This document shows positions 1 to 64,000 of a DNA stretch of 64,000 nt, piece by piece. The position numbers and the translations under genes were made by a program. Under the pieces are notes generated by a model that did no database searches, was not told the DNA's origin, and worked only from the letters and a program-made list of their open reading frames with translations. The DNA lies in assembly GCF_000226315.1 (NCBI RefSeq), contig NC_016026.1, positions 1,240,001-1,304,000 on the forward strand, given 5' to 3'. Within the stretch, counting starts at the first letter, position 1; each line of letters begins with the position of its first letter. The stretch is from Micavibrio aeruginosavorus ARL-13 (GTDB taxonomy: Bacteria > Pseudomonadota > Alphaproteobacteria > Micavibrionales > Micavibrionaceae).

Positions 1-1238
1 ATCTCTTCTACCTGCCTTACTGTTTCCTTGCTTTCTCGGAAATCATAAACTGACATTGCTTTATAAATCTCTTCCTCTTTCTTAGCATTCAGGGGAAGGG
101 AGCGCGCAAATTCCTTTTTGTCTTTCACAAGATATTTGTATCTAGGAAAGCGATTAAGAACGGTTTCTACTGTGTAGCTTTTTGCCTCAATGATTTCGTC
201 AATTTGCTCTTGAAGATAAAGTTTCGAGCAATCCACAGCCTTCCTAAGAATTTCTTCAAATTTGTCTTTTTCAATATCGAAGTTGTTTCGCTCTTGCGTA
301 ACATTCTCATCCAGTAAATCACTGGACAGAATGCCAACATAGGCAACTTGTTGGTCTTCATATTCAAAATAAGTATTAAGACCTGTTTGATTGTTTATAA
401 TATGCGGATAGACAATTCGACCATGTGCTGAAACATATATTTTATGCTCAGCTTTTTCTACAATCGACTTGTGCAACAAAAGATGTTGGATTTCAAAGCT
501 CCCAATATCTTCTATTTCAAACTTATCAATCTTGGGATTATGCGTGTTTTCAGAAATAATGTCCCTTACTTCATGTTTTGAATTTATATCTTCTACGGAA
601 ATGTCAGGGCATTCATCTCCTATAAGGAATGGAAGAAAATGAGCAATTATTTTATGTGTGATCAGTTCTGTCTTTTTGATGCAAGTTGTGTTGTATCTGC
701 CTTTTAAGTTTTGAAGGAAGACAGTTGTCCTTGAGCTGCTCTCTTGCGAACGCTCTTCATAGTTATAGTTTTGGAATGGATTGTCATTATCTAATATGAA
801 ATTGAATGATCTTCTATGTATTTCGTTTCCTGCTTTAAAAAAGCTATCAACATGAACCTTTTCAAATACCTTAAGCCATGTAAGGCGCCCAACGCCTTTG
901 CCGCCTTTTTGGATTTTATGAGAGGAGTCGTATGTTAAAAATGATTCAAAGTTTTCCTCATTTAAACCTGCACCATTATCTTCCACACTAAAGGACGTCG
1001 GGTTTCCTTCCTCATCTCGCACAATTTGAATTTTGATTTTGCCTTTTTCAATCCAGCCAGCACCAAATCGTTCCTGTATGGAGTGTATGGAGTTACTGAT
1101 TGCTTCAAAAAGCGGAATGATTGTATTGTCATAACTTGGAGACAGCGCCAAGTTTCTAATTCTCCCGCCTAAGTTTTCCTTTAACTGAAAACGCGGGCCA
1201 TCAGCCGCTTTACTAGCAGGCTTGCCTTGAAAATCCAT
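1..1238 (-). CDS. GHKL-family ATP-binding protein (3' end beyond window)
   Basis: The leftward frame is open from an ATG at 1238 to the window edge, giving about 412 residues without a stop. The N-terminal part has the GHKL (HSP90/MutL/histidine-kinase type) ATPase boxes in order: E45-A-I-S-N49, D87-N-G-A-G91 and G113-K-G-V-G117. The rest, rich in charged residues, matches nothing I recognise. It lies 87 bases downstream of the relaxase gene on the same strand and may be co-transcribed with it as element cargo. Stand-alone GHKL ATPases on mobile elements are sometimes defence proteins, but nothing here proves that. Its lower GC content than the neighbouring core genes fits acquired DNA. Confidence 0.7.
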   Translation of the reverse strand, partial: MDFQGKPASKAADGPRFQLKENLGGRIRNLALSPSYDNTIIPLFEAISNSIHSIQERFGAGWIEKGKIKIQIVRDEEGNPTSFSVEDNGAGLNEENFESFLTYDSSHKIQKGGKGVGRLTWLKVFEKVHVDSFFKAGNEIHRRSFNFILDNDNPFQNYNYEERSQESSSRTTVFLQNLKGRYNTTCIKKTELITHKIIAHFLPFLIGDECPDISVEDINSKHEVRDIISENTHNPKIDKFEIEDIGSFEIQHLLLHKSIVEKAEHKIYVSAHGRIVYPHIINNQTGLNTYFEYEDQQVAYVGILSSDLLDENVTQERNNFDIEKDKFEEILRKAVDCSKLYLQEQIDEIIEAKSYTVETVLNRFPRYKYLVKDKKEFARSLPLNAKKEEEIYKAMSVYDFRESKETVRQVEE

Positions 1239-1325
1239 AGCTATCACCTTTCGATGCCTACTCTAATAGCAAATTTATTGCTTTAGTATCTATAGTAGCC
1301 ATCCTTTGTGATCCGAAGCTGTGGA

Positions 1326-3410
1326 TTATTTTGTTTCTGGTTTCTTCTCATCAGGCTTACGACCAGGTGAGGTTTGACGGGATTTTTTAGCGCCTGATTT
1401 CATATTAAAGGCATCGCTCATTCTGGGCTTTGTTTGTTCATTCTCAGCCTTAGCAGCTTCGCTAAAAGCACTTTGCTTCTTGGTCTGGGGTTTTTCTGTC
1501 GTACTGTCTGCACGTTCGTAGGGTTCCGCGCGATATTCCGGCGGAACCTTGGCTCTTTTCGCTTCCGCTTCGGCTCTGACTTTTTCCCTAACTTGGCTGT
1601 AGGTTGCCGCCTTATGCGGGACTTCCTGTGCCTTTGAAAAACTGCTCTGGGTTTCGGTATTGCTTGGCCGTTGTTGCGGTGCGGCCTTCCTCTGTGCTTC
1701 CAGTGCCGCTTCTATACTGCGCTGGAATGAGCGCATTTTATCACTGGCAGGGATAAACCAATTTTTACGGTCGGCGGTGTCTGGTTTTGCTGCCATTGCC
1801 TCTGGTTTTGTAATCGACGCTGTCTTCGTTTGGAGAATTTGATTGATTGCTGTTGAATTGCGCAGTGTTTTTCTATCGCCTTTAAGCGCAGAGGGCGCTC
1901 TGTACTGTTCAGGAATTTGGCTTCTTATCATTTCGGCTTTCAGGTGGAGTTTAAGATTAACCTCCCTGTCTGTAATTTGCCGCGCTGGTGGCGGGGATTG
2001 TTCTTTAAAACTTGCGGCAACAGAAGGAGAGGGTTTCTTTAATTCTTTTTCTATGGAATCGACAAAGCTTTTGTAGCGGTAAAAATCTTCCTTCTTGGCC
2101 TCTACGATAGCCATGTTCTGCTTCATTTCCCTGATTTGGTGATGCAGCCCTTCACGGTATGTCCTGCCATAGCGGATGTTCTGGCGTTCTTTCCGCGCCT
2201 GTTTTTCTTCGGCGGTAATATTTATGGCGGCGCGGGCTGCCTTGCGGTTTACAAGCAGGTCTGCGGCCAGCTTCACCACGCTAGCAATAGATTGCCTGAT
2301 AGCGGCTTTAAGGCTTGTCTTGGTTTCAAGCGCCTGTAGTTTCTCCACACGCCTATCAAGCCGTTCCATGAGCCTGTCTAGCTGGTCGATCTGTTCTAAC
2401 AGGGGCTTGTCGCCAAAGGCCGCCCGTTTTTCATTCAGGGCTTTGATTTCATCGTTAAAGATGCTGCGGGTCTGTTTCTTATCGAGGGCAGGGTAGTCAA
2501 TCTTGCGGCCTGTACTGTCTTCACGGGCTTTGCTTTGCAGGGGCGCGGCTTGGCCACGGGATGATGAACCGGAAGAAGAGTCTTTTTCACCTTTGCCTTC
2601 TTCTTCGCCGGATTCATCATCGGATTCTTCGTCCTTATCGGCTTTCCTGAATTCCTTGGCCAGCAGGCTTTCATAGGCGGCGGCGTTCGTGGAAGCCTTG
2701 CCTTCATGGGTTTGCGGTATGCGGTCGACTCCCTGCGCCTCCAAAGTGCGCCTGTCGATCTTGGCATCTGGAAAGCCTGCGCGTTTCAGCGCGTCATTCG
2801 CCAGTGTTTCCCAAACCGCACGAATGATCTCGACTTCTTGCGGCCCGGTGGCCTTGTCGTCAAGAATTCGGGTTTTAGCACCTAAGCCTTCGCCTGTGAT
2901 TTCGCGGGTAGTGAAGAGCAGGTGGGCGTGGTGGTTGCGGGGATCGTGGCCGTCACCCGCAACAGGGCCGTGGATGGCTACGTCCACGGCCACGCGGTAG
3001 CGTTCCATCAGATAAAGCCCCATATCGCGGGCCAGTTCCGCACGGGCTTTATCGTTTAACTCATGCGGCAGCGCAAGAATGGCCTCCCGCGCTACGCGGG
3101 CGTTCTTGCGATTTTCGGCTGCCTCTGCCGCATTCCACAAAAAGGCACGGGTAAAGAATTTTTCAGGGACGTCAGGCGGCGCAAGAATAAAGGCGGCTTT
3201 AACGCCTTTACGTTTTTCGTAGCGGTGCATGGTTCCGGTGCGTTCGTCTTTCAGGTATGAACCTGAACGATACGCAGCGGCGGCCACGGCAGAGTGGCCA
3301 TCGGCCCGTGAAAAAGTTCGCAATGAACAATGATAAATCGCCAAAGGCTTCAGCCTTTCCCCTGCCCACGGATTTATGGGGGAGGGCGCGAGCGATTTAT
3401 CATTGTTCAT
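1326..3410 (-). CDS. MobA/MobL-family (MOBQ) conjugative relaxase
   Basis: This relaxase would nick oriT and pilot the transferred strand. The N-terminal motif AIYHCSLRTFSRADGHSAVA (residues 24-43) is typical of the MobA/MobL family, and the metal-binding histidine cluster NHHAH lies at 159-163. The C-terminal half is charged, coiled-coil-like and proline-rich, with a Ser/Glu-rich patch near residue 265. Family members usually begin directly at the AIYH motif, so the TTG at 3344 (codon 23) is an alternative start to the ATG at 3410. The extra 22 codons coincide with a long inverted repeat. The oriT lies just upstream. The family call is firm and the start is uncertain. Confidence 0.88.
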   Translation of the reverse strand: MNNDKSLAPSPINPWAGERLKPLAIYHCSLRTFSRADGHSAVAAAAYRSGSYLKDERTGTMHRYEKRKGVKAAFILAPPDVPEKFFTRAFLWNAAEAAENRKNARVAREAILALPHELNDKARAELARDMGLYLMERYRVAVDVAIHGPVAGDGHDPRNHHAHLLFTTREITGEGLGAKTRILDDKATGPQEVEIIRAVWETLANDALKRAGFPDAKIDRRTLEAQGVDRIPQTHEGKASTNAAAYESLLAKEFRKADKDEESDDESGEEEGKGEKDSSSGSSSRGQAAPLQSKAREDSTGRKIDYPALDKKQTRSIFNDEIKALNEKRAAFGDKPLLEQIDQLDRLMERLDRRVEKLQALETKTSLKAAIRQSIASVVKLAADLLVNRKAARAAINITAEEKQARKERQNIRYGRTYREGLHHQIREMKQNMAIVEAKKEDFYRYKSFVDSIEKELKKPSPSVAASFKEQSPPPARQITDREVNLKLHLKAEMIRSQIPEQYRAPSALKGDRKTLRNSTAINQILQTKTASITKPEAMAAKPDTADRKNWFIPASDKMRSFQRSIEAALEAQRKAAPQQRPSNTETQSSFSKAQEVPHKAATYSQVREKVRAEAEAKRAKVPPEYRAEPYERADSTTEKPQTKKQSAFSEAAKAENEQTKPRMSDAFNMKSGAKKSRQTSPGRKPDEKKPETK

Positions 3411-3413
3411 TGC
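3320..3413. repeat. 22-bp perfect inverted repeat across the relaxase start
   Basis: Positions 3320-3341 and 3392-3413 are perfect reverse complements (22 bp), separated by 50 bases. The right arm includes the ATG at 3410 and the left arm encodes the AIYHCSL motif of the relaxase. A smaller palindrome (aaaggct/agccttt) sits in the spacer next to the alternative TTG start. In mRNA the arms would hide the ATG in a long stem. It could be a translational control hairpin, a relaxase-binding site, or the scar of a local inverted duplication. Confidence 0.85.
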
Positions 3414-3419
3414 TCTAAA

Positions 3420-3511
3420 GGCATTCCTCCCAAAAGCCCCAAGGCCAAGGAATGCCGATCACCCGTGCCGCCCTGAAAGCACTGCAAACGGAGTTTGCGT
3501 AAGTGCGCTCT
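3420..3511 (+). other. oriT: Predicted origin of transfer (oriT), IncQ/MOBQ type
   Basis: The six-base inverted repeat GCAAAC-gga-GTTTGC (3484-3498) is followed directly by GTAAGTGCGCTCT (3499-3511). RSF1010/R1162-type oriTs have the same architecture: an inverted repeat, then TAAGTGCG next to C-rich DNA at the nick. By analogy the nick would lie near 3507/3508. A second inverted repeat, ggcattcct/aggaatgcc (3420-3428 and 3448-3456), lies between this core and the relaxase gene. Position upstream of a MobA/MobL relaxase supports the call. The motif and context are seen; the function is inferred. Confidence 0.72.
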
Positions 3512-3667
3512 TAAGCCCTTATTGTTTAGGATAGCAGGGGGACATTAAGGTTTTGTTACGGAAATGCTTGAATTGCTCCACCCTTAATTCTTGCGGACTA
3601 TAAAGTGATTCTTGAGAATGGCAAAGGTGAGGTGGATGGCCAGCTACAGAAAGAAAATCCTAGCCGT

Positions 3668-3685
3668 TACATTAAAAATAATGTA
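3668..3685. promoter_or_regulatory. Palindrome upstream of abiEi, candidate autoregulation operator
   Basis: TACATTA-aaaa-TAATGTA is a perfect 7-bp inverted repeat ending 11 bases before the abiEi ATG at 3697. AbiEi antitoxins repress their own operon by binding inverted repeats in the promoter, so this AT-rich palindrome is a reasonable operator. No clear -35/-10 pair can be fixed around it. Confidence 0.45.
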
Positions 3686-3696
3686 TTTTAGGTAGT

Positions 3697-4464
3697 ATGA
3701 ATACCAATAACAGAGAAAAATTAAAGAATCTGTTGGACTCGCACTTGCCGGGAACCGTTTATGTCGCTTCATGGCTGGAGGGGCGCGGCATATCCCGCGA
3801 CCTCCAGAAACACTACCGCAAAAGCGGCTGGTTGGAAACGGCTGGCACAGGGGCTTTCAAACGCCCCGGCGAACAAGTGTCATGGCAGGGGGGCTTATAC
3901 GCCCTGCAAGCGCAAAGCGGGCTGGACGTTCATGCAGGGGCGTTGACTGCGCTGGCTCTGCAAGGCTACGCCCATTATCTGCGCCTTGGCGCGGAAACCG
4001 TCTTTTTGTTTTCGCCGCCAAAAACCAATTTGCCCGCATGGTTCAAAAATCGCGATTGGGGGCAGAAAATCCATCATTGCAAAACCTCTGCCTTGCCTCC
4101 CGCGCTTGCGCTGGCGGATTATCAGGCCGGGGCGTTTTCAATACAAATATCCACGCCGGAACGCGCCTTTCTGGAGTGTCTGCATTTATCGCCCGATACG
4201 ATCGATCTGGTAGAATGTTACCAAGTGATGGAAGGCTTAACGACCTTGCGGCCCAAGCTGCTGCAACCGCTTTTGGAACAATGCAGCTCGATCAAGGTCA
4301 AACGGCTGTTTCTCTACATGGCCGAAAAAGCCGGGCATGACTGGTTCCAGCGGCTCGATACCTCTAAATTCAATTTGGGGGCGGGGGCCAGAACCGTCAC
4401 CAAGGGTGGGGTTTACGTTTCCAGCTATGGCCTGACTGTACCAGAGGAGTTAGTCAAATTATGA
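3697..4464 (+). CDS. abiEi: AbiEi-family antitoxin / transcriptional regulator
   Basis: This is the antitoxin of a type IV toxin-antitoxin pair; it opposes the toxin's effect and represses the operon. The 255-residue protein has an N-terminal winged-helix region (YVASWLEGRGISRDLQKHY) followed by the larger AbiEi domain, in which the segment STPERAFLECLHLSPDTIDL is typical of the family. Its stop overlaps the start of the downstream toxin by four bases (ATGA), indicating translational coupling. The identity rests on these segments together with the unmistakable toxin partner. Its position beside the relaxase suggests it stabilises the element or blocks phage. Confidence 0.82.
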   Translation: MNTNNREKLKNLLDSHLPGTVYVASWLEGRGISRDLQKHYRKSGWLETAGTGAFKRPGEQVSWQGGLYALQAQSGLDVHAGALTALALQGYAHYLRLGAETVFLFSPPKTNLPAWFKNRDWGQKIHHCKTSALPPALALADYQAGAFSIQISTPERAFLECLHLSPDTIDLVECYQVMEGLTTLRPKLLQPLLEQCSSIKVKRLFLYMAEKAGHDWFQRLDTSKFNLGAGARTVTKGGVYVSSYGLTVPEELVKL

Positions 4465-5384
4465 TCTCGGAAACCTACCGCGCCCAAGTTGATTTGCTGT
4501 TACAGGTCTTGCCCCATGTGGCGAAAGAAGGGTCTTTTGCCCTCAAGGGCGGCACGGCGATAAACCTGTTTGTCCGCGATATGCCCCGCCTGTCGGTTGA
4601 TATTGATTTATCGTGGCTGCCGTTTGATGATCGCGCGACCGCACTTGCTGGCATTACGGATGCCCTGCGGCGCGTCAAGGCGCGGGTGGAAACCGCTATC
4701 CCCATGTCTAAGGTTGCCTTGGTTCCGCAAAGTGACGGACAGGAAGCCAAGCTAACCTGTCAGACCCAAGCCGCGCAAATCAAAGTGGAGGTGAATACCA
4801 CTATCCGGGGCAATCTCTTGCCGCCGCGCATGATGGATATTGCCGATACGGTGGAGTCCGAATTTGGGCGGTTTATGACGGTTAATGTCGTGTCCCATGC
4901 AGAGTTGTTCGGTGGGAAGATATGCGCCGCTCTCGACCGCCAGCACCCCCGCGATTTGTTTGACGTTTACCACATGCTGAACAATGAAGGGCTGACGGAT
5001 GATATTCGCATGGGATTTATGGCTGCGCTTTTGAGTCATTCCCGCCCCATCCATGAAATGATACGGCCTAATTTCCAAGATCAGGAAAGAGCGTTTGAAG
5101 CGCAATTTGCAGGTATGGCTTTTACGCCGTTCAGCTATAGAGATTTTGAAGATACGCGGGAGCGTCTGGTGCAGGAAATTCACAAGAGCTGGTCAGGTAA
5201 TGATCGCGCTTTCTTGCTTAGCTTCAAACAAGGGAAGCCGGACTGGTCATTATTTTCCTTAGAAAATCTATCTCGTATGCCTGCCGTGCAATGGAAGCTG
5301 CTGAACATTCAAAAGCTAATAAAGCAAAATCCTGATAAATACGCCGAACAGTTTAAAGCCCTTGAAGATCGTCTTGGTGCGTAA
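4461..5384 (+). CDS. abiEii: AbiEii/AbiGii-family nucleotidyltransferase toxin
   Basis: This toxin of the AbiE type IV system belongs to the nucleotidyltransferase-fold (MenT-like) family; related toxins add nucleotides to tRNA acceptor ends. Visible signatures are LKGGTAINLF (the GG-T-x-x-N nucleotide loop, about residues 28-37), RLSVDIDLSW (catalytic D-x-D, about 43-52) and the family block RDLFDVYHM near residue 170. The length of 307 residues is normal. It overlaps abiEi by four bases. No catalytic residue appears to be missing, so it is likely active. Confidence 0.88.
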   Translation: MISETYRAQVDLLLQVLPHVAKEGSFALKGGTAINLFVRDMPRLSVDIDLSWLPFDDRATALAGITDALRRVKARVETAIPMSKVALVPQSDGQEAKLTCQTQAAQIKVEVNTTIRGNLLPPRMMDIADTVESEFGRFMTVNVVSHAELFGGKICAALDRQHPRDLFDVYHMLNNEGLTDDIRMGFMAALLSHSRPIHEMIRPNFQDQERAFEAQFAGMAFTPFSYRDFEDTRERLVQEIHKSWSGNDRAFLLSFKQGKPDWSLFSLENLSRMPAVQWKLLNIQKLIKQNPDKYAEQFKALEDRLGA

Positions 5385-5495
5385 GAAAAAGATGGATGGC
5401 CTGAAAGATAGAGTTTTTTCTGAAAGTTGAATTTGACGATATAATACCAGACTTCCCCAGAACCATCAGTTCATGGGCATATGATTACGCGGTAG

Positions 5496-5612
5496 GAAAC
5501 GATCAAGTTTATCGGCACACCGGAATATCTGGCGCAGCCGGATTTTGATCGAATTTTGGAGAAGGTGTACAAAGTTCGTGATCGTATCTGCGTTTTGAAT
5601 ATTTTCTTTTGA
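5496..5612 (+). pseudogene. Possible gene remnant between abiEii and the copper operon
   Basis: An open stretch follows a stop codon without any usable start and encodes a plausible protein tail (FIGTPEYLAQPDFDRILEKV) before a TGA. It may be the 3' scar of an older gene. I cannot name a family, and chance is not excluded. The rest of 5385-5646 is AT-rich spacer in which I see no gene. Confidence 0.2.
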
Positions 5613-5646
5613 TTTTATTGAGAAAACTCTCATTTTTTATAGGCAA

Positions 5647-5676
5647 TTGAAATCTTTAACAAATGTGCTATATAAC
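5647..5676 (+). promoter_or_regulatory. Predicted sigma-70 promoter of the copper operon
   Basis: TTGAAA (5647-5652) and TATATA (5669-5674) are spaced by 16 bases; TATAAC at 5671-5676 is an alternative -10 with 18-base spacing. Transcription would begin close to the ATG at 5683, giving a leaderless or nearly leaderless message. No copper-regulator (CopR or CueR type) operator could be recognised with confidence. Confidence 0.45.
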
Positions 5677-5682
5677 AAAACC

Positions 5683-6092
5683 ATGAGGAAATTTCTTCTC
5701 AGCTTCCTAATGCTTATCATGCTCACGCCTTCGCTGGCGTGTGCAATGCCAGTCTGCGCCGAACCCGCGCAAGCGGCAAAGCCGATGGCAATGTCGGATA
5801 TGCCTTGCCCAAGCATGGATCACCAAGGCAAGACGAAGGAAAAAAATCCAGTTCCGACATGTTAATGAAGGACTGTTTGGGCCTTGAATTGCTGGTGGTC
5901 GATAATGGGCCTGTAATTCATAAACCTGATGCTTCTAAGGATGTAGCAGTTATTCTGGCCTTGAATATCGGACCTGTTACCGCTTGGACATTAGACAATG
6001 TTCGCACTATTCGTGGCCCGCCGCCTGATTGGCCTAGCCATTTTCAAACTCAACCCTCCATTATTCTGACGACCCAACGTCTGCGGATTTAA
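5683..6092 (+). pseudogene. Small secreted copper-cluster protein interrupted by a -1 frameshift
   Basis: The frame starting at 5683 encodes a signal peptide (MRKFLLSFLMLIMLTPSLAC) and a short Met/Cys-rich segment (MSDMPCPSMDH), then stops at 5865. A -1 shift in the seven-A run at 5840-5846 continues into an overlapping frame (LMKDCLGLELLVVDNGP) that ends in RGPPPDWPSHFQTQPS at 6092. Together they make one plausible periplasmic protein of about 136 residues directly before copA. The slip site reads A AAA AAT in the zero frame. Gene decay, a sequencing error in the A-run and programmed frameshifting all remain open. Confidence 0.55.
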
Positions 6093-6146
6093 TCCCCGGC
6101 GCATTTTTTGTTTTTTGCGCTCAGCTTCCAGCTATGGGGATTCCCG

Positions 6147-8009
6147 ATGAAATTTTACGCCTATACTCTATTTTTGTGCCTGTTCTTTAGCTTTGCCAGC
6201 CCGGCCAAGGCGGAGGAATACAATCTTGTCATTGCCCATGAACCCGTGAATATCACCGGTAAGACCGTTGAAAAAATCACCATTAACGGCACCATTCCCG
6301 GCCCGACCTTGCGGTTTACCGAAGGCGAGGATGCCATCATTCATGTCACAAACAAGATGGATGAGGATACGTCCGTCCATTGGCACGGCCTGATTTTGCC
6401 CGGTGAAATGGACGGTGTTCCCGGCTTCAATGGTTTTCCGGGTATCAAGCCGGGCGAAACCTTCACCTATCGCTTCCCTGTTAATCAAACCGGCACCTAT
6501 TGGTATCACGCGCATAGTTCCGAACAGGAACAGGACGGACATTACGGCTCTCTCGTGCTTGTCCCGAAAGGCAAAGACCCGATCCGCGCCGACCGCGATT
6601 ATGTTGTCCTTTTATCAGATTTCCATGATGAAGACGGAAAAGATATTTTCAGCAATTTGAAAATGTCGTCTGAGTATTACCAATATGCTCGCCGCACGAT
6701 TGGAGATTTCTTTGCGGACGCGGAAGAAAAAGGATTTGGCAAAGCATGGGCCAACGCCAAAATGTGGGGCGAAATGCGGATGCTGCCGACCGACCTTTCT
6801 GATGTTTCCGGCTATACATTTCTCGTGAACGGCAGAACGCCTGAACAAAACTGGACGGCCCTGTTCAAACCCGGCGAACGGGTGCGCCTGCGTTTCATCA
6901 ACGCTTCGGCCATGAGCATTTATGATGTGCGAATTCCCGGTCTGAAAATGAGTGTGGTTGAGGCGGACGGCCAAGGCGTAGAGCCGGTTACGGTTGATGA
7001 ATTCCGCTTTGGCGTTGCGGAAACCTATGACGTTATTGTGACGCCCAAGGAAGACAAAGCCTTCACGATTGCAGCGGAATCTATCGACCGCACTGGCTTT
7101 GCACTTGGCACCCTTGCACCGCGCGAAGGCATGAAAGGCCCGGCACCGCAGACGCGCCCGCGTGCTTTGCTGACTATGGCGGATATGGGTATGGGCCACG
7201 ATATGGCGGGCATGGAAGGCATGGACCATTCCAAAATGAACCATGATATGCCGATGGGCGATATGGCAGGGATGGATCATGGTAACATGGGACATGACAT
7301 GGTCGGAATGTCTATGGAGGATATGCAAAGCGGCTGGGCGCAAGCGGGAACCCCGCCGGGCGACAAGGCTTTAAGCTATGCCGATCTTCGCTATGTCGGC
7401 ATTCAGGCAGACACGCGCCAGCCGGAACGTGAAATTCTTGTCCGTCTTGGCGGCAACATGGAGCGTTTCATATGGACAATTAATGACAAGAAATTTGAAG
7501 ATTCCGGGCCGATCAATCTGAAATACGGCGAGCGCGTTCGCCTGAAATTCGTCAATGATACGATGATGGCGCACCCTATGCACTTGCACGGAATGTTTGT
7601 TCAACTTGAAAACGGCCAGCCCGCCGAAAAATTACCGAACAAGCACACGGTCATTGTCGCACCGGGGCAAACCTATTCGGTATTGCTGACCGCCGATCAA
7701 CCCGGCGAATGGGCGTTCCATTGCCATCTCCTGTTTCATATGTCCGCAGGTATGATGAACAAGGTGGTTGTAGCAAAGCTTGACCCTAATGCCGTGCCGC
7801 CGCCGAAAGCATCCACCACGAAGGCTGCGCCGCAAAAAGAAAAGCCGGAACAGGCTGATCCGCATGAAGGGCATTCCATGCCGATGAACCATCAAGGCAT
7901 GGACATGAAAGGCATGGACGACATGCCGAGTATGGATCATTCCACGCCTCAAAAAAATGATACTTCGTCAAATCAAAATTCTTCTCACGGAGGCCACGAT
8001 GCACACTAA
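6147..8009 (+). CDS. copA: Copper-resistance multicopper oxidase CopA
   Basis: This periplasmic multicopper oxidase of the CopA/PcoA family would oxidise Cu(I) or sequester copper. All four copper-binding motifs are present: HWHGLILPG, YWYHAHSSEQEQDGHYG, HPMHLHG and HCHLLFHMSAGMM. The middle (near residue 365) and the C-terminus carry Met/His-rich repeats of the MDHSKMNHDMPM type that bind copper. The start chosen is the ATG at 6147, because the signal peptide (MKFYAYTLFLCLFFSFASPA) begins there; an upstream in-frame start at 6108 only adds residues before it. The product is 620 residues. Its end overlaps copB by 11 bases. Confidence 0.93.
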   Translation: MKFYAYTLFLCLFFSFASPAKAEEYNLVIAHEPVNITGKTVEKITINGTIPGPTLRFTEGEDAIIHVTNKMDEDTSVHWHGLILPGEMDGVPGFNGFPGIKPGETFTYRFPVNQTGTYWYHAHSSEQEQDGHYGSLVLVPKGKDPIRADRDYVVLLSDFHDEDGKDIFSNLKMSSEYYQYARRTIGDFFADAEEKGFGKAWANAKMWGEMRMLPTDLSDVSGYTFLVNGRTPEQNWTALFKPGERVRLRFINASAMSIYDVRIPGLKMSVVEADGQGVEPVTVDEFRFGVAETYDVIVTPKEDKAFTIAAESIDRTGFALGTLAPREGMKGPAPQTRPRALLTMADMGMGHDMAGMEGMDHSKMNHDMPMGDMAGMDHGNMGHDMVGMSMEDMQSGWAQAGTPPGDKALSYADLRYVGIQADTRQPEREILVRLGGNMERFIWTINDKKFEDSGPINLKYGERVRLKFVNDTMMAHPMHLHGMFVQLENGQPAEKLPNKHTVIVAPGQTYSVLLTADQPGEWAFHCHLLFHMSAGMMNKVVVAKLDPNAVPPPKASTTKAAPQKEKPEQADPHEGHSMPMNHQGMDMKGMDDMPSMDHSTPQKNDTSSNQNSSHGGHDAH

Positions 8010-8781
8010 ACCTATTCTTGCGGCGTTATTGCTGCTTTCGACCACGCCCGCTTTCGCGCAAGACCCCCATGCCGGGCATGTTATGACCGCGCCAGTTCCG
8101 GCGGAGGATTCGTCTTCGGATTCCAAGGAAGCCATGACCGGTGGAGGTCACGGTCACAATCAGCTGTTTCATGCCTTTCGTTTGGAAACCGATTATGGCG
8201 CGGGTACGGAAGGCCCGGTCGCCAGTTGGGGTTTCGACGGATGGATTGGAGGCGATTACAACAAGCTTGCTTTGAAAATCGAGGGCGAACATGGTGAAGG
8301 GAAACTAGAGCAGGCTGAATTTTGGGCGTTGTATAGCCGCAACGTCGCCCCGTTTTGGGATTTGCAGGCGGGTATAAGGCATGACACGCAGCCGCAATCA
8401 ACAACGTATTTCGTTTTCGGTACGGAAGGTCTTGCCCCGTATTTCTTTGAAACCGAGGCTCATTTGTTTTTAAGCGAGGATGGCGATTTAAGCGCGCGCA
8501 TAAGCCAAGAAAACGACTTCCTGATTACGCAACGCTTGATTTTGCAGCCCTATGCGGAAATTGAATTATCCGCACAGGATATACCGGAAAAATCTATCGG
8601 CGCAGGATTGACACACGGTGAAATCGGTTTGCAGACGCGCTATGAAATCACCCGCAAATTCGCGCCTTATGTCGATTTCCGTTATGAGCGCAAATTCGGG
8701 GAAACCTCATCCATTGCCAAAGATGAGGGCGAAGATAATGACGATTTTATTGCCGCCGTTGGCTTGCGGCTCATGTTTTAG
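7999..8781 (+). CDS. copB: Copper resistance protein CopB (outer membrane)
   Basis: This CopB/PcoB-family outer-membrane protein is thought to act with CopA in copper efflux or sequestration. A signal peptide (MHTKPILAALLLLSTTPAFA) is followed by a short His/Met-rich stretch and then alternating beta-strand sequence of a small barrel, ending in a C-terminal aromatic residue (GLRLMF), as outer-membrane proteins do. The ATG at 7999 has a GGAGG ribosome site seven bases upstream inside the end of copA; the earlier in-frame start at 7957 would precede the signal peptide. The product is 260 residues. Confidence 0.88.
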   Translation: MHTKPILAALLLLSTTPAFAQDPHAGHVMTAPVPAEDSSSDSKEAMTGGGHGHNQLFHAFRLETDYGAGTEGPVASWGFDGWIGGDYNKLALKIEGEHGEGKLEQAEFWALYSRNVAPFWDLQAGIRHDTQPQSTTYFVFGTEGLAPYFFETEAHLFLSEDGDLSARISQENDFLITQRLILQPYAEIELSAQDIPEKSIGAGLTHGEIGLQTRYEITRKFAPYVDFRYERKFGETSSIAKDEGEDNDDFIAAVGLRLMF

Positions 8782-8792
8782 GATATAACGCC

Positions 8793-9416
8793 ATGACAAT
8801 TGAAATCATACCAAACTGGCACCCGATACTGGTGCATTTCACAATCGCCCTTTTAAGCGTTTCTGTTGTTCTTTTTCTGGCGGAATCGTTCGTCAGAAAA
8901 TGGAAGCTGCATATTCAGCTTGTCACCGTTGCGCGCTGGAATCTCTGGCTAGGTTCTCTGGCCGCTATCGCCACCGTTATTGCCGGGTTTGACGCTTTCA
9001 ATTCCGTTGCCCACGGCAGCGAGGCGCAGCACTTGGCAATGCTCGATCACCGCAACTGGGCTTTAAGCACCGCTGCCCTGTTTATTGTTTTAGCTATCTG
9101 GTCGTTATCGTCCTCCCTTCGTGGCAAAGCAGATTTCAGGAGATCCAAAAATCTTGTTTTCGTTTCTCTTATGGCGGTGGCCGGATTGATGCTGACAGCC
9201 ACCGGCTATAAAGGCGCGGAGCTTGTTTATCGTCACGGCCTTGGCGTTATTCCCATGCAAGTCGGAATGACAGCCGGACACAATCATAGTGATGGCGGTG
9301 CAGAACAAGGCGAAGGCGAAGGCCACGACATGAAAATGGATATGAGCATGGAAGGCGGGGAGCATGATGAAGGCTCCGAAAGTAGCCATGAAGATACCGG
9401 CGATCACCAACATTAA
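8793..9416 (+). CDS. DUF2231-type membrane protein with a His/Met-rich tail
   Basis: The N-terminus (IPNWHPILVHFTIALLSVSV) carries the HPxxVHF motif of the DUF2231 family. Four hydrophobic segments lie roughly at residues 10-30, 50-70, 90-108 and 124-142, followed by a His/Met/Glu-rich tail (HDMKMDMSMEGGEHDEG) likely to bind copper. It sits 11 bases after copB within the copper operon. DUF2231 proteins are often found with metal or haem proteins; the molecular role is unknown, and copper handling at the inner membrane is inferred from tail and context. Confidence 0.75.
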   Translation: MTIEIIPNWHPILVHFTIALLSVSVVLFLAESFVRKWKLHIQLVTVARWNLWLGSLAAIATVIAGFDAFNSVAHGSEAQHLAMLDHRNWALSTAALFIVLAIWSLSSSLRGKADFRRSKNLVFVSLMAVAGLMLTATGYKGAELVYRHGLGVIPMQVGMTAGHNHSDGGAEQGEGEGHDMKMDMSMEGGEHDEGSESSHEDTGDHQH

Positions 9417-9440
9417 CTTAAACCCTAAAGGAGAAAACCT

Positions 9441-9866
9441 ATGAAAACTTTTGTACTGGCTTTGATACTGACTTTGTTTGCACTCCCGGCCTTTGCCGCC
9501 GATCACCAACACGGCGATAGCTGGCTCAAACCTGTAGAGGCAAAATATGTTTGCATGATGAACAACAAAGCTTTCGACAAGCCGCAAATGGCCGTCGAGG
9601 TGGAGGGCAAAACTTATTACGGCTGCTGTCCGATGTGCAAAGATATTTTACAAAAAGACGCCTCCAAACGATCCGCAAAAGACCCTGTTAGCGGCAATGC
9701 CGTTGACAAATCCAGCGCGATAATCGGCACTGACGCGCATGGTATGGTCTATTACTTCGAGAATGAAGAAAACTTTCACAAATACGCCAGCGGCCCCATG
9801 CCTGAAATGAATCCCGAGCATATGGATGGTATGGATATGAAGGGCATGAAAGGGCATAACCAATAA
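9441..9866 (+). CDS. Secreted TRASH/YHS-type metal-binding protein
   Basis: The 141-residue protein has a signal peptide (MKTFVLALILTLFALPAFA) and a Cys-rich module (CMMNNKAFDKPQ, then YYGCCPMCKDIL) of TRASH/YHS type. A second half contains DPVSGNAVDKSSAIIGTD and a C-terminal Met/His tail (MDGMDMKGMKGH). It probably binds copper in the periplasm and may pass it to the exporter or the oxidase. A strong ribosome site (AAAGGAG) precedes the ATG. It is the fifth gene of the rightward copper operon. Confidence 0.75.
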   Translation: MKTFVLALILTLFALPAFAADHQHGDSWLKPVEAKYVCMMNNKAFDKPQMAVEVEGKTYYGCCPMCKDILQKDASKRSAKDPVSGNAVDKSSAIIGTDAHGMVYYFENEENFHKYASGPMPEMNPEHMDGMDMKGMKGHNQ

Positions 9867-9882
9867 GACGTATATCAAAGCG

Positions 9883-10005
9883 GTGATTGCCGCTATCGTT
9901 GTTGCCGGGACGGGATTTCCTGCCCCGGCACAAGCCCGGCCCTTACCTGACCGGGTGCAGGAAATTGAACAAATAAAAGCTATGCTGGAAAAAAGGAAAC
10001 AATAA
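9883..10005 (+). CDS. Tiny secreted peptide before the Cu+ ATPase
   Basis: A 40-codon frame starts at GTG 9883 and encodes a hydrophobic, signal-like N-terminus ([18 protein letters not shown]) followed by the charged tail [20 protein letters not shown]. Its TAA overlaps the ATG of the ATPase gene (TAATG), as in translationally coupled genes. The frame stays open upstream to 9850 but has no ATG there; an ATA at 9856 occupies the place an ATG might once have had. I do not recognise a family. The signal-like start and the coupling are the reasons to call it a gene. Confidence 0.4.
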
Positions 10006-12362
10006 TGAAAAGCCACACTCACGCAGACACGAAAGAAAAAACCCATTCCTGCTGCGCGAGTCATGCGGGCAATGAAAACAAAAACAATATGGCGACAGAC
10101 CCGGTTTGTGGCATGAATGTTGACCCAGAAACAGCGAAATATAAAAACACCTATAAAGAGCAGAAATACTATTTCTGTGCGGAAAACTGCCTGAAGAAAT
10201 TCAAGGCCGACCCGGAAAAATATCTTGCGCCAAAACTGGAAGAACCCGCCGTGCAGGGCGCAATTTATATATGTCCGATGCACCCGCAAATCCGGCAGCA
10301 AGGACCGGGTACTTGCCCGATATGCGGCATGGCATTGGAGCCAGAAGTGATAACCGGTGACGAAGGCCCGAATGAAGAATTGTGCGATATGACGCGGCGA
10401 TTCTGGATCGGGCTTGTTTTAACGCTGCCCGTTTTTGCGCTAGAAATGGGCGCGCATCTTTTCAATTTGCATCTTGTCGGCCAGCCGCTTTCTAACTGGC
10501 TGCAAATGCTGCTGGCGACTCCGGTTGTGCTATGGGCCGGGTGGCCGTTCTTCACACGCGGATGGGCGTCCCTTAAAACCCGCAATCTCAATATGTTTAC
10601 CCTGATTGCGATAGGCACAGGCGCGGCATGGCTTTACAGCATGGTGGCAACCCTCGCACCCGGCATTTTTCCGCCCGCCTTCCGGCAAGCCGGTGGCGCG
10701 GTGGCGATTTATTTCGAGGCGGCGGCAGTGATTACGGTGCTGGTTCTGTTAGGGCAAGTGCTTGAATTGCGGGCACGGGAAAAGACAGGCGGTGCCATTC
10801 GTGCGCTTCTTGATCTCGCGCCTAAAACGGCGCGACGGGTCGGCGAACACGGCGACGAGGATATTTCCTTGGAGCATGTGGCGCAGGGCGATTTATTGCG
10901 CGTTCGCCCCGGCGAAAAAGTGCCGCTTGATGGCACGGTGATGGAAGGCCGCAGCGCAGTGGACGAGTCGATGGTCACAGGCGAATCCATGCCGGTGATG
11001 AAAGAGGCCGCCGCAAAAGTGATCGGCGGCACCATGAATCAGACTGGCACTTTCATCATGCGGGCCGATAAAATCGGCAAGGACACCATGCTGTCGCGAA
11101 TTGTGAATATGGTGGCCGAAGCGCAGCGCAGCCGCGCGCCTATTCAGCGCATGGCCGATATGGTAGCGGGCTGGTTCGTACCAGTTGTCATTCTGGTTGC
11201 CATTATAAGTTTCGGCATATGGGCATTTTTCGGCCCGGCTCCGGCCTTTGCTTATGCGCTGGTCGCAGCAGTGTCCGTTTTAATTATCGCTTGTCCGTGC
11301 GCCCTTGGTCTTGCCACGCCGATGTCGATTATGGTCGGTGTCGGGCGCGGCGCGCAGGCCGGGGTTCTGATTAAGAATGCCGAGTCTTTAGAACGTATGG
11401 AAAAGATTGATACGCTTGTTATTGACAAGACTGGCACTCTGACCGAAGGCAAGCCAAAAGTCACGGCGATTGTCGCGGAGGCTGGTTTTGATGAAACCGG
11501 GCTTTTAGCCTTTGCCGCCACGTTGGAAACGGGCAGTGAGCATCCTTTAGCTCATGCCATCGTTGAAGCGGCAAAAGAAAAAGGCTTAACCTTGCCGCAA
11601 ATCAGCGATTTTGATTCTCCCACCGGAAAGGGTGTTGTCGGCCAGATTGAAGGTCAGCTGGTTGCACTCGGTAACGTCAAGCTGATGGATGATTTAAAAA
11701 TCGATGTGGCGGGTCTGTCAAGCCGTGCGGATGAATTGCGCAGCAACGGCGCGACGGTCATTTTCATGGCCGTGGGCGGCAAGGCGGCGGGGCTTCTGGC
11801 GATTGCCGACCCGATCAAGGCAACAACGCATGAAGCGATACAGGCTTTGCAAAAATCCGGCCTGCGCGTTGTTATGCTGACCGGCGATAACAAAGTCACG
11901 GCACAGGCCGTAGCGCGCCAGCTTGGCATTGCGGAAGTCGAGGCAGAAGTTTTGCCGGAAGATAAAAGCCGGATTGTCAAAAAATTGCAGGCAGAAGGCC
12001 GGGTGGTGGCAATGGCGGGTGACGGAACAAACGATGCCCCTGCACTGGCTGCTGCCGATGTGGGTATAGCGATGGGAACGGGGACGGATGTAGCAATGGA
12101 AAGTGCGGGTGTAACCCTGCTCAAAGGCGATTTAAACGGCATTGTGAAAGCTCGCCGCCTGTCCGTCGCTGTTATGCGGAATATCCGGCAAAACCTGTTT
12201 TTTGCCTTCATATACAACATGGCGGGCGTTCCTATTGCTGCGGGAATCCTCTATCCCACGTTCGGAATCCTGTTAAGCCCAGTCATGGCAGCAGCGGCAA
12301 TGGCTTTAAGTTCGGTGTCCGTTGTGGCGAATGCCCTGCGGTTAAAGGCGCAGCGTTTGTGA
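10005..12362 (+). CDS. Cu+-exporting P1B-type ATPase
   Basis: This inner-membrane pump would drive Cu(I) from the cytoplasm to the periplasm. The N-terminus has a YHS-type Cys domain (about residues 29-75, [15 protein letters not shown]) and a heavy-metal-binding module (about 86-112, [20 protein letters not shown]) instead of the usual CxxC HMA domain. Core motifs are TGES, the transmembrane metal site CPC (C430), phosphorylation motif DKTGTLT (D474), EHPLA and [10 protein letters not shown]. The membrane motifs YNMAG and MALSSVS match the Cu+ (P1B-1) subgroup. It is 785 residues long and closes the copper operon. No copper-responsive regulator gene is visible nearby. Confidence 0.93.
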
Positions 12363-12412
12363 GAAGGGGGGCAGGGACGGTAAAACCGGAGGCTTTGGTT
12401 CCATCGAAGTAA

Positions 12413-12502
12413 TGGCGGAGGGGGTGGGATTCGAACCCACGGAGGGCGTGAACCCTCGATAGTTTTCAAGACTATTGCCTTAAACCACTCGGCCACCCCT
12501 CC
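12413..12502 (-). tRNA. tRNA-Ser(UGA), intact
   Basis: The 90-base leftward gene folds as a class II tRNA: acceptor stem GGAGGGG paired with CCCCTCC and an encoded GCCA end, anticodon arm ATAGT-CTTGAAA-ACTAT with anticodon TGA, a long variable arm (GAGGGTTCACGCCCTC) and a GGTTCGAATCC T-arm. Stems pair across the whole gene, so it is not a hybrid made by recombination. It lies between the Cu+ ATPase and the integrase, inside the inferred element, and has its own promoter. Confidence 0.95.
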
Positions 12503-12558
12503 GTTCGGGAATATCTATTTTGAATCTGCGTCAAAATGCTGAGTAGTTATAGCCATTT

Positions 12559-12587
12559 CTTATAATCAGGAAAGTTTATCTTTTCAA
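12559..12587 (-). promoter_or_regulatory. Promoter of tRNA-Ser(UGA)
   Basis: On the leftward strand TTGAAA (12587-12582) and TATAAG (12564-12559) are separated by exactly 17 bases, a near-consensus sigma-70 promoter. Initiation would fall near 12552, about 50 bases upstream of the mature tRNA 5' end, just beyond the integrase stop codon. Confidence 0.6.
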
Positions 12588-12591
12588 GCCG

Positions 12592-13920
12592 TTATAGCTG
12601 GTTATCTTCATTTTTCTGAGCCTTTCGGGGCTTCCTTTTCGGCTTCCTGACGTTGATGGCCGAGGCATCCAGCGTGTTTTTCAGGTGGGCGGCGTAGAAT
12701 TGCTCGATCATTTCCACGGATGTCCGGCAATTTTTGGCGATCTGGTATATATCAGCGCCTTCCATCAGCCGGAGGCAGATATAGGTATGGCGCAGGCTAT
12801 AGGACGTTCTGACATTCCCATCCCGGTCATATTTCAGGTTCAGTTCATCCAGAATCTTGTTCATGGTGTCACGGGGTGTTTTGCCAAAGATTTTATCTGT
12901 CGGCTTGCCGCCGTGCCGTTTCTGCATCCGCTGAAAGGGCAGGATAGCCCCTGACATAGATTTACAGTAACCAACGCCGCGTTTGCCGCGTACTTCGATT
13001 TCAAGAAGGCGTTCGCCTGAATCTTGGTCTGTCACGATCGTGACATCCCTATACTCAAGCCGTCCGGCTTCGTCCGGCCTTAAACCTGTATTCGCCATGA
13101 ACAGGACGTAGTCGTGTAAATCCTCCCATACCGTCCTGTAACGCTCACGCGAAGGGTTCTTCGCTCGCTCGCGTGTGGCTTCATACAGCATTTTGTATTC
13201 TTCGGGGGAGAACCAAGCCCTGTGTTTGACTTTGCCAGAGGTTTTATAGGGTGCGGATATATCCGGCACGGCATCAATCCAACCATAGCGATGCGCGGTT
13301 TTTAAAACCAAGCGCATGGTTACGGTTTCATGGTGCAGGGTGCTGCGGGAGGGTATGCGTCCCTTATACCCGTTTGTGTTCCTTGCCACCCTGTATTCCT
13401 GCATCAATCCGGCGTTAATTTGCTTTACGGGCATTTCCCCAAAGAAGGGGATCAGGTGAACATTGATACGCATTGCATGGCCTTGCGCCCATGCTTCGTT
13501 GCGTTCGCCTTGGGTAATGATGTTGTATTCGGCAATGAATTTCTCCGCCGCCTCCGCAAAGGTCGGGCCGCTGGCCGCCTGTTTCTTTTGGCGCGGGGTA
13601 TAGGGGCGAGGGGCTTGAGAAGCATAAGGTGAATGGGTCACATTATTATAATGCGCGGGTTCTTCCATTCTGTGCTGAGGGGCTGCTTTATACAGCAAGT
13701 TTTGGGTGAGGCCGCTTTCCTGAAAGCGCCTGGAATCGACATAGACGGTCATGTACCACTCCCGAGCATAATCCATCGCCATGGCGAGGCTTTCATGCTT
13801 GGTGGATTTGCGGTGGTTGCGTCCGCTCATGTAGGTGGAGCATTGCCAATAGCGGCTGCCGCCACGTCTATAGACATGGACTTTGCCGTCCATCAAAGAA
13901 TGGGTTTCTTCGACCATCAA
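12592..13920 (-). CDS. Tyrosine-type site-specific integrase
   Basis: This tyrosine recombinase probably inserts and excises the element at tRNA-Ser. The 442-residue protein has an N-terminal arm and core-binding region up to about residue 220, followed by the catalytic domain: R281 in TGLRPDEAG, the HxxR box LRHTYICLRL (H378) and the nucleophile Y near 408 in IEQFYAAHLKN. All of these catalytic residues are present. Its start lies about 115 bases from the split tRNA-Ser, the usual position of an integrase beside its attachment site. It reads away from the chromosome into the element. Confidence 0.92.
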   Translation of the reverse strand: MMVEETHSLMDGKVHVYRRGGSRYWQCSTYMSGRNHRKSTKHESLAMAMDYAREWYMTVYVDSRRFQESGLTQNLLYKAAPQHRMEEPAHYNNVTHSPYASQAPRPYTPRQKKQAASGPTFAEAAEKFIAEYNIITQGERNEAWAQGHAMRINVHLIPFFGEMPVKQINAGLMQEYRVARNTNGYKGRIPSRSTLHHETVTMRLVLKTAHRYGWIDAVPDISAPYKTSGKVKHRAWFSPEEYKMLYEATRERAKNPSRERYRTVWEDLHDYVLFMANTGLRPDEAGRLEYRDVTIVTDQDSGERLLEIEVRGKRGVGYCKSMSGAILPFQRMQKRHGGKPTDKIFGKTPRDTMNKILDELNLKYDRDGNVRTSYSLRHTYICLRLMEGADIYQIAKNCRTSVEMIEQFYAAHLKNTLDASAINVRKPKRKPRKAQKNEDNQL

Positions 13921-14034
13921 GCGCCCCCTTTCTGTGTCAGAAAGTGTGTAACACTTGTGTAAGTATAAACCGGAAAGGTTAAGATTGTTAAGTAATTGAT
14001 TTTAAATAGAAAATGGAGGTAAAAATAGGGTCGA

Positions 14035-14078
14035 TTGGTTTTCAAGACCAGAGCCTTAAACCACTCGACCACCTCTCC
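14035..14078 (-). other. 5' half of a split tRNA-Ser(UGA): attachment-site junction
   Basis: Leftward from 14078 the sequence reads as a serine tRNA 5' half (GGAGAGGTGGTCGAGTGG, then the D-arm and anticodon arm TGGT-CTTGAAA-ACCA). tRNA similarity then stops, with no variable arm, T-arm or CCTCTCC acceptor strand. It shares TTTAAGGC and GTCTTGAAAAC with the intact gene at 12413-12502 but differs in both the acceptor and anticodon stems. It therefore looks like the chromosomal half of a disrupted gene, with the crossover at the anticodon loop. The missing 3' half would be expected at the far end of the element, outside the window. Confidence 0.75.
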
Positions 14079-14193
14079 GTGACCATCATTCGACTGTGGT
14101 TTGATTGCAGGCATATTTAAGGTTTTGGATAAGCCCTGTCCAGCCCCCAATCGCGCTTGGTCAACAGGGAAGGGGGGTGGTAGCCTTTGATCC

Positions 14194-14970
14194 ATGACAT
14201 TCTGGCTTTCAAAAATACTGTGGGCGGTGATCAGCCCGGTGAATATGGCCGCCATCTTGCTGGCGCTTGGGGTCGGGCTGGGGCCGTTTTTCCGGCGAGT
14301 TGGGTATGGGCTCTGCGCCTGTGCGCTGGCCATTATTGTGGTTTTCGGGGTTTTGCCGACGGGCACCAATCTGGTCGCGTGGCTGGAGCGTCAGGTGCCG
14401 GCACCGGCCAGCCTGCCCGATGATATTACGGGCATTTTGGTGTTGGGCGGTATGTTTGAAACGCGCCTGTATAATGAAGTGTCCGGGCCGCAATTGAATG
14501 AGAATGTGGATCGCGCGCTCAAGGCTATGGAAATTGGCCTGAAATATCCAAACGCCAAAATCGTCTTCAGCGGCGGAACCGGGTTTTTGACTGACAATGC
14601 CCGGACCGAGGATATGGATATTGCCGATTTTCTGGCGCGGCAGGGGTACCCGCTGGACAATGTGGTTTTTGAAAATCGCTCACGCAATACTTATGAAAAT
14701 ATTTTGGACAGCAAAGAGCTGATCCAACCGGGCGTTGGGGAGCGATGGATCTTGATCACATCGGCCTTTCACATGCCGCGCGCCATGGCGGTGATTGATG
14801 AACTGGGCTGGGGCACGGTCATTATTCCGGTGCCGGTTGATTACCGCACCAACGGGCAATATCGCGTCGCACCACGGCGGCTGGATGTTCTGGGCGAACT
14901 TTATCGCTCCACGATTGCTATAAAAGAAATCATAGGATTAAATGCGTATAGATTCTTGGGGAGAGCATAA
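14194..14970 (+). CDS. YdcF/ElyC-family (DUF218) membrane protein
   Basis: Two N-terminal membrane segments (about residues 10-30 and 36-56) precede a DUF218 domain with GILVLGGMFETR, KIVFSGGTGFL, ENRSRNTYEN and LITSAFHMPRAMAV, all typical of the YdcF/SanA/ElyC family. ElyC-type members affect peptidoglycan or envelope carbohydrate metabolism; the exact reaction is unknown. It is the first intact chromosomal gene right of the element and is followed by three peptidoglycan genes on the same strand, consistent with an envelope role. Confidence 0.82.
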   Translation: MTFWLSKILWAVISPVNMAAILLALGVGLGPFFRRVGYGLCACALAIIVVFGVLPTGTNLVAWLERQVPAPASLPDDITGILVLGGMFETRLYNEVSGPQLNENVDRALKAMEIGLKYPNAKIVFSGGTGFLTDNARTEDMDIADFLARQGYPLDNVVFENRSRNTYENILDSKELIQPGVGERWILITSAFHMPRAMAVIDELGWGTVIIPVPVDYRTNGQYRVAPRRLDVLGELYRSTIAIKEIIGLNAYRFLGRA

Positions 14971-14977
14971 ACCAATC

Positions 14978-15970
14978 ATGCGCAAAATTTTATCGTATTT
15001 CGCTTTGTCTTTGTCACTGTCCGGCATGTTCGCGGGCAGCGCGTTGGCGCAGGGGGGGAGTTTTCCCGACTGGCTGCGCAATTTTAAAAGCGAGGCCGCG
15101 CGCGAAGGCGTGTCACAACAAACGATTGATGCGGCCCTGAATGGCATCAGCCCGATCCAGCGTGTCATCGATCTGGACCGTAAACAGCCGGAAAGCAAAA
15201 TCGGTTTTGCCAAATACAAATCCAACGTTATTACGCAGGGCCGCATTGACGAGGGCCGCAGCCTGTTGCGCCAGCATTGGAACGATTTGAAACGCATCGA
15301 AAGCCAATATGGCGTCCCGCCGCAATATGTGGTCGCGCTGTGGGGCATGGAAACCAGCTACGGTAAAAATACTGGCGGGTTTGATGTTGTTGATGCGCTG
15401 GCCACATTGGCATGGGAAGGGCGCCGGGCCGAGTTTTTCAAGAAAGAATTGCTGGACGCGCTGAAAATCATTGATCAGGGCCACACCAGTGCCGACAACA
15501 TGCGCGGGTCATGGGCTGGCGCGATGGGCCAGTGCCAGTTTATGCCGTCCAGCTTCCGCAACTTCGCGGTCGATTATAATGGTGACGGGCGCAAGGATAT
15601 TTGGGGCACGCGCGCGGATGTGTTCGCATCTGCTGCCAACTACCTGTCGAAAAGCGGGTGGAAACATGATGAACGCTGGGGCCGTAAAGTCTCCGCGCCC
15701 GCCGGACTGCCAAAGGGTTTGGAAACACGCAAAACCATTTCCGAATGGGCAAAATTGGGCGTGAAACAGGTTGATGGTTCACCGTTGCCGAAATCCGATA
15801 CCATGATGGCCTCGCTGGTTGTACCAGAAGGTGGAAATGGTGAAGCCTATCTGGCGTACGACAATTACCGCGTGATAATGAAATGGAACCGTTCGATTTA
15901 TTTCGCAACGTCCGTGGGCCTTCTGGCTGATCTGATCGCCAAGGGCGCGCCGACGCCTCTCAATCAATAA
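14978..15970 (+). CDS. Lytic murein transglycosylase (MltB-like)
   Basis: This enzyme would cleave peptidoglycan glycan strands with formation of 1,6-anhydro ends. The start at 14978 gives a signal peptide (MRKILSYFALSLSLSGMFAG) and has a GGGGAGAG ribosome site about 12 bases upstream; the earlier start at 14942 overlaps the preceding gene. The catalytic region shows ALWGMETSYGKNTGGF with the expected glutamate, then GSWAGAMGQCQFMPSSF and DYNGDGRKDIWGTRADVFAS, the signatures of the MltB/SLT_2 family. It has 330 residues. No C-terminal peptidoglycan-binding domain is evident. Confidence 0.9.
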   Translation: MRKILSYFALSLSLSGMFAGSALAQGGSFPDWLRNFKSEAAREGVSQQTIDAALNGISPIQRVIDLDRKQPESKIGFAKYKSNVITQGRIDEGRSLLRQHWNDLKRIESQYGVPPQYVVALWGMETSYGKNTGGFDVVDALATLAWEGRRAEFFKKELLDALKIIDQGHTSADNMRGSWAGAMGQCQFMPSSFRNFAVDYNGDGRKDIWGTRADVFASAANYLSKSGWKHDERWGRKVSAPAGLPKGLETRKTISEWAKLGVKQVDGSPLPKSDTMMASLVVPEGGNGEAYLAYDNYRVIMKWNRSIYFATSVGLLADLIAKGAPTPLNQ

Positions 15971-15999
15971 TCATCGAAAGTCAAAAGAGTCCGAGGTTC

Positions 16000-17010
16000 A
16001 TGAAAAAGTTTTTCCTGCTTGCCGTTGCATCATTGCTCCTGTCCGCCTGTACCGAAATGGAATACGCGTCGCACCTGACGAAGCAGGCGATGGGGCCGGA
16101 TGGACAATACGCATCAAACAGCGGCGGCAGCATCGGCCAAACCAAACTGCCCGATGGAAAAACGCATGAAGGTCTGTATAAGGTCGGCAAGCCTTATAAG
16201 ATCGAAGGGCAATGGTATTACCCCAAAGAAACCTACAGCCATGTGGAAACCGGTATTGCGTCCTGGTACGGCCCCGGTTTTGACGGCAAACGGACGGCCA
16301 GTGGCGAAATTTTCAACAGTGATGAATTAACCGCCGCCCACCGCACCTTGCAAATGCCTTCACTGGTTCGTGTCACCAACCTTGATAACGGCAAATCCGT
16401 TATCGTGCGTGTGAATGACCGTGGCCCGTATAAACGCGGTCGTGTCATCGACCTGTCCAAACGGGCTGCTGACTTGCTGGGCTTCCGCAATTTGGGAACA
16501 GCCAAGGTGAAAATTGAATTGTTGCCCGAGGAAAGCCTGGTGGCCGCCAACATGGCGAAGCAGGGGCAAAGCACCAAGGGGATCGAAATGGCCGCGAATA
16601 ACGGCAAACTTTCGGCCCCGACGGCACAGCGCGGCAGCGTTCAGACAGCGTCCCTCAACAACGACACATCCATCGTTGGCCGTCCGGCCAGTGTTGAAAG
16701 CGAAGTTTTACCGCCGGGCCACACCGATGCCACGGGCCGTTATCTGCCTGACCCGATCGTGACCCAAATGCCGGTGACCCGCACCGGAATTTATGTTCAG
16801 GCCGGGGCTTTCACTGTGCGTGAAAATGCCGAAAACCTGAAAAACACCCTCGGGTCGCTGGGCTCTGTTTCTGTCCATACGGCGCAGGTGAAGGGCCAGC
16901 AATTCTACCGCGTTCGGATTGGCCCTGTGGCTGATGTGACGGCGGCGGACAAAATGCTGAACACCGTGGTTGGCATGGGGCATAACAATGCCCTGATCGT
17001 GGTGGACTAA
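16000..17010 (+). CDS. rlpA: RlpA-family septal lytic transglycosylase lipoprotein
   Basis: A lipoprotein signal with lipobox LSAC (MKKFFLLAVASLLLSAC) places it in the outer membrane. The double-psi beta-barrel domain (about residues 82-170) contains GIASWYGPGFDGKRTASGE and VRVNDRGPYKRGRVIDLS, which carry the catalytic residues of RlpA. A C-terminal SPOR domain (about 263-335, GIYVQAGAFTVRENAENL) would bind denuded glycan at the division septum. It is 336 residues long, 29 bases after the MltB-like gene, so the two may act together on the wall. Confidence 0.92.
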   Translation: MKKFFLLAVASLLLSACTEMEYASHLTKQAMGPDGQYASNSGGSIGQTKLPDGKTHEGLYKVGKPYKIEGQWYYPKETYSHVETGIASWYGPGFDGKRTASGEIFNSDELTAAHRTLQMPSLVRVTNLDNGKSVIVRVNDRGPYKRGRVIDLSKRAADLLGFRNLGTAKVKIELLPEESLVAANMAKQGQSTKGIEMAANNGKLSAPTAQRGSVQTASLNNDTSIVGRPASVESEVLPPGHTDATGRYLPDPIVTQMPVTRTGIYVQAGAFTVRENAENLKNTLGSLGSVSVHTAQVKGQQFYRVRIGPVADVTAADKMLNTVVGMGHNNALIVVD

Positions 17011-17136
17011 GCGTCCGCCATAATCACAAAAAATCCTTGTAAATCCGGGGTAAACCCGTTGATTTTCGGGCTGTTTCGGGGTCTTATGGGGCCTTGAAAC
17101 ACTCCTCACCCTTCTTCGACCTTTGGGAAGATCACG

Positions 17137-18411
17137 ATGACCAAGATTAAGTCCTTGATTCTGACAGTTTTTATCGCTGTTTTCGCCCTGCCGATGGCCG
17201 CCATGGCCCAGCCGGATGACAAGCTGGACAGCGCGTCATCTTTTGATATGCAAAAACTGATGAACCGGGCTATTTCCGGAAATCTGAACGACCAAACCAC
17301 AGCGAAACAAGCCATTATCATGGATTATGATACGGGCATGGTCCTGATGGAAAAGGATGCGGACGTGCGTATGCCGACCGCGTCGATGAGCAAGACGATG
17401 ACCCTTCATATGGTGTTCAAGGCGCTGAAAGAGGGCAAGATCGCCCTCGACACCATGCTGCCGGTCAGTGAGAAAGCCTGGAAAATGCAGGGCTCAAAAA
17501 TGTGGGTCGAGCTGGGTAAAGCCGTATCGGTTGAAGATCTGATCCGCGGTGTGGCCATTCAATCCGGTAACGACGCCACCATCGTTCTGGCCGAAGGTCT
17601 GGCCGGGACCGAGGAAGCGTTCGCGACCATGATGAACGAAGAAGCCAAGCGCATGGGCATGATGAACAGCAATTTCACCAACGCCAGCGGCTGGCCCGAC
17701 CCGAACCATTATTCAACGGCGCGCGATCTGGCCATTCTGGCGGTTGATACCATTCGCAACTATCCAGAATACTATCCGTACTACGCCGAACTGGAATACA
17801 CCTATCACAACATTCGTCAGGCCAACCGTAACCCGATCCTGACCCAAAATCTGGGTGCTGACGGGATCAAAACGGGGCACACGGAAGAAGCTGGTTATGG
17901 CCTGATGGCATCCGCCGTGCGTGATGGCCGCCGCATTGTTCTGGTCATCAACGGTTTGGACAGCATGGCCGCCCGCGCGCAAGAATCGGCCCGCCTGGTC
18001 GCTTGGGCACAAAGCACCTTTGAAAACGTATCTTTGTTCAAGGCTGGCGATGTTGTTGAGGAAGCGGAAGTGGTCATGGGCCAAGCGGCGACCGTTCCGC
18101 TGGTTGTGGAAGAGAACATTAAAATCACCCTGAAAAAAGCCATGCGCAATGACCTGAAGGTTAGCGTTCTGTACAAGGGCCCGTTGCAGGCTCCGGTGAA
18201 AAAGGGTGATGTCGTTGGTGCGCTGAAAATCGAAGCACCGGGCCTGCACCCGTTTGAGGTGCCGTTGGTTGCTGGTGCGGATGTGGCCGAGCTGGGATTG
18301 TTTGCCAAGACGATTGAGAAGGCAAAGGTCATGATCGGGCAGAAGAAAGTATCCGTTCCGGCGCAGCCGGATCCGGTCGTGAAAAGCGCCGCTGAACCGG
18401 TTGCACAATAA
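17137..18411 (+). CDS. D-alanyl-D-alanine carboxypeptidase (PBP5/6 family)
   Basis: This periplasmic enzyme would trim the terminal D-Ala from peptidoglycan stem peptides. It has a signal peptide (ending AMAAMA, about residue 24) and the three active-site motifs SMSK (S-x-x-K), SGN and KTG (DGIKTGHTEEAGYGL). A C-terminal beta domain (about residues 300-395) resembles that of PBP5. The end is short and proline-rich without an obvious amphipathic anchor. It is 424 residues. It is followed six bases later by tmk, and in many alphaproteobacteria the same rlpA-dac-tmk-holB-metG order occurs. Confidence 0.92.
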   Translation: MTKIKSLILTVFIAVFALPMAAMAQPDDKLDSASSFDMQKLMNRAISGNLNDQTTAKQAIIMDYDTGMVLMEKDADVRMPTASMSKTMTLHMVFKALKEGKIALDTMLPVSEKAWKMQGSKMWVELGKAVSVEDLIRGVAIQSGNDATIVLAEGLAGTEEAFATMMNEEAKRMGMMNSNFTNASGWPDPNHYSTARDLAILAVDTIRNYPEYYPYYAELEYTYHNIRQANRNPILTQNLGADGIKTGHTEEAGYGLMASAVRDGRRIVLVINGLDSMAARAQESARLVAWAQSTFENVSLFKAGDVVEEAEVVMGQAATVPLVVEENIKITLKKAMRNDLKVSVLYKGPLQAPVKKGDVVGALKIEAPGLHPFEVPLVAGADVAELGLFAKTIEKAKVMIGQKKVSVPAQPDPVVKSAAEPVAQ

Positions 18412-18417
18412 CGATCA

Positions 18418-19059
18418 ATGACACGTGGATTGTTCATTACGCTGGAAGGTGGCGAAGGATCGGGAAAATCGACCCAGATCCGCCTTCTGGCTGAACATCT
18501 GACATCGCTCGGCCACGACGTTATCACCACACGTGAACCCGGTGGCACACCGGAAGCGGAAAAAATCCGCCATCTTCTGGTTCACCGTGATGGTGGGAAT
18601 TGGACGCCGATTGCGGAAACCTTCCTGTTGTTCGCCGCGCGGTCCATGCACACGGAAACATTGATTAAGCCTGCGCTGGCCGCCGGTAAAATCGTGATCT
18701 CCGATCGCTTTGCGGATTCCACGCGCGCGTACCAGGCCTATGCCGGTGGCTTGCCGCTGGATACGGTCGAACAGATCAACACGCTGGCGCTTGGAAATTT
18801 CAAGCCGGATTTGACTCTTATTCTCGACATGCCCGCCGCTGACGGTCTTGCGCGCGCGGGCAAACGTTTGTCGGATGATAATTCCGGCGAAGACCGTTTC
18901 GAGAAGAAGGGCATCACCTTCCACGAAAAATTGCGCGACGGGTATCTGGCGATTGCCAAGGCGGAACCGAACCGCTGCATCATCATCAACGCGGCGCAGG
19001 ACATTCAATCCGTCGCCGCCGCCATTGCATCCTGTGTGACGCAGAAGGTGGCCGCATGA
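18418..19059 (+). CDS. tmk: Thymidylate kinase
   Basis: It phosphorylates dTMP to dTDP with ATP. The 213-residue protein has the P-loop EGGEGSGKST (about residues 10-19), the TREPGGTP substrate motif, the DRFADSTRAYQ motif, and a lid region around RAGKRLSDDNSGEDRFE. Length and layout match bacterial Tmk. It overlaps holB by four bases, so the two are probably translated together. Confidence 0.95.
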   Translation: MTRGLFITLEGGEGSGKSTQIRLLAEHLTSLGHDVITTREPGGTPEAEKIRHLLVHRDGGNWTPIAETFLLFAARSMHTETLIKPALAAGKIVISDRFADSTRAYQAYAGGLPLDTVEQINTLALGNFKPDLTLILDMPAADGLARAGKRLSDDNSGEDRFEKKGITFHEKLRDGYLAIAKAEPNRCIIINAAQDIQSVAAAIASCVTQKVAA

Positions 19060-20249
19060 TGTTTGATGATTTCGACGATCTGGATGATTTGCAGGACGAT
19101 GATGGCGCCTCCGCATCGGATGGAGCCGAGGGTATTGAACTGCCCGAACCGCGCCTGAACATGGAATGTTTCGGCCATGATGATATTGAGCGCCAGTTGC
19201 TGGAATTATTCAACGCGGGCCGGATGCCGCACGGTTTGGTCTTTGCCGGACCGAAGGGGATTGGTAAGGCCACCTTCGCCTATCGCCTCGCACGCTTCCT
19301 GCTGAAACATGGCAAGGCCGATGCGGTTGACGCGGGCCCGTCTTTGTTCGGTGACCCGTTGCCCGCAACACCTGTTGTACATGAAACCATGACTGTGGAT
19401 GCGGAAGATCAAACCGTTCGGTTGATTGCCTCCGGCGGTCACCCGGATTTGCTCACCATCGAACGCGCGATTGATGAAAAAACCGGCGCGCGCAAAGAAG
19501 GCGTCAGCGTTGATGACGCACGCAAGGTGACACCGTTCCTGCGCATGACGGCCTCCATGGGGGGCTGGCGCGTGGTTATTCTGGACGATGCGGATACAAT
19601 GAACCGCAACAGCCAGAACGCCATCCTGAAAATTCTGGAAGAGCCGCCATCAAACACCGTTCTGATTTTGATTGCACACCGTCCGGGTGCCTTGATCCCG
19701 ACCATCCGGTCGCGGACGCGCTTTATTGAATTTAATACGCTGGATGACGCTCTGATGGCGCGTCTGCTGACCCGCGTGAAACCGGATATTCGCAGTGATG
19801 AATGCGACGTTCTGTGCGCCATTGCCCAAGGCTCTATCGGTCAGGCTCTCAACCTGATGGATGAGGAGGGGTTGAAGGCGATGGACCGTCTGGTCGCTGT
19901 CCTGCAAAACTGGCCCAATCTAGATTGGAAAGACATTCATCATGTCGCCGATTATTTCGGGCAAAAAGGACAGGAAAACGCGCAGCAGAGTTTTCAGGAT
20001 ATCCTGCTGTGGATCGTCTCCACGATGGTCAAAGCCCGCGCGCGCGGCGTAAAGGGCGAGGGCGGCTTGCCCCGCGCATTATCCGCGCCCGTCTTTGGCC
20101 AGATTTTACGCCATTACAATGTTGAACAATGGGTCGGTATTTACGACGCACTGCTCAATCATTTCGCAACTGTTAAATACGGGACGCTGGACCGCCGCTA
20201 TGCGGCGTTTGGCGCCTTCTCAATCCTCTCCGGAGCTGAACAAAAATGA
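19056..20249 (+). CDS. holB: DNA polymerase III delta' subunit
   Basis: This clamp-loader subunit would act in loading the sliding clamp. An acidic N-terminal tail (DDFDDLDDLQDDD) precedes the AAA+ region with a Walker A loop GPKGIGKAT. The segment VVILDDADTMNRNSQNAILK followed by LEEPPSNTVLILIAHRP is the delta' signature, and SRTRFIEF is the sensor 1 region. It has 397 residues and lies between tmk and metG with four-base overlaps on both sides, a classic alphaproteobacterial arrangement. Confidence 0.93.
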   Translation: MMFDDFDDLDDLQDDDGASASDGAEGIELPEPRLNMECFGHDDIERQLLELFNAGRMPHGLVFAGPKGIGKATFAYRLARFLLKHGKADAVDAGPSLFGDPLPATPVVHETMTVDAEDQTVRLIASGGHPDLLTIERAIDEKTGARKEGVSVDDARKVTPFLRMTASMGGWRVVILDDADTMNRNSQNAILKILEEPPSNTVLILIAHRPGALIPTIRSRTRFIEFNTLDDALMARLLTRVKPDIRSDECDVLCAIAQGSIGQALNLMDEEGLKAMDRLVAVLQNWPNLDWKDIHHVADYFGQKGQENAQQSFQDILLWIVSTMVKARARGVKGEGGLPRALSAPVFGQILRHYNVEQWVGIYDALLNHFATVKYGTLDRRYAAFGAFSILSGAEQK

Positions 20250-21820
20250 GCAAGAATTTTTACATCACCACCGCCATCGCCTACGCTAACGGCGCGCCGC
20301 ATTTGGGCCATGCCTATGAAGCGATTTTGACCGACGTTATGGCGCGGTTTAAACGACTGGATGGGTACAACACGTTCTTCATGACCGGCATGGACGAACA
20401 CGGGGAAAAGGTTGCAACAACGGCCGAGAAAAACGGTATGTCCCCACGCGCCTTCACCGATACGATCGCCGAAAAATTCACGGCCTTGGATGATCGGATG
20501 AATGTATCCTATGACCGATTTATCCGCACGACAGAAGAAGCCCATTACAAAGCGTCCCAAACATTGTGGGAAGAAATTGCCAAGAATGGCGATATCTACG
20601 TCGATGCCTATGCCGGATGGTATTCCGTGCGGGACGAGGCCTATTTTGGCGAAGATGAATTGACCACGGATGGTTCCGGCAAGAAATTCGCGCCTTCTGG
20701 TGCAGAAGTTGTGTGGAAAGAAGAGCCAAGCTACTTCTTCCGCCTGTCCGCCTATACGCAGAAATTGCTGGATCTGTATGAACAACACCCCGATTTCATC
20801 GAACCGGCCAGCCGCCGCAATGAAATTCTGGCGTTTGTGAAACAGGAAGGGGGACTGAAAGACCTCTCCATCTCCCGCACCACATTCGATTGGGGCGTGC
20901 CGGTTCCGAATGATCCGAAACACGTCATGTATGTGTGGTTGGACGCGCTGACCAATTACATCACGGGTATTGGTTATCCCGACACGAACAGCGAAAATTA
21001 CAAAAACTTCTGGCCCGCCGACGTGCATGTGATCGGCAAGGACATCACGCGATTCCACGCCATTTACTGGCCCGCGTTTTTGATGGCCGCCAAACTGCCG
21101 TTGCCGAAGAAAATTTTCGCGCATGGGTTCATCAATATTGATGGCCAGAAAATGTCCAAATCACTGGGCAACGTCGTATCGCCGGGTGAATTGCTGGATA
21201 TGTATGGCGTTGATCAAACCCGCTATTTCCTGATGCGCGAAATTCCGCACGGGCAAGACGGGAATTTCAGCCATGAACAGGCCGTCCTGCGCATCAACAG
21301 CGATCTGGCCAACTCCCTTGGCAACCTCGCGCAACGCACGCTGTCCCAGATTGCCAAGAACTGTGGTGGTGCCGTTCCTGCGCCCGGCCCATTGACGGAT
21401 GAAGACCGCGCCTTACTTGAATCGGCACAGGCGAAGATGATTGAATCCGTCCGCGACGAATTTGAAAAATTCCACATCCACCGCGCGATCGAGGACATCA
21501 TGCGTGTGGCCTATGACGCCAACGCCTATATCGACAAACAGGCCCCATGGGCGTTGAAGAAAACGGACGTTCCGCGCATGGAAACGGTTTTGTATGTGTT
21601 GGCCGAGGTCATTCGGTGCCTGGCCATCATCATGCAACCGATTACGCCGGAATCCGCCGCAAAAATGCTGGATCAATTGTCCGTTCCGGCCGACGCACGC
21701 GGATTTGATACATTGAACGCCGCCCATGCGATCAAGGCGGGTACGGTATTGCCGACACCGACGGGTGTATTCCCGCGCATGGCCACCGAAACGGAAACTG
21801 CAAAACAAGCGAACGCGTAA
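20246..21820 (+). CDS. metG: Methionyl-tRNA synthetase
   Basis: It charges tRNA-Met with methionine. The class I signatures are PHLGH (the HIGH motif, about residues 14-18) and KMSKS (in GQKMSKSLGNVV, about residue 303). The 524-residue length and absence of a Cys-rich zinc knuckle fit the shorter MetG type without the C-terminal dimerisation domain. FAHGFINIDGQ and VWLDALTNYITG are conserved in the family. It overlaps holB by four bases. Confidence 0.96.
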   Translation: MSKNFYITTAIAYANGAPHLGHAYEAILTDVMARFKRLDGYNTFFMTGMDEHGEKVATTAEKNGMSPRAFTDTIAEKFTALDDRMNVSYDRFIRTTEEAHYKASQTLWEEIAKNGDIYVDAYAGWYSVRDEAYFGEDELTTDGSGKKFAPSGAEVVWKEEPSYFFRLSAYTQKLLDLYEQHPDFIEPASRRNEILAFVKQEGGLKDLSISRTTFDWGVPVPNDPKHVMYVWLDALTNYITGIGYPDTNSENYKNFWPADVHVIGKDITRFHAIYWPAFLMAAKLPLPKKIFAHGFINIDGQKMSKSLGNVVSPGELLDMYGVDQTRYFLMREIPHGQDGNFSHEQAVLRINSDLANSLGNLAQRTLSQIAKNCGGAVPAPGPLTDEDRALLESAQAKMIESVRDEFEKFHIHRAIEDIMRVAYDANAYIDKQAPWALKKTDVPRMETVLYVLAEVIRCLAIIMQPITPESAAKMLDQLSVPADARGFDTLNAAHAIKAGTVLPTPTGVFPRMATETETAKQANA

Positions 21821-21821
21821 C

Positions 21822-22643
21822 ATGTATATCGACTCCCACTGCCATTTGAATCACAACCGCCTGCTGAATATCGGCGGGCCGGATCAGGTGATTGCAAATG
21901 CCAATGCGGCGGGTGTCGATGGCATGCTCAGCATTTGCTGCCGCATTTCCGATGAATTTCCGCAAATTCTGGATCTGGTTTCCGACCGGAAAAACATCTG
22001 GTGCACCATCGCCACGCACCCGCACGAAGCCAGCGATCCGGCGGAAAAGGCCGTGACGCAATCCGATCTGGTCGCCATGGCAAAATCGCACCCGAAAATC
22101 ATCGGTATTGGCGAAAGCGGCCTCGATTACTTCTACGAACACGCCACGCGTGAAGATCAGCAGGACTCATTCCGCAAACATTTGCGCGCCTGCATCGAAA
22201 CCAACCTTCCTGTGGTTGTTCACGCCCGTGATGCGGATGACGACATTATTCGTATCATTCGGGAAGAGGGGGCGGGGACCAATTTAACCGGTGTCATGCA
22301 CTGCTTTTCGTCCAGCCGCAAAATGGGTGAAGAGGCGCTGGAATGCGGCTTTTACATCTCATTCTCCGGTATTGTGACATTCAATAAATCCCAAGAACTG
22401 CGTGATTTTGCGCGTGATGTTCCGCTGGACCGTATTTTGATTGAAACCGACGCACCATATCTGGCCCCGGAACCGTTCCGCGGAAAAATTAACGAACCCG
22501 CATTGGTCGTTCACACAGCACGCGCAGTCGCCGATACGCACAAAATCTCTGCCAAGGATCTGGCCGCCAAATCGCGTGAGAATTTCTTCAGGTTGTTTCC
22601 ACGCGCACTGGATACATTCATCGCCGACGGTGAAGCTGCATGA
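21822..22643 (+). CDS. TatD-family metal-dependent hydrolase
   Basis: This TIM-barrel amidohydrolase-fold enzyme is related to TatD DNases. The N-terminal metal motif IDSHCHLNH (residues 3-11), GIGESGLDYFYE, VVVHARDADDD and the C-terminal ETDAPYLAP are all present. The ATG at 21822 is chosen because it directly precedes the metal motif and sits one base after the metG stop; longer upstream starts run inside metG. In many proteobacteria a TatD gene follows metG and holB, as here. The physiological substrate cannot be told from sequence. Confidence 0.9.
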   Translation: MYIDSHCHLNHNRLLNIGGPDQVIANANAAGVDGMLSICCRISDEFPQILDLVSDRKNIWCTIATHPHEASDPAEKAVTQSDLVAMAKSHPKIIGIGESGLDYFYEHATREDQQDSFRKHLRACIETNLPVVVHARDADDDIIRIIREEGAGTNLTGVMHCFSSSRKMGEEALECGFYISFSGIVTFNKSQELRDFARDVPLDRILIETDAPYLAPEPFRGKINEPALVVHTARAVADTHKISAKDLAAKSRENFFRLFPRALDTFIADGEAA

Positions 22644-23440
22644 GCAGAAAAGTTAAATTAACCATTCTGGGCTGCGGCAATTCGGCGGGTGTGCCGGAAA
22701 TCGGCAATTACTGGGGCGCATGCGACCCCAATGAACCACGCAACCGCCGCACACGCGCCAGCATCGCATTACAGGACGAAAAAACCACATTCATCGTCGA
22801 TACCGGCCCGGATTTTCGCGACCAGCTTAACCGCGAAAACATCACGCATGTGGACGGTATTTTTTACACCCATGCGCACAGCGATCATATCGGTGGCATT
22901 GATGAATTGCGTGTGTTCAGCAAACGCACAAAATCCATGATTCCGCTGTATGGTGATCAAAAAACCATCGACGAAATCCGCTATCGTTTTGAATACATGT
23001 TCAACGACATTGATGATGGCCTGTATCCGGCCGTGTGCAGCACGCACGCATTCCACGACCACGAATACGGCCAGATTAAGCATTTCGGAACCATACCGGC
23101 CATTCCGTTTGTGCAGGACCACGGATACCGTGAGTCACTGGGCATCCGCGTTGGCGATCTGGCTTATTCCACGGATATGGTGAATTTGAACGACGCCGCG
23201 CTGGAAACGCTTAAAGGCGTTCGGGTCTGGATTGCCGATGCCGCTGGTTACAAAATGCCGAAAAACTATGTCCATGCCACGTTGGAACAGATTTTTAAAC
23301 TGAACGAAACCATCCGCGCCGAACAAGTCTATATCACGCACATGGCGGCCTTCATGGATTACAAAACATTGTGCGACGAATTGCCATCCGGTTACGCGCC
23401 AGCCTATGATGGCCTGACATTGGAAACCACGGTTGATTGA
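22640..23440 (+). CDS. MBL-fold metallo-hydrolase (PhnP-like)
   Basis: A metallo-beta-lactamase fold enzyme with the metal motif THAHSDHIGG (about residues 75-84) and an N-terminal GCGNSAGVPEIG loop typical of the PhnP-like branch, whose members hydrolyse cyclic phosphodiesters. STDMVNLND and the late histidines (YITHMAA) supply further ligands. It has 266 residues and overlaps tatD by four bases, making it the last gene of the tmk-holB-metG-tatD run. The true substrate is unknown. Confidence 0.87.
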   Translation: MSRKVKLTILGCGNSAGVPEIGNYWGACDPNEPRNRRTRASIALQDEKTTFIVDTGPDFRDQLNRENITHVDGIFYTHAHSDHIGGIDELRVFSKRTKSMIPLYGDQKTIDEIRYRFEYMFNDIDDGLYPAVCSTHAFHDHEYGQIKHFGTIPAIPFVQDHGYRESLGIRVGDLAYSTDMVNLNDAALETLKGVRVWIADAAGYKMPKNYVHATLEQIFKLNETIRAEQVYITHMAAFMDYKTLCDELPSGYAPAYDGLTLETTVD

Positions 23441-23513
23441 TGGTCGTTTAGACGCGGCTTATAAAGAGTAAGAAACGCTTTATAAAACAGATATAAGCAC
23501 CCTTTTCCCACCC

Positions 23514-23538
23514 TGTATATTATTTTCCATAATATACA
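23514..23538. repeat. AT-rich palindrome in the convergent spacer
   Basis: TGTATATTA (23514-23522) and TAATATACA (23530-23538) form a perfect 9-bp inverted repeat with a 7-base loop, between the MBL gene and the chemoreceptor. It could be a weak terminator or a protein-binding site; no U-tract follows. Confidence 0.4.
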
Positions 23539-23595
23539 TTATCACATCATTATCAGGCGTATTTCTCAAGTCCCCAGCCAGTTCTCATGCATACA

Positions 23596-23628
23596 AAACG
23601 TCCCGCGATTTGTGCTCGCGGGACGTTT
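23596..23628. terminator. Strong hairpin terminator between convergent genes
   Basis: AAACGTCCCGCGA (23596-23608) pairs with TCGCGGGACGTTT (23616-23628): a 13-bp GC-rich stem with a 7-base loop. It lies 32 bases beyond the stop of the leftward chemoreceptor gene and after the rightward MBL gene, so it may serve both. The run of T on each side is short. Confidence 0.7.
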
Positions 23629-23660
23629 GTGCATTTTAAATCCGCGTTCCGTGGATCATT

Positions 23661-25793
23661 TTACTTCTTCGTCTTCTTGATACTCTCACTGATCATCGCA
23701 ACAGCATTCGATGTTGTTTGCGAATTTGTTGAGATGTCTTTGACAATGATACTTTGCTCTTCAATCGCACTGGCCACACCCGCAACGTAACCATTCACTG
23801 AATCTGCGGATTCAATAATGGCCTGTACGGCATTCGCAACCTGGCCTGATATTTGCTGAACTTTTGAAATTTCCTGGGCAATGTCATCTGTGGCCGATGC
23901 CGTTTGCGTAGCCAGATTTTTGACCTCACTGGCCACCACGGAAAACCCTTTCCCGGCTTCTCCTGCGCGTGCGGCCTCGATTGTCGCATTCAGGGCAAGC
24001 AAATTTACCTGCTCGGCAATGTCCTTGATCAGGTTTACGATATCTTCCATATCCCGCATGGTTGAAACCAGATTTCCACTGGCTTCGCCGGACGCTTTCA
24101 CTTTATGCACGATATCTTCCGTAGCCTGTTTAGACCGCGCCATGTTTGTAGATATTTCATTGATTGAATGCGATAATTCCTCTGTCGCACGGGCCACGCT
24201 GCCAACATTCACGCCTGTTTGGTCAGTCAAATTGATCATGTCCGTCACGTCGGCGGCATATTTCACGACCTTGAACGGCTTTCCGTTCAGGTCGAACACA
24301 GGGTTATAAGATGCCTGAATCCAAACCTCGTCACCGTTCCTTGTTATCCGTTTAAAGACGCGGGCGTCATAATTCCCGGCGCGCAAATTGTTCCAGAAAT
24401 CTTTGTATTCCGCACTTTCAACCTGTGCTTTATCAACAAAAATTGCGTGATGTTTGCCGCGGATTTCATTCATGCTGTATCCCATAAAATTCAGGAAGAT
24501 ATCGTTAGCATGAATAATCGTTCCATCCATGTTGAAATGAATTACGGCCTGGGATTTATTGATCGCTTCGATCTGGCCTTGGTAATCCGCATTTGCCAGT
24601 TTTGCATCTGTAACATCAACGGCAAATTTTACGACTTTGAACGGCTTCCCATGTTCATCTAAAATCGGGTTGTATGTGGCGTTGATCCAAAATTCACGCC
24701 CACCTTTCCCAATGCGCTTATATTCGCCAGATTGGTATTCGCCACGTCGTAATGCGTTCCAGAATTCTTTATATTCATGGCTCGCCGCGTATCCTTGTGT
24801 GGCAAAAATCGAATGGTGTTTACCCACAATATCCTTTAAGTCGTCGTAGCCAGCGGCCCGCAGAAAATGGTCATTTGCCGCCAGAATTGTTCCATCCATA
24901 TCAAATTCAATAACCGCCTGCGATTTACGAATAGCCTGCATCTGGCCTCGGAATTCTGCATCGATATGTTTTTGTTTTTCAGCTTGTTCGGCCAATGCCT
25001 GTTCGCGCAACAGCCCATCACGCAGAACATTGACGGAGCGTGCCATATCCCCGACTTCGTTACCATAATCAAGATAAGGGACATTGTCTGAAAGCTTCCC
25101 TTGCGCCAACAATCTGAGATAACCACACAGGCCGCGCAACGGCCCTCTTAGCGAATTTTGAACAAAGAAGAATGAAAACACCAATGTAAACACAACACCA
25201 ATGACAGCAGAATTGATCAGCAAGGCTTTCACTTTGCCCCGTACAGATTCAATATGTTCATATGTCTGGATAATATCTGCTTCGTTCTTTGCGGCGAAAT
25301 CGACTAGTGATTTGTTAAAAGCCTGGCGGTTGCTGCGGTTTTCATCATTGTCGCCATAAACCCGCGCTGCGGGCGCGCCCTCTTCCATCCCCAGGCGCAC
25401 AATTTCTGTTCTGAATTTGACAAAATCGTCGGCCGATTTTTTCAGTGCGCTGAAAGACCCTTTATCTTCCGGCTTAATAATTTTTTCCCATTCGGATACC
25501 GTATCCTGAATAAGGGCCAGATTTTTTGTCAGAGGCTTGGCAAATTTTTCAACTTCGGCAACATCCCGGGCCATGTAAACGCCGCGCGAATCCATTACAA
25601 CGGCATAAACCAATCCGTTTATCTTTTCGCTATATTGCGCTCTGGCTGATGCGTTCTGAATGCTGGATGTCGCATGTTGATACTGGCTTAACCCGTAATA
25701 TCCCAAGCCGGCCAGCCCAAGCGCAAGCGCTGACAGGAAGAAAACCAAGCCGAGAATTTTGTGCACGACGGATACATTTTTGAACATGATCAT
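23661..25793 (-). CDS. Methyl-accepting chemotaxis protein with two PAS domains
   Basis: This chemoreceptor has an N-terminal membrane segment (about residues 10-32), a helical periplasmic domain, a second membrane segment (about 190-212), a HAMP-like linker, two tandem PAS domains and a signalling domain. The hairpin tip [26 protein letters not shown] diagnoses the MCP core (quoted here only as its key residues [12 protein letters not shown]). The PAS copies share SQAVI-F-MDGTI-AND and KPFKVVK-A-DVTD, so one arose by duplication. The start is uncertain: ATG 25793 is used, ATG 25787 and GTG 25811 are alternatives. It stands alone and ends at the hairpin at 23596-23628. Confidence 0.9.
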
Positions 25794-26022
25794 GATGATG
25801 ACAATCCACACATAGAGTTACGCCATTGTGACAGGATAGAATTCGAACCTTATGCAATCCTTACGATCGATATCTTTTTTATAAAACAAAGCGTTAGGCC
25901 GAAAAAAGAGCACACCTTCGACTGGAAAGAAAATTGCCAAAACCCCAATAAGACCATAAAATACAAGCGTTTCTTTACGATTATCGCCTATAGTCAACGA
26001 ACGATATTTCAGACATGGAAAC

Positions 26023-26952
26023 ATGAACAAAAACCGCACCGCCTTGTTTCAGGATTTAATCGCCGCGACCCGCATGGGTCTCGACATGAAGCATGCCGCC
26101 GGGGTGGTGTCTGATGATGATGCCCGGATTGCGGGCACGCTCCTTTCCGCTCTGGCGGCTGGCCGGTATCATTTTATTGCCGAAACATGGCACAACAATC
26201 ATGATGAACATGCTGACCTGGTCACCTATCCGGCAGAGCTTTTGCTGCGCGCTTATACAGCAGAGGGAACGGCGATCAAACCGCTGGAGCCCATCACCAT
26301 CCTGTCTCAATCCGGGTTGCAATCAAATTTTGATCAGGCCTTGATACTGGCAGGGCTTGATCAGGCGTTAGCCCAGGGATTGAATCCCGTATCCATCAAC
26401 ACATCCGCGCGCAATGTTTCAAACGCCAGTTTTTGGTATGACGTGTGCGATATGCTGTGTGATGATTTCACGCCCGGGGAAATCCACGGCCAATTAACAT
26501 TGGAGGTCACGGAAGACGATCTGGCCGACAGCCCCTGCCGCGATATTCTTCTGGCCATGAAACGGCAATTCGGATGCACTTTTGCGATCGATGACTTTTA
26601 CCACGACTATGTTGAGAGCAACGGCCACCACGGCATCGGCAGTCGCGACTGGCTCCGGCTTGATAACCTGCGTGATATTGTCGACTATGTTAAAATTGAC
26701 GGCGTGACCGTCGAGGCCGCATTGGACCAGCGCAACCCGTTTAATCTCGGGGATCTGGTGGACCGGATCAAACACATTGTTCCGAATGTTAAAATCGTCC
26801 TGGAGCGCGTCAAGAATGCGGACCAGGCCCACGCGTTCAACACCGTCAGTGATGCCGTCCAAGGTCTGTACCTGACCCATGACCGCGATGCCTTCCGGCG
26901 GGAATTATTCATCGCTGCGCGTAATTTCCCACCGCGTCCGGAAAATCTGTAA
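26023..26952 (+). CDS. Atypical EAL-domain protein
   Basis: The 309-residue protein fits the EAL cyclic-di-GMP phosphodiesterase fold with altered motifs: AELLLR in place of EALLR, NTSARNV for NLSARQL, LEVTE, AIDDF, VKIDG, a late VLERV and QGLYL. The residues that bind metal in active EAL enzymes (E, N, E, D-D, K, E, Q) therefore all have counterparts. The DDFGTG loop, however, is replaced by a longer insert (DDFYHDYVESNGHHGIG). There is no membrane segment or GGDEF domain. It could be an active enzyme or a c-di-GMP effector. It stands alone, divergent from the chemoreceptor, which suggests a link to motility. Confidence 0.65.
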   Translation: MNKNRTALFQDLIAATRMGLDMKHAAGVVSDDDARIAGTLLSALAAGRYHFIAETWHNNHDEHADLVTYPAELLLRAYTAEGTAIKPLEPITILSQSGLQSNFDQALILAGLDQALAQGLNPVSINTSARNVSNASFWYDVCDMLCDDFTPGEIHGQLTLEVTEDDLADSPCRDILLAMKRQFGCTFAIDDFYHDYVESNGHHGIGSRDWLRLDNLRDIVDYVKIDGVTVEAALDQRNPFNLGDLVDRIKHIVPNVKIVLERVKNADQAHAFNTVSDAVQGLYLTHDRDAFRRELFIAARNFPPRPENL

Positions 26953-27008
26953 TTCAATTTTCATATCATAATTGCCAGTTTTATTTCAGCGGCGCTTCTG
27001 ACATAGTG

Positions 27009-27035
27009 CCTTCGTGAAACCACCCTACACGAAGG
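27009..27035. repeat. Hairpin just upstream of mazG
   Basis: CCTTCGTG (27009-27016) pairs with CACGAAGG (27028-27035) around an 11-base loop. It ends nine bases before the mazG ATG and overlaps the likely ribosome-binding region, so it could affect translation. No family of regulatory RNA is recognised. Confidence 0.35.
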
Positions 27036-27044
27036 ACCGGAACC

Positions 27045-27848
27045 ATGACCGCCCTCCCCCCGCACGACTCCTGCCCGTCGATGAAAGACCTGATCGCCGT
27101 CATGGCCAAATTGCGCGACCCCAATGGCGGTTGCCCGTGGGATCTGGTGCAGAATTTTCAAACCATCGCGCCCTACACGATCGAGGAAGCGTATGAAGTG
27201 GTCGAGGCGATCAACACCAACGATATGAAATCGCTTCAGGAAGAATTGGGCGATTTGCTGATGCAGGTTGTCTATCACACACAAATGGCGTCCGAGGCCG
27301 GGCATTTCACGTTCGAGGACGTTGCCGCCGGTATCACCGCCAAGATGATCCACCGCCACCCGCACGTGTTTGGTGAAGCCAAAGCCGCCGATGCCAAAGA
27401 CGTTGAAAAGCGCATCTGGGAAGACCAAAAGGACAAGGAAAAAGGCCCGCGCGAAAGCATTCTGGATGATGTTCCACACGCCCTGCCCGCCCTGATGCGC
27501 GGTCAGAAACTGGCCAAACGCGCCGCACGTGTCGGGTTTGAATGGCCCGAAGCGGTTCACGTTCTGGACAAGCTGGAAGAAGAAATCGCCGAACTGCGTG
27601 AAGCCATGGCCAGCAAAGGCCGGGACGAGATTCAGGATGAGCTGGGCGACATGATGTTCTGCCTGATGAATTTCGGGCGCATGCTGGACCTTGATGCCGA
27701 GGAAACATTGCGCAAAACGAATGCAAAATTTGAGCGTCGTTTCAGAGGGATAGAGCGCGATCTTAAAGCAATGAATAAGGAATTTTCTGACACGAATTTG
27801 GAAGAAATGGAAGCGCTGTGGCAGGCGCAAAAGCGCATCACGGGGTAA
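27045..27848 (+). CDS. mazG: Nucleoside triphosphate pyrophosphohydrolase MazG
   Basis: It hydrolyses (d)NTPs to monophosphates and pyrophosphate, housecleaning abnormal nucleotides. It has two MazG domains: the first with LRDPNGGCPWD and the metal-binding EEAYEVVEAI...EELGDLL helices (about residues 20-110), the second with EEEIAELREAM and DEIQDELGDMMF (about 175-245). The 267-residue length is standard. In many alphaproteobacteria mazG follows hfq and hflX; here it is separated from them by the two unknown paralogs and an inositol-phosphatase-like gene. Its 3' end overlaps the convergent gene by 11 bases. Confidence 0.94.
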   Translation: MTALPPHDSCPSMKDLIAVMAKLRDPNGGCPWDLVQNFQTIAPYTIEEAYEVVEAINTNDMKSLQEELGDLLMQVVYHTQMASEAGHFTFEDVAAGITAKMIHRHPHVFGEAKAADAKDVEKRIWEDQKDKEKGPRESILDDVPHALPALMRGQKLAKRAARVGFEWPEAVHVLDKLEEEIAELREAMASKGRDEIQDELGDMMFCLMNFGRMLDLDAEETLRKTNAKFERRFRGIERDLKAMNKEFSDTNLEEMEALWQAQKRITG

Positions 27849-28971
27849 GTTTATTCCGGGTAGTGTGATATGCTTTTTCTACATCAATACAATGACGTAT
27901 CGCAATTTCTTCATATTCGTCTTTATGGACGGCAATATCAAAAAACTGCAATAAATGACCCGATTCACGGTGCAGTTTTTCGGTGATAAAGGCCTGCTCG
28001 GCCCCATCCTGATAGTTATATTTATCGCGATCTTCACCGTCATAATCGGGGTCACAGAAGATGTCTGGGGCCAGCCCCTCGATTAAAACGCCACGCGTCA
28101 AATCAGCGCGGCCGGCATTTGGAATAATCCCAACACCGCCCGCCATGTCACTTGATGCCAGAAACACAGGCAATACGGCCGCACCATTTTTTTGATAGAG
28201 CGCGCTTAAGGATTCCGCATAACCAAATCCATCACTGCGACACCCCAGCAAATGGTGGGCGCCGATATTCTGCACCATCACATTCACGTGATGACCCTGC
28301 ATAAAGGCCAGACCACGCTTGGCCATCACCCAGTTGCGCACGGCCATGCCGCTGGAGCTGATCGCGTCGGCAACATATTCATCATCGCGCGTGTAGATCA
28401 GGGCCCCTGCCTGCACCAGCGGATCGGTCATATCCAGCATGGCGTGGTTCAGGGAGAAATCGCGTGCAGCATCGTTAAAAATCGTAGGAATATCATTGTG
28501 ATACAGGAAGGCGTTGAAGTTTTTCTCCGCCACTGGCGCCCATTCCGGATGCATGCACACAATCGATGCGGCCAATGACGCGGTTCCGCGCGGGTCAAAG
28601 GGGATCAGACTGTCGTAATATCCCTCACCCCGACTGACATCCAGCCCCATGGCTTCCGTCATCATGTGGGCCAGCGTATTGCTGGGGCGCTCCATCGCCT
28701 GGGCGAAAACGGTGCCTTGATCATGAAAGGTCGCGGCGACCAGATGTTGTAATTCCAGGTGGGCGGATATGTTATGCGTCTCACCAATCAGGATGACCAA
28801 CGGCACATCATCCGCTAAATCCGCCCGCATTTTTGCGGCCGCACCAACGATAATATTGGCCGCCGGACGCAGATCATACGGATTGGCTGAGCAATTGATG
28901 TAATGCCCCGCAATGCCATCGCGGGCCGATCTGATAATTGTTTCGGAAAATGGATCATCGAACGGGCTCAT
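27838..28971 (-). CDS. Unknown protein with GE-x-H motif, paralog 2 of a tandem pair
   Basis: I do not recognise a named family. The 377-residue protein is clearly homologous to its upstream neighbour: both share CSANPYDLRPAA, the hydrophobic strand with GETHN (63-67) and following histidines (SAHLELQH, H71 and H76), IPTIFNDAARD, RNWVMAKRG, GAAVLPVF, GVLIEGLAPDIF and FITEKLHRESG. The G-E-x-H...H pattern after a beta-strand resembles the TraB/ChaN/Tiki-like group, which binds metal or haem; that link is an inference. No signal peptide or membrane segment is seen. Its ATG overlaps the stop of the upstream copy (ATGA), so the two are coupled. Confidence 0.75.
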   Translation of the reverse strand: MSPFDDPFSETIIRSARDGIAGHYINCSANPYDLRPAANIIVGAAAKMRADLADDVPLVILIGETHNISAHLELQHLVAATFHDQGTVFAQAMERPSNTLAHMMTEAMGLDVSRGEGYYDSLIPFDPRGTASLAASIVCMHPEWAPVAEKNFNAFLYHNDIPTIFNDAARDFSLNHAMLDMTDPLVQAGALIYTRDDEYVADAISSSGMAVRNWVMAKRGLAFMQGHHVNVMVQNIGAHHLLGCRSDGFGYAESLSALYQKNGAAVLPVFLASSDMAGGVGIIPNAGRADLTRGVLIEGLAPDIFCDPDYDGEDRDKYNYQDGAEQAFITEKLHRESGHLLQFFDIAVHKDEYEEIAIRHCIDVEKAYHTTRNKLTP

Positions 28972-30083
28972 GCGGTCAAACTCGCTTTATGGCGTGCGCA
29001 ATCCGCATAATATTGCTCCAAAATGCGGGCATATGATGCCTGAATAACCTCAATATTCTTTCTCATGGTCTTTGCTGCATCAAAGCACCGGATCAATCCG
29101 CCAGATTGCCGATGCAGTTTTTCGGTGATGAAGCTTTGCTCTGCACATTCATCCACCTGCTCGCTAAACAGATCGCCCGCCAACCCCTCGATAACGATCC
29201 CTTGCGCCAGATAATGTCGACGCGTGGCTGGGATTGAATCCACGTCATCATTGTAGCCAACCCCTGCAATGAAGACCGGCAAGACGGCCGCGCCGGCGGC
29301 CATATAGGTTTCAGTCAGAGATGGCGCATGGATATCGAAATTGCTGTATCTCCGCCCCAGAACATGCGACAGGCCGGTATTTTGCAGGATTATGTCGACG
29401 CCTTGCCGGGCCGCAAAATCAATGCCGCGACGGGCCATAACGTGGTTGCGAATGCCAATACCGCCGACGCCGAAAATGCAGATGTCGTTTTTCTTTGTCA
29501 CATGGCACAGTTGAGCGACCGCAACGTTGATTGAATTATACATATCAATGTATAAGCCCCCCTGCCGCTCATAATCGCGGGCCGCATCGTTGAAGATGCT
29601 GGGGATTTTATTTTCGTAGCAAAAGGCCATCAGATTACGCTGCGCAACGGGTGCGGCATCTGTGGTGGCGCATCCGGTTATGTAGGACAGCAAACTGGCC
29701 GCACCCCCAGTGTCCAGATCCAGAATGGCATCGCTGTCCAAGGGCCCAAGATTTGGAATATTCGTGGTCATCGCACTGGTGAGGGTGTTGCTGCTCAACT
29801 CATACCCAACACAAAAGCGCTGCCCCTGTTCCAGCAGTTTCGCGGCAACCATATGCTGCAATTCGACATGGGCGGAACATGTGTGATTTTCCCCCATCAG
29901 GATGACCAACGGCGTGCCCGGGGGCAATTCTGCGCGTCTGCGACCTGCGGCTTGAATAATCAGATCTGCGGCGGGGCGGAGGTCATACGGGTTGGCGGAG
30001 CAATCAATATAACGCCCAGCCATACCCTCTTCCCCCAGGAAGAGCGGCGCATTGGATGATGGTTTGACTTTGATTGTGGCCAT
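28968..30083 (-). CDS. Unknown protein with GE-x-H motif, paralog 1 of a tandem pair
   Basis: The first gene of the tandem pair encodes 371 residues from the ATG at 30083, preceded by a GGCGGGA ribosome-like site; a TTG at 30098 would add five residues. It has CSANPYDLRPAA, VILMGENHTCSAHVELQH (G-E-N-H at 64-67, H72, H77), IPSIFNDAARD, RNHVMARRG, QNTGLSHVLGRR, GAAVLPVF and FITEKLHRQSG, all matching paralog 2. Between these blocks the two have diverged strongly, which suggests distinct partners or substrates. It appears cytoplasmic. Conserved polar residues imply an enzyme, but no reaction can be assigned. Confidence 0.75.
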   Translation of the reverse strand: MATIKVKPSSNAPLFLGEEGMAGRYIDCSANPYDLRPAADLIIQAAGRRRAELPPGTPLVILMGENHTCSAHVELQHMVAAKLLEQGQRFCVGYELSSNTLTSAMTTNIPNLGPLDSDAILDLDTGGAASLLSYITGCATTDAAPVAQRNLMAFCYENKIPSIFNDAARDYERQGGLYIDMYNSINVAVAQLCHVTKKNDICIFGVGGIGIRNHVMARRGIDFAARQGVDIILQNTGLSHVLGRRYSNFDIHAPSLTETYMAAGAAVLPVFIAGVGYNDDVDSIPATRRHYLAQGIVIEGLAGDLFSEQVDECAEQSFITEKLHRQSGGLIRCFDAAKTMRKNIEVIQASYARILEQYYADCARHKASLTA

Positions 30084-30195
30084 TACAAATCCCGCCAAAT
30101 GCTTACGCAGTAAGGCAGGACTATACCCTTTTAATTGTCATAATGCAATATTTTGAGGGGCGGGATTTTCGTAGATTGAAATAACGAAATTCCGT

Positions 30196-31041
30196 TTATT
30201 TTCCGTACTTTAAAATAATATCCTCAAGTATTGGTTTAATAAAAATCGCATCAATCTGATGCAAAAGCGCGTCATGGCTCGCCACCAGCAGCCCGCCGAA
30301 ATCATCGGACGGGTGGTAAACGGATGAATCCCACTTGGCGATCACCCCGCCAGCCTCAGTTACAGCCAGCACACCCGCCAGATGATCCCACGGTTTGATC
30401 CGGCTATAGACACCGAAATCGGCCTTGCCGGTGGCGAGGTTGATGTACTCATGCGCGGCACAGCTGAGGGAATAAAATTGCTTTACCTTGTCGCGCTGTT
30501 CTTCCAGATGGGCGCGCATTTCTTTTGGAAAATATTTCTTCCCAATATGACCCGTGGCGTTGATGGCGTCATTTCGGTTGGTCAGGTTCAGGCGACGGCC
30601 TTCAAAATATGCGCCCGCGCCCTTTTCCATCGTCATGGTGCGCTCGCCCAGAATGTCATAAATCCATCCCGCCCGAATTTCACCGTCCATCACACAGGCC
30701 AGCATGACCGCAAATTCACGTTTGCCGTGGACGAAGTTATAGGTGCCATCGACCGGATCGACGACCCAGACCATTTTGCCCGCTTCTTTCAACGGGCCCA
30801 ATGTGGCCTTGCCGGATGAAATGCTTTCCTCGCCAATCACGATCGACCCGGGATACAGGTCGGGCAGAATGCGGACCAAGGCCTCTTCGGCCTCGGTATC
30901 GGCAATGGTGACGAGGTCATTGGGCCCGGATTTTGTATCAATCTGACCGCTGGTCAGGGCGTTGTAGCGCGGCAGGATATAGGTCGCGGCAACATCGACG
31001 AGGACGTCGGAGATTTTGTCGATATCAATGGATTGTGTCAT
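30196..31041 (-). CDS. Inositol monophosphatase family protein
   Basis: This Mg-dependent sugar-phosphate phosphatase has the family signatures GEESI, VWVVDPVDGTYNFVHG (metal ligands D-P-V-D-G-T) and WDHLAGVLAVTEAGG near the C-terminus. The length of 281 residues is usual. Substrates in this family include inositol phosphate, histidinol phosphate and PAP; the sequence alone does not decide. A REP-like repeat lies just upstream, between it and hflX. Confidence 0.88.
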   Translation of the reverse strand: MTQSIDIDKISDVLVDVAATYILPRYNALTSGQIDTKSGPNDLVTIADTEAEEALVRILPDLYPGSIVIGEESISSGKATLGPLKEAGKMVWVVDPVDGTYNFVHGKREFAVMLACVMDGEIRAGWIYDILGERTMTMEKGAGAYFEGRRLNLTNRNDAINATGHIGKKYFPKEMRAHLEEQRDKVKQFYSLSCAAHEYINLATGKADFGVYSRIKPWDHLAGVLAVTEAGGVIAKWDSSVYHPSDDFGGLLVASHDALLHQIDAIFIKPILEDIILKYGK

Positions 31042-31070
31042 GGGTTACGCCCCCTCCCGCTTGTTTTTAT

Positions 31071-31140
31071 TCGTCATACCGGCGAAGGCCGGTATCCATA
31101 CAGATCCCCCATGGATTCCGGCCTTCGCCGGAATGACGAT
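31071..31140. repeat. REP-like palindrome pair, copy 1
   Basis: Two inverted units, CGTCATACCGGCGAAGGCCG... and its opposite ...GGCCTTCGCCGGAATGACG, each with an internal palindrome (CCGGCGAAGGCCGG type), face each other across a short spacer. Copies of the same GTCAT-Cn-GCGAA-GC-Gn design occur at 34468-34550 and 59675-59747. It lies between two leftward genes. Confidence 0.85.
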
Positions 31141-31157
31141 AGAGGGGAAAAGCGGCA

Positions 31158-32480
31158 TCAGGCCGCGTGTTTCCCAAACCGTTCCGCAAACCGCCCCTGA
31201 TCCGCCGGGTCGATTTCGACGCGCATGGCGATCATGGCATCTTCGCCGTCGATCCGTTCGATAATATTGCAACGGGCATAAAGCCAGGCCAACGCCTCAC
31301 CCTCTGCCGGGTGCAAGTGGTAGGTCACGATATTGCGCCCATGGGCCAGCATGCGTGAAATCATCTGCATCAGATCATCAATCCCCTCACCCGTCAGGGC
31401 GGAGATGGCGGCCGTATTTTCAACATGCTCACGCGCTTCGCGCAGAATGCCGGGGCGGTTTTCCTCCGCAATGGCATCCATTTTATTCAGTACCTCAACC
31501 ACACGGCGATCGGAGGCGTATTCGATGCCCAGATCATGCAGGATGGAAACCACGTCATTTTTTTGTGCCGCGCGGTCATGGCGGGACATATCACGCACGT
31601 GGATAATCACATCGGCATATTGCACCTGTTCCAACGTGGCGCGGAACGAGGCAACAAGGTGAGTGGGCAAATCGGCGATAAATCCAACCGTGTCGGCCAG
31701 AATAATTTCATTACCGTCTTCCAGTTTCACCCGGCGCATGGTCGGATCCAGCGTGGCGAAGGGTAAATCCTCGGCAAACACATTTGCCCCGGTCAGGCGG
31801 TTGAACAACGTCGACTTCCCGGCGTTGGTATACCCAACCAGCGACACGACCGGGAACGGGACTTTTTCCCGCCCTTTACGTTGCAGGTCGCGGGTACGGC
31901 TAATCTGTTCCAGATCGCGTTTCAATTGCGTGATCCGGTCCGTTACCAAGCGACGGTCAATTTCCAACTGGGTTTCACCCGGGCCCCCGGTTTTACCCAT
32001 GCCGCCACGCTGGCGTTCAAGGTGGGACCAGGATTTAACCAGACGTGATTTCTGGTATTCCAGCGCGGCCAGCTGGACCTGAATTTTACCTTCGCGCGTT
32101 TGCGCGCGGGCGCCAAAAATTTCAAGGATCAGTCCGGTGCGGTCGATGACCTTCACCTTCCATTCCTGTTCCAGATTGCGTTGTTGCACCGGGCTGAGGG
32201 CGTGGTTCACGAATACGACATCGGGTTTCATTACCTCGACCTGGGCCGCGATCATCTCGCGTGTGCCCTTGCCGAACAAGGCACCGGCATCAATCTTACG
32301 CACCGGAACAACGCGGGATTCGCAGACATCCATGAAAATCGCATGGATCAGTCCGACGGCTTCTTCCAGCGCGTCTTCCGGGTCGCGGTCGTGGCGTGCA
32401 AAAGACCCCGGCAATGTCGGGTGCAGAACGATCGCCGTTCCTGGCCCTTCATCATCCGGGGTCTGTTGTGAATCACTCAT
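31158..32480 (-). CDS. hflX: Ribosome-associated GTPase HflX
   Basis: HflX binds 50S subunits and splits or rescues stalled ribosomes under stress. The glycine-rich linker before the G domain (GQRGGMG-type, here RQRGGMGKTGGPGETQLE) and the GTP motifs GYTNAGKSTLFN (G1), DTVGF (G3) and NKMD (G4) are present. It is 440 residues, the usual size. It lies 10 bases downstream of hfq in the same orientation, the ancient hfq-hflX pairing. Confidence 0.95.
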   Translation of the reverse strand: MSDSQQTPDDEGPGTAIVLHPTLPGSFARHDRDPEDALEEAVGLIHAIFMDVCESRVVPVRKIDAGALFGKGTREMIAAQVEVMKPDVVFVNHALSPVQQRNLEQEWKVKVIDRTGLILEIFGARAQTREGKIQVQLAALEYQKSRLVKSWSHLERQRGGMGKTGGPGETQLEIDRRLVTDRITQLKRDLEQISRTRDLQRKGREKVPFPVVSLVGYTNAGKSTLFNRLTGANVFAEDLPFATLDPTMRRVKLEDGNEIILADTVGFIADLPTHLVASFRATLEQVQYADVIIHVRDMSRHDRAAQKNDVVSILHDLGIEYASDRRVVEVLNKMDAIAEENRPGILREAREHVENTAAISALTGEGIDDLMQMISRMLAHGRNIVTYHLHPAEGEALAWLYARCNIIERIDGEDAMIAMRVEIDPADQGRFAERFGKHAA

Positions 32481-32490
32481 GTTTTAAAAC

Positions 32491-32739
32491 TTAAACGTCC
32501 TGATCTTCGCCGGCTTCATACAGGCTCAGCGGGCCGCCCGGCATAATCGTGGAAATTGCGTGTTTGTAGACCAGCTGGATATGCGCATCACGACGCAGCA
32601 ACAGGCTGAAATTGTCGAACCAGGTTACAACACCCTGCAACTTGACGCCATTGACCAGAAAAACGGTCACGGTCATCTTTTCTTTGCGGATTTTGTTAAG
32701 GAAGACATCCTGCACGTTCTGATTCTTTTCACCCATCAT
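32491..32739 (-). CDS. hfq: RNA chaperone Hfq
   Basis: This Sm-like hexameric protein pairs small RNAs with mRNAs. The 82-residue protein contains the Sm1 region ([22 protein letters not shown]) summarised by its key residues Q-x-x-F-L-x-x-L/I-R-K, and the Sm2 motif YKHAIST. The C-terminus is short, as in other alphaproteobacteria. Its presence implies trans-acting small RNAs in this organism. It is located directly before hflX. Confidence 0.97.
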
Positions 32740-32868
32740 TTTTTCCTTTTTTATTTTTCATATTTAGTTAACGGCCAGATGGCTGGAATTACTTAGCGAA
32801 TGCACAATGACCAGACAAGGGGGAGACCCGAAAAAACCTAAAATTAACGTAAAATTACAACAACGAAC

Positions 32869-33552
32869 TCACAGATTTTGCTTGAGCAGGCTTAACAATC
32901 CCTGGTTATCGCCAACGATATGGGTCGGCGGGTTATTTTGGGCCGCAGAATCATGCCGTCCGTCAAACCGCAAAAACACCGATGCGCAGCCCGCATCCCG
33001 GCTGCAGAGCAGGTCCGATTCCGTATCCCCAATATACCATATATTTGGCCCGGCCTTTAATCCGGCCTGATTGAGCGCAAGAATCAACGGGTCCGGCGCT
33101 GGTTTATCGCGCCCGGCCTCGCCCGCACCGACGACGGATGCGAAATATTTGCTCCAGCCCAGATGTTCGATTTCCTTCATCAAAACGGCGTGGCGTTTGT
33201 TGCTGACCACGCCCATCGGCACCCCGGCGGCAGCCAGATGCGCCAGAACTTCGCCCGCGCCATTCATCGGGGCGATGTGCGCCAGATGCAGCTTCTCAAC
33301 ATTCTCGTACCAGATTTTGAAGGCCTCGTCCGAGCGACTGCCATACAGACGCGGAAATAATTCGCGGGCGGAATATTTCAGATTGTCAAAAAACTGATCA
33401 TCACTGAATGGCGGCTGGCCAAAATGGTTCTGCAGACGCGCATACATTTCGCGTAACAGCGGAATCGTATCCACCAACGTGCCATCCCAATCAAAGAACA
33501 CGCCGGCCGGACGTGATGCGGGGGTAAAATTCTGTGTCAATGTGTCACCCAT
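32869..33552 (-). CDS. HAD-family phosphatase (phosphoglycolate phosphatase-like)
   Basis: A haloacid dehalogenase-type hydrolase with motif I DWDGTLVD (nucleophile D about residue 22), motif II VVSNK, motif III lysine in GRDKPAPDP and motif IV GDTESDL. The cap between motifs I and II is of the alpha-helical (Gph-like) type. The 227-residue length fits phosphoglycolate phosphatases, but other small phosphates are possible. It overlaps dat by eight bases and precedes hfq. Confidence 0.87.
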   Translation of the reverse strand: MGDTLTQNFTPASRPAGVFFDWDGTLVDTIPLLREMYARLQNHFGQPPFSDDQFFDNLKYSARELFPRLYGSRSDEAFKIWYENVEKLHLAHIAPMNGAGEVLAHLAAAGVPMGVVSNKRHAVLMKEIEHLGWSKYFASVVGAGEAGRDKPAPDPLILALNQAGLKAGPNIWYIGDTESDLLCSRDAGCASVFLRFDGRHDSAAQNNPPTHIVGDNQGLLSLLKQNL

Positions 33553-34444
33553 TTTTATCGTTCAACCCCGAAACCCATTTCAATTGCGCCCCGCGCAAGC
33601 CATCGGCATAGGCGCGGTATTCTTCATACAAACGCCGCGCCACCGGCCCGGGTACACCCGTTCCAATGACGTGATCATCCAATTTAACGATCGGCACGAT
33701 CAGAGCCGCGGCCCCGGTGCTGAAGGCTTCATCGGCCTTGTATGCTTCATCCGGTGTAAAAGCCCGTTCTTCAACGGTCATTTGTAAATCATTGGCAATT
33801 TTCATCAACGCCGTGCGCGTCACACCGCGCAGGATGGAATGGCTGGGTGGGCGGGTGATAATCCGGCTGCCCTTCACGATCCACGCGTTGGATGCCGCGC
33901 CCTCGGTGATCAACCCATCATCATCGACCAGCCAGGCTTCCGCCCCGCCGCGCGCGTAAGCGCTTTGGCGCGCCAGAACTTGCGGCAACAGGGCAACACT
34001 TTTCACGTCACGGCGTTTCCAGCGGATATCCGGGACGGTAAAAGCGGTGACGCCCTTTTCACATTTGTTTGTTTTTTCAAAATTGAACGGGCGCGTAATG
34101 ACCACGATTGATGGCGCAACATGGGCCGCCGGAAAAATAAAATCGCGTTTTGCCTGCCCGCGTGTCACTTGAATATACACGGTTGCGGATTTCAGGTGAT
34201 TGCGGCGAAGCAGTTCGCGCATCACCATTTGCAATGTCCGGCGCGGCATGGGCATATCAATGTCCAGTTCGGCCAATGACCGTTCCAAACGGTCCAAATG
34301 TCCCTGTTCATCCGCCAAGTGGCCGTGGATGCAGGCAATCACCTCATACACACCATCGGCGAACTGGAATCCACGGTCCTCCACATGCACGTTGGCGTGT
34401 GCATGGGAAACATACGAACCATTAACATAGGAAACGCGTGGCAT
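33545..34444 (-). CDS. D-amino-acid transaminase (class IV)
   Basis: This PLP enzyme of fold type IV would make D-amino acids, for example D-Ala and D-Glu for the cell wall. The N-terminal segment YVNGSYVSHAHANVHVEDRG and the PLP-lysine motif RRDVKSVALLPQVLA (K about residue 147) match D-amino-acid transaminases rather than branched-chain ones. AWLVDDDGLITEGAASNAWIV is the cofactor-binding region in this family. It is 299 residues. A REP-like repeat separates it from trkA. Confidence 0.88.
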   Translation of the reverse strand: MPRVSYVNGSYVSHAHANVHVEDRGFQFADGVYEVIACIHGHLADEQGHLDRLERSLAELDIDMPMPRRTLQMVMRELLRRNHLKSATVYIQVTRGQAKRDFIFPAAHVAPSIVVITRPFNFEKTNKCEKGVTAFTVPDIRWKRRDVKSVALLPQVLARQSAYARGGAEAWLVDDDGLITEGAASNAWIVKGSRIITRPPSHSILRGVTRTALMKIANDLQMTVEERAFTPDEAYKADEAFSTGAAALIVPIVKLDDHVIGTGVPGPVARRLYEEYRAYADGLRGAQLKWVSGLNDKNG

Positions 34445-34467
34445 AATACTTCATCAATCCTTCAATT

Positions 34468-34550
34468 GTCATTCCCGCGAAAGCGGGAATCCAGAGCCCT
34501 CAGGCTCATTCTATCCCAGTCTTCTGGATCCCCGCCTTCGCGGGGATGAC
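34468..34550. repeat. REP-like palindrome pair, copy 2
   Basis: GTCATTCCCGCGAAAGCGGG...(from 34468) and its inverted partner ...CCCGCCTTCGCGGGGATGAC (to 34550) flank a spacer of about 30 bases. Each unit is itself a hairpin. It has the same design as the copies at 31.1 and 59.7 kb, and lies between dat and trkA; in RNA it could act as a processing or termination structure. Confidence 0.87.
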
Positions 34551-34558
34551 AGGTTTGT

Positions 34559-35935
34559 TTAAAACAGGTCCACATGGACCAGGAACAGTTTTTCAACCTT
34601 ACGCGCCTGCGCCTGCGTGGCCAGCACGATCACGTGGTCCCCGGATCGGATTTTTAAATCCGGTTGCGGCATCAACACGTCATCGCCTCGCACAATCGCG
34701 CCAATCAACACATCACGCGGCAGTTTAATGCGTCCGATTTCCGTGTTCACAATACTGGACGTGTCGGACACTTCGGCTTCAATCACCTCGGCAAACCCAT
34801 CACGCAGGCTGTGCAGCGCCTTGATCCGGCCACGGCGCACGTGCTGCATGATCGATGCAACGGTAATCGCACGGGGCGTTACCATCGCATCAATATCCAG
34901 GAATTTGATCAGCGGGGTATAGCTGACCTTGTTCACCAGCGAAATTACCCGCTCGCATCCCGCCTGTTTGGCCAGCAGGGCCGCCAGAATGTTGGTTTCA
35001 TCATCATCCGTGACAGCCACCATGGTTTCGGTGTTGGCCATGTCGGCGTCTTCCAGCGTTTTGGGCTCCAGCCCATCGCCGTGCATAATCGAAATACCAC
35101 GCAATTGTTCGGACAAGGTCATTGCGCGGGCCAGATTGTGTTCAATGACCCGAATACGCGTTTGCGGGCTTTGTTCCTGTAAAATACGAGTCAGGTACAT
35201 GCCAATATTGCCGCCACCCAACACCGTCACATGGCGTGCTTCTTTTTCCTGGTGGCCAAAGGCCGCCATGGCCCGTTGCAAATGATCGGTGTCGGTGAAG
35301 AAATAAACCTCATCCCCCGCATACATTTGTTCGTTTTCGTTCGGAATGATGGCTTGCTGGCCACGGATAATCGCCGCGACTTTCAACGACAGGCTGGGAA
35401 ACAGGCTGGTCAATTGCTTGAGCGGGGTATTGATGACCGGGCAATTATCCCCGCACATTACACCCACCAAATGCACCCGCCCCTCGGCCAGACGCATCAC
35501 GTTGGTGGTGCCCGGCACGCGCAGCCGTTCACAAATGGCGTGTGCAACCTCCATCTCCGGCGAGATAATGACATCAATCGGCATATGTGCGCGGGTGAAC
35601 AGGTTCGACCATTCCGGCTTCATATAGGCACGGTCGCGGACGCGGGCGATTTTTTTCGGTACGTTGAACAAGGAATGCGCGACCTGGCACGCCACCATAT
35701 TGACCTCGTCCGACTGGGTCACGGCGATCATCAAATCAACATCCGCGGCCCCGGCGGCGGATAAAACATCAGGATTGGATGCGTGGCCAACAATACCGTT
35801 GGCGTCCAGCGTCTCATTCACCTTCGCCACCAGATCGGGCAGGATATCAATGACGGTCACATCATTGTCTTCGCGCGACAAATATGCCGCAATATTGTAT
35901 CCGACCTGACCGGCCCCACAGATGATGACACGCAT
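34559..35935 (-). CDS. trkA: Trk potassium uptake regulatory subunit TrkA
   Basis: This cytoplasmic NAD-binding subunit gates the Trk K+ channel. Two tandem RCK units each have a Rossmann loop: ICGAGQVGYNIAAYL (residues 4-18) and VLGGGNIGMYLT (about 235), each followed by a RCK_C domain, the second ending in IVLATQAQARKVEKLF. It is 458 residues, standard for TrkA. It follows ntrX in the conserved alphaproteobacterial ntrY-ntrX-trkA order. No membrane partner (TrkH) lies in the window. Confidence 0.95.
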   Translation of the reverse strand: MRVIICGAGQVGYNIAAYLSREDNDVTVIDILPDLVAKVNETLDANGIVGHASNPDVLSAAGAADVDLMIAVTQSDEVNMVACQVAHSLFNVPKKIARVRDRAYMKPEWSNLFTRAHMPIDVIISPEMEVAHAICERLRVPGTTNVMRLAEGRVHLVGVMCGDNCPVINTPLKQLTSLFPSLSLKVAAIIRGQQAIIPNENEQMYAGDEVYFFTDTDHLQRAMAAFGHQEKEARHVTVLGGGNIGMYLTRILQEQSPQTRIRVIEHNLARAMTLSEQLRGISIMHGDGLEPKTLEDADMANTETMVAVTDDDETNILAALLAKQAGCERVISLVNKVSYTPLIKFLDIDAMVTPRAITVASIMQHVRRGRIKALHSLRDGFAEVIEAEVSDTSSIVNTEIGRIKLPRDVLIGAIVRGDDVLMPQPDLKIRSGDHVIVLATQAQARKVEKLFLVHVDLF

Positions 35936-35965
35936 GATGATTTAATTCCAAAGGCAGGGATTTGT

Positions 35966-37435
35966 TTAGGCTGTTTTCTTCTGGCTGGAGGCTGGCGTTG
36001 ACGCTTCGTCCCCATCGGACAATCCGTCTGCACCATCGCCGTCATTGTGCTTCTCTGACGTTGAAATGCCAAGCAATTTCAGTTTCCGGTGCAGGGCCGA
36101 ACGCTCCATCCCGATAAACTGCGCGGTTTTGGAGATGTTGCCATGGAACCGCTCAACTTGGGCCTCCAGATAGTCTTTTTCAAATTGTTCGCGAGCATCG
36201 CGCAACGGCATCAAAACCAGTTCACGGCTGAGCGCCGCACGATCGCCATCACCGCCCATATCGGCCCCAGTGATTTCTGGCGGCAGGTGATCCGGCCGCA
36301 CGGCTTCATCGGCCCCAGCCCCGGACATGATCATCACCCATTCCATAACATTACGAAGCTGCCGGATATTGCCGGGCCAGTGATAGGCCTGCAACGTCAT
36401 CACGGCGGCCTCGGACAGGGTCCGGCGCGGCAGGGAATTGGCATCCGCATATTGATCCATAAAGGCGGCGGCCAAATCGGGAATGTCGGCCACGCGGTCA
36501 CGCAAGGGTGGCATTTGTACGGGGACGACGTTCAGGCGGTAATACAAATCCTGACGGAAATGCCCCTCCTCCATCGCGCGGTTCAGATCGCGGTTGGTCG
36601 AGGCCAGAATACGTACATCCACCTGCACCGGATCTTTCCCACCGACGCGGGTGACTTTTTGGTCCTGCAAAGCGCGGACAATCTTGCCTTGGGTTTCCAA
36701 CGGCATATCCGCCACTTCGTCCAGCAGCAACGTCCCGCCATTGGCCTGTTCCAGCACGCCGACCTTGCCCGGTTCACCGTGGATACCGTCAATCGATCCA
36801 AACAATTCGATTTCCAACCGTTCCGGCAACAAGGTCGCGCAGTTCAGGGCCATAAACGGCCCGGTGTTGCGTTCCGATAAACGGTGGATCAGGCGCGCGG
36901 CCAGTTCCTTGCCCGTGCCCGGTTCGCCGGTAATTAAAACGCGACTGTTGGTCGGGCCGACGCGTTCCAGAACATGGCGCAACTGGCTGACCACGCTGGA
37001 CGCCCCGGTCAGATCCGCCGGGGTGGATGTTTTCCGGCGCAGCGCTTCGTTCTCTTTTTTCAGCTCGGCATTTTCCAGCGCCCGGTCGATCATCAGCAAC
37101 AGGCGGTCGGACTTGAACGGCTTTTCAATAAAATCATATGCGCCCAGTTTGATGGCGTTGACGGCGGTTTCGATGGTGCCGTGGCCGCTGATCATAATAA
37201 CGGGCAGATGCGGGTGATCGGCCTTCAGCTTGGTCAGGATGTTCATCCCGTCATGTTCGCTGTTCTGCAGCCAGATATCCAAAACGACCAGCGACGGCAC
37301 GCGCGCGGCAACGGCGTCGTACGCCTGTTGCGCGTTTCCGGCCTGACGGGTCGAAAATCCCTCGTCCTCCAGAATGCCTTGGATCAGCATCCGGATGTCG
37401 GCTTCGTCATCAATGATTAAAATATCCGCAGACAT
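35966..37435 (-). CDS. ntrX: Response regulator NtrX
   Basis: This is the partner of NtrY, linked to nitrogen, redox and envelope control. It has a receiver domain with the phospho-acceptor D in VVLDIWLQNS (about residue 55), an AAA+ domain with Walker A GEPGTGKE and Walker B-type GGTLLLDEVADM, and a C-terminal Fis-type helix-turn-helix (NISKTAQFIGMERSALHRKL). The sigma-54 contact loop GAFTGA is absent: the site reads ELFGSIDGIHGEPGKVGVLE. This is common for alphaproteobacterial NtrX, which therefore probably does not activate sigma-54 promoters. It starts 37 bases after the ntrY stop. Confidence 0.95.
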   Translation of the reverse strand: MSADILIIDDEADIRMLIQGILEDEGFSTRQAGNAQQAYDAVAARVPSLVVLDIWLQNSEHDGMNILTKLKADHPHLPVIMISGHGTIETAVNAIKLGAYDFIEKPFKSDRLLLMIDRALENAELKKENEALRRKTSTPADLTGASSVVSQLRHVLERVGPTNSRVLITGEPGTGKELAARLIHRLSERNTGPFMALNCATLLPERLEIELFGSIDGIHGEPGKVGVLEQANGGTLLLDEVADMPLETQGKIVRALQDQKVTRVGGKDPVQVDVRILASTNRDLNRAMEEGHFRQDLYYRLNVVPVQMPPLRDRVADIPDLAAAFMDQYADANSLPRRTLSEAAVMTLQAYHWPGNIRQLRNVMEWVMIMSGAGADEAVRPDHLPPEITGADMGGDGDRAALSRELVLMPLRDAREQFEKDYLEAQVERFHGNISKTAQFIGMERSALHRKLKLLGISTSEKHNDGDGADGLSDGDEASTPASSQKKTA

Positions 37436-37472
37436 TGCGATTCCATTACCTAATAAAGCGGCAGTCTATCAA

Positions 37473-39815
37473 TCATCCGGACGCGGCATCAAGCGGGACA
37501 ATCTGTTCGTCCCCCGCCAGTATATCATCGGCGGCCAGATCGAATACCAGTGTCATCGTCGCCCCACCCAGATCATTCCATCCCGGTGTGGCACGGATCA
37601 AGTCCGTCGTCCCAATAATAAGGCGACCACCATGGTCCTCCATAATCTTCTTCACGATGGCCAACCCAAGCCCTGTGCCTTTTTCGCGATGGGTAACATA
37701 CGGGTCGGTCAGGCGGGCCGTGTCTTCGCCTTTGGGCAATCCGGCGCCGTTATCACTGACCATCACCATCACCGTGCCATCGGCGCGGTTTTGGTGCAGG
37801 CACAGTTCAACATGACCCGGCGCGTCCACTTCAACACCTTGTGTAATCCCATTTTTCTGTCGTGTTTCAATGGCATCAATGGCGTTTTGAAGAATATTGG
37901 TGAAGACTTGGCGCACCTGCTGCGCGTCGGCCTCAACCCAAACCGGATTGGCCGAAATTGTGCGCGGATCAAAACCGGAATGGGTGAATTTTATATCCGG
38001 GTACGCCTGCTGTTGCAGGATCATCGTATCACGCAACAGGGTCAGCAGGTTCTCCCGTTTCATCACCGGCTCGGGCATCCGGGCAAAGGCGGAAAACTCA
38101 TTCACCATACGCCCAATATCACCCACATGGTGGATAATCGTGTCGGTGCATTGGGCAAAGATATCAGGATCTTCGGTAATCTGTTTCAAATATCGCTTCT
38201 TCAACCGTTCCGCCGAAAGCTGGATCGGGGTCAGCGGGTTTTTGATCTCATGCGCGATACGGCGGGCCACGTCCGCCCATGCGGCTTTGCGCTGTGCGGA
38301 TTGCAGGGCGGTCATGTCATCAAAGGTCAAAACCGCACCACGGTCTTCATCGCCGATCAAGTCGATGGCAATGCGGACCAGGAACGTACGGCGGTTACCA
38401 TCGACGTCGATAAAGGGAATCTCGCCTTGCGTAATCTTGCCCGGCTTCTGGTGCGCCTGGTCCAGCAAGGGCTGAATTTCTGGGACGATGTCCCCAATGC
38501 TACGGCTCACCAGCCGTTCATCCTTGTCCCCGAACAAATCGGCTGCCGATGAATTGGCCAACGTAATCTTGCCCACCCGGTCCACGCCGATAATCCCGGC
38601 TGATACCCCGGCCAGAACCGTTTCCGTGAAGCGGCGGCGCTGGTCCAATTTGCGGTTGGCCATAATCAATTCATCACGCTGATCCTGAATCTGGCTGGTC
38701 ATGCGGTTGAACGCCCGGGCCAGAACTTCGAATTCATCCAGATTGTCGGATTCGATCAGGCGGACCGTCAAATCGCCCGCGCGCACCCGGTCGGCGGCGT
38801 TGACCAGCGACCCGATCGGCGTCACCAATTGCCGTGCCAGCACCAGACCAAACCACATGGCCGCCAGCAACAACAGCAAACCAACGACGACAAACATCAT
38901 CATCATCTTGATTTGCAGGTCGCCCCGCTGGGCTTCCAATTGGTCATATTCCTTTACCGCGCGTAATGTGGCATCCAGACGGGATCGCACCAACGGGTCA
39001 ACCATGCGGCCGACAAACAGATACGTGTCGATAAAACTGTTAAGCTGGACCAGCGCCCGCACGCGGTCGTCATCCCGCGTACCCATCACGGCAACCTCGC
39101 CCTGACGTGCCTGATCCATGACATATTGTGGAATATTTTCAAATTGCAGGGAGAAATTCATCCCCGATGACGCGATCACGCGGCCCGACCCGTCGAAAAT
39201 CAAAACTTCGGACAGGTTCCGCAGGAAAGATTGCGTTTGCACCAATTGGTCAAACCCCGCCGGGTTGTGGGCGGCCATATCCGCCGCACGATCAAGGTCG
39301 CTGGCCATGGCCAGAATATCGGCCCGAACAACCTGCTGGTGTTCTTCCATGTACGCTTCGGCGAAGGCTTGCGACTGGGTGACCGCATTTTGCACCTTCT
39401 CACTGAACCATCCTTGCACCCCGTAATAGAAGAAAACGGCGGAAAATACGGCCATGATAATGGCGGGAATCGCGGCCAAAAGACTGAAGATCATCACCAG
39501 ACGGCCATGCAGACGCGCACCCGGCACGCCGCGACGGCGACCGCTCCACAATCCTGCAATCCGTCGCCCGATCAACGTGGCCAGAACCAGCAGAATGACC
39601 AGATCAAGGTTAAGCAGCCAAAAAATGGTCCGGGGATCATTGCCAAAGGGCGGCGTTTCGGTCAGCGCGGCATAGGTGGCCACACCCGACGCCACCGCCG
39701 CGATGCTCAGCACCAAAGCTGCCAGCGTTCCAACACGGGAATAGCGCCGCTCGAGAATGTTCAAGCGTCGCCAGAAACGGTTTGTTACGCTGTTCGCCAA
39801 CAAGGATGATTTCAC
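37473..39815 (-). CDS. ntrY: Sensor histidine kinase NtrY
   Basis: This membrane histidine kinase has N-terminal transmembrane segments (about residues 30-125), a large extracytoplasmic region, another membrane segment (about 310-330), a HAMP domain, a PAS domain (about 400-500), the phospho-acceptor box RRIAHEIKNPLTPIQLSAER (H about 538) and the ATPase domain with N box NILQNAIDAIE, DNGAGLP and GTGLGLAIV. It is 780 residues. It heads the leftward ntrY-ntrX-trkA run and is divergent from ispDF. Confidence 0.95.
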   Translation of the reverse strand: MKSSLLANSVTNRFWRRLNILERRYSRVGTLAALVLSIAAVASGVATYAALTETPPFGNDPRTIFWLLNLDLVILLVLATLIGRRIAGLWSGRRRGVPGARLHGRLVMIFSLLAAIPAIIMAVFSAVFFYYGVQGWFSEKVQNAVTQSQAFAEAYMEEHQQVVRADILAMASDLDRAADMAAHNPAGFDQLVQTQSFLRNLSEVLIFDGSGRVIASSGMNFSLQFENIPQYVMDQARQGEVAVMGTRDDDRVRALVQLNSFIDTYLFVGRMVDPLVRSRLDATLRAVKEYDQLEAQRGDLQIKMMMMFVVVGLLLLLAAMWFGLVLARQLVTPIGSLVNAADRVRAGDLTVRLIESDNLDEFEVLARAFNRMTSQIQDQRDELIMANRKLDQRRRFTETVLAGVSAGIIGVDRVGKITLANSSAADLFGDKDERLVSRSIGDIVPEIQPLLDQAHQKPGKITQGEIPFIDVDGNRRTFLVRIAIDLIGDEDRGAVLTFDDMTALQSAQRKAAWADVARRIAHEIKNPLTPIQLSAERLKKRYLKQITEDPDIFAQCTDTIIHHVGDIGRMVNEFSAFARMPEPVMKRENLLTLLRDTMILQQQAYPDIKFTHSGFDPRTISANPVWVEADAQQVRQVFTNILQNAIDAIETRQKNGITQGVEVDAPGHVELCLHQNRADGTVMVMVSDNGAGLPKGEDTARLTDPYVTHREKGTGLGLAIVKKIMEDHGGRLIIGTTDLIRATPGWNDLGGATMTLVFDLAADDILAGDEQIVPLDAASG

Positions 39816-39913
39816 GCGTTCAATTATCCGCTATAAAGGCCAGAGTCTGACGCACTCAGTAAATCGCCTGAAATATCCCCCTATTTGACGGGAAAGGCAA
39901 GCCCGGAAACGCT

Positions 39914-41134
39914 ATGGAAAGCATGAATAAACCGCAGAAAAACGCCGATTTTAGCCCCCTGCCTTTCACCCTGATTGTGGTGGCGGCGGGAACAGGAACC
40001 CGTATTGGCGGCGAGATTCCGAAACAATATCAACGCATTAATGGCAAAACCCTTCTGCGCCATACACTGGATCGGGCGTTGAAATTGCCGGGTTTGCGCG
40101 ATATTCGGGTGGTTATTCATGCCGATCATTCTGACCCGTATCATGATGCGGTTCATGGCCTGAATCTGCACCCGCCAGTGATCGGTGGAAACAGCCGAAA
40201 GGAAAGTGTTTATAACGGGATAAAATCCATTACCGAAGTAGGCCCGAAAGAGGTCATTTTGATCCACGACGCCGCCCGCCCGTTCTTGGATACCGAAAGT
40301 GTATTGGCTCTTGTGCATAAGGCCCACGAAACCGGCGCGGCAACGCTGGCCGTGCCCGTGGCGGATACAGTGGCGCGCGATAAAAACGAATCTCTCGATC
40401 ACATCATCGACCGCACGGGGTTGTGGGCGATTCAAACGCCGCAGGCTTTTCACTACGACCTGATCAAACACGCACACGACCAATTCCAAACGAACGAGAA
40501 TTTCACCGATGATACCGGGTTGGTCGCAGCCATGGGTGAAACGGTTCACATCGTGCCCGGCACACGGCAGAATTTTAAAATCACAACGACGGATGATATG
40601 ACAATGGCAAAACCCCTCCTGTCTCAACCCATGGAAACACGCACGGGGTTCGGGTTTGATGTGCACGCTTTGACCGCGCCGAATGCTGGATCGGGTGTTA
40701 TTCATCTGGGCGGCGTGGCCATTCCGCATAACCGGTCCCTGATCGGCCATTCGGATGCGGATGTTGGTTTACACGCATTGACCGATGCCATTTTATCCAC
40801 CATCGCCGCCGGGGATATCGGCACCCATTTCCCCCCGTCCGACCCGCAATGGAAAGGTGCAGACAGCACCATTTTCTTGAAAAAATCAGTTGATCTAATC
40901 TATCAGCAAAACGGTGTAATTACTTTGCTTGATTTAACTTTCCTGTGCGAAGAGCCCAAGATCGGACCGCATCGTGAAGCGATGCAGGATTGCATTCACC
41001 GTGTCACCGGCGTGGCCAAAAACCGCATCAGCATCAAGGCCACCACAACCGAAAAACTGGGCTTCACAGGCCGTGGTGAAGGGATTGCGGCCCAGGCGAT
41101 TGCCACCGTACAATTCCCGGCAGAGGATGATTGA
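39914..41134 (+). CDS. ispDF: Bifunctional IspD/IspF isoprenoid enzyme
   Basis: It catalyses two non-consecutive steps of the MEP pathway. The N-terminal IspD (about residues 10-235) shows VVAAGTGTRIGGEIPKQY, ILIHDAARPF and TPQAFHYDL; the C-terminal IspF (about 245-400) shows GFGFDVHAL, GHSDADVGLHALTDAILS and IGTHFPPSD. Fusion of the two is frequent in alphaproteobacteria. The region between the domains is short. pgpA begins four bases after its stop. Confidence 0.96.
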   Translation: MESMNKPQKNADFSPLPFTLIVVAAGTGTRIGGEIPKQYQRINGKTLLRHTLDRALKLPGLRDIRVVIHADHSDPYHDAVHGLNLHPPVIGGNSRKESVYNGIKSITEVGPKEVILIHDAARPFLDTESVLALVHKAHETGAATLAVPVADTVARDKNESLDHIIDRTGLWAIQTPQAFHYDLIKHAHDQFQTNENFTDDTGLVAAMGETVHIVPGTRQNFKITTTDDMTMAKPLLSQPMETRTGFGFDVHALTAPNAGSGVIHLGGVAIPHNRSLIGHSDADVGLHALTDAILSTIAAGDIGTHFPPSDPQWKGADSTIFLKKSVDLIYQQNGVITLLDLTFLCEEPKIGPHREAMQDCIHRVTGVAKNRISIKATTTEKLGFTGRGEGIAAQAIATVQFPAEDD

Positions 41135-41137
41135 TTC

Positions 41138-41626
41138 ATGGCCGATTTAACGCCCGCAAAACTGAACTACCGTGACCCCGCCACATGGGTGGCCACATGG
41201 GGTGGTTCGGGCTTCCTGAAACCCGCGCCCGGCACATGGGGGACACTGGGCGGCCTGCCCTTTGGGATCCTGTTTCTGGTGCTGGGTGGCCCAGTGGTTC
41301 TGGCGCTGGCGGCCATTGCCCTGTTTCCGCTTGGCCTGTGGGCCACGCGCCGGGTTGAGGGCATGACGGGGGACCACGATTCCGGGTTTATCGTGGTGGA
41401 TGAAGTCGTGGGCATCTGGATCACCCTGCTCTTCGCCGCCATAACGCCGGTTTCGGTTGTGCTGGCCTTTGTCCTGTTCAGGGCCTTTGATGCGTTAAAA
41501 CCATGGCCCGTGTCGCATTTCGATAAAAACGTCCCCGGTGCCATGGGCGTGATGTTGGATGACGTGGCCGCAGGCTTGATGGCTGGACTTTGCTTGTTGG
41601 GATTACGCTATGTTGGAATTGCTTGA
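41138..41626 (+). CDS. pgpA: Phosphatidylglycerophosphatase A
   Basis: This inner-membrane enzyme would dephosphorylate phosphatidylglycerophosphate to phosphatidylglycerol. Family signatures are GFLKPAPGTWGTLGGLP near the N-terminus, VVDEVVGIW in the middle and FDALKPWPVSHFDKNVPGAM followed by LDDVAAGLMAG. Hydrophobic segments around residues 42-62, 85-110 and 140-160 fit an integral membrane protein. It has 162 residues. Its end overlaps the cinA-like gene by 17 bases. Confidence 0.93.
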   Translation: MADLTPAKLNYRDPATWVATWGGSGFLKPAPGTWGTLGGLPFGILFLVLGGPVVLALAAIALFPLGLWATRRVEGMTGDHDSGFIVVDEVVGIWITLLFAAITPVSVVLAFVLFRAFDALKPWPVSHFDKNVPGAMGVMLDDVAAGLMAGLCLLGLRYVGIA

Positions 41627-42092
41627 AGCCGTCTCCGCACGTCTGGTGCAAAAGAAACTCATGCTGGTGTCAGCCGAATCCTGCACCGGCGGCATGATCG
41701 GGGCCGTAATGACGGATCGCCCAGGATCTTCAGCGTTTTACGCGGGTGGGTTCATCACCTACAGCAACGACCTCAAGACCCGGTTGCTGGATGTGCCTGA
41801 ACCCATGCTGGCCCAATATGGGGCCGTCAGCGCCGCTGTGGCCCAAGCCATGGCGCAAGGGGCTTTGGATAAAACGAACGCCGATATTGCTATCTCTGTC
41901 ACCGGGATCGCCGGCCCCGATGGCGGCAGTGTGGATAAACCCGTCGGACTGGTCTATATCGGGTATGGCCTGAAAGGTCGACCTATTAACGTTTCAAAAT
42001 ACAATTTTGAGGGTGACCGTGGCGCCATCCGACGTCAGACTGTTGCGGCGGCTTTAGACCATATCCTCAAAACGATCGAGGTTTTAGAATGA
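41610..42092 (+). CDS. CinA-family nicotinamide-nucleotide amidohydrolase
   Basis: The 160-residue protein is a stand-alone CinA C-terminal domain (PncC type) that deamidates NMN in pyridine nucleotide recycling. The motifs SAESCTGGMIGAVMTDRPGSS and SVTGIAGPDGGS are diagnostic. There is no N-terminal MoaB-like domain. It overlaps pgpA (17 bases) and the next gene (four bases), so ispDF-pgpA-cinA-glycosyltransferase form one rightward unit. Confidence 0.92.
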   Translation: MLELLEAVSARLVQKKLMLVSAESCTGGMIGAVMTDRPGSSAFYAGGFITYSNDLKTRLLDVPEPMLAQYGAVSAAVAQAMAQGALDKTNADIAISVTGIAGPDGGSVDKPVGLVYIGYGLKGRPINVSKYNFEGDRGAIRRQTVAAALDHILKTIEVLE

Positions 42093-43039
42093 GTACACCT
42101 GAACGCGTAACGTTTGTAACCGGCGGGGATAAACGATACTTCCCCATGATTCTGGAATTAATTCACTCCATCCGCCGTTTCCCGCAAAGCGCAGGTATTG
42201 ATATTTGTGTCATTGATGCGGGCTTGACCCCGGAACAGGTTCGCCATCTTGAAGACGGATTGGTACAGAAAGTGGTCAGCCCGGATTGGCCGGGACCTTT
42301 GGCCGCACGTCAGGGGAAGCTTAAAGGGCAGGATCATTTAAAGGCCTGCGTCGCTCGCCCCTTCATCCCCCAGCACTTCCCCGGTTATGACATTTACATC
42401 TGGTTGGATGGCGATGTCTGGGTTCAGGACTGGTCAGCAGTTGAGGTTTTGATTACGGGCGCCCGCCGCGATGCCATCACCATCTGCCCGGAGGTTGACC
42501 GTGCCTATGGCAAGGTAACCAAGATCAGCTGGATCGGCCCGATGCCATGGCGGCCACGCAGCTTCCTCTACAGCAACGGGAAAAAAGCATTTTCCGGAAA
42601 AGTCGCGCGATCCTTGTACCCATGGCCCGGTGTTAATGCGGGCGTGTTTTCCATGCGCGCCACGGTTCCCTATTGGGCCCGGTGGCAAGAATTGATTGTG
42701 AAAGCCTTGCGTAAAGGAAAAATTTTTACAGCGGAACAATTAACGCTGGGCATGATGATTTATCTGGAGGGAGCCAAGGTCGAATTCCTGCCCTCTGTCT
42801 ATAACTGGATCTGCGCGTTCAACCCGATGTGGGATGAAAAGACGCAGTCTTTTGTTGAACCCTATCTGCCCCACAACACAATCGGGATTGTGCATTTATG
42901 CGCGATGGATGACATGCGCCGGGACCGTTCGGCCACGGTGGATACAAAAACGACGGATGGGCGCATTGTGCCCATGTCATATCGTTACCCGTTTTTTGAT
43001 GGCATTGCGGAATCCACCGATGTGGCCCGCGCGGCGTAA
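42089..43039 (+). CDS. Glycosyltransferase-like protein (GT8-type, putative)
   Basis: The N-terminus (VTFVTGGDKRYFPMILELIHSI) and the metal-binding DxD segment IYIWLDGDVWVQD (about residues 108-120) suggest a GT-A fold nucleotide-sugar glycosyltransferase. Further features are the GVNAGVFSMR block, as in GT8-type enzymes, and a late VHL. There is no membrane segment. The acceptor is unknown. It is coupled to the cinA-like gene by a four-base overlap, and its last 55 bases overlap the convergent COQ10-like gene, a long tail-to-tail overlap. Confidence 0.6.
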   Translation: MSTPERVTFVTGGDKRYFPMILELIHSIRRFPQSAGIDICVIDAGLTPEQVRHLEDGLVQKVVSPDWPGPLAARQGKLKGQDHLKACVARPFIPQHFPGYDIYIWLDGDVWVQDWSAVEVLITGARRDAITICPEVDRAYGKVTKISWIGPMPWRPRSFLYSNGKKAFSGKVARSLYPWPGVNAGVFSMRATVPYWARWQELIVKALRKGKIFTAEQLTLGMMIYLEGAKVEFLPSVYNWICAFNPMWDEKTQSFVEPYLPHNTIGIVHLCAMDDMRRDRSATVDTKTTDGRIVPMSYRYPFFDGIAESTDVARAA

Positions 43040-43476
43040 AGGGATCTGGCACGTTCTTCGAACGCACCGACCATCCGTTTGACCGCTTCGTGGAAAAACA
43101 CGGTGATCAGCTTTTGCAGCATCGGATTTTTGAATTCAAAATCGACGAAGAAATCGATGGTGCAGGATCCGTCCGCATTGCGTTCAAACCGCCATTGATT
43201 GTTCAGATGCCGCATCGGCCCCTTCATATATTCCACATGGATCATGTCGGGGCGGGTCATGGTCACGCGGGATGAAAAAGCCTCGCGCACCATTTTGTAA
43301 CCGATAATCAAATCGGCATAAATCACATCGGCTCCATCCACGCCTTTTTCCCGTTTGGTAATCCGGCTGGCAATACACCAGGGCAGGAATTGCGGGTACA
43401 AATCGACCTTGGCGACCAGATCAAACATCTGTTCCGGCGTGTAGGGCAAGGTTCTGCGTTCTGCGTGGGTGGGCAT
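42985..43476 (-). CDS. COQ10/RatA-like SRPBCC-domain protein
   Basis: A 163-residue START-like (SRPBCC) protein with the family N-terminus RTLPYTPEQMFDLVAKVDLYPQFLPWC, summarised by key residues Y-x-x-E-x-x-F-x-L-V...Y-x-x-F-L-P-W-C, and NQWRFERNADGSC with the C-terminal FFHEAVKRMVGAFEERA. Homologs bind ubiquinone (COQ10) and support respiration; E. coli RatA was also described as a toxin, but the COQ10 role is likelier beside lipA in alphaproteobacteria. It lies nine bases downstream of lipA. Confidence 0.87.
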   Translation of the reverse strand: MPTHAERRTLPYTPEQMFDLVAKVDLYPQFLPWCIASRITKREKGVDGADVIYADLIIGYKMVREAFSSRVTMTRPDMIHVEYMKGPMRHLNNQWRFERNADGSCTIDFFVDFEFKNPMLQKLITVFFHEAVKRMVGAFEERARSLYAARATSVDSAMPSKNG

Positions 43477-43485
43477 CGATAAAAA

Positions 43486-44466
43486 TTACTCAGCCGCCTG
43501 AACAGTGGCCTGCTTCGCGGCCAATTTCTCTTCACGGGCTGCTTTCAGGCGGGCGAAATCTTCACCCGCATGGTGCGATGACCGGGTCAGCGGCGAAGCC
43601 GATACCATCAGGAATCCCTTGGCTCGCGCCATCCGCTCCAGCCCTTCGAATTCTTCCGGTGTCCAGAATTTTTCGACCGGGGCATGTTTCGGTGTGGGTT
43701 GCAGATATTGGCCGATGGTAATGAAATCAATGTCGGCGGCGCGCATGTCATCCATGACCTGGGCCACCTCTTCCTTCGTTTCACCCAAACCAACCATCAG
43801 GCCGGATTTGGTGAAAATGGACGGGTCCACATCCTTCACCCGTTGCAACAGGCGCAAAGACCGGAAATATCGCGCACCCGGACGAATGGTCGGGTACAAG
43901 CGCGGCACGGTTTCAAGATTGTGGTTAAACACATCCGGCTTTGCCCCAATCACCGCATCAATAGACTGAATATTGCCACGGAAATCACCGGGCAGAATTT
44001 CAACCGTGGTATCCGGCGATTTGAAACGGATTGCGCCGATGGTTTTAACAAAATGGTCCGCGCCGCAATCATCCAGATCATCACGATCAACGGATGTAAT
44101 CACAACGTGTTTCAGCGCCATTTGTTCAACGGCCACACCCACGCGCAGCGGTTCGTATTTATCCAGCTCTTCCGGCTTGCCCGTGGCCACGTTACAGAAC
44201 GCACAGGCCCGGGTGCAGACCTCACCCATAATCATGAAGGTTGCGTGTTTTTTGTTCCAGCATTCGCCGATGTTCGGGCATCCGGCCTCCTCGCACACGG
44301 TGGTCAATTTTTGACCACGGACAATGTCCAACGTGTCTTTATAAACGGTGCCTTGCGGCGCGCGGACGCGCAGCCAATCGGGTTTCTTACCCATTGGGCG
44401 GTCGGCGTTCTTTTGCTTTTCCGGGTGGCGTTTTGCGCGATCCAGCAGATCAGGATTATAGGTCAC
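43486..44466 (-). CDS. lipA: Lipoyl synthase
   Basis: This radical-SAM enzyme inserts two sulfurs into octanoyl groups on lipoyl domains. Both iron-sulfur sets are visible: [12 protein letters not shown] (auxiliary cluster) and CTRACAFC (SAM cluster). The C-terminus [15 protein letters not shown] holds the conserved R-S-S-x-H serine ligand. The start used is GTG 44466, which has a GAGGTGGT ribosome site and overlaps the upstream stop as GTGA; a start at 44514 lies deep in the neighbouring gene. This gives 326 residues. It would modify the lipoyl domains of pdhB and the E2 half at 55604-55993. Confidence 0.95.
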
Positions 44467-44993
44467 AGCACCACCTCGTTCAGTTTCAAACGGCAGATTT
44501 CTTCGGACTGGCAATTATCGATCAGCAGCTTTTTGTGCTTGGCCAACGCCGCATAAACATACCACAAACCACCATGGGCCACGACCAGAACACGGCCAGC
44601 ATGTTGGCCTGCGGCATATTTCAGGTTGTCGATGGTTCGCTTTTCAAACGCGGCCATGGTTTCGCCACCGGGCGGGTTCAGCCGGTCAGTGAAATAATCA
44701 CCCACCTCATCCCATTTTGTGCCGGACCATTCGCCCAAATGCCATTCACGCAATCCCTCAACCACTTCGACCGGTTTGGAATGCCCCTTCAGGATCAATT
44801 CTGCCGTTTGTTGTGCCCGGGTCATCGGGCTGACGAACACGGTGTCAACCTGTTCAATAAATTCGCGATTGGTTTCATTAAAGGCACGCGCCTGTGCCAT
44901 GCCCGTTTCATTGAGCGGAACATCCCATTCACCGCCAGCATTCAGACGGTTCAAATTGGCATCGGTTTGGCCATGGCGGATGAAAAACAGCAT
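44463..44993 (-). CDS. Histidine phosphatase family protein
   Basis: A phosphoglycerate-mutase-like phosphatase with the catalytic RHGQTDAN (residues 5-12), the second arginine in [11 protein letters not shown], and the late histidine in [10 protein letters not shown]. It has 176 residues. Small members of this superfamily act on diverse phosphates (for example alpha-ribazole phosphate or sugar phosphates); the substrate is not evident. It is coupled to lipA by the overlapping GTGA. Confidence 0.88.
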
Positions 44994-45146
44994 GTCGTAT
45001 CCTGTACGCTAAAATCAGCCAAGACCATAGGATTCTGGGTGGCTTTTGTCAAAGAATCCAAGGGGTTTTGGGGATAGCTTCCATCACATGAAAAGTTATG
45101 ATAAATAAACCAAAATTCAAAAAAGAGTGATTTTACAGGGACTTCA

Positions 45147-45671
45147 ATGATCGCGCTGATGCCCGTTTTACAATCGATTGAAAAAAACCTGTCCCGCGAC
45201 CTGTTGTCACGGGCCTGGGCGAAAATGGTAGCACCGGATGCACCGCCCGTAAGCGGCCACTGCGCCGTGGCGGCCGAAGCCTTGTACCATCTTCTGGGCG
45301 GTGCGCAGGCCGGGCTGATGCCATGTGTTTGCAAATATCATTGGACGGACGATGGCGCTGTGGTTCCGGGCCGCGGACAGGATGCAAAGTCGGATGAAAC
45401 CCATTGGTGGATCCGCCTGCCCCGTAAAGGCGTTCGTGGCGCTGGCCGCGTGGTCGACCCGACCGCCGCCCAATACAATCAACCCTTCCCATACGATAAA
45501 GGAACGGGGCGGCATTTCATGGCCCCGCATGGTGGTCCCTCTAAACGCGCAGCCATTTTAATCGCGCGGGTACGCGCCGATTTGGGCGATGAAACCATCA
45601 CCATGATGCGTAACGCCATGATCATGGCGTATAAACGTAGCCAGGCGGCTTACGGTTTTAACGCGTCCTGA
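45147..45671 (+). CDS. Small protein with a Cys-His-Asp arrangement (putative peptidase-like fold)
   Basis: No named family is recognised with certainty. The 174-residue protein contains GHCAVAAEALYHLLGG (Cys about residue 38), ETHWWIRLP (His about 92) and VVDPTAAQYNQPFPY (Asp about 109), in the order and spacing of papain-like or transglutaminase-like Cys-His-Asp triads. Similar GHC...HW...DPTA proteins occur in phages and bacteria. No signal peptide is seen. The ATG has an AGGGAC ribosome site. It overlaps the convergent nicotinamidase-like gene by 22 bases. Confidence 0.6.
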   Translation: MIALMPVLQSIEKNLSRDLLSRAWAKMVAPDAPPVSGHCAVAAEALYHLLGGAQAGLMPCVCKYHWTDDGAVVPGRGQDAKSDETHWWIRLPRKGVRGAGRVVDPTAAQYNQPFPYDKGTGRHFMAPHGGPSKRAAILIARVRADLGDETITMMRNAMIMAYKRSQAAYGFNAS

Positions 45672-46384
45672 AGACTGATGATTTTCAGCTGTTTATTCTG
45701 AACATAGGGCTGGAACACAGGCAGGCTGATCACATCACCAATTGTTCCCTTGGGCGCACGGCCCGGGACCGGTGTTCCAATCCCGGCGACCAGATCGGCC
45801 ACAACACGCACATTGGCCCCGCGTTGCAGATAGCCCATCATGGCATCATGAACACAGAAATCAGACGCCACGCCGATCATGGTGACCTCGACATTCTCTG
45901 CTGTTCCCAACTTGACCACGCGGCGCATAAACTCATCGCGCAACTCGCCCGTCTGAATCACCTGACGATCACGGGTAACGTGATACAGGTTGTCATAGGC
46001 CTGTTCCTCCGCATCCGTGTCAAAGAACATCTGACCGCGGTCAGAAATTGGGTTTTGTTGCCACATATCGAACGTGTTTTTTGCCATGTAATAAACCGGC
46101 ATCCGCTTTGCCAGCTCGGCATCATTCACAACCAGTTCCCATCCCTGTGTGCCATAGGGACAGTGAATGTCCGGAAAATCAGCTTTTTCCGGGCTGTTTT
46201 GATATTCACACGGAAAATGCGTGTCATATTTGATCAACGCCAGATCATAAATACCGCGCGGAATGGACCGAAAAAAATCGTTGGTCCGGTCAATCAACGG
46301 CTCGGCATTCGGAACATAAAGGCCACCATTCGACTTCATAAAATCGAACTGCATATCAACAACATCCAAAATACGCGTCGTCAT
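45650..46384 (-). CDS. Isochorismatase-family cysteine hydrolase (nicotinamidase-like)
   Basis: The catalytic triad of this hydrolase family is visible: D in VVDMQFDF (about residue 10), K in YYMAKNTFD (about 101) and the nucleophile C in GVASDFCVHDAMMGYL (about 172). HFPCEY and the metal-ligand histidines around HCPYG resemble nicotinamidases, which convert nicotinamide to nicotinate; a related amidase is possible. It is 244 residues, 30 bases downstream of lpdA on the same strand. With the cinA-like gene it suggests NAD recycling. Confidence 0.82.
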   Translation of the reverse strand: MTTRILDVVDMQFDFMKSNGGLYVPNAEPLIDRTNDFFRSIPRGIYDLALIKYDTHFPCEYQNSPEKADFPDIHCPYGTQGWELVVNDAELAKRMPVYYMAKNTFDMWQQNPISDRGQMFFDTDAEEQAYDNLYHVTRDRQVIQTGELRDEFMRRVVKLGTAENVEVTMIGVASDFCVHDAMMGYLQRGANVRVVADLVAGIGTPVPGRAPKGTIGDVISLPVFQPYVQNKQLKIISLQDALKP

Positions 46385-46414
46385 GGTGAAACCCCTTTCA
46401 CATTTTTCTTATTA

Positions 46415-47815
46415 TTAGATATGGATAACCTTTCCATACGCGGCAAGAACACTCTCATGAATGGCTTCCGACAAAGTCGGGTGCGGGAAGATGGTGTGCA
46501 TGAAATCCAGCTCCGTGGCTTCCATCGTTTTACCAACGACGAAGGCATGGATCAGTTCGGTGACTTCCGGCCCAACCATGTGTGCGCCCAGCAATTCGCC
46601 GGTTTTGGCATCAAACACGGTTTTGACCAGACCATCCGCATCACCCAGTGCAATGGCTTTACCGTTACCGATGAAGGGGAATTTGCCCACTTTCACGGTG
46701 TAACCCGCCTCTTTCGCCTTGGCTTCGGTCAAACCAACCGATGCCACATGCGGGTGGCAATAGGTGCAGCCCGGAATGTTTTCACGTTTGATCGGGTGAA
46801 CATCCTTTTCACCGGCGATTTTTTCAACGCAAACAACGCCCTCGTGTGACGCCTTGTGCGCCAGCCACGGCGCACCGGCCACGTCGCCAATGGCATAAAC
46901 ACCCGGTTCCGCCGTGCGCAGATATTCATCGGTGACGATCTGGCCGCGTTCGGTTTTCACTTTTGTGTTTTCCAAACCAATATTCTCAATGTTGGCGACG
47001 ATGCCAACGGCCATGATCACGCGGTCAACGGTGATTTTCTCAACCTTGCCACCCACTTCGATATGGGCAGTAACGTTGTCTTTGCCCTTCTCCAATTTCG
47101 TGACCTTGACTCCGGTCATGATTTTCATGCCCTGCTTTTCAAAGGATTTGCGGGCGATGGCGGAAATTTCTTCGTCTTCCACCGGCATCACGCGGTCCAT
47201 CACCTCCGCCACCGTGACATCGGCCCCCAGCGTGCGGAAGAAGCTGGCAAATTCGATCCCGATAGCACCAGAACCAACGACCAGCAGGGATTTCGGCATG
47301 ACATCCGGTACCAAGGCTTCGCGGTATGTCCAAACCAGTTTTCCATCGGGTTCCAGCCCCGGCAGAACGCGCGCCCGCGCACCCGTGGCCAGAATGATGT
47401 GTTTGGCGGACAGGGTATCAATAACCTTGCTGTCCTTCTCAACGGTCACTTTGCCCTTGCCGGCCAATTTGCCCCAGCCTTCGAACACAGTGATTTTATT
47501 TTTCTTCATCAGATGGCCAATGCCACCCGAGAGTTGTTTGGAAACCGCACGGGAGCGATCAACAATTTTTTTCAGATCGAACGACACGCCCGTCGCGGAC
47601 AGGCCAAAATCATTGGCATGATTCATCAAATGATACACTTCAGCAGATCGCAACAATGCCTTGGTCGGGATACATCCCCAGTTCAGGCAGATACCACCCA
47701 GGTGATTGGCTTCAACCACCGCTGTTTTCATCCCCAATTGAGCCGCGCGAATGGCCGCAACATATCCGCCCGGCCCACTCCCAATTACAACAACATCAAA
47801 CGCGTGATCAGCCAT
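46415..47815 (-). CDS. lpdA: Dihydrolipoyl dehydrogenase (E3)
   Basis: This flavoprotein re-oxidises dihydrolipoyl groups of the 2-oxoacid dehydrogenase complexes. It has the FAD loop VVIGSGPGGYVAAIRAAQLG, the redox disulfide GGICLNWGC-IPTKALL, the NAD loop VVGSGAIGIEFASF and the C-terminal active-site pair HPTLSEAIHE. It has 466 residues. It does not adjoin pdhABC, but lies on the same strand as lipA and the pdh genes. Confidence 0.96.
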   Translation of the reverse strand: MADHAFDVVVIGSGPGGYVAAIRAAQLGMKTAVVEANHLGGICLNWGCIPTKALLRSAEVYHLMNHANDFGLSATGVSFDLKKIVDRSRAVSKQLSGGIGHLMKKNKITVFEGWGKLAGKGKVTVEKDSKVIDTLSAKHIILATGARARVLPGLEPDGKLVWTYREALVPDVMPKSLLVVGSGAIGIEFASFFRTLGADVTVAEVMDRVMPVEDEEISAIARKSFEKQGMKIMTGVKVTKLEKGKDNVTAHIEVGGKVEKITVDRVIMAVGIVANIENIGLENTKVKTERGQIVTDEYLRTAEPGVYAIGDVAGAPWLAHKASHEGVVCVEKIAGEKDVHPIKRENIPGCTYCHPHVASVGLTEAKAKEAGYTVKVGKFPFIGNGKAIALGDADGLVKTVFDAKTGELLGAHMVGPEVTELIHAFVVGKTMEATELDFMHTIFPHPTLSEAIHESVLAAYGKVIHI

Positions 47816-48001
47816 TTTATTACCCTTGGAATTTCAAAATGATGCACCACGAAATACCATGTTTTTCAGCGGGTTGTCCATGTTCGAAAATTTGTAACAA
47901 AACTGTAACCAAAAAGCTGGTGTAACCGCCTTGAAATACTGGGAAAATAATAAAATATCCTTCCGATTGGCAGATTTTATGAATTTTAACCGGGGTACAC
48001 T

Positions 48002-49699
48002 ATGCGTTTTTTAAGCAACCTGAAAATCAAAACCAAGATTTTGATGATCATCGTTCTGGCCGTGCTTGGCAATCTGGCGATTGTTTACGCCAACGCCAAT
48101 ACAACGCGAACCATGTTGCAAAATGAACGCACATTAAAAACCCGCCACCTCACCGAAACAGCATATACCCTCATTGAAAAATCTTATGCTGATTTCAAAG
48201 CCGGGGTCATAACAGAAGATCAGGCGAAATCAGCCGCGCTGGAAACACTGAAAGCCCTGCGTTATGAAACCAGTGATTATTTCTGGGTTAATACGCCGGA
48301 ACCGCGTGTTGTGATGCACCCGATGATTCCCAAAATTGTGGGACAGGATCTGGCGACCGAAAACCCAAAACTGCACACGCTGTTTTCTGAAATGTCCGTT
48401 GCGGCAAAATCCACCGATAAAGGTGGTGCTTATAACTACTTGTGGCAGAAACCGGGTTTTGACCAGGACCAGCTTTTCCCCAAAGTATCGTATGTGAAAT
48501 ATTTCGCACCATGGAACTGGGTCGTTGGCACCGGGATCTATGTGGACGATGTTCAGGCCGCATTCCGCCAAAATTTGATCGAAGGTTTAATCAACGCGGG
48601 CATCGTGGTCGCGGTGATTATCCTGCTGTCCATGCTGATTTCCGCGGACTTGTCCAAACCGATGAAAAAACTGAGCAGCGATCTGAAAGAGCTGGCCTCC
48701 GGTAACATCAATGTTGAAAGCGAATATGGTGGCCGTAAAGACGAAGTTGGCGATATCGCCCGCGCCTTTAACGTGTTCAAACAAAACACCATCGAAAAAT
48801 ACCGTCTAGAGGCCGAACAGAAAGAAAATGAACGCCGTCAGGCCGAGGAGAAAAAAGCCCTGATGCTGAAAATGGCGGATTCATTTGATGAACGTGTCGG
48901 CAAAATCGTTGAATCTGTCGGCCATGCCGCATCGGATCTGCAAATGATGGCGGGCAGCCTGTCCAGCGCCATTGAAGAAACGACACAACAAAGCCAGCAC
49001 GTCGCGGATTCGTCCAACCGCGCGTCTTCCAACGTTGCTACGGTTGCCGCCGCGACAGAGGAATTAAGTGTATCGATCCAGGAAATTTCATCAAACATCC
49101 TGACCACATCCAGCGCGGCCCGCACATGCGCATCCTATGCCGAGCAATCACAGGCCAAGCTGGATTCCCTGCAAGCTGCCATCAGTGAAATTGACGCCGT
49201 TGTGCAGACTATTAATGCTGTGGCCGAACAAACCAACTTGCTCGCCCTGAACGCGACAATTGAGGCCTCACGCGCAGGCGATGCGGGCAAGGGTTTCTCG
49301 GTCGTTGCCAGTGAAGTAAAAACGCTGGCCAACCAGACCCGCAACATGACCAACGAAATTTCCAGCCGGGTCGAACATGTGAAGAACAGCGCGATGGAAA
49401 CCGTTGAAACGGTGAAGGCAATTATCAACGGTGTCAACGAAGTGGACGGCCAAACCGCCCATATCGCCGCCGCCGTTGAGGAGCAAACCACCGCGACCCA
49501 GGAAATCAGCCGCAATATTCAGATCGCATCCGAAAGCACGAACACGGTGTCAACCAGCATCGAAGAGGTCAAGGTCGCCACAGAGCACAGCGCCCAATCG
49601 ACAAGCCAGCTCAAAGAATCCTCAGACATGCTGGCCATGCAGGCGGATATGCTGAAAAAATCCGTGAACGAATTTTTGGACCAGATCCGAAATGGTTAA
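48002..49699 (+). CDS. Methyl-accepting chemotaxis protein with a Cache sensor domain
   Basis: It has an N-terminal membrane segment (about residues 14-32), a single-Cache-type periplasmic domain with SDYFWVNTPEPRVVMHP and APWNWVVGTGIYVDDV, a second membrane segment (about 195-215), HAMP, and the MCP signalling domain with [20 protein letters not shown] at its tip. Small organic acids are typical Cache ligands; the actual ligand is unknown. It has 565 residues. It is monocistronic with its own terminator. Confidence 0.93.
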   Translation: MRFLSNLKIKTKILMIIVLAVLGNLAIVYANANTTRTMLQNERTLKTRHLTETAYTLIEKSYADFKAGVITEDQAKSAALETLKALRYETSDYFWVNTPEPRVVMHPMIPKIVGQDLATENPKLHTLFSEMSVAAKSTDKGGAYNYLWQKPGFDQDQLFPKVSYVKYFAPWNWVVGTGIYVDDVQAAFRQNLIEGLINAGIVVAVIILLSMLISADLSKPMKKLSSDLKELASGNINVESEYGGRKDEVGDIARAFNVFKQNTIEKYRLEAEQKENERRQAEEKKALMLKMADSFDERVGKIVESVGHAASDLQMMAGSLSSAIEETTQQSQHVADSSNRASSNVATVAAATEELSVSIQEISSNILTTSSAARTCASYAEQSQAKLDSLQAAISEIDAVVQTINAVAEQTNLLALNATIEASRAGDAGKGFSVVASEVKTLANQTRNMTNEISSRVEHVKNSAMETVETVKAIINGVNEVDGQTAHIAAAVEEQTTATQEISRNIQIASESTNTVSTSIEEVKVATEHSAQSTSQLKESSDMLAMQADMLKKSVNEFLDQIRNG

Positions 49700-49702
49700 A
49701 CA

Positions 49703-49733
49703 AAAAGCCGCCCCACCAACGGGCGGCTTTTTT
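49703..49733 (+). terminator. Rho-independent terminator after the Cache chemoreceptor
   Basis: AAAAGCCGCCC (49703-49713) pairs with GGGCGGCTTTT (49721-49731) around a 7-base loop, followed by further T residues. It begins four bases after the chemoreceptor stop codon. Symmetry of the A and T runs means it may also serve the convergent gene ending at 49751. Confidence 0.9.
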
Positions 49734-49750
49734 ATAACATTACACAGTGA

Positions 49751-50224
49751 TTAAATCTTTGGGCCGTTGATTTTCTGTGCCTTGATAAAATGAACGGCAC
49801 TGACCGTTGCTTCCTGTAGCTTTTCCGCCTCTTTGGTCAAATCGCCACGCAAATCCAGCGTTAGTTTCACGTGGTCATCACAGACCAGATTGGCGACCGC
49901 ACGGCCATTATAAGCCTCCATCACGTGGAGTACCGTTTTGACCGCGTCATTCATTTCGGCCACTTTGCCGCGCGCATCCAGCGTAATCCGATAAAACGGA
50001 TCGCCATCGGCCAGCTTGTGATTAAGCCCTGCCGCTTTTTCTTCATCAGAAATAATCAGTGCAGCCTTGGTAATGCCCAGCTTGATGGAACGGGCGGTTT
50101 TTTCATCAAGTCCGCTTTCCAGCGCATCGTGAAAACGCGATGCCAGCGTGATCGCACCAAAGCGATCATCCGCGGTCATGTTGATGGTGTCTAAACCTTC
50201 GAATTCGGAACGAACCAATCCCAT
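49751..50224 (-). CDS. Unknown small cytoplasmic protein
   Basis: I do not recognise this 157-residue protein. It has no signal peptide or membrane segment, and alternates helices (RFHDALESGLDEKTARSIKL) with strand-like segments (DPFYRITLDARGK and HVKLTLDLRGDL), the latter two repeating an x-L-D-x-R-G pattern about 50 residues apart, perhaps two related subdomains. It is a single gene between two terminators (49703-49733 and 50302-50331), so it is expressed on its own. Confidence 0.6.
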   Translation of the reverse strand: MGLVRSEFEGLDTINMTADDRFGAITLASRFHDALESGLDEKTARSIKLGITKAALIISDEEKAAGLNHKLADGDPFYRITLDARGKVAEMNDAVKTVLHVMEAYNGRAVANLVCDDHVKLTLDLRGDLTKEAEKLQEATVSAVHFIKAQKINGPKI

Positions 50225-50301
50225 TTTCTAATTCCCCGCCTGTTTTTATCTGTATGTATGTTTGTTTCATTATTGATAACTGAAGCATAAGAAAAATGCA
50301 A

Positions 50302-50331
50302 AAAGAACCCGACCAAAAGGTCAGGTTCTTT
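50302..50331 (-). terminator. Terminator of the kinase pair
   Basis: On the leftward strand AAAGAACC pairs with GGTTCTTT (8 bp) with one mismatch and then four more pairs (GACC/GGTC) around an AAAA/TTTT loop; T-rich sequence follows (50301 down to about 50290). It lies 28 bases past the stop of the kinase gene ending at 50360. Confidence 0.75.
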
Positions 50332-50359
50332 GAATTTACGTTCTATTACAGTGTGATAA

Positions 50360-50995
50360 CTACGCCGCCGCACGCAAACCGCGCAATTCGGCCATGCTGG
50401 CCAACGGGTTGTCGCCGGTGCGCAGATTTTCGCCCAGAACCGCCACAAAATCAGCATCGTTCAGCAGGTCAAACTTCTCCGTATCAATCGTGCGGATACG
50501 CGCACCGCGTTCGGCGGCACGCACGGCATGGTTGGCCAAGTGCCCTTCCAGATCACGGATGAAATCCAGCGTCACGCCCTTTTCATGGTCGCGGTTGCGG
50601 GCACGAATGCGGGCCATCTGTGTTTCCGGGGAACAGGTCAGGTACAGGTACAAATCCGCCTGCCCTTCTTTCTCCTCCAGAAAATCGATGGTTTCCAGCG
50701 CCAGACGTTGCGCTTCGTCTTTCAGGAACAGGCTGGCATAAGCGCGATCGGTCACAACCGAGAAATCGAACACCGTGACACGGTCGGCCTGCGTGCTTTG
50801 ACGGATGGTGAAAAAGTTGCCGAGATAGAACGACAATTGCGAATAAAACCCGTACGACGCCGGATCGGCATACGCCAAATTCAAATACGGATTGTTGGCC
50901 AGATTTTCATTCACACAATGAATACCAAGGCGGGTAAACGCATTGCACAGCGTTGTTTTGCCCACACCCATGCCGCCAATAATTTCTACACGCAT
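50360..50995 (-). CDS. Deoxynucleoside-kinase-like protein, copy 1
   Basis: A P-loop kinase of the deoxynucleoside kinase (dNK) group: P-loop GGMGVGKTTLC (about residues 6-16), ENLANNPYLNLAYADP (the E-N-x-x-x-N-P substrate region), FDFSVVTDRAYA in the place of the E-R-S/D-R motif, and the lid RIRARNRDHEKGVTLDFI. Such enzymes phosphorylate salvaged deoxynucleosides. The start is ATG 50995 with a GGGGAG ribosome site; longer starts precede the P-loop needlessly. It has 211 residues, 29 bases after the second copy. Confidence 0.8.
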   Translation of the reverse strand: MRVEIIGGMGVGKTTLCNAFTRLGIHCVNENLANNPYLNLAYADPASYGFYSQLSFYLGNFFTIRQSTQADRVTVFDFSVVTDRAYASLFLKDEAQRLALETIDFLEEKEGQADLYLYLTCSPETQMARIRARNRDHEKGVTLDFIRDLEGHLANHAVRAAERGARIRTIDTEKFDLLNDADFVAVLGENLRTGDNPLASMAELRGLRAAA

Positions 50996-51024
50996 TGTTT
51001 TACTCTCCCCGTTAAACATTCTGT

Positions 51025-51705
51025 TTATTCAGCCGCGATTGCATCTTCGTACAGAGGCAAATCGACGTCCATTGGGCGCTTCTGCCCGAGAACTTTTTCA
51101 ACACTCATATCAAACATACCCGCAATGTGGCGCGCCAGCGTTTCGGCATAGGCCGTATTGCCGGGGAAATAAACAGCTTCGGTATCAATATCCATCACGG
51201 CATCACCATCGGCGCGCGCGCGTTCGACCAGATCAGTCATTTCGCGTTGCAGGGATGTCACGTAATCCAGCGTCACACCCTTTTCATGGTCGCGATTGCG
51301 GCCACGGATGCGTTTCATCTGCGCCTCTGGTGAACATTGCAGGTTGATATACAGATCCGGGCGACCCAGACGGCCATCCAGATAATCGAAGCACTGATCA
51401 ATCACGCCAAGCGCTTCCGGGTCTTCGTCACGGAACAGCATGTTGGTATAGGCCCGGACGTTCAAAACGCCCTGGTCCAGAACGTTCACACATCCCGGCT
51501 TTTCGAATTTCTTGATTTCGTGGAATTTCGATAAAACGAACCACATTTGCGACGGGAACCGGAAATTTACCGGGTCGACAAAGCAATCCGCCAGAAACGG
51601 ATTGGTCGAAAGATTTTCATAAATGCAGTTAAACCCGACTTTTTCGAGCGCCTGGCATAGCGTTGACTTGCCTACACCCAATCCGCCGACAAGCTCGATC
51701 CGCAT
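51025..51705 (-). CDS. Deoxynucleoside-kinase-like protein, copy 2
   Basis: The first gene of the leftward kinase pair, 226 residues, has P-loop GGLGVGKSTLC (7-17), ENLSTNPFLADCFVDP, LDQGVLNVRAYTNMLF and the lid RIRGRNRDHEKGVTLDYV, almost the same lid as copy 1. This and the shared GGGGAGAGTAA leader point to a tandem duplication. The C-terminal extension (DMSVEKVLGQKRPMDVD) is not found in copy 1. The Rossmann-like core fits salvage kinases, but substrate specificity cannot be read. Confidence 0.8.
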   Translation of the reverse strand: MRIELVGGLGVGKSTLCQALEKVGFNCIYENLSTNPFLADCFVDPVNFRFPSQMWFVLSKFHEIKKFEKPGCVNVLDQGVLNVRAYTNMLFRDEDPEALGVIDQCFDYLDGRLGRPDLYINLQCSPEAQMKRIRGRNRDHEKGVTLDYVTSLQREMTDLVERARADGDAVMDIDTEAVYFPGNTAYAETLARHIAGMFDMSVEKVLGQKRPMDVDLPLYEDAIAAE

Positions 51706-51925
51706 ATGGTTACTCTCCCCGCAACTTTTTTGATTACGGGACTAACGGTACCAAGCATAGAGGACCAGGGGCACCCGGAAATGGGTTAATGTCCACAGAT
51801 AACCGCACGGGAAAATTGGGTTTTCGGTCGTTGGGCGTGTGGGTAATTTTGATATCAGCGGCAAATGCAAAGGGAACCCCGCACGGTATCACCGTCAGGT
51901 CACACCCCGCAAAACATGCAACCCA

Positions 51926-52426
51926 TTACATGGGGATCAAGTGGTCGTAACGCGGGCGTGTCGATTCAATCTTTCGGGATAGAATTTTACCCATATCTTC
52001 GATCTGGCTGGCTACCGTACTTGCGTCCTTGAAACGCAGTTCTTCACGCAGGCCATCGGGCATATAGCGCATGAAGTGAATTTTCATGACTTCTTTTTCG
52101 ACCGGGATTTTTTGCGTTTCCAGGATGCTCAATTGCGCTCGCGTTTGATCCGCTGTGCCTTTGAAATAATCGCACAGGCGCGTACCCATGGATTTGCAGG
52201 CGCGAACCTTCTCAATATGGCCGTTCAATATCTCAACATTTCCGATCAAAACATCCAACACCATGCGGGCGGCATGGTCGGTTATGGCGCTTGCATAAAT
52301 CGGGTATTGTTCGCGCAAAATATCAGCAAAGATTTTTTCCGCCTGACGCTTTTCATTTTCAGCCCGTTCGATAAAGAACGAGTCTGTGCTATCCGTTGAA
52401 AATGTTGGAAAATCAAATCGTTCCAT
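51926..52426 (-). CDS. Unknown helical protein
   Basis: Not recognised. The 166-residue product from ATG 52426 (ribosome site GAGG eight bases upstream; a longer frame to 52489 is less likely) is mostly charged helix, for example RAENEKRQAEKIFADILREQ, and contains a Lys/Glu-rich C-terminal half ending RPRYDHLIPM. No membrane segment or signal peptide. The 220-base spacer between it and the kinase copy at 51705 holds no gene I can support. Confidence 0.55.
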   Translation of the reverse strand: MERFDFPTFSTDSTDSFFIERAENEKRQAEKIFADILREQYPIYASAITDHAARMVLDVLIGNVEILNGHIEKVRACKSMGTRLCDYFKGTADQTRAQLSILETQKIPVEKEVMKIHFMRYMPDGLREELRFKDASTVASQIEDMGKILSRKIESTRPRYDHLIPM

Positions 52427-52504
52427 GGCCCGATCCTCTAAAAGCCAGCCGTGCGATGCGCATGCTGACGTTTTACAGTAAAGCCCCATATTATGTCAAT
52501 AAGA

Positions 52505-53668
52505 TCAAACTATTGTTTCTAAATAATGGGTCGAAACGCCAAATTGTTGTTTAAACGCGTCAATATCCGCCGCAATTTTGGCCTGCCCGGTCTTTCCGGC
52601 CTTTTTCTTCTGCGCCACGATCATCACGTTTTTGGCTGTGTGTTCGGCGGAAATAAATTCAAAAATCTTCACGTCATACCCGTGATATTCCAGGATCATC
52701 CCACGCAACGTGTCGGTGACCATTTCGGCCTGACGTTCCATGAAAATACCGTGGCGGGTCAGAAGGCCTAGCGTGGCATCCGCACCGTTCTTTTCCATCT
52801 CACGCCGGATTTGTTTGTGGCAGCACGGGGCAACGATAATAAATTCGGACCCCGCCTTAATCCCCTTGGCAATGGCATCATCGGTCGCCGTGTCGCATGC
52901 GTGCAGAGCGATCAACATATTCACGCCATCGGCGTTGAAATTATCAATCGCACCTTGGGCAAATGACAAACCATCAAACGATGAATTTTTGGCAATCTGG
53001 TTGCACAGCATGACCAGATCGGGGCGATATTCAACGCCCATCACCTTCACATCAATATTGCGGATATTCTTCAGGTAATCGTACAACGCGAAGGTCAGAT
53101 ACCCCTTGCCCGCACCCATATCGACAATGTTTTTGAAATGGTCCGGCGATGCGTTTTTGGTCAGACCATCAATAATTTCAATGTATTTATTGATCTGGCG
53201 GAATTTGTCCTGCGCCTTGTCAAACACGCGGCCATTGGGATCGGTAATTTTCAGATCGCGCAAATAATGGCTGCCATCCGATGGGACCAGACGGTTTTTA
53301 TTGCGGTCATGGTCGGCGGATGGAACTTCGGTATGGCTGGCCGGTTTTTCCTTTACCGTGTTTTTGTCCAGCACCAGGTCATATTGCGTTGTAAACAACG
53401 TCCCGGCCTTAAAATCCGACAACACGGCCTTCTGAATCATGCCGACGGCCACCGGGATGTCGTAATTTTTTACAATATCGCGGGTTTTGTAGTGGTAGGT
53501 GAAGCTGAGTTTTTCCTCACGCTTCACGATGATTTTACGAACGTCGATTTTCTTCAAGTCTTTTTCCGAACCTACATAATGGCTCAGAGACAATTTGACG
53601 AAGGTCCCCTGCCCCAAGGCAGATTTCAGAGACGCGACAAAATCAGACTGTCCGGTGTTTGATACCAT
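52505..53668 (-). CDS. SAM-dependent methyltransferase (METTL25/RRNAD-like)
   Basis: The C-terminal part is a Rossmann methyltransferase: SAM loop IVDMGAGKGYLTFALYDYL (about residue 186), then LHACDTATDDAI and APCCHKQIRREM, a combination typical of the group including METTL25/RRNAD1-type enzymes. The N-terminal about 150 residues (FVKLSLSHYVGSEKDLKKID and beyond) may be an RNA- or substrate-binding domain. It has 387 residues. It follows the thioesterase gene by one base and is probably in the pdh operon. The methyl acceptor is unknown. Confidence 0.75.
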   Translation of the reverse strand: MVSNTGQSDFVASLKSALGQGTFVKLSLSHYVGSEKDLKKIDVRKIIVKREEKLSFTYHYKTRDIVKNYDIPVAVGMIQKAVLSDFKAGTLFTTQYDLVLDKNTVKEKPASHTEVPSADHDRNKNRLVPSDGSHYLRDLKITDPNGRVFDKAQDKFRQINKYIEIIDGLTKNASPDHFKNIVDMGAGKGYLTFALYDYLKNIRNIDVKVMGVEYRPDLVMLCNQIAKNSSFDGLSFAQGAIDNFNADGVNMLIALHACDTATDDAIAKGIKAGSEFIIVAPCCHKQIRREMEKNGADATLGLLTRHGIFMERQAEMVTDTLRGMILEYHGYDVKIFEFISAEHTAKNVMIVAQKKKAGKTGQAKIAADIDAFKQQFGVSTHYLETIV

Positions 53669-53669
53669 G

Positions 53670-54092
53670 TTACGTGGCCTCGCTCACGCCAATGGCATAC
53701 AACCATTCCGGCGTTGGCAGAACCAGTTTGCGGGCCTTCAGGTCGAACAAGGCCACGGTGAACACGGCCTCGGCACAGGATTCGTTGTTTTCGTTTAAAA
53801 TCACCTGTTTCAACATGGCGATTTTGCCCGCGCATGACGTGGCTTGCGTTTCAATCACCACATTTTGATGCAGGCGCAATTCCTTCATAAACTTGATATT
53901 GCATTCAAGGATGGTCGGCCCCAATGCGCTTTCGCGGATTTTGGCCATGCCATACCCGCGTTGATTGATAAAATCCCACCGTGCTTCTTCCAACACTTCC
54001 AAATAGGTCGCGTTGTTCATGTGACCGAACGTATCCAAATGGCGTTCAATCACTTTCAACGGATAGGTAAATTTGACGAAGGATTCACTCAT
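53670..54092 (-). CDS. Acyl-CoA thioesterase (4HBT hotdog family)
   Basis: A hotdog-fold thioesterase of the 4-hydroxybenzoyl-CoA type: the segment VIERHLDTFGHMNNATYLEV carries the D-x-x-G-H-x-N-N active-site pattern and EEARWDFINQRG follows. It has 140 residues from ATG 54092, which overlaps the kinase gene's stop as ATGA; a TTG at 54101 is less likely. YbgC/YciA-type enzymes hydrolyse acyl-CoAs, but the acyl chain is unknown. Confidence 0.85.
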   Translation of the reverse strand: MSESFVKFTYPLKVIERHLDTFGHMNNATYLEVLEEARWDFINQRGYGMAKIRESALGPTILECNIKFMKELRLHQNVVIETQATSCAGKIAMLKQVILNENNESCAEAVFTVALFDLKARKLVLPTPEWLYAIGVSEAT

Positions 54093-54694
54093 TGCGGGCA
54101 ATATTTCTTAATTTTATTGATGAACTTCTGGTCAATTTTGGGGCCGCCGTGGGTCATATCAAACTCCAGTACAGGGATTGTTCCCTTTGACTTCACACGA
54201 TCCAGGTAGTGGCAGATTTTCCCATTCAAGGAATCCAGAAATTCAACCGTGTGGCTCTGTTCAAAAAAACGGCCCCGCTTTTCAATACGGCGGATCAATT
54301 CGGTACTGTCGCAATGCAAATGAACGATCAATGCCGGGTCACCATAAGTGGCATACATGTTATCAATCGCATCATGGGTTTTACGCATTTTTTCGGGGGC
54401 GGATTCGGCCATATAAAAATCGGCGTAGGCCTTGTCCACCGCCAGGCAGAAATCAATCATCTGCAACGGCGTGGCACCCGCGGATTCGGATCGTGCAACT
54501 TCATTAAATCGTTGTTTCAGAATCCATTCCTGAAGCAACGGTTCATATGTTTTGGGATCAACCTGCACTTTGGCCCAATAGGGATTGTCCTGAACATTCT
54601 CGCGGCCAATGGTAAATCCATTGCGCGCAAAAATATCGCATAAGGTGGATTTACCCGCGGCCAGAATGCCCGACATTTCAATCCGCCGCCCCAT
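54089..54694 (-). CDS. Deoxynucleoside-kinase-like protein, copy 3
   Basis: A more divergent member: P-loop MSGILAAGKSTLCDIF (about residues 7-22), ENVQDNPYWAKVQVDP, an aspartate-rich DFCLAVDKAYADFYM block and a shorter lid (RRIEKRGRFFEQ) than in copies 1 and 2. The 201-residue protein starts at ATG 54694, four bases beyond the E2 stop, so it is likely read from the pdh operon. It could be a nucleoside or nucleotide salvage kinase, but with its altered motifs another phosphoryl acceptor is possible. Confidence 0.7.
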   Translation of the reverse strand: MGRRIEMSGILAAGKSTLCDIFARNGFTIGRENVQDNPYWAKVQVDPKTYEPLLQEWILKQRFNEVARSESAGATPLQMIDFCLAVDKAYADFYMAESAPEKMRKTHDAIDNMYATYGDPALIVHLHCDSTELIRRIEKRGRFFEQSHTVEFLDSLNGKICHYLDRVKSKGTIPVLEFDMTHGGPKIDQKFINKIKKYCPQ

Positions 54695-54698
54695 GGGG

Positions 54699-55682
54699 TT
54701 AGACCAGCATGGAAACAGGATTTTCGATGTAGCGTTTGAACACCTGCAGATATTCGGCGCCAACCGCCCCATCAACCGCGCGGTGATCCACCGACAAGGT
54801 TACGGACATGACGGTGCCCACTTCCAATTTGCCGTTCACGACAACCGGTTGTTGGATACCGGCCCCAACGGCCAGAATGCAGGCCTGCGGCGGGTTGATA
54901 ATGGCGGCAAAGTCCTTAATGCCGTACATGCCGAGGTTGGAGATAGAGAAGGTCCCACCCTGAAATTCAATCGGCTTCAACTTGCCATCACGGGCGCGGC
55001 CCGCCAGATCTTTCACTTCCTCGGAAATCTCACGCAGACCTTTGGTCTCCGCCGCTTTCACGATCGGTGTGATCAGGCCGTTCGGCGTGGCCACAGCAAC
55101 GGAGATATCCGAGCTGTGATATTGCAAGATCGCATCATCGGTCCAGGACACGTTCGCCGCCGGATAGGCTTTGAGCGCCATGGCCGATGCCTTGATCACG
55201 AAATCGTTGACCGACAATTTGAATGCGCCTTTGGCTTCGGCGTTCAAACGTTCACGTGCGGCCAACAAATCATCAATACGGCAATCAACGGTCAGATAGA
55301 AATGCGGAACCGTTTGTTTGGATTCCAACAAACGGGATGCAACCACCTTGCGGATATTGTTGTTCGGCAGTTCCGTGTATTCCATGCCCAGCAAATCGGC
55401 CAATTGCTTGGCGTTCGGGCCAGACGATGCCAGGCGCGGTGCGCCAGCAGAGGCAGCGGGTTTTGCGCCACCTTTGAAATTCAGCACGTCGTCCTTCACG
55501 ATACGGCCATGCGGGCCCGTGCCGGATACGACGGACAGATCAATGCCCTTCTCACCCGCCAAACGGCGTGCGAGGGGAGAAGCGAATATGCGGGAGCCTT
55601 TGTTCAACAAAGATCCCTCACCCTGCCCCCTCCCGGAGGGAGAGGGTTCTGTTTTTGCGGGCGCAGCGGACACCGGGGCCAT
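54699..55682 (-). CDS. Dihydrolipoamide acetyltransferase (E2), binding and catalytic part
   Basis: This frame encodes the C-terminal part of pyruvate dehydrogenase E2: the peripheral-subunit-binding domain ([20 protein letters not shown] with [11 protein letters not shown]) and the acyltransferase domain with the active-site [14 protein letters not shown]. It starts at ATG 55682, seven bases after GGGGA, which a palindromic repeat supplies as a ribosome site. The frame upstream that holds the lipoyl domain is in a different register. The 327-residue product lacks a lipoyl domain, but E1beta (56011-57423) carries one that could serve it. Confidence 0.85.
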
Positions 55683-55993
55683 ATCGTCCCCTCTCCCTGC
55701 GGGAGAGGGTTGGGGTGAGGGGGCGCAGATTTAAGATCCGCAGCGCTTTCGCCATCTTCCAGCAACATGGCAATCGGCGTATTCACGGCCACGCCTTCGG
55801 TGCCATCAGCCACCAGAATTTTACCCAGCGTCCCTTCGTCCACGGCTTCAACTTCCATCGTTGCCTTGTCCGTTTCGATCTCGGCGATCACATCACCGGC
55901 CTTGATCTTGTCGCCTTCCTTCTTGGTCCATTTGGCCAATTTCCCTTCAGTCATGGTCGGGGACAAGGCAGGCATTGTGATTTGAATGGGCAT
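55604..55993 (-). CDS. E2 lipoyl domain fragment (frame-split from the catalytic part)
   Basis: The 129-residue product begins with a complete lipoyl domain ([20 protein letters not shown]; lipoylation lysine in [12 protein letters not shown]) and then runs through a palindromic repeat ([20 protein letters not shown]), ending out of frame. It would normally be the N-terminus of the E2 gene; the rest continues in the overlapping frame at 54699-55682. It may be expressed as a free lipoyl domain, or the split may reflect an assembly error. The domain is nearly the same as that on E1beta. Confidence 0.75.
55615..55721. repeat. Inverted pair of palindromic repeats inside the E2 linker
   Basis: Units at 55615-55646 and 55688-55720 are inverted copies of a roughly 33-bp motif (CCCTCACCC...CTCCCGGAGGGAGAGGG and CCCTCTCCCTGCGGGAGAGGG...). 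Each is a hairpin by itself, and the pair brackets about 41 bases of the Ala/Pro-rich E2 linker. Proteobacterial repeats of this kind are familiar for their [11 protein letters not shown] translation. This pair is unrelated in sequence to the REP-like copies elsewhere in the window. Confidence 0.85.
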
Positions 55994-56010
55994 CTTTGTG
56001 TTCTCTCTAC

Positions 56011-57423
56011 TTAGCGGTAGCAGACCTGTTTCGCCACATGGACAATCTCATCCACCTGCGGCAGGGCCAGGGCTTCGAGGTTTGCGGCGTATGGCAGCGG
56101 AACGTCCGCGGCGCAAACACGGCGCACCGGTGCATCCAGATAATCAAACGCATGTTCGTTGACCAAAGCGGCAATTTCCGAACCGATACCAGCGAACGGC
56201 CAGCTTTCTTCAACACTGACAATGCGGTTGGTTTTCTTCACCGATTCAATAATCGTCCAACGGTCCAGCGGGCGGATGGTGCGCAGGTTGATGACCTCGG
56301 CGCTGATGCCTTGCTCGGCCAGTTTCTCGGCGGCCTGCAGGGCTTTGCCCACCATGATGGAATAGGCAACCAGCGTGACATCAGTGCCCTCGCGTTCAAT
56401 TTTCGCGCGCCCCATCGGGATCACGAAATCCTCATCCGTCGGCACGTCAAAGCTCTGGCCGTACATGATTTCGTTTTCCAGGATCACAACCGGGTTCGGA
56501 TCGCGGATGGCGGCCTTCATCAGGCCTTTCGCATCGGCGGCGGACCACGGCGCAACAACTTTCAGACCCGGGATATGGCCATACCAGCTGGCGTAATCCT
56601 GGCTGTGCTGGGCACCAACGCGTGCGGCGGCGCCGTTGGGTCCGCGGAACACAATCGGGCAACCCAATTGACCACCGGCCATATACAATGTTTTGGCGGC
56701 GGAGTTGATGATGTGGTCAATCGCCTGCATGGCGAAGTTCATGGTCATAAATTCGACAATCGGCTTCAGACCGCTGAATGCGGCACCGGTTGCGATACCG
56801 GCAAAGCCGTATTCGGTGATCGGCGTATCAATGACGCGTTTTGCACCAAATTCATCCAGCAGACCTTGGGATACTTTGTACGCGCCGTTATATTCGGCAA
56901 CTTCTTCACCCATCAGGAATACGGTGTCATCGCGGCGCATTTCTTCGGCCATGGCGTTACGCAAGGCTTCGCGCACGGTCATGGTTTGCGTTTCGGTGAA
57001 GGCGGCCTCGTCAAACATCGGCGGCTCGATAATCACGCCCTGTGCATACAGGATGTCGCGGTTATCAACATGCGCGCCAGCGGGCTGGGATGCGGACCCA
57101 CCCGATACCACAGGCGCAGCAGCCGGAGCGGCCGCGGCCTTCGGCGCCGGGCCGGACGATACGGCACCAACGGATGTTTCGCCATCTTCCAGCAAAACGG
57201 CAATCGGCGTATTGACCGCGACACCTTCGGTGCCTTCGGCAATCAACAATTTGCCCAATTTACCTTCATCCACGGCTTCGACTTCCATGGTGGCTTTATC
57301 GGTTTCAATCTCGGCGATCACATCACCGGGCTTGACCATATCGCCTTCTTTTTTCGTCCACTTGGCCAGTTTCCCTTCGGTCATCGTCGGGGACAGCGCG
57401 GGCATCAAAACTTCAATCGACAT
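56011..57423 (-). CDS. pdhB: Pyruvate dehydrogenase E1 beta with N-terminal lipoyl domain
   Basis: The N-terminus ([20 protein letters not shown], lysine in [12 protein letters not shown]) is a lipoyl domain, followed by an Ala/Pro-rich linker (about residues 86-115) and a transketolase-type E1beta domain with [13 protein letters not shown] and [20 protein letters not shown]. The fused lipoyl domain is typical of alphaproteobacterial PDH. It has 470 residues. It lies between pdhA and the split E2 gene on the same strand. Confidence 0.95.
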
Positions 57424-57450
57424 TTTCTTCTCTTCACTCTCAATCGGTGA

Positions 57451-58479
57451 TTAGTCTTTGACTTCAACCAGAACATCGGTCCACAGCTCGGCAACATCCG
57501 GCTCCGGTGACTCTTGCGCGAATTGTGCGGCTTCGTTCACGATGTCTTTGATTTCTTTTTCAATCGGCTTCAGATCGTCTTCGGTGACGCCTTCGACTTC
57601 CAGAAGCTTGCGGATACGTTCAATCGGATCGCTTTCCGTTTTGAATTTCTCTACCTCTTCCTTCGAACGGTATTTGCCCGGGTCGGACATAGAGTGACCG
57701 CGATAACGATACGTCATCATTTCCAGCAAATATGGGCCATTGCCGGAACGAATGTGGTCCAACGCCTGACGCGCGGCGGCCTGAACGGCCAGAACATCCA
57801 TACCATCAACCTGTTCGCCCGGGATGCCATAGGCCTCACCACGGCGATACAAATCACCGGCGGCATGGCGGGAAATGCTGGTCCCCATGCCGTATTTGTT
57901 GTTTTCAATGATGTACAGAACCGGCAATTTCCACAGGGCGGCCATGTTCATGGCTTCATAAAACTGCCCTTGGTTGGATGAACCATCGCCCATATAGGCC
58001 ACAGCCACGCCGTTATCACCCTTGTATTTGTGCGCGAAGGCCAAACCAGTGCCCAGCGAAGAGCTGGCACCAACGATACCGTGCCCACCAAAGAAGTTCG
58101 CTTCTTTGCTGAACATGTGCATCGAACCGCCCTTGCCGCGGGAATACCCACCGCGACGGCCCGTCAATTCCGCCATGACCCCTTTCGGGTCCATGTTACA
58201 GGCCAGCATGTGGCCGTGATCGCGGTATGCGGTGATAACCGTATCCTGCGGCTCCTGCATCGACTGGATACCGGTAACGACCGCTTCTTGTCCAATATAC
58301 AGGTGGCAGAAACCACCGATCAGTCCCATGCCATAGAGCTGGCCGGATTTTTCTTCAAAACGGCGGATCAGCAACATATCGCGGAAGAGCTTTTTCATCT
58401 CTTCGACGGTCGGCTTTGCCTGGCTGTTCGATACGGATTTCAACTTTGAATCTTTGCTTGTCTTGGCGGATGTGGCCAC
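57451..58479 (-). CDS. pdhA: Pyruvate dehydrogenase E1 alpha
   Basis: This thiamine-diphosphate enzyme decarboxylates pyruvate in the PDH complex. The TPP motif GDGSSNQGQFYEAMNMAALW with the terminal NN (IENNKYGMGT) is present, as are FEEKSGQLYGMGLIGGFCH and YRYRGHSMSDPGKYRS, the region of regulatory serines in other species. The start at GTG 58479 has a GGAGG ribosome site; the longer frame to 58593 is less likely. This gives 342 residues, normal for the family. Confidence 0.95.
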   Translation of the reverse strand: MATSAKTSKDSKLKSVSNSQAKPTVEEMKKLFRDMLLIRRFEEKSGQLYGMGLIGGFCHLYIGQEAVVTGIQSMQEPQDTVITAYRDHGHMLACNMDPKGVMAELTGRRGGYSRGKGGSMHMFSKEANFFGGHGIVGASSSLGTGLAFAHKYKGDNGVAVAYMGDGSSNQGQFYEAMNMAALWKLPVLYIIENNKYGMGTSISRHAAGDLYRRGEAYGIPGEQVDGMDVLAVQAAARQALDHIRSGNGPYLLEMMTYRYRGHSMSDPGKYRSKEEVEKFKTESDPIERIRKLLEVEGVTEDDLKPIEKEIKDIVNEAAQFAQESPEPDVAELWTDVLVEVKD

Positions 58480-58604
58480 GAAAAGCCTCCTGCAGAAAAC
58501 GTTGGAAATGTGCGATTTTTCGCCCCGCACAACTACACCATTTCCCGGCAGGTTTCCACCCAAAACAAGATTGGGAAACCCGAAATGGTGCAATGCAGTA
58601 ATTT

Positions 58605-58919
58605 TTATTGACTTAGAACAACAGCTTGCTCATCCGCATAGCCAAAGCCCAGAACGGCGCGGGCGCGTTCTTCCAGCAAATCCGGGTCCAATGAACCGGG
58701 GCGCAGGCGGGTCACACGGGCTTCCAGCTCCACACGCTGAACGGTTGTTTTTTCAACCTTCATAGTCGTTTTGGTGATGGATTGCTCAAGGGTCATCAGA
58801 CGAATGATGGACCGTTCCCCCTGCACCAGATGGTACGAGAAATACAGCGTCAGGCAGATCCCGATGATACCCAGGACATTGCGCTGTTTCGTTTTACGCT
58901 GTGAAAGGGAAGCTCTCAT
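58605..58919 (-). CDS. FtsB/DivIC-like septum formation protein
   Basis: The short protein (104 residues from ATG 58919) has one N-terminal membrane segment (VLGIIGICLTLYFSYHLV) followed by a coiled coil (about residues 35-75) and the C-terminal PGSLDPDLLEERARAVLGF, typical of FtsB in alphaproteobacteria between eno and pdhA. FtsB joins FtsL and FtsQ at the divisome. A longer frame from a TTG at 58955 is possible. Position between eno and pdhA is the conserved synteny. Confidence 0.88.
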   Translation of the reverse strand: MRASLSQRKTKQRNVLGIIGICLTLYFSYHLVQGERSIIRLMTLEQSITKTTMKVEKTTVQRVELEARVTRLRPGSLDPDLLEERARAVLGFGYADEQAVVLSQ

Positions 58920-59198
58920 ACTCACTATGGAATCACAAAGACCGTTCGACGGCAAGAGGAAAGTGTAACAGAGTCAATTGGTTAAGGCAGGAAGGTCCAG
59001 TGAACGGCGAGGTGCTAAGTGATTCAAAAGACTCACTATTTTTAGCATAACTCCGTATGAAGTCCCGCATGAAAAGCATAATTTTTTATACAGTGCGCCT
59101 GAATATGGGCATCGCAGCACAGTGGACAGCTTGTCCGCATCATCACACCCCCTATTATGATTGGAACACTGACCATATCCCTCCCGGAGTTTCTGATT
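58920..59198. other. Divergent spacer between ftsB-like and the DMT gene
   Basis: This 279-base region separates the leftward ftsB-like gene from the rightward DMT transporter. I see no supported gene, RNA or clear promoter pair in it; short open frames here lack family features. Confidence 0.3.
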
Positions 59199-59654
59199 AT
59201 GCCATCCGCCCTCCTCCTCCCTTTGACCATGTCCATTCTGGCCGGGTCCATGATTGTGTTACAGGCCCCCATCAATGCCCGCCTGGGCGATCACATGGGC
59301 GGACCACTGGTGGCCGCGTTCTTCTCATTCTTCACGGGGTCGATTTTGCTCGGCTGTGTTCTGCTCGCATTGCGCAAACCGATCCTGCTAGAGAATATCA
59401 GTCTGACATCGCCATGGATGTGGATTGGCGGAACGCTGGGGTCCATGTTCGTATTCACAACCATTTTCGTCGTGCCGAAACTGGGCGCGGCGGGCATGAT
59501 TGCCCTGATCATCTGCGGCCAGATTTTGTTTTCACTCGCAGTTGATCACTACGGCTTCCTGCTGCCCGAAGCCACGCCAATATCACCCGTTCGCATAGCT
59601 GGCGCGGTTTTGCTGATCATCAGTGTGGCCATGATCATGGCCCCGAAATTCTAA
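59199..59654 (+). CDS. DMT-superfamily (DUF606/YdcZ-like) membrane transporter
   Basis: A small integral membrane protein of the drug/metabolite transporter superfamily. Five hydrophobic helices span about residues 5-24, 34-54, 67-88, 95-117 and 127-149, including VLQAPINARLGDHMGGPLVA, FTTIFVVPKLGAAGMIAL and the terminal IAGAVLLIISVAMIMAP. These match the DUF606 family. It uses ATG 59199 with a GGAG site nine bases upstream, giving 151 residues. It is probably a dimeric or paired transporter; the substrate is unknown. The REP-like repeat at 59675 follows. Confidence 0.8.
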   Translation: MPSALLLPLTMSILAGSMIVLQAPINARLGDHMGGPLVAAFFSFFTGSILLGCVLLALRKPILLENISLTSPWMWIGGTLGSMFVFTTIFVVPKLGAAGMIALIICGQILFSLAVDHYGFLLPEATPISPVRIAGAVLLIISVAMIMAPKF

Positions 59655-59674
59655 AAAAACTTTGCCCCAAAAAT

Positions 59675-59747
59675 GCGTTACCCCGGCGAAAGCCGGGGTC
59701 TTCATCCTTTATGGCGAGAAGATCCCGGCTTTCGCCGGGATGACGTC
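59675..59747. repeat. REP-like palindrome pair, copy 3
   Basis: GTTACCCCGGCGAAAGCCGGG... and the inverted ...CCCGGCTTTCGCCGGGATGAC unit sit between the stops of the convergent DMT gene and eno. The design matches the copies at 31071 and 34468, with each unit a GC-rich hairpin. It may act as a bidirectional transcription barrier. Confidence 0.85.
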
Positions 59748-59761
59748 TTGATGATGCCGTA

Positions 59762-62340
<2,579 letters not shown>

Positions 62341-63114
62341 TTGACAACGCTCGAGCTGACACGTGTTACTCAGGACAACCCTGTACTTCTCGCCCTTTTT
62401 GAACGGGCATACCGCCAAATTTTGGCACCCGCTTTCCCCGATACCAACCAAGCCGAAACGCTGGATAAATTCTTAGCGGGCATGAATGGTGAAATTAAGA
62501 ACTTCGATGTCGTGGTCAATTTAATTGGCCAAAACTTACGCGATATCGACAGGGCTGAATTAGCCGGGATCAGTGTGGCCTATTACTATCCTGAACATAA
62601 CGTCGGCAATCTTGCGTACAATGCAATTGACCCGAATATCCGCCAAGGCGGCCTGGGCAAAGCCATGGTCCAATGCCGTATTGAATCCCTGAAAGAAAAA
62701 GCAGCAGAACGCGGCAAATCCCTGCGCGCTGTTTTTCTGGAAGTGAACAACCCGGAACGCGCCCCCAAAGAACTGGACACTATGGATGCGAATAAACGTG
62801 TCGCCATTTTTGAAAAATGGGGCGCACGCAAAATTGGCATCGATTACGTCCAGCCGCCCGTCTACGAAGACGGCACGTTCTGCGATTACATGGATTTGTA
62901 CAGCTATCCGGTCGATGGCCGCTACGCCAACCGCAAGGATGTCAGCGCTTTCCTGATGGCATCCTACTGCCTGAGCTATGGCACAACAGGCGACCGCCAA
63001 ATGGCTTTGCGTACCATGTACAACCAACTATCCGAATGGAAACCGGAACGCCCCCTGCCCCCCGGCACCCCAGCCGGATACCAGGTCGGCAGCCATGCTT
63101 TGCAGCTTGTGTAA
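62341..63114 (+). CDS. GNAT-like acetyltransferase (putative)
   Basis: The 257-residue protein has a segment resembling the acetyl-CoA loop of GNAT enzymes (NIRQGGLGKAMVQCRIESLK, about residues 99-118) and IFEKWGARKIGIDYVQPP, typical of a late beta-alpha unit. The N-terminal about 80 residues and the C-terminal tail (RPLPPGTPAGYQVGS) are unusual. The start is TTG 62341 with GGGAGG about ten bases upstream; the ATG at 62336 is followed at once by CAT TGA, so it cannot open this frame. The substrate is unknown. A terminator follows. Confidence 0.6.
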   Translation: MTTLELTRVTQDNPVLLALFERAYRQILAPAFPDTNQAETLDKFLAGMNGEIKNFDVVVNLIGQNLRDIDRAELAGISVAYYYPEHNVGNLAYNAIDPNIRQGGLGKAMVQCRIESLKEKAAERGKSLRAVFLEVNNPERAPKELDTMDANKRVAIFEKWGARKIGIDYVQPPVYEDGTFCDYMDLYSYPVDGRYANRKDVSAFLMASYCLSYGTTGDRQMALRTMYNQLSEWKPERPLPPGTPAGYQVGSHALQLV

Positions 63115-63142
63115 GCGTTAAGAGTAAAATAAATTCGACATT

Positions 63143-63180
63143 ATAAAGCCGGAAGATCCTTTATCTTCCGGCTTTATTTT
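63143..63180 (+). terminator. Rho-independent terminator after the GNAT-like gene
   Basis: ATAAAGCCGGAAGA (63143-63156) pairs perfectly with TCTTCCGGCTTTAT (63164-63177) around a 7-base loop, followed by TTT. It starts 29 bases after the stop codon at 63114. Confidence 0.88.
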
Positions 63181-63209
63181 CAAAGTGGCTCTTTATCAAG
63201 GCGCAGAGA

Positions 63210-64000
63210 ATGCTTTTTAACTCATACGTTTTTATTCTATTTTTTCTGCCCATCACCTTCTTCGTTTATTTCATCCTGACGAAGCAGCGCCTGTTCACAG
63301 CCGCAAAAGCCTTTTTGGCAGGTTCTAGCCTTTTTTTCTACAGCTGGTGGAGTGTTGCCTATCTGCCACTCATCCTGATTTCCATGATCGTCAATTTTTC
63401 AATTGGCTCCATCTTAACCGCCGATGATAGTGGCAAGAAAAGGCATGGCATTAAAAGCAGGAAAGCCATGCTGATCGCCGGACTTGCGTTTAACCTCGGG
63501 CTTATTGGTTACTTCAAATACGCCGATTTTTTTGTGACCAATGTCAACGCGATCGCAGGAACGGATATTCCCGCACTCCACGTAATTCTCCCCCTTGCCA
63601 TCAGCTTTTATACGTTCCAACAGATCGCCTATCTGGTCGATAGCTATGACAGACAAACGAAAGAATACGATTTTCTCAGCTACGTTATTTTTGTGACATT
63701 TTTCCCGCAGCTGATTGCCGGGCCCATTATTCACCACAAGGAAATAATGCCGCAATTTGCCAGCCGCTGGAACATGGTCAAACGCTATAGAAACATCGCC
63801 GTTGGCTTATTCATCTTCAGCGTTGGCCTATTTAAAAAAGTCATTATTGCGGATAGCTTCGCCCAATGGGCAACAGCGGGGTTCGATGGGGCTCAGACTT
63901 TAACTTTCTTCGAAGGGTGGGCGACCAGCCTCAGTTACACATTCCAGATCTATTTCGACTTCAGCGGCTATACCGATATGGCGATTGGGGCGGCTCTTCT
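63210..64000 (+). CDS. MBOAT-family O-acyltransferase (AlgI-like), 3' end beyond window
   Basis: The open frame runs from ATG 63210 (GCGCAGAGA precedes it) to the window edge, about 263 residues. It is a multi-pass membrane protein (first helices about residues 7-24 and 33-60), with LPLAISFYTFQQIAYLVDSY, FFPQLIAGPIIHHKEIMPQF and FQIYFDFSGYTDMAIGAALL, which are typical of the AlgI/DltB branch of MBOAT enzymes. The catalytic histidine in this family usually lies further on, beyond the window. It probably O-acetylates an exported polysaccharide or envelope glycan; partner genes would be to the right. Confidence 0.85.
   Translation, partial: MLFNSYVFILFFLPITFFVYFILTKQRLFTAAKAFLAGSSLFFYSWWSVAYLPLILISMIVNFSIGSILTADDSGKKRHGIKSRKAMLIAGLAFNLGLIGYFKYADFFVTNVNAIAGTDIPALHVILPLAISFYTFQQIAYLVDSYDRQTKEYDFLSYVIFVTFFPQLIAGPIIHHKEIMPQFASRWNMVKRYRNIAVGLFIFSVGLFKKVIIADSFAQWATAGFDGAQTLTFFEGWATSLSYTFQIYFDFSGYTDMAIGAAL

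What the first reader, a model, noticed from the sequence alone, without database searches (positions are those of the whole stretch)
54699..55993. Pyruvate dehydrogenase E2 split in two by inverted palindromic repeats in its linker
Seen: the lipoyl domain (55604-55993) and the binding/catalytic domains (54699-55682) are in different frames, with two inverted repeat units at the break. The repeat provides GGGGA seven bases before the ATG of the catalytic half. Known: E1beta here has its own lipoyl domain. Inference: the enzyme may work as a split E2, with E1beta supplying the swinging arm and a free lipoyl protein made besides. This would be repeat insertion remodelling a central enzyme.
Basis: partly seen in the sequence, partly recalled or inferred. 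Interest (0 to 1): 0.75.

Follow-up and report, generated by a model that had tools for sequence, protein, structure and literature searches.

The report
Repeat-invaded pyruvate dehydrogenase E2 linker
A central metabolic enzyme gene of a predatory bacterium carries two palindromic repeats in its flexible linker and is frame-broken there in the published genome, perhaps only by a sequencing error, but relatives show that this part of the enzyme can be lost altogether, probably because a partner subunit carries a spare swinging arm.

Summary
In the published Micavibrio aeruginosavorus ARL-13 sequence the pyruvate dehydrogenase E2 gene is in two frames, parting at a pair of inverted palindromic repeats in the lipoyl-to-E3-binding linker. 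The repeats belong to a genome-wide family (37 matches). Two of the four other genus members searched carry such repeats in E2 linkers in frame; EPB has an intact gene without them. Nothing shows that the repeats as such split the enzyme. The genome is a 454 assembly (PMC3189940), and the break lies in a GC-rich hairpin with C5 and G4 runs, so an assembly indel is my first choice (0.55). Against that, it is the only break meeting my criterion in ARL-13 among 813 conserved ORFs. Both halves are under strong purifying selection.

Six genomes of the family and one of another family have complete E2 genes with no lipoyl domain. In these the only pyruvate-dehydrogenase lipoyl domain found is on E1beta. 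An E2 working with E1beta's arm is therefore plausible. Whether ARL-13 does this needs one PCR across 55600-55760.

The parts
57451..58593 (-). pyruvate dehydrogenase E1 alpha
   Evidence: PF00676 333 bits; TIGR03182 489.2 bits, above its cut-off of 393.85
56011..57423 (-). pyruvate dehydrogenase E1 beta with an N-terminal lipoyl domain (residues 4-77)
   Evidence: NF008854 799.6 bits, cut-off 454; PF00364 62.7 bits
55604..55993 (-). lipoyl-domain half of E2, which leaves the E2 reading frame after about codon 87
   Evidence: PF00364 74.7 bits; first 85 residues identical to EPB; substitutions against EPB by codon position 0, 1, 21 in 91 codons
54699..55682 (-). E3-binding and catalytic half of E2 (frame open upstream to 55730)
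   Evidence: PF02817 and PF00198; DHRAVDG motif present (its catalytic meaning is recalled); 343-aa open frame
55688..55723 (-). palindromic repeat unit 1, including C5 (55723-55719) and G4 (55691-55688); by inference the frame break lies between 55730 and the ATG at 55682
   Evidence: exact match to the family core CCCTCACCCCNACCCTCTCCC, one of 37 matches at up to 3 mismatches, reversed-pattern control 1; left-edge C runs of 31 copies
55648..55687 (-). spacer between the repeats; in the catalytic frame it reads as Ala/Pro linker, with the internal ATG at 55682
   Evidence: codon-by-codon view against EPB
55615..55646 (-). palindromic repeat unit 2, inverted relative to unit 1
   Evidence: inverted-repeat pair I1; nearly identical unit in frame in G003
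55610..55740 (-). stretch in which the two units fold into one hairpin, with the internal ATG in its apical part
   Evidence: -73.6 kcal/mol, shuffles -52.06 +/- 4.3, z -5.01

Best explanation
This is an ordinary pyruvate dehydrogenase E2 gene whose flexible linker has received a doublet of a genome-wide palindromic (REP-like) repeat. Such linkers tolerate in-frame palindromic insertions, as relatives show. The single frame break in the published sequence is most likely an indel in the 454 assembly inside the GC-rich hairpin formed by the doublet, so the cell most likely makes one E2 chain. Shown: the repeats, their in-frame state in relatives, the sequencing method as published, and the constraint on both halves. 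Inferred: that the break is not in the organism.
For: G003 carries both units, and G001 one unit in each of two linkers, in a single E2 frame. EPB and G004 are unbroken, as are 49 of the 54 pyruvate-type E2 rows by frame length (408-515 aa). The genome was sequenced by paired-end 454 and assembled with Newbler, with PCR and Sanger for gaps (PMC3189940, passages). The break interval holds C5 and G4 runs inside a -73.6 kcal/mol hairpin. Substitutions against EPB fall mainly on third codon positions in both halves: 0,1,21 and 20,4,89. The first 85 residues of the lipoyl half are identical to EPB, and the catalytic half shows no clear acceleration (5 ARL-13-unique, 1 EPB-unique, 6 unpolarised changes). 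No canonical -1 slippery heptamer was found.
Against: In 248,801 codons of 813 conserved ORFs this is the only break in ARL-13 that meets the coding-on-both-sides criterion, so the assembly does not look rich in such errors. C5 is a common left edge of the repeat (9 of 31 copies, this one included) and so is not visibly miscounted. Lack of the E2 lipoyl domain is found in relatives, so a real split need not be lethal.
Confidence: 0.55

Rival explanations
1. The break is real and the enzyme works as a split E2. An E3-binding/catalytic protein started at 55682 forms the core, E1beta's lipoyl domain carries the acetyl group, and a free lipoyl protein is made as well.
For: Only break meeting the criterion in ARL-13 among 813 conserved ORFs. 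No other pyruvate-type E2 found. E1beta lipoyl domain. Seven genomes have a lipoyl-less E2 near a lipoyl-bearing E1beta.
Against: The G run before the internal start is mostly paired in the hairpin. The lipoyl ORF ends 78 bases downstream of that ATG, so simple termination-reinitiation coupling is unlikely. No relaxation in the lipoyl half. E1beta linker of 46 residues as in EPB, against 52-59 in six lipoyl-less relatives, though 24 others span 39-59.
Confidence: 0.36
2. The break is real but is bridged by ribosomal slippage at a run in the overlap, stimulated by the hairpin, giving some full-length E2.
For: Both frames are open together over about 125 bases; N NNN tetramers at 55715, 55691 and 55655, the last just before repeat unit 2.
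Against: No X XXY YYZ heptamer in the lipoyl ORF. The spacer reads as linker only in the catalytic frame, so slippage would have to lie in or before repeat 1 to give a normal linker.
Confidence: 0.05
3. The break is real and recent, and E2 is a decaying pseudogene.
For: Frame break in one strain only of the genus.
Against: DHRAVDG motif and E3-binding domain intact, no other pyruvate-type E2 found, strong constraint; the genome paper calls the genome almost completely devoid of pseudogenes (PMC3189940, passages).
Confidence: 0.04

Closest known systems
Pyruvate dehydrogenase with a lipoyl domain on both E1beta and E2 (NCBIfam PRK11892 with TIGR01349; Zymomonas mobilis type, recalled)
   Same: Operon order and domains of E1alpha, E1beta and E2
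   Different: ARL-13 E2 is in two frames; seven other genomes lack the E2 lipoyl domain entirely
OdhA of Corynebacterium glutamicum, which depends on the lipoyl groups of the pyruvate dehydrogenase E2 (PMC8146983 and PMC7568260, passages seen)
   Same: An acyltransferase domain served by a lipoyl domain on another subunit
   Different: There the arm is on another E2; here it would be on E1beta of the same complex
In-frame intragenic REP and Rickettsia palindromic elements (PMC3733652, passages seen)
   Same: Short palindromic repeats, also as dimers, inside genes in frame
   Different: No PF01797 (RAYT-type) transposase found in this genome; whether the ends carry GTAG or CGTC tags was not tested

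Membership tests
Pyruvate dehydrogenase E2 (TIGR01349) | Catalytic acyltransferase and E3-binding domains of pyruvate type | tested here: met
   TIGR01349 is the best family by far for the catalytic half, 444.2 bits, just under the whole-protein cut-off of 445 (the lipoyl part is missing from it); next family 226 bits
Pyruvate dehydrogenase E2 (TIGR01349) | Lipoyl domain on the same chain | tested here: inconclusive
   Present upstream in another frame; depends on whether the break is real
E1beta with lipoyl domain (PRK11892) | Lipoyl domain plus transketolase domains | tested here: met
   799.6 bits, cut-off 454, profile positions 1-464 of 464
REP/REPIN elements mobilised by RAYT | Short GC-rich palindromes in many copies, some as inverted doublets | tested here: met
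   37 matches, control 1; pairs seen
REP/REPIN elements mobilised by RAYT | RAYT transposase in the genome | tested here: not met
   PF01797: 0 of 1 genomes, while 5 of 14 control genomes ring
REP/REPIN elements mobilised by RAYT | GTAG or CGTC tag at one end | not tested
   Feature taken from PMC3733652 (title and passages)
Programmed -1 ribosomal frameshift | X XXY YYZ slippery heptamer in the zero frame before a structure | tested here: not met
   None in the lipoyl ORF

The most novel reading that the evidence does not exclude
In this family the swinging arm of pyruvate dehydrogenase has moved from E2 to E1beta. Six family genomes and, separately, one of another alphaproteobacterial family have lost the E2 lipoyl domain altogether, and ARL-13 is a further, recent case in which a repeat doublet has cut E2 into a free lipoyl protein and an arm-less core.
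Probability: 0.33. Interest if true: 0.72.

Novelty: new variant of a known kind. Interest (0 to 1): 0.5.

Why it matters
Textbook 2-oxoacid dehydrogenase complexes carry the swinging arm on E2. Natural complexes whose only lipoyl domain is on E1beta would show that the arm can sit on a peripheral subunit, and would suggest why alphaproteobacterial E1beta keeps one. The ARL-13 locus itself is a caution: a striking gene split in a hairpin of a 454 genome needs one PCR before it is believed.

Tried and rejected
First frameshift screens: too noisy, because stop-to-stop ORFs include non-coding ends, and they missed the E2 sense ORF because of the E1beta lipoyl paralogue and overlapping HSPs. One search found the cause and one search is the corrected screen. 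Its 27 raw candidates for ARL-13 (11 + 16) were sorted by the codon-position criterion alone; the 25 that failed it were not looked into one by one. Strict palindrome pattern: one site, which one search shows to be a member of the same family; its fixed loop length missed E2's own units.

Programmed frameshifting: no canonical heptamer. RAYT mobilisation: no transposase found. Accelerated evolution of the catalytic half: hinted at by tree branch lengths (0.046 versus 0.015) but not clear (5 versus 1 polarised changes, 6 unpolarised). Other apparently short E2s were set aside: G173 and four of the 80 named loci run into contig ends, G081, G084 and G106 have the domain in frame and end at contig ends, G057 is at a contig end, G140 starts 80 bases from a contig start and was not fetched, and L200 has an undetermined residue. 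Paper searches listed nothing that I recognised, from titles and abstract starts, as a lipoyl-less pyruvate dehydrogenase E2; the held library is open-licence only.

Full report
WHERE. The window is 1240001-1304000 of a single 2,481,983-base contig. That length is the one published for Micavibrio aeruginosavorus ARL-13 (PMC3189940, passages seen). G002 has 2,458,610 bases, which I recall as strain EPB; I call it EPB below.

OBSERVATION. The genes lie on the minus strand: E1alpha 57451-58593, E1beta 56011-57423 with its own lipoyl domain, then E2 in two frames, the lipoyl half at 55604-55993 and the E3-binding/catalytic half at 54699-55682. Both frames are open together over about 125 bases, because a TAA closes the catalytic frame upstream at 55731-55733. 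In the overlap lie two inverted palindromic units.

THE REPEATS. The core CCCTCACCCCNACCCTCTCCC matches 37 places in the genome at up to three mismatches, against 1 for the reversed pattern. Some copies are in inverted pairs. No Y1/RAYT transposase was found (PF01797, 0 of 1 genomes). The E2 pair folds as RNA into one hairpin of -73.6 kcal/mol, z -5.01, 0 of 200 shuffles as stable; three of the four G before the internal ATG are paired in it. A separate 121-base stretch that holds unit 1 and only the edge of unit 2 gives an unpaired probability of 0.00 for three of these G and 0.44 for the last.

RELATIVES. Of 58 genomes searched, 57 have some match; 54 have a pyruvate-type row at E 1.5e-98 or better, and of these 54 frames 49 have 408-515 residues. 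The other five are ARL-13 (343), G025 (307), G018 (308), G013 (322) and G057 (282, contig end). Within the genus, EPB (91% identical) and G004 show no unit. G003 has both units in frame in the same linker, with the reading PSPxGRG...[11 protein letters not shown] as in ARL-13's catalytic frame. G001 has one unit in each of two linkers, in frame. In one search, 29 of 37 loci gave an E2 ORF; two weak matches in other genomes (L017, L127) were also listed there. So the repeats by themselves need not break the gene. The stop at 55731-55733 and the linker-like reading of the spacer (comparison with EPB and G003) put the break between 55730 and 55682, an interval that holds C5 and G4 runs; this placing is an inference.

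REAL OR ERROR. The genome was made by paired-end 454 with Newbler, with PCR and Sanger for gaps. To see how often this assembly breaks frames, I compared 800 kb of ARL-13 with 800 kb of EPB. Among 813 conserved coding-like EPB ORFs (410 + 403; 248,801 codons) there were 27 raw candidate breaks in ARL-13. Two met the criterion of coding-type substitutions on both sides: E2 and an antisense ORF over the same place. In the reverse direction, 27 raw candidates in 809 ORFs (418 + 391) gave 3 marked for EPB. So ARL-13 does not look riddled with indels, yet one residual indel in a GC-rich hairpin of a 454 genome would be unremarkable (general knowledge). C5 is a usual left edge of the repeat (9 of 31 copies, this one included; C4 13, C3 6, others 3), so the run is not visibly miscounted. 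Selection does not decide either: the first 85 residues of the lipoyl half are identical to EPB despite 21 third-position changes in 91 codons, and the catalytic half has 5 ARL-13-unique, 1 EPB-unique and 6 unpolarised replacements. A recent break and an error look alike.

IS THERE ANOTHER E2? The genome has three PF00198 hits: SucB (629 bits, above cut-off), this E2, and a divergent protein with lipoyl and catalytic domains but no E3-binding match, next to a fused E1alpha-beta and an acyl-homoserine-lactone synthase-like gene.

A NATURAL PRECEDENT. In the family survey (104 genomes, 94 with a match at 1e-80, 95 match rows), six E2 genes have frames of only 290-322 residues: G013, G121, G122 and G123 (all four searched genomes of one genus), G025 and G018. 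Of the other 89 rows, one is ARL-13, three (359, 360, 397) are contig-end genes with the domain, and 85 are 408-490 residues long; I did not check the lipoyl domain in each of the 85. The six begin 8-10 residues before the Pfam E3-binding match and have a lipoyl-bearing E1beta near by: directly upstream in the four of one genus, with one small ORF between in G018, and about 3 kb off in G025. Pfam finds only E3-binding and catalytic domains in each. PF00364 searches of these whole genomes, of 90-99% listed completeness, find the E1beta domain and hits whose frame lengths fit SucB, AccB and a carboxylase (labels inferred from length), plus a few weak hits, but no other pyruvate dehydrogenase lipoyl domain. 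A domain on a missing contig cannot be excluded for the 90-92% genomes. G213, of another family of the class, has the same arrangement. In the class survey 225 of 290 genomes had a match, and not all rows were printed. A tree of 30 E2 catalytic parts puts the six family members on one side of a branch with weak support (58/86); four loci were dropped by the motif filter, and many surveyed genomes were not in it. The E1beta linker is somewhat longer in the six (52-59, median 55) than in 24 others (39-59, median 49.5; Mann-Whitney p 0.003, relatedness not corrected; 5 of 35 loci not measurable). ARL-13 and EPB both have 46.

MECHANISM. If ARL-13 is truly split, the E3-binding/catalytic protein would form the core and E1beta's arm would carry the acetyl group, as I infer for the lipoyl-less relatives; no activity was or could be tested. 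Known in principle: OdhA of Corynebacterium depends on lipoyl groups of another subunit (PMC8146983, PMC7568260, passages seen). Points against in ARL-13 are the buried G run before the start, a lipoyl ORF that ends 78 bases beyond that start, no slippery heptamer, and an E1beta linker as long as EPB's.

VERDICT. Observation confirmed. Remodelling by repeats is not shown. The lasting result is the lipoyl-less E2 group, which I did not recognise in any paper listed and 68 of an open-licence library.

Noticed in passing
L035 4345-5262; L036 8656-9594; L037 8038-8958; L125 817-1698; L126 5617-6549; L127 2489-3358; L145 4922-5818: Pyruvate dehydrogenase E2 genes without any lipoyl domain, with a lipoyl domain on E1beta near by, in seven genomes of the class.
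   Followed up: yes
L044 7959-11937 (G000:C1 about 1987958-1991936): An acyl-homoserine-lactone synthase-like gene beside a fused E1alpha-beta (677 aa) and a divergent E2-like protein with lipoyl and catalytic but no E3-binding match; a lipoyl hit in a 342-aa frame suggests that EPB has the E2-like protein too. Perhaps it supplies an unusual acyl-CoA for a signal.
   Followed up: partly
L147 3751-5039 (G377): Another E2 with lipoyl and catalytic parts in different frames at the linker; not checked for repeats; could be an assembly indel.
   Followed up: no
L024, L026, L031, L032 (E2 linkers); L246 (E1beta linker): Other repeat-like peptides (for example PSAVEGS, GLPRRASAPRND, CNLQPVT, PSFPLKGEGRGEG) in linkers of relatives, suggesting by eye that these linkers often take up in-frame repeats.
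   Followed up: no
ARL-13 genome, 37 places: A palindromic repeat family with inverted doublets but no PF01797 transposase found; the genome paper reports very little repetitive DNA, counting repeats of at least 50 bp and 97% identity.
   Followed up: partly
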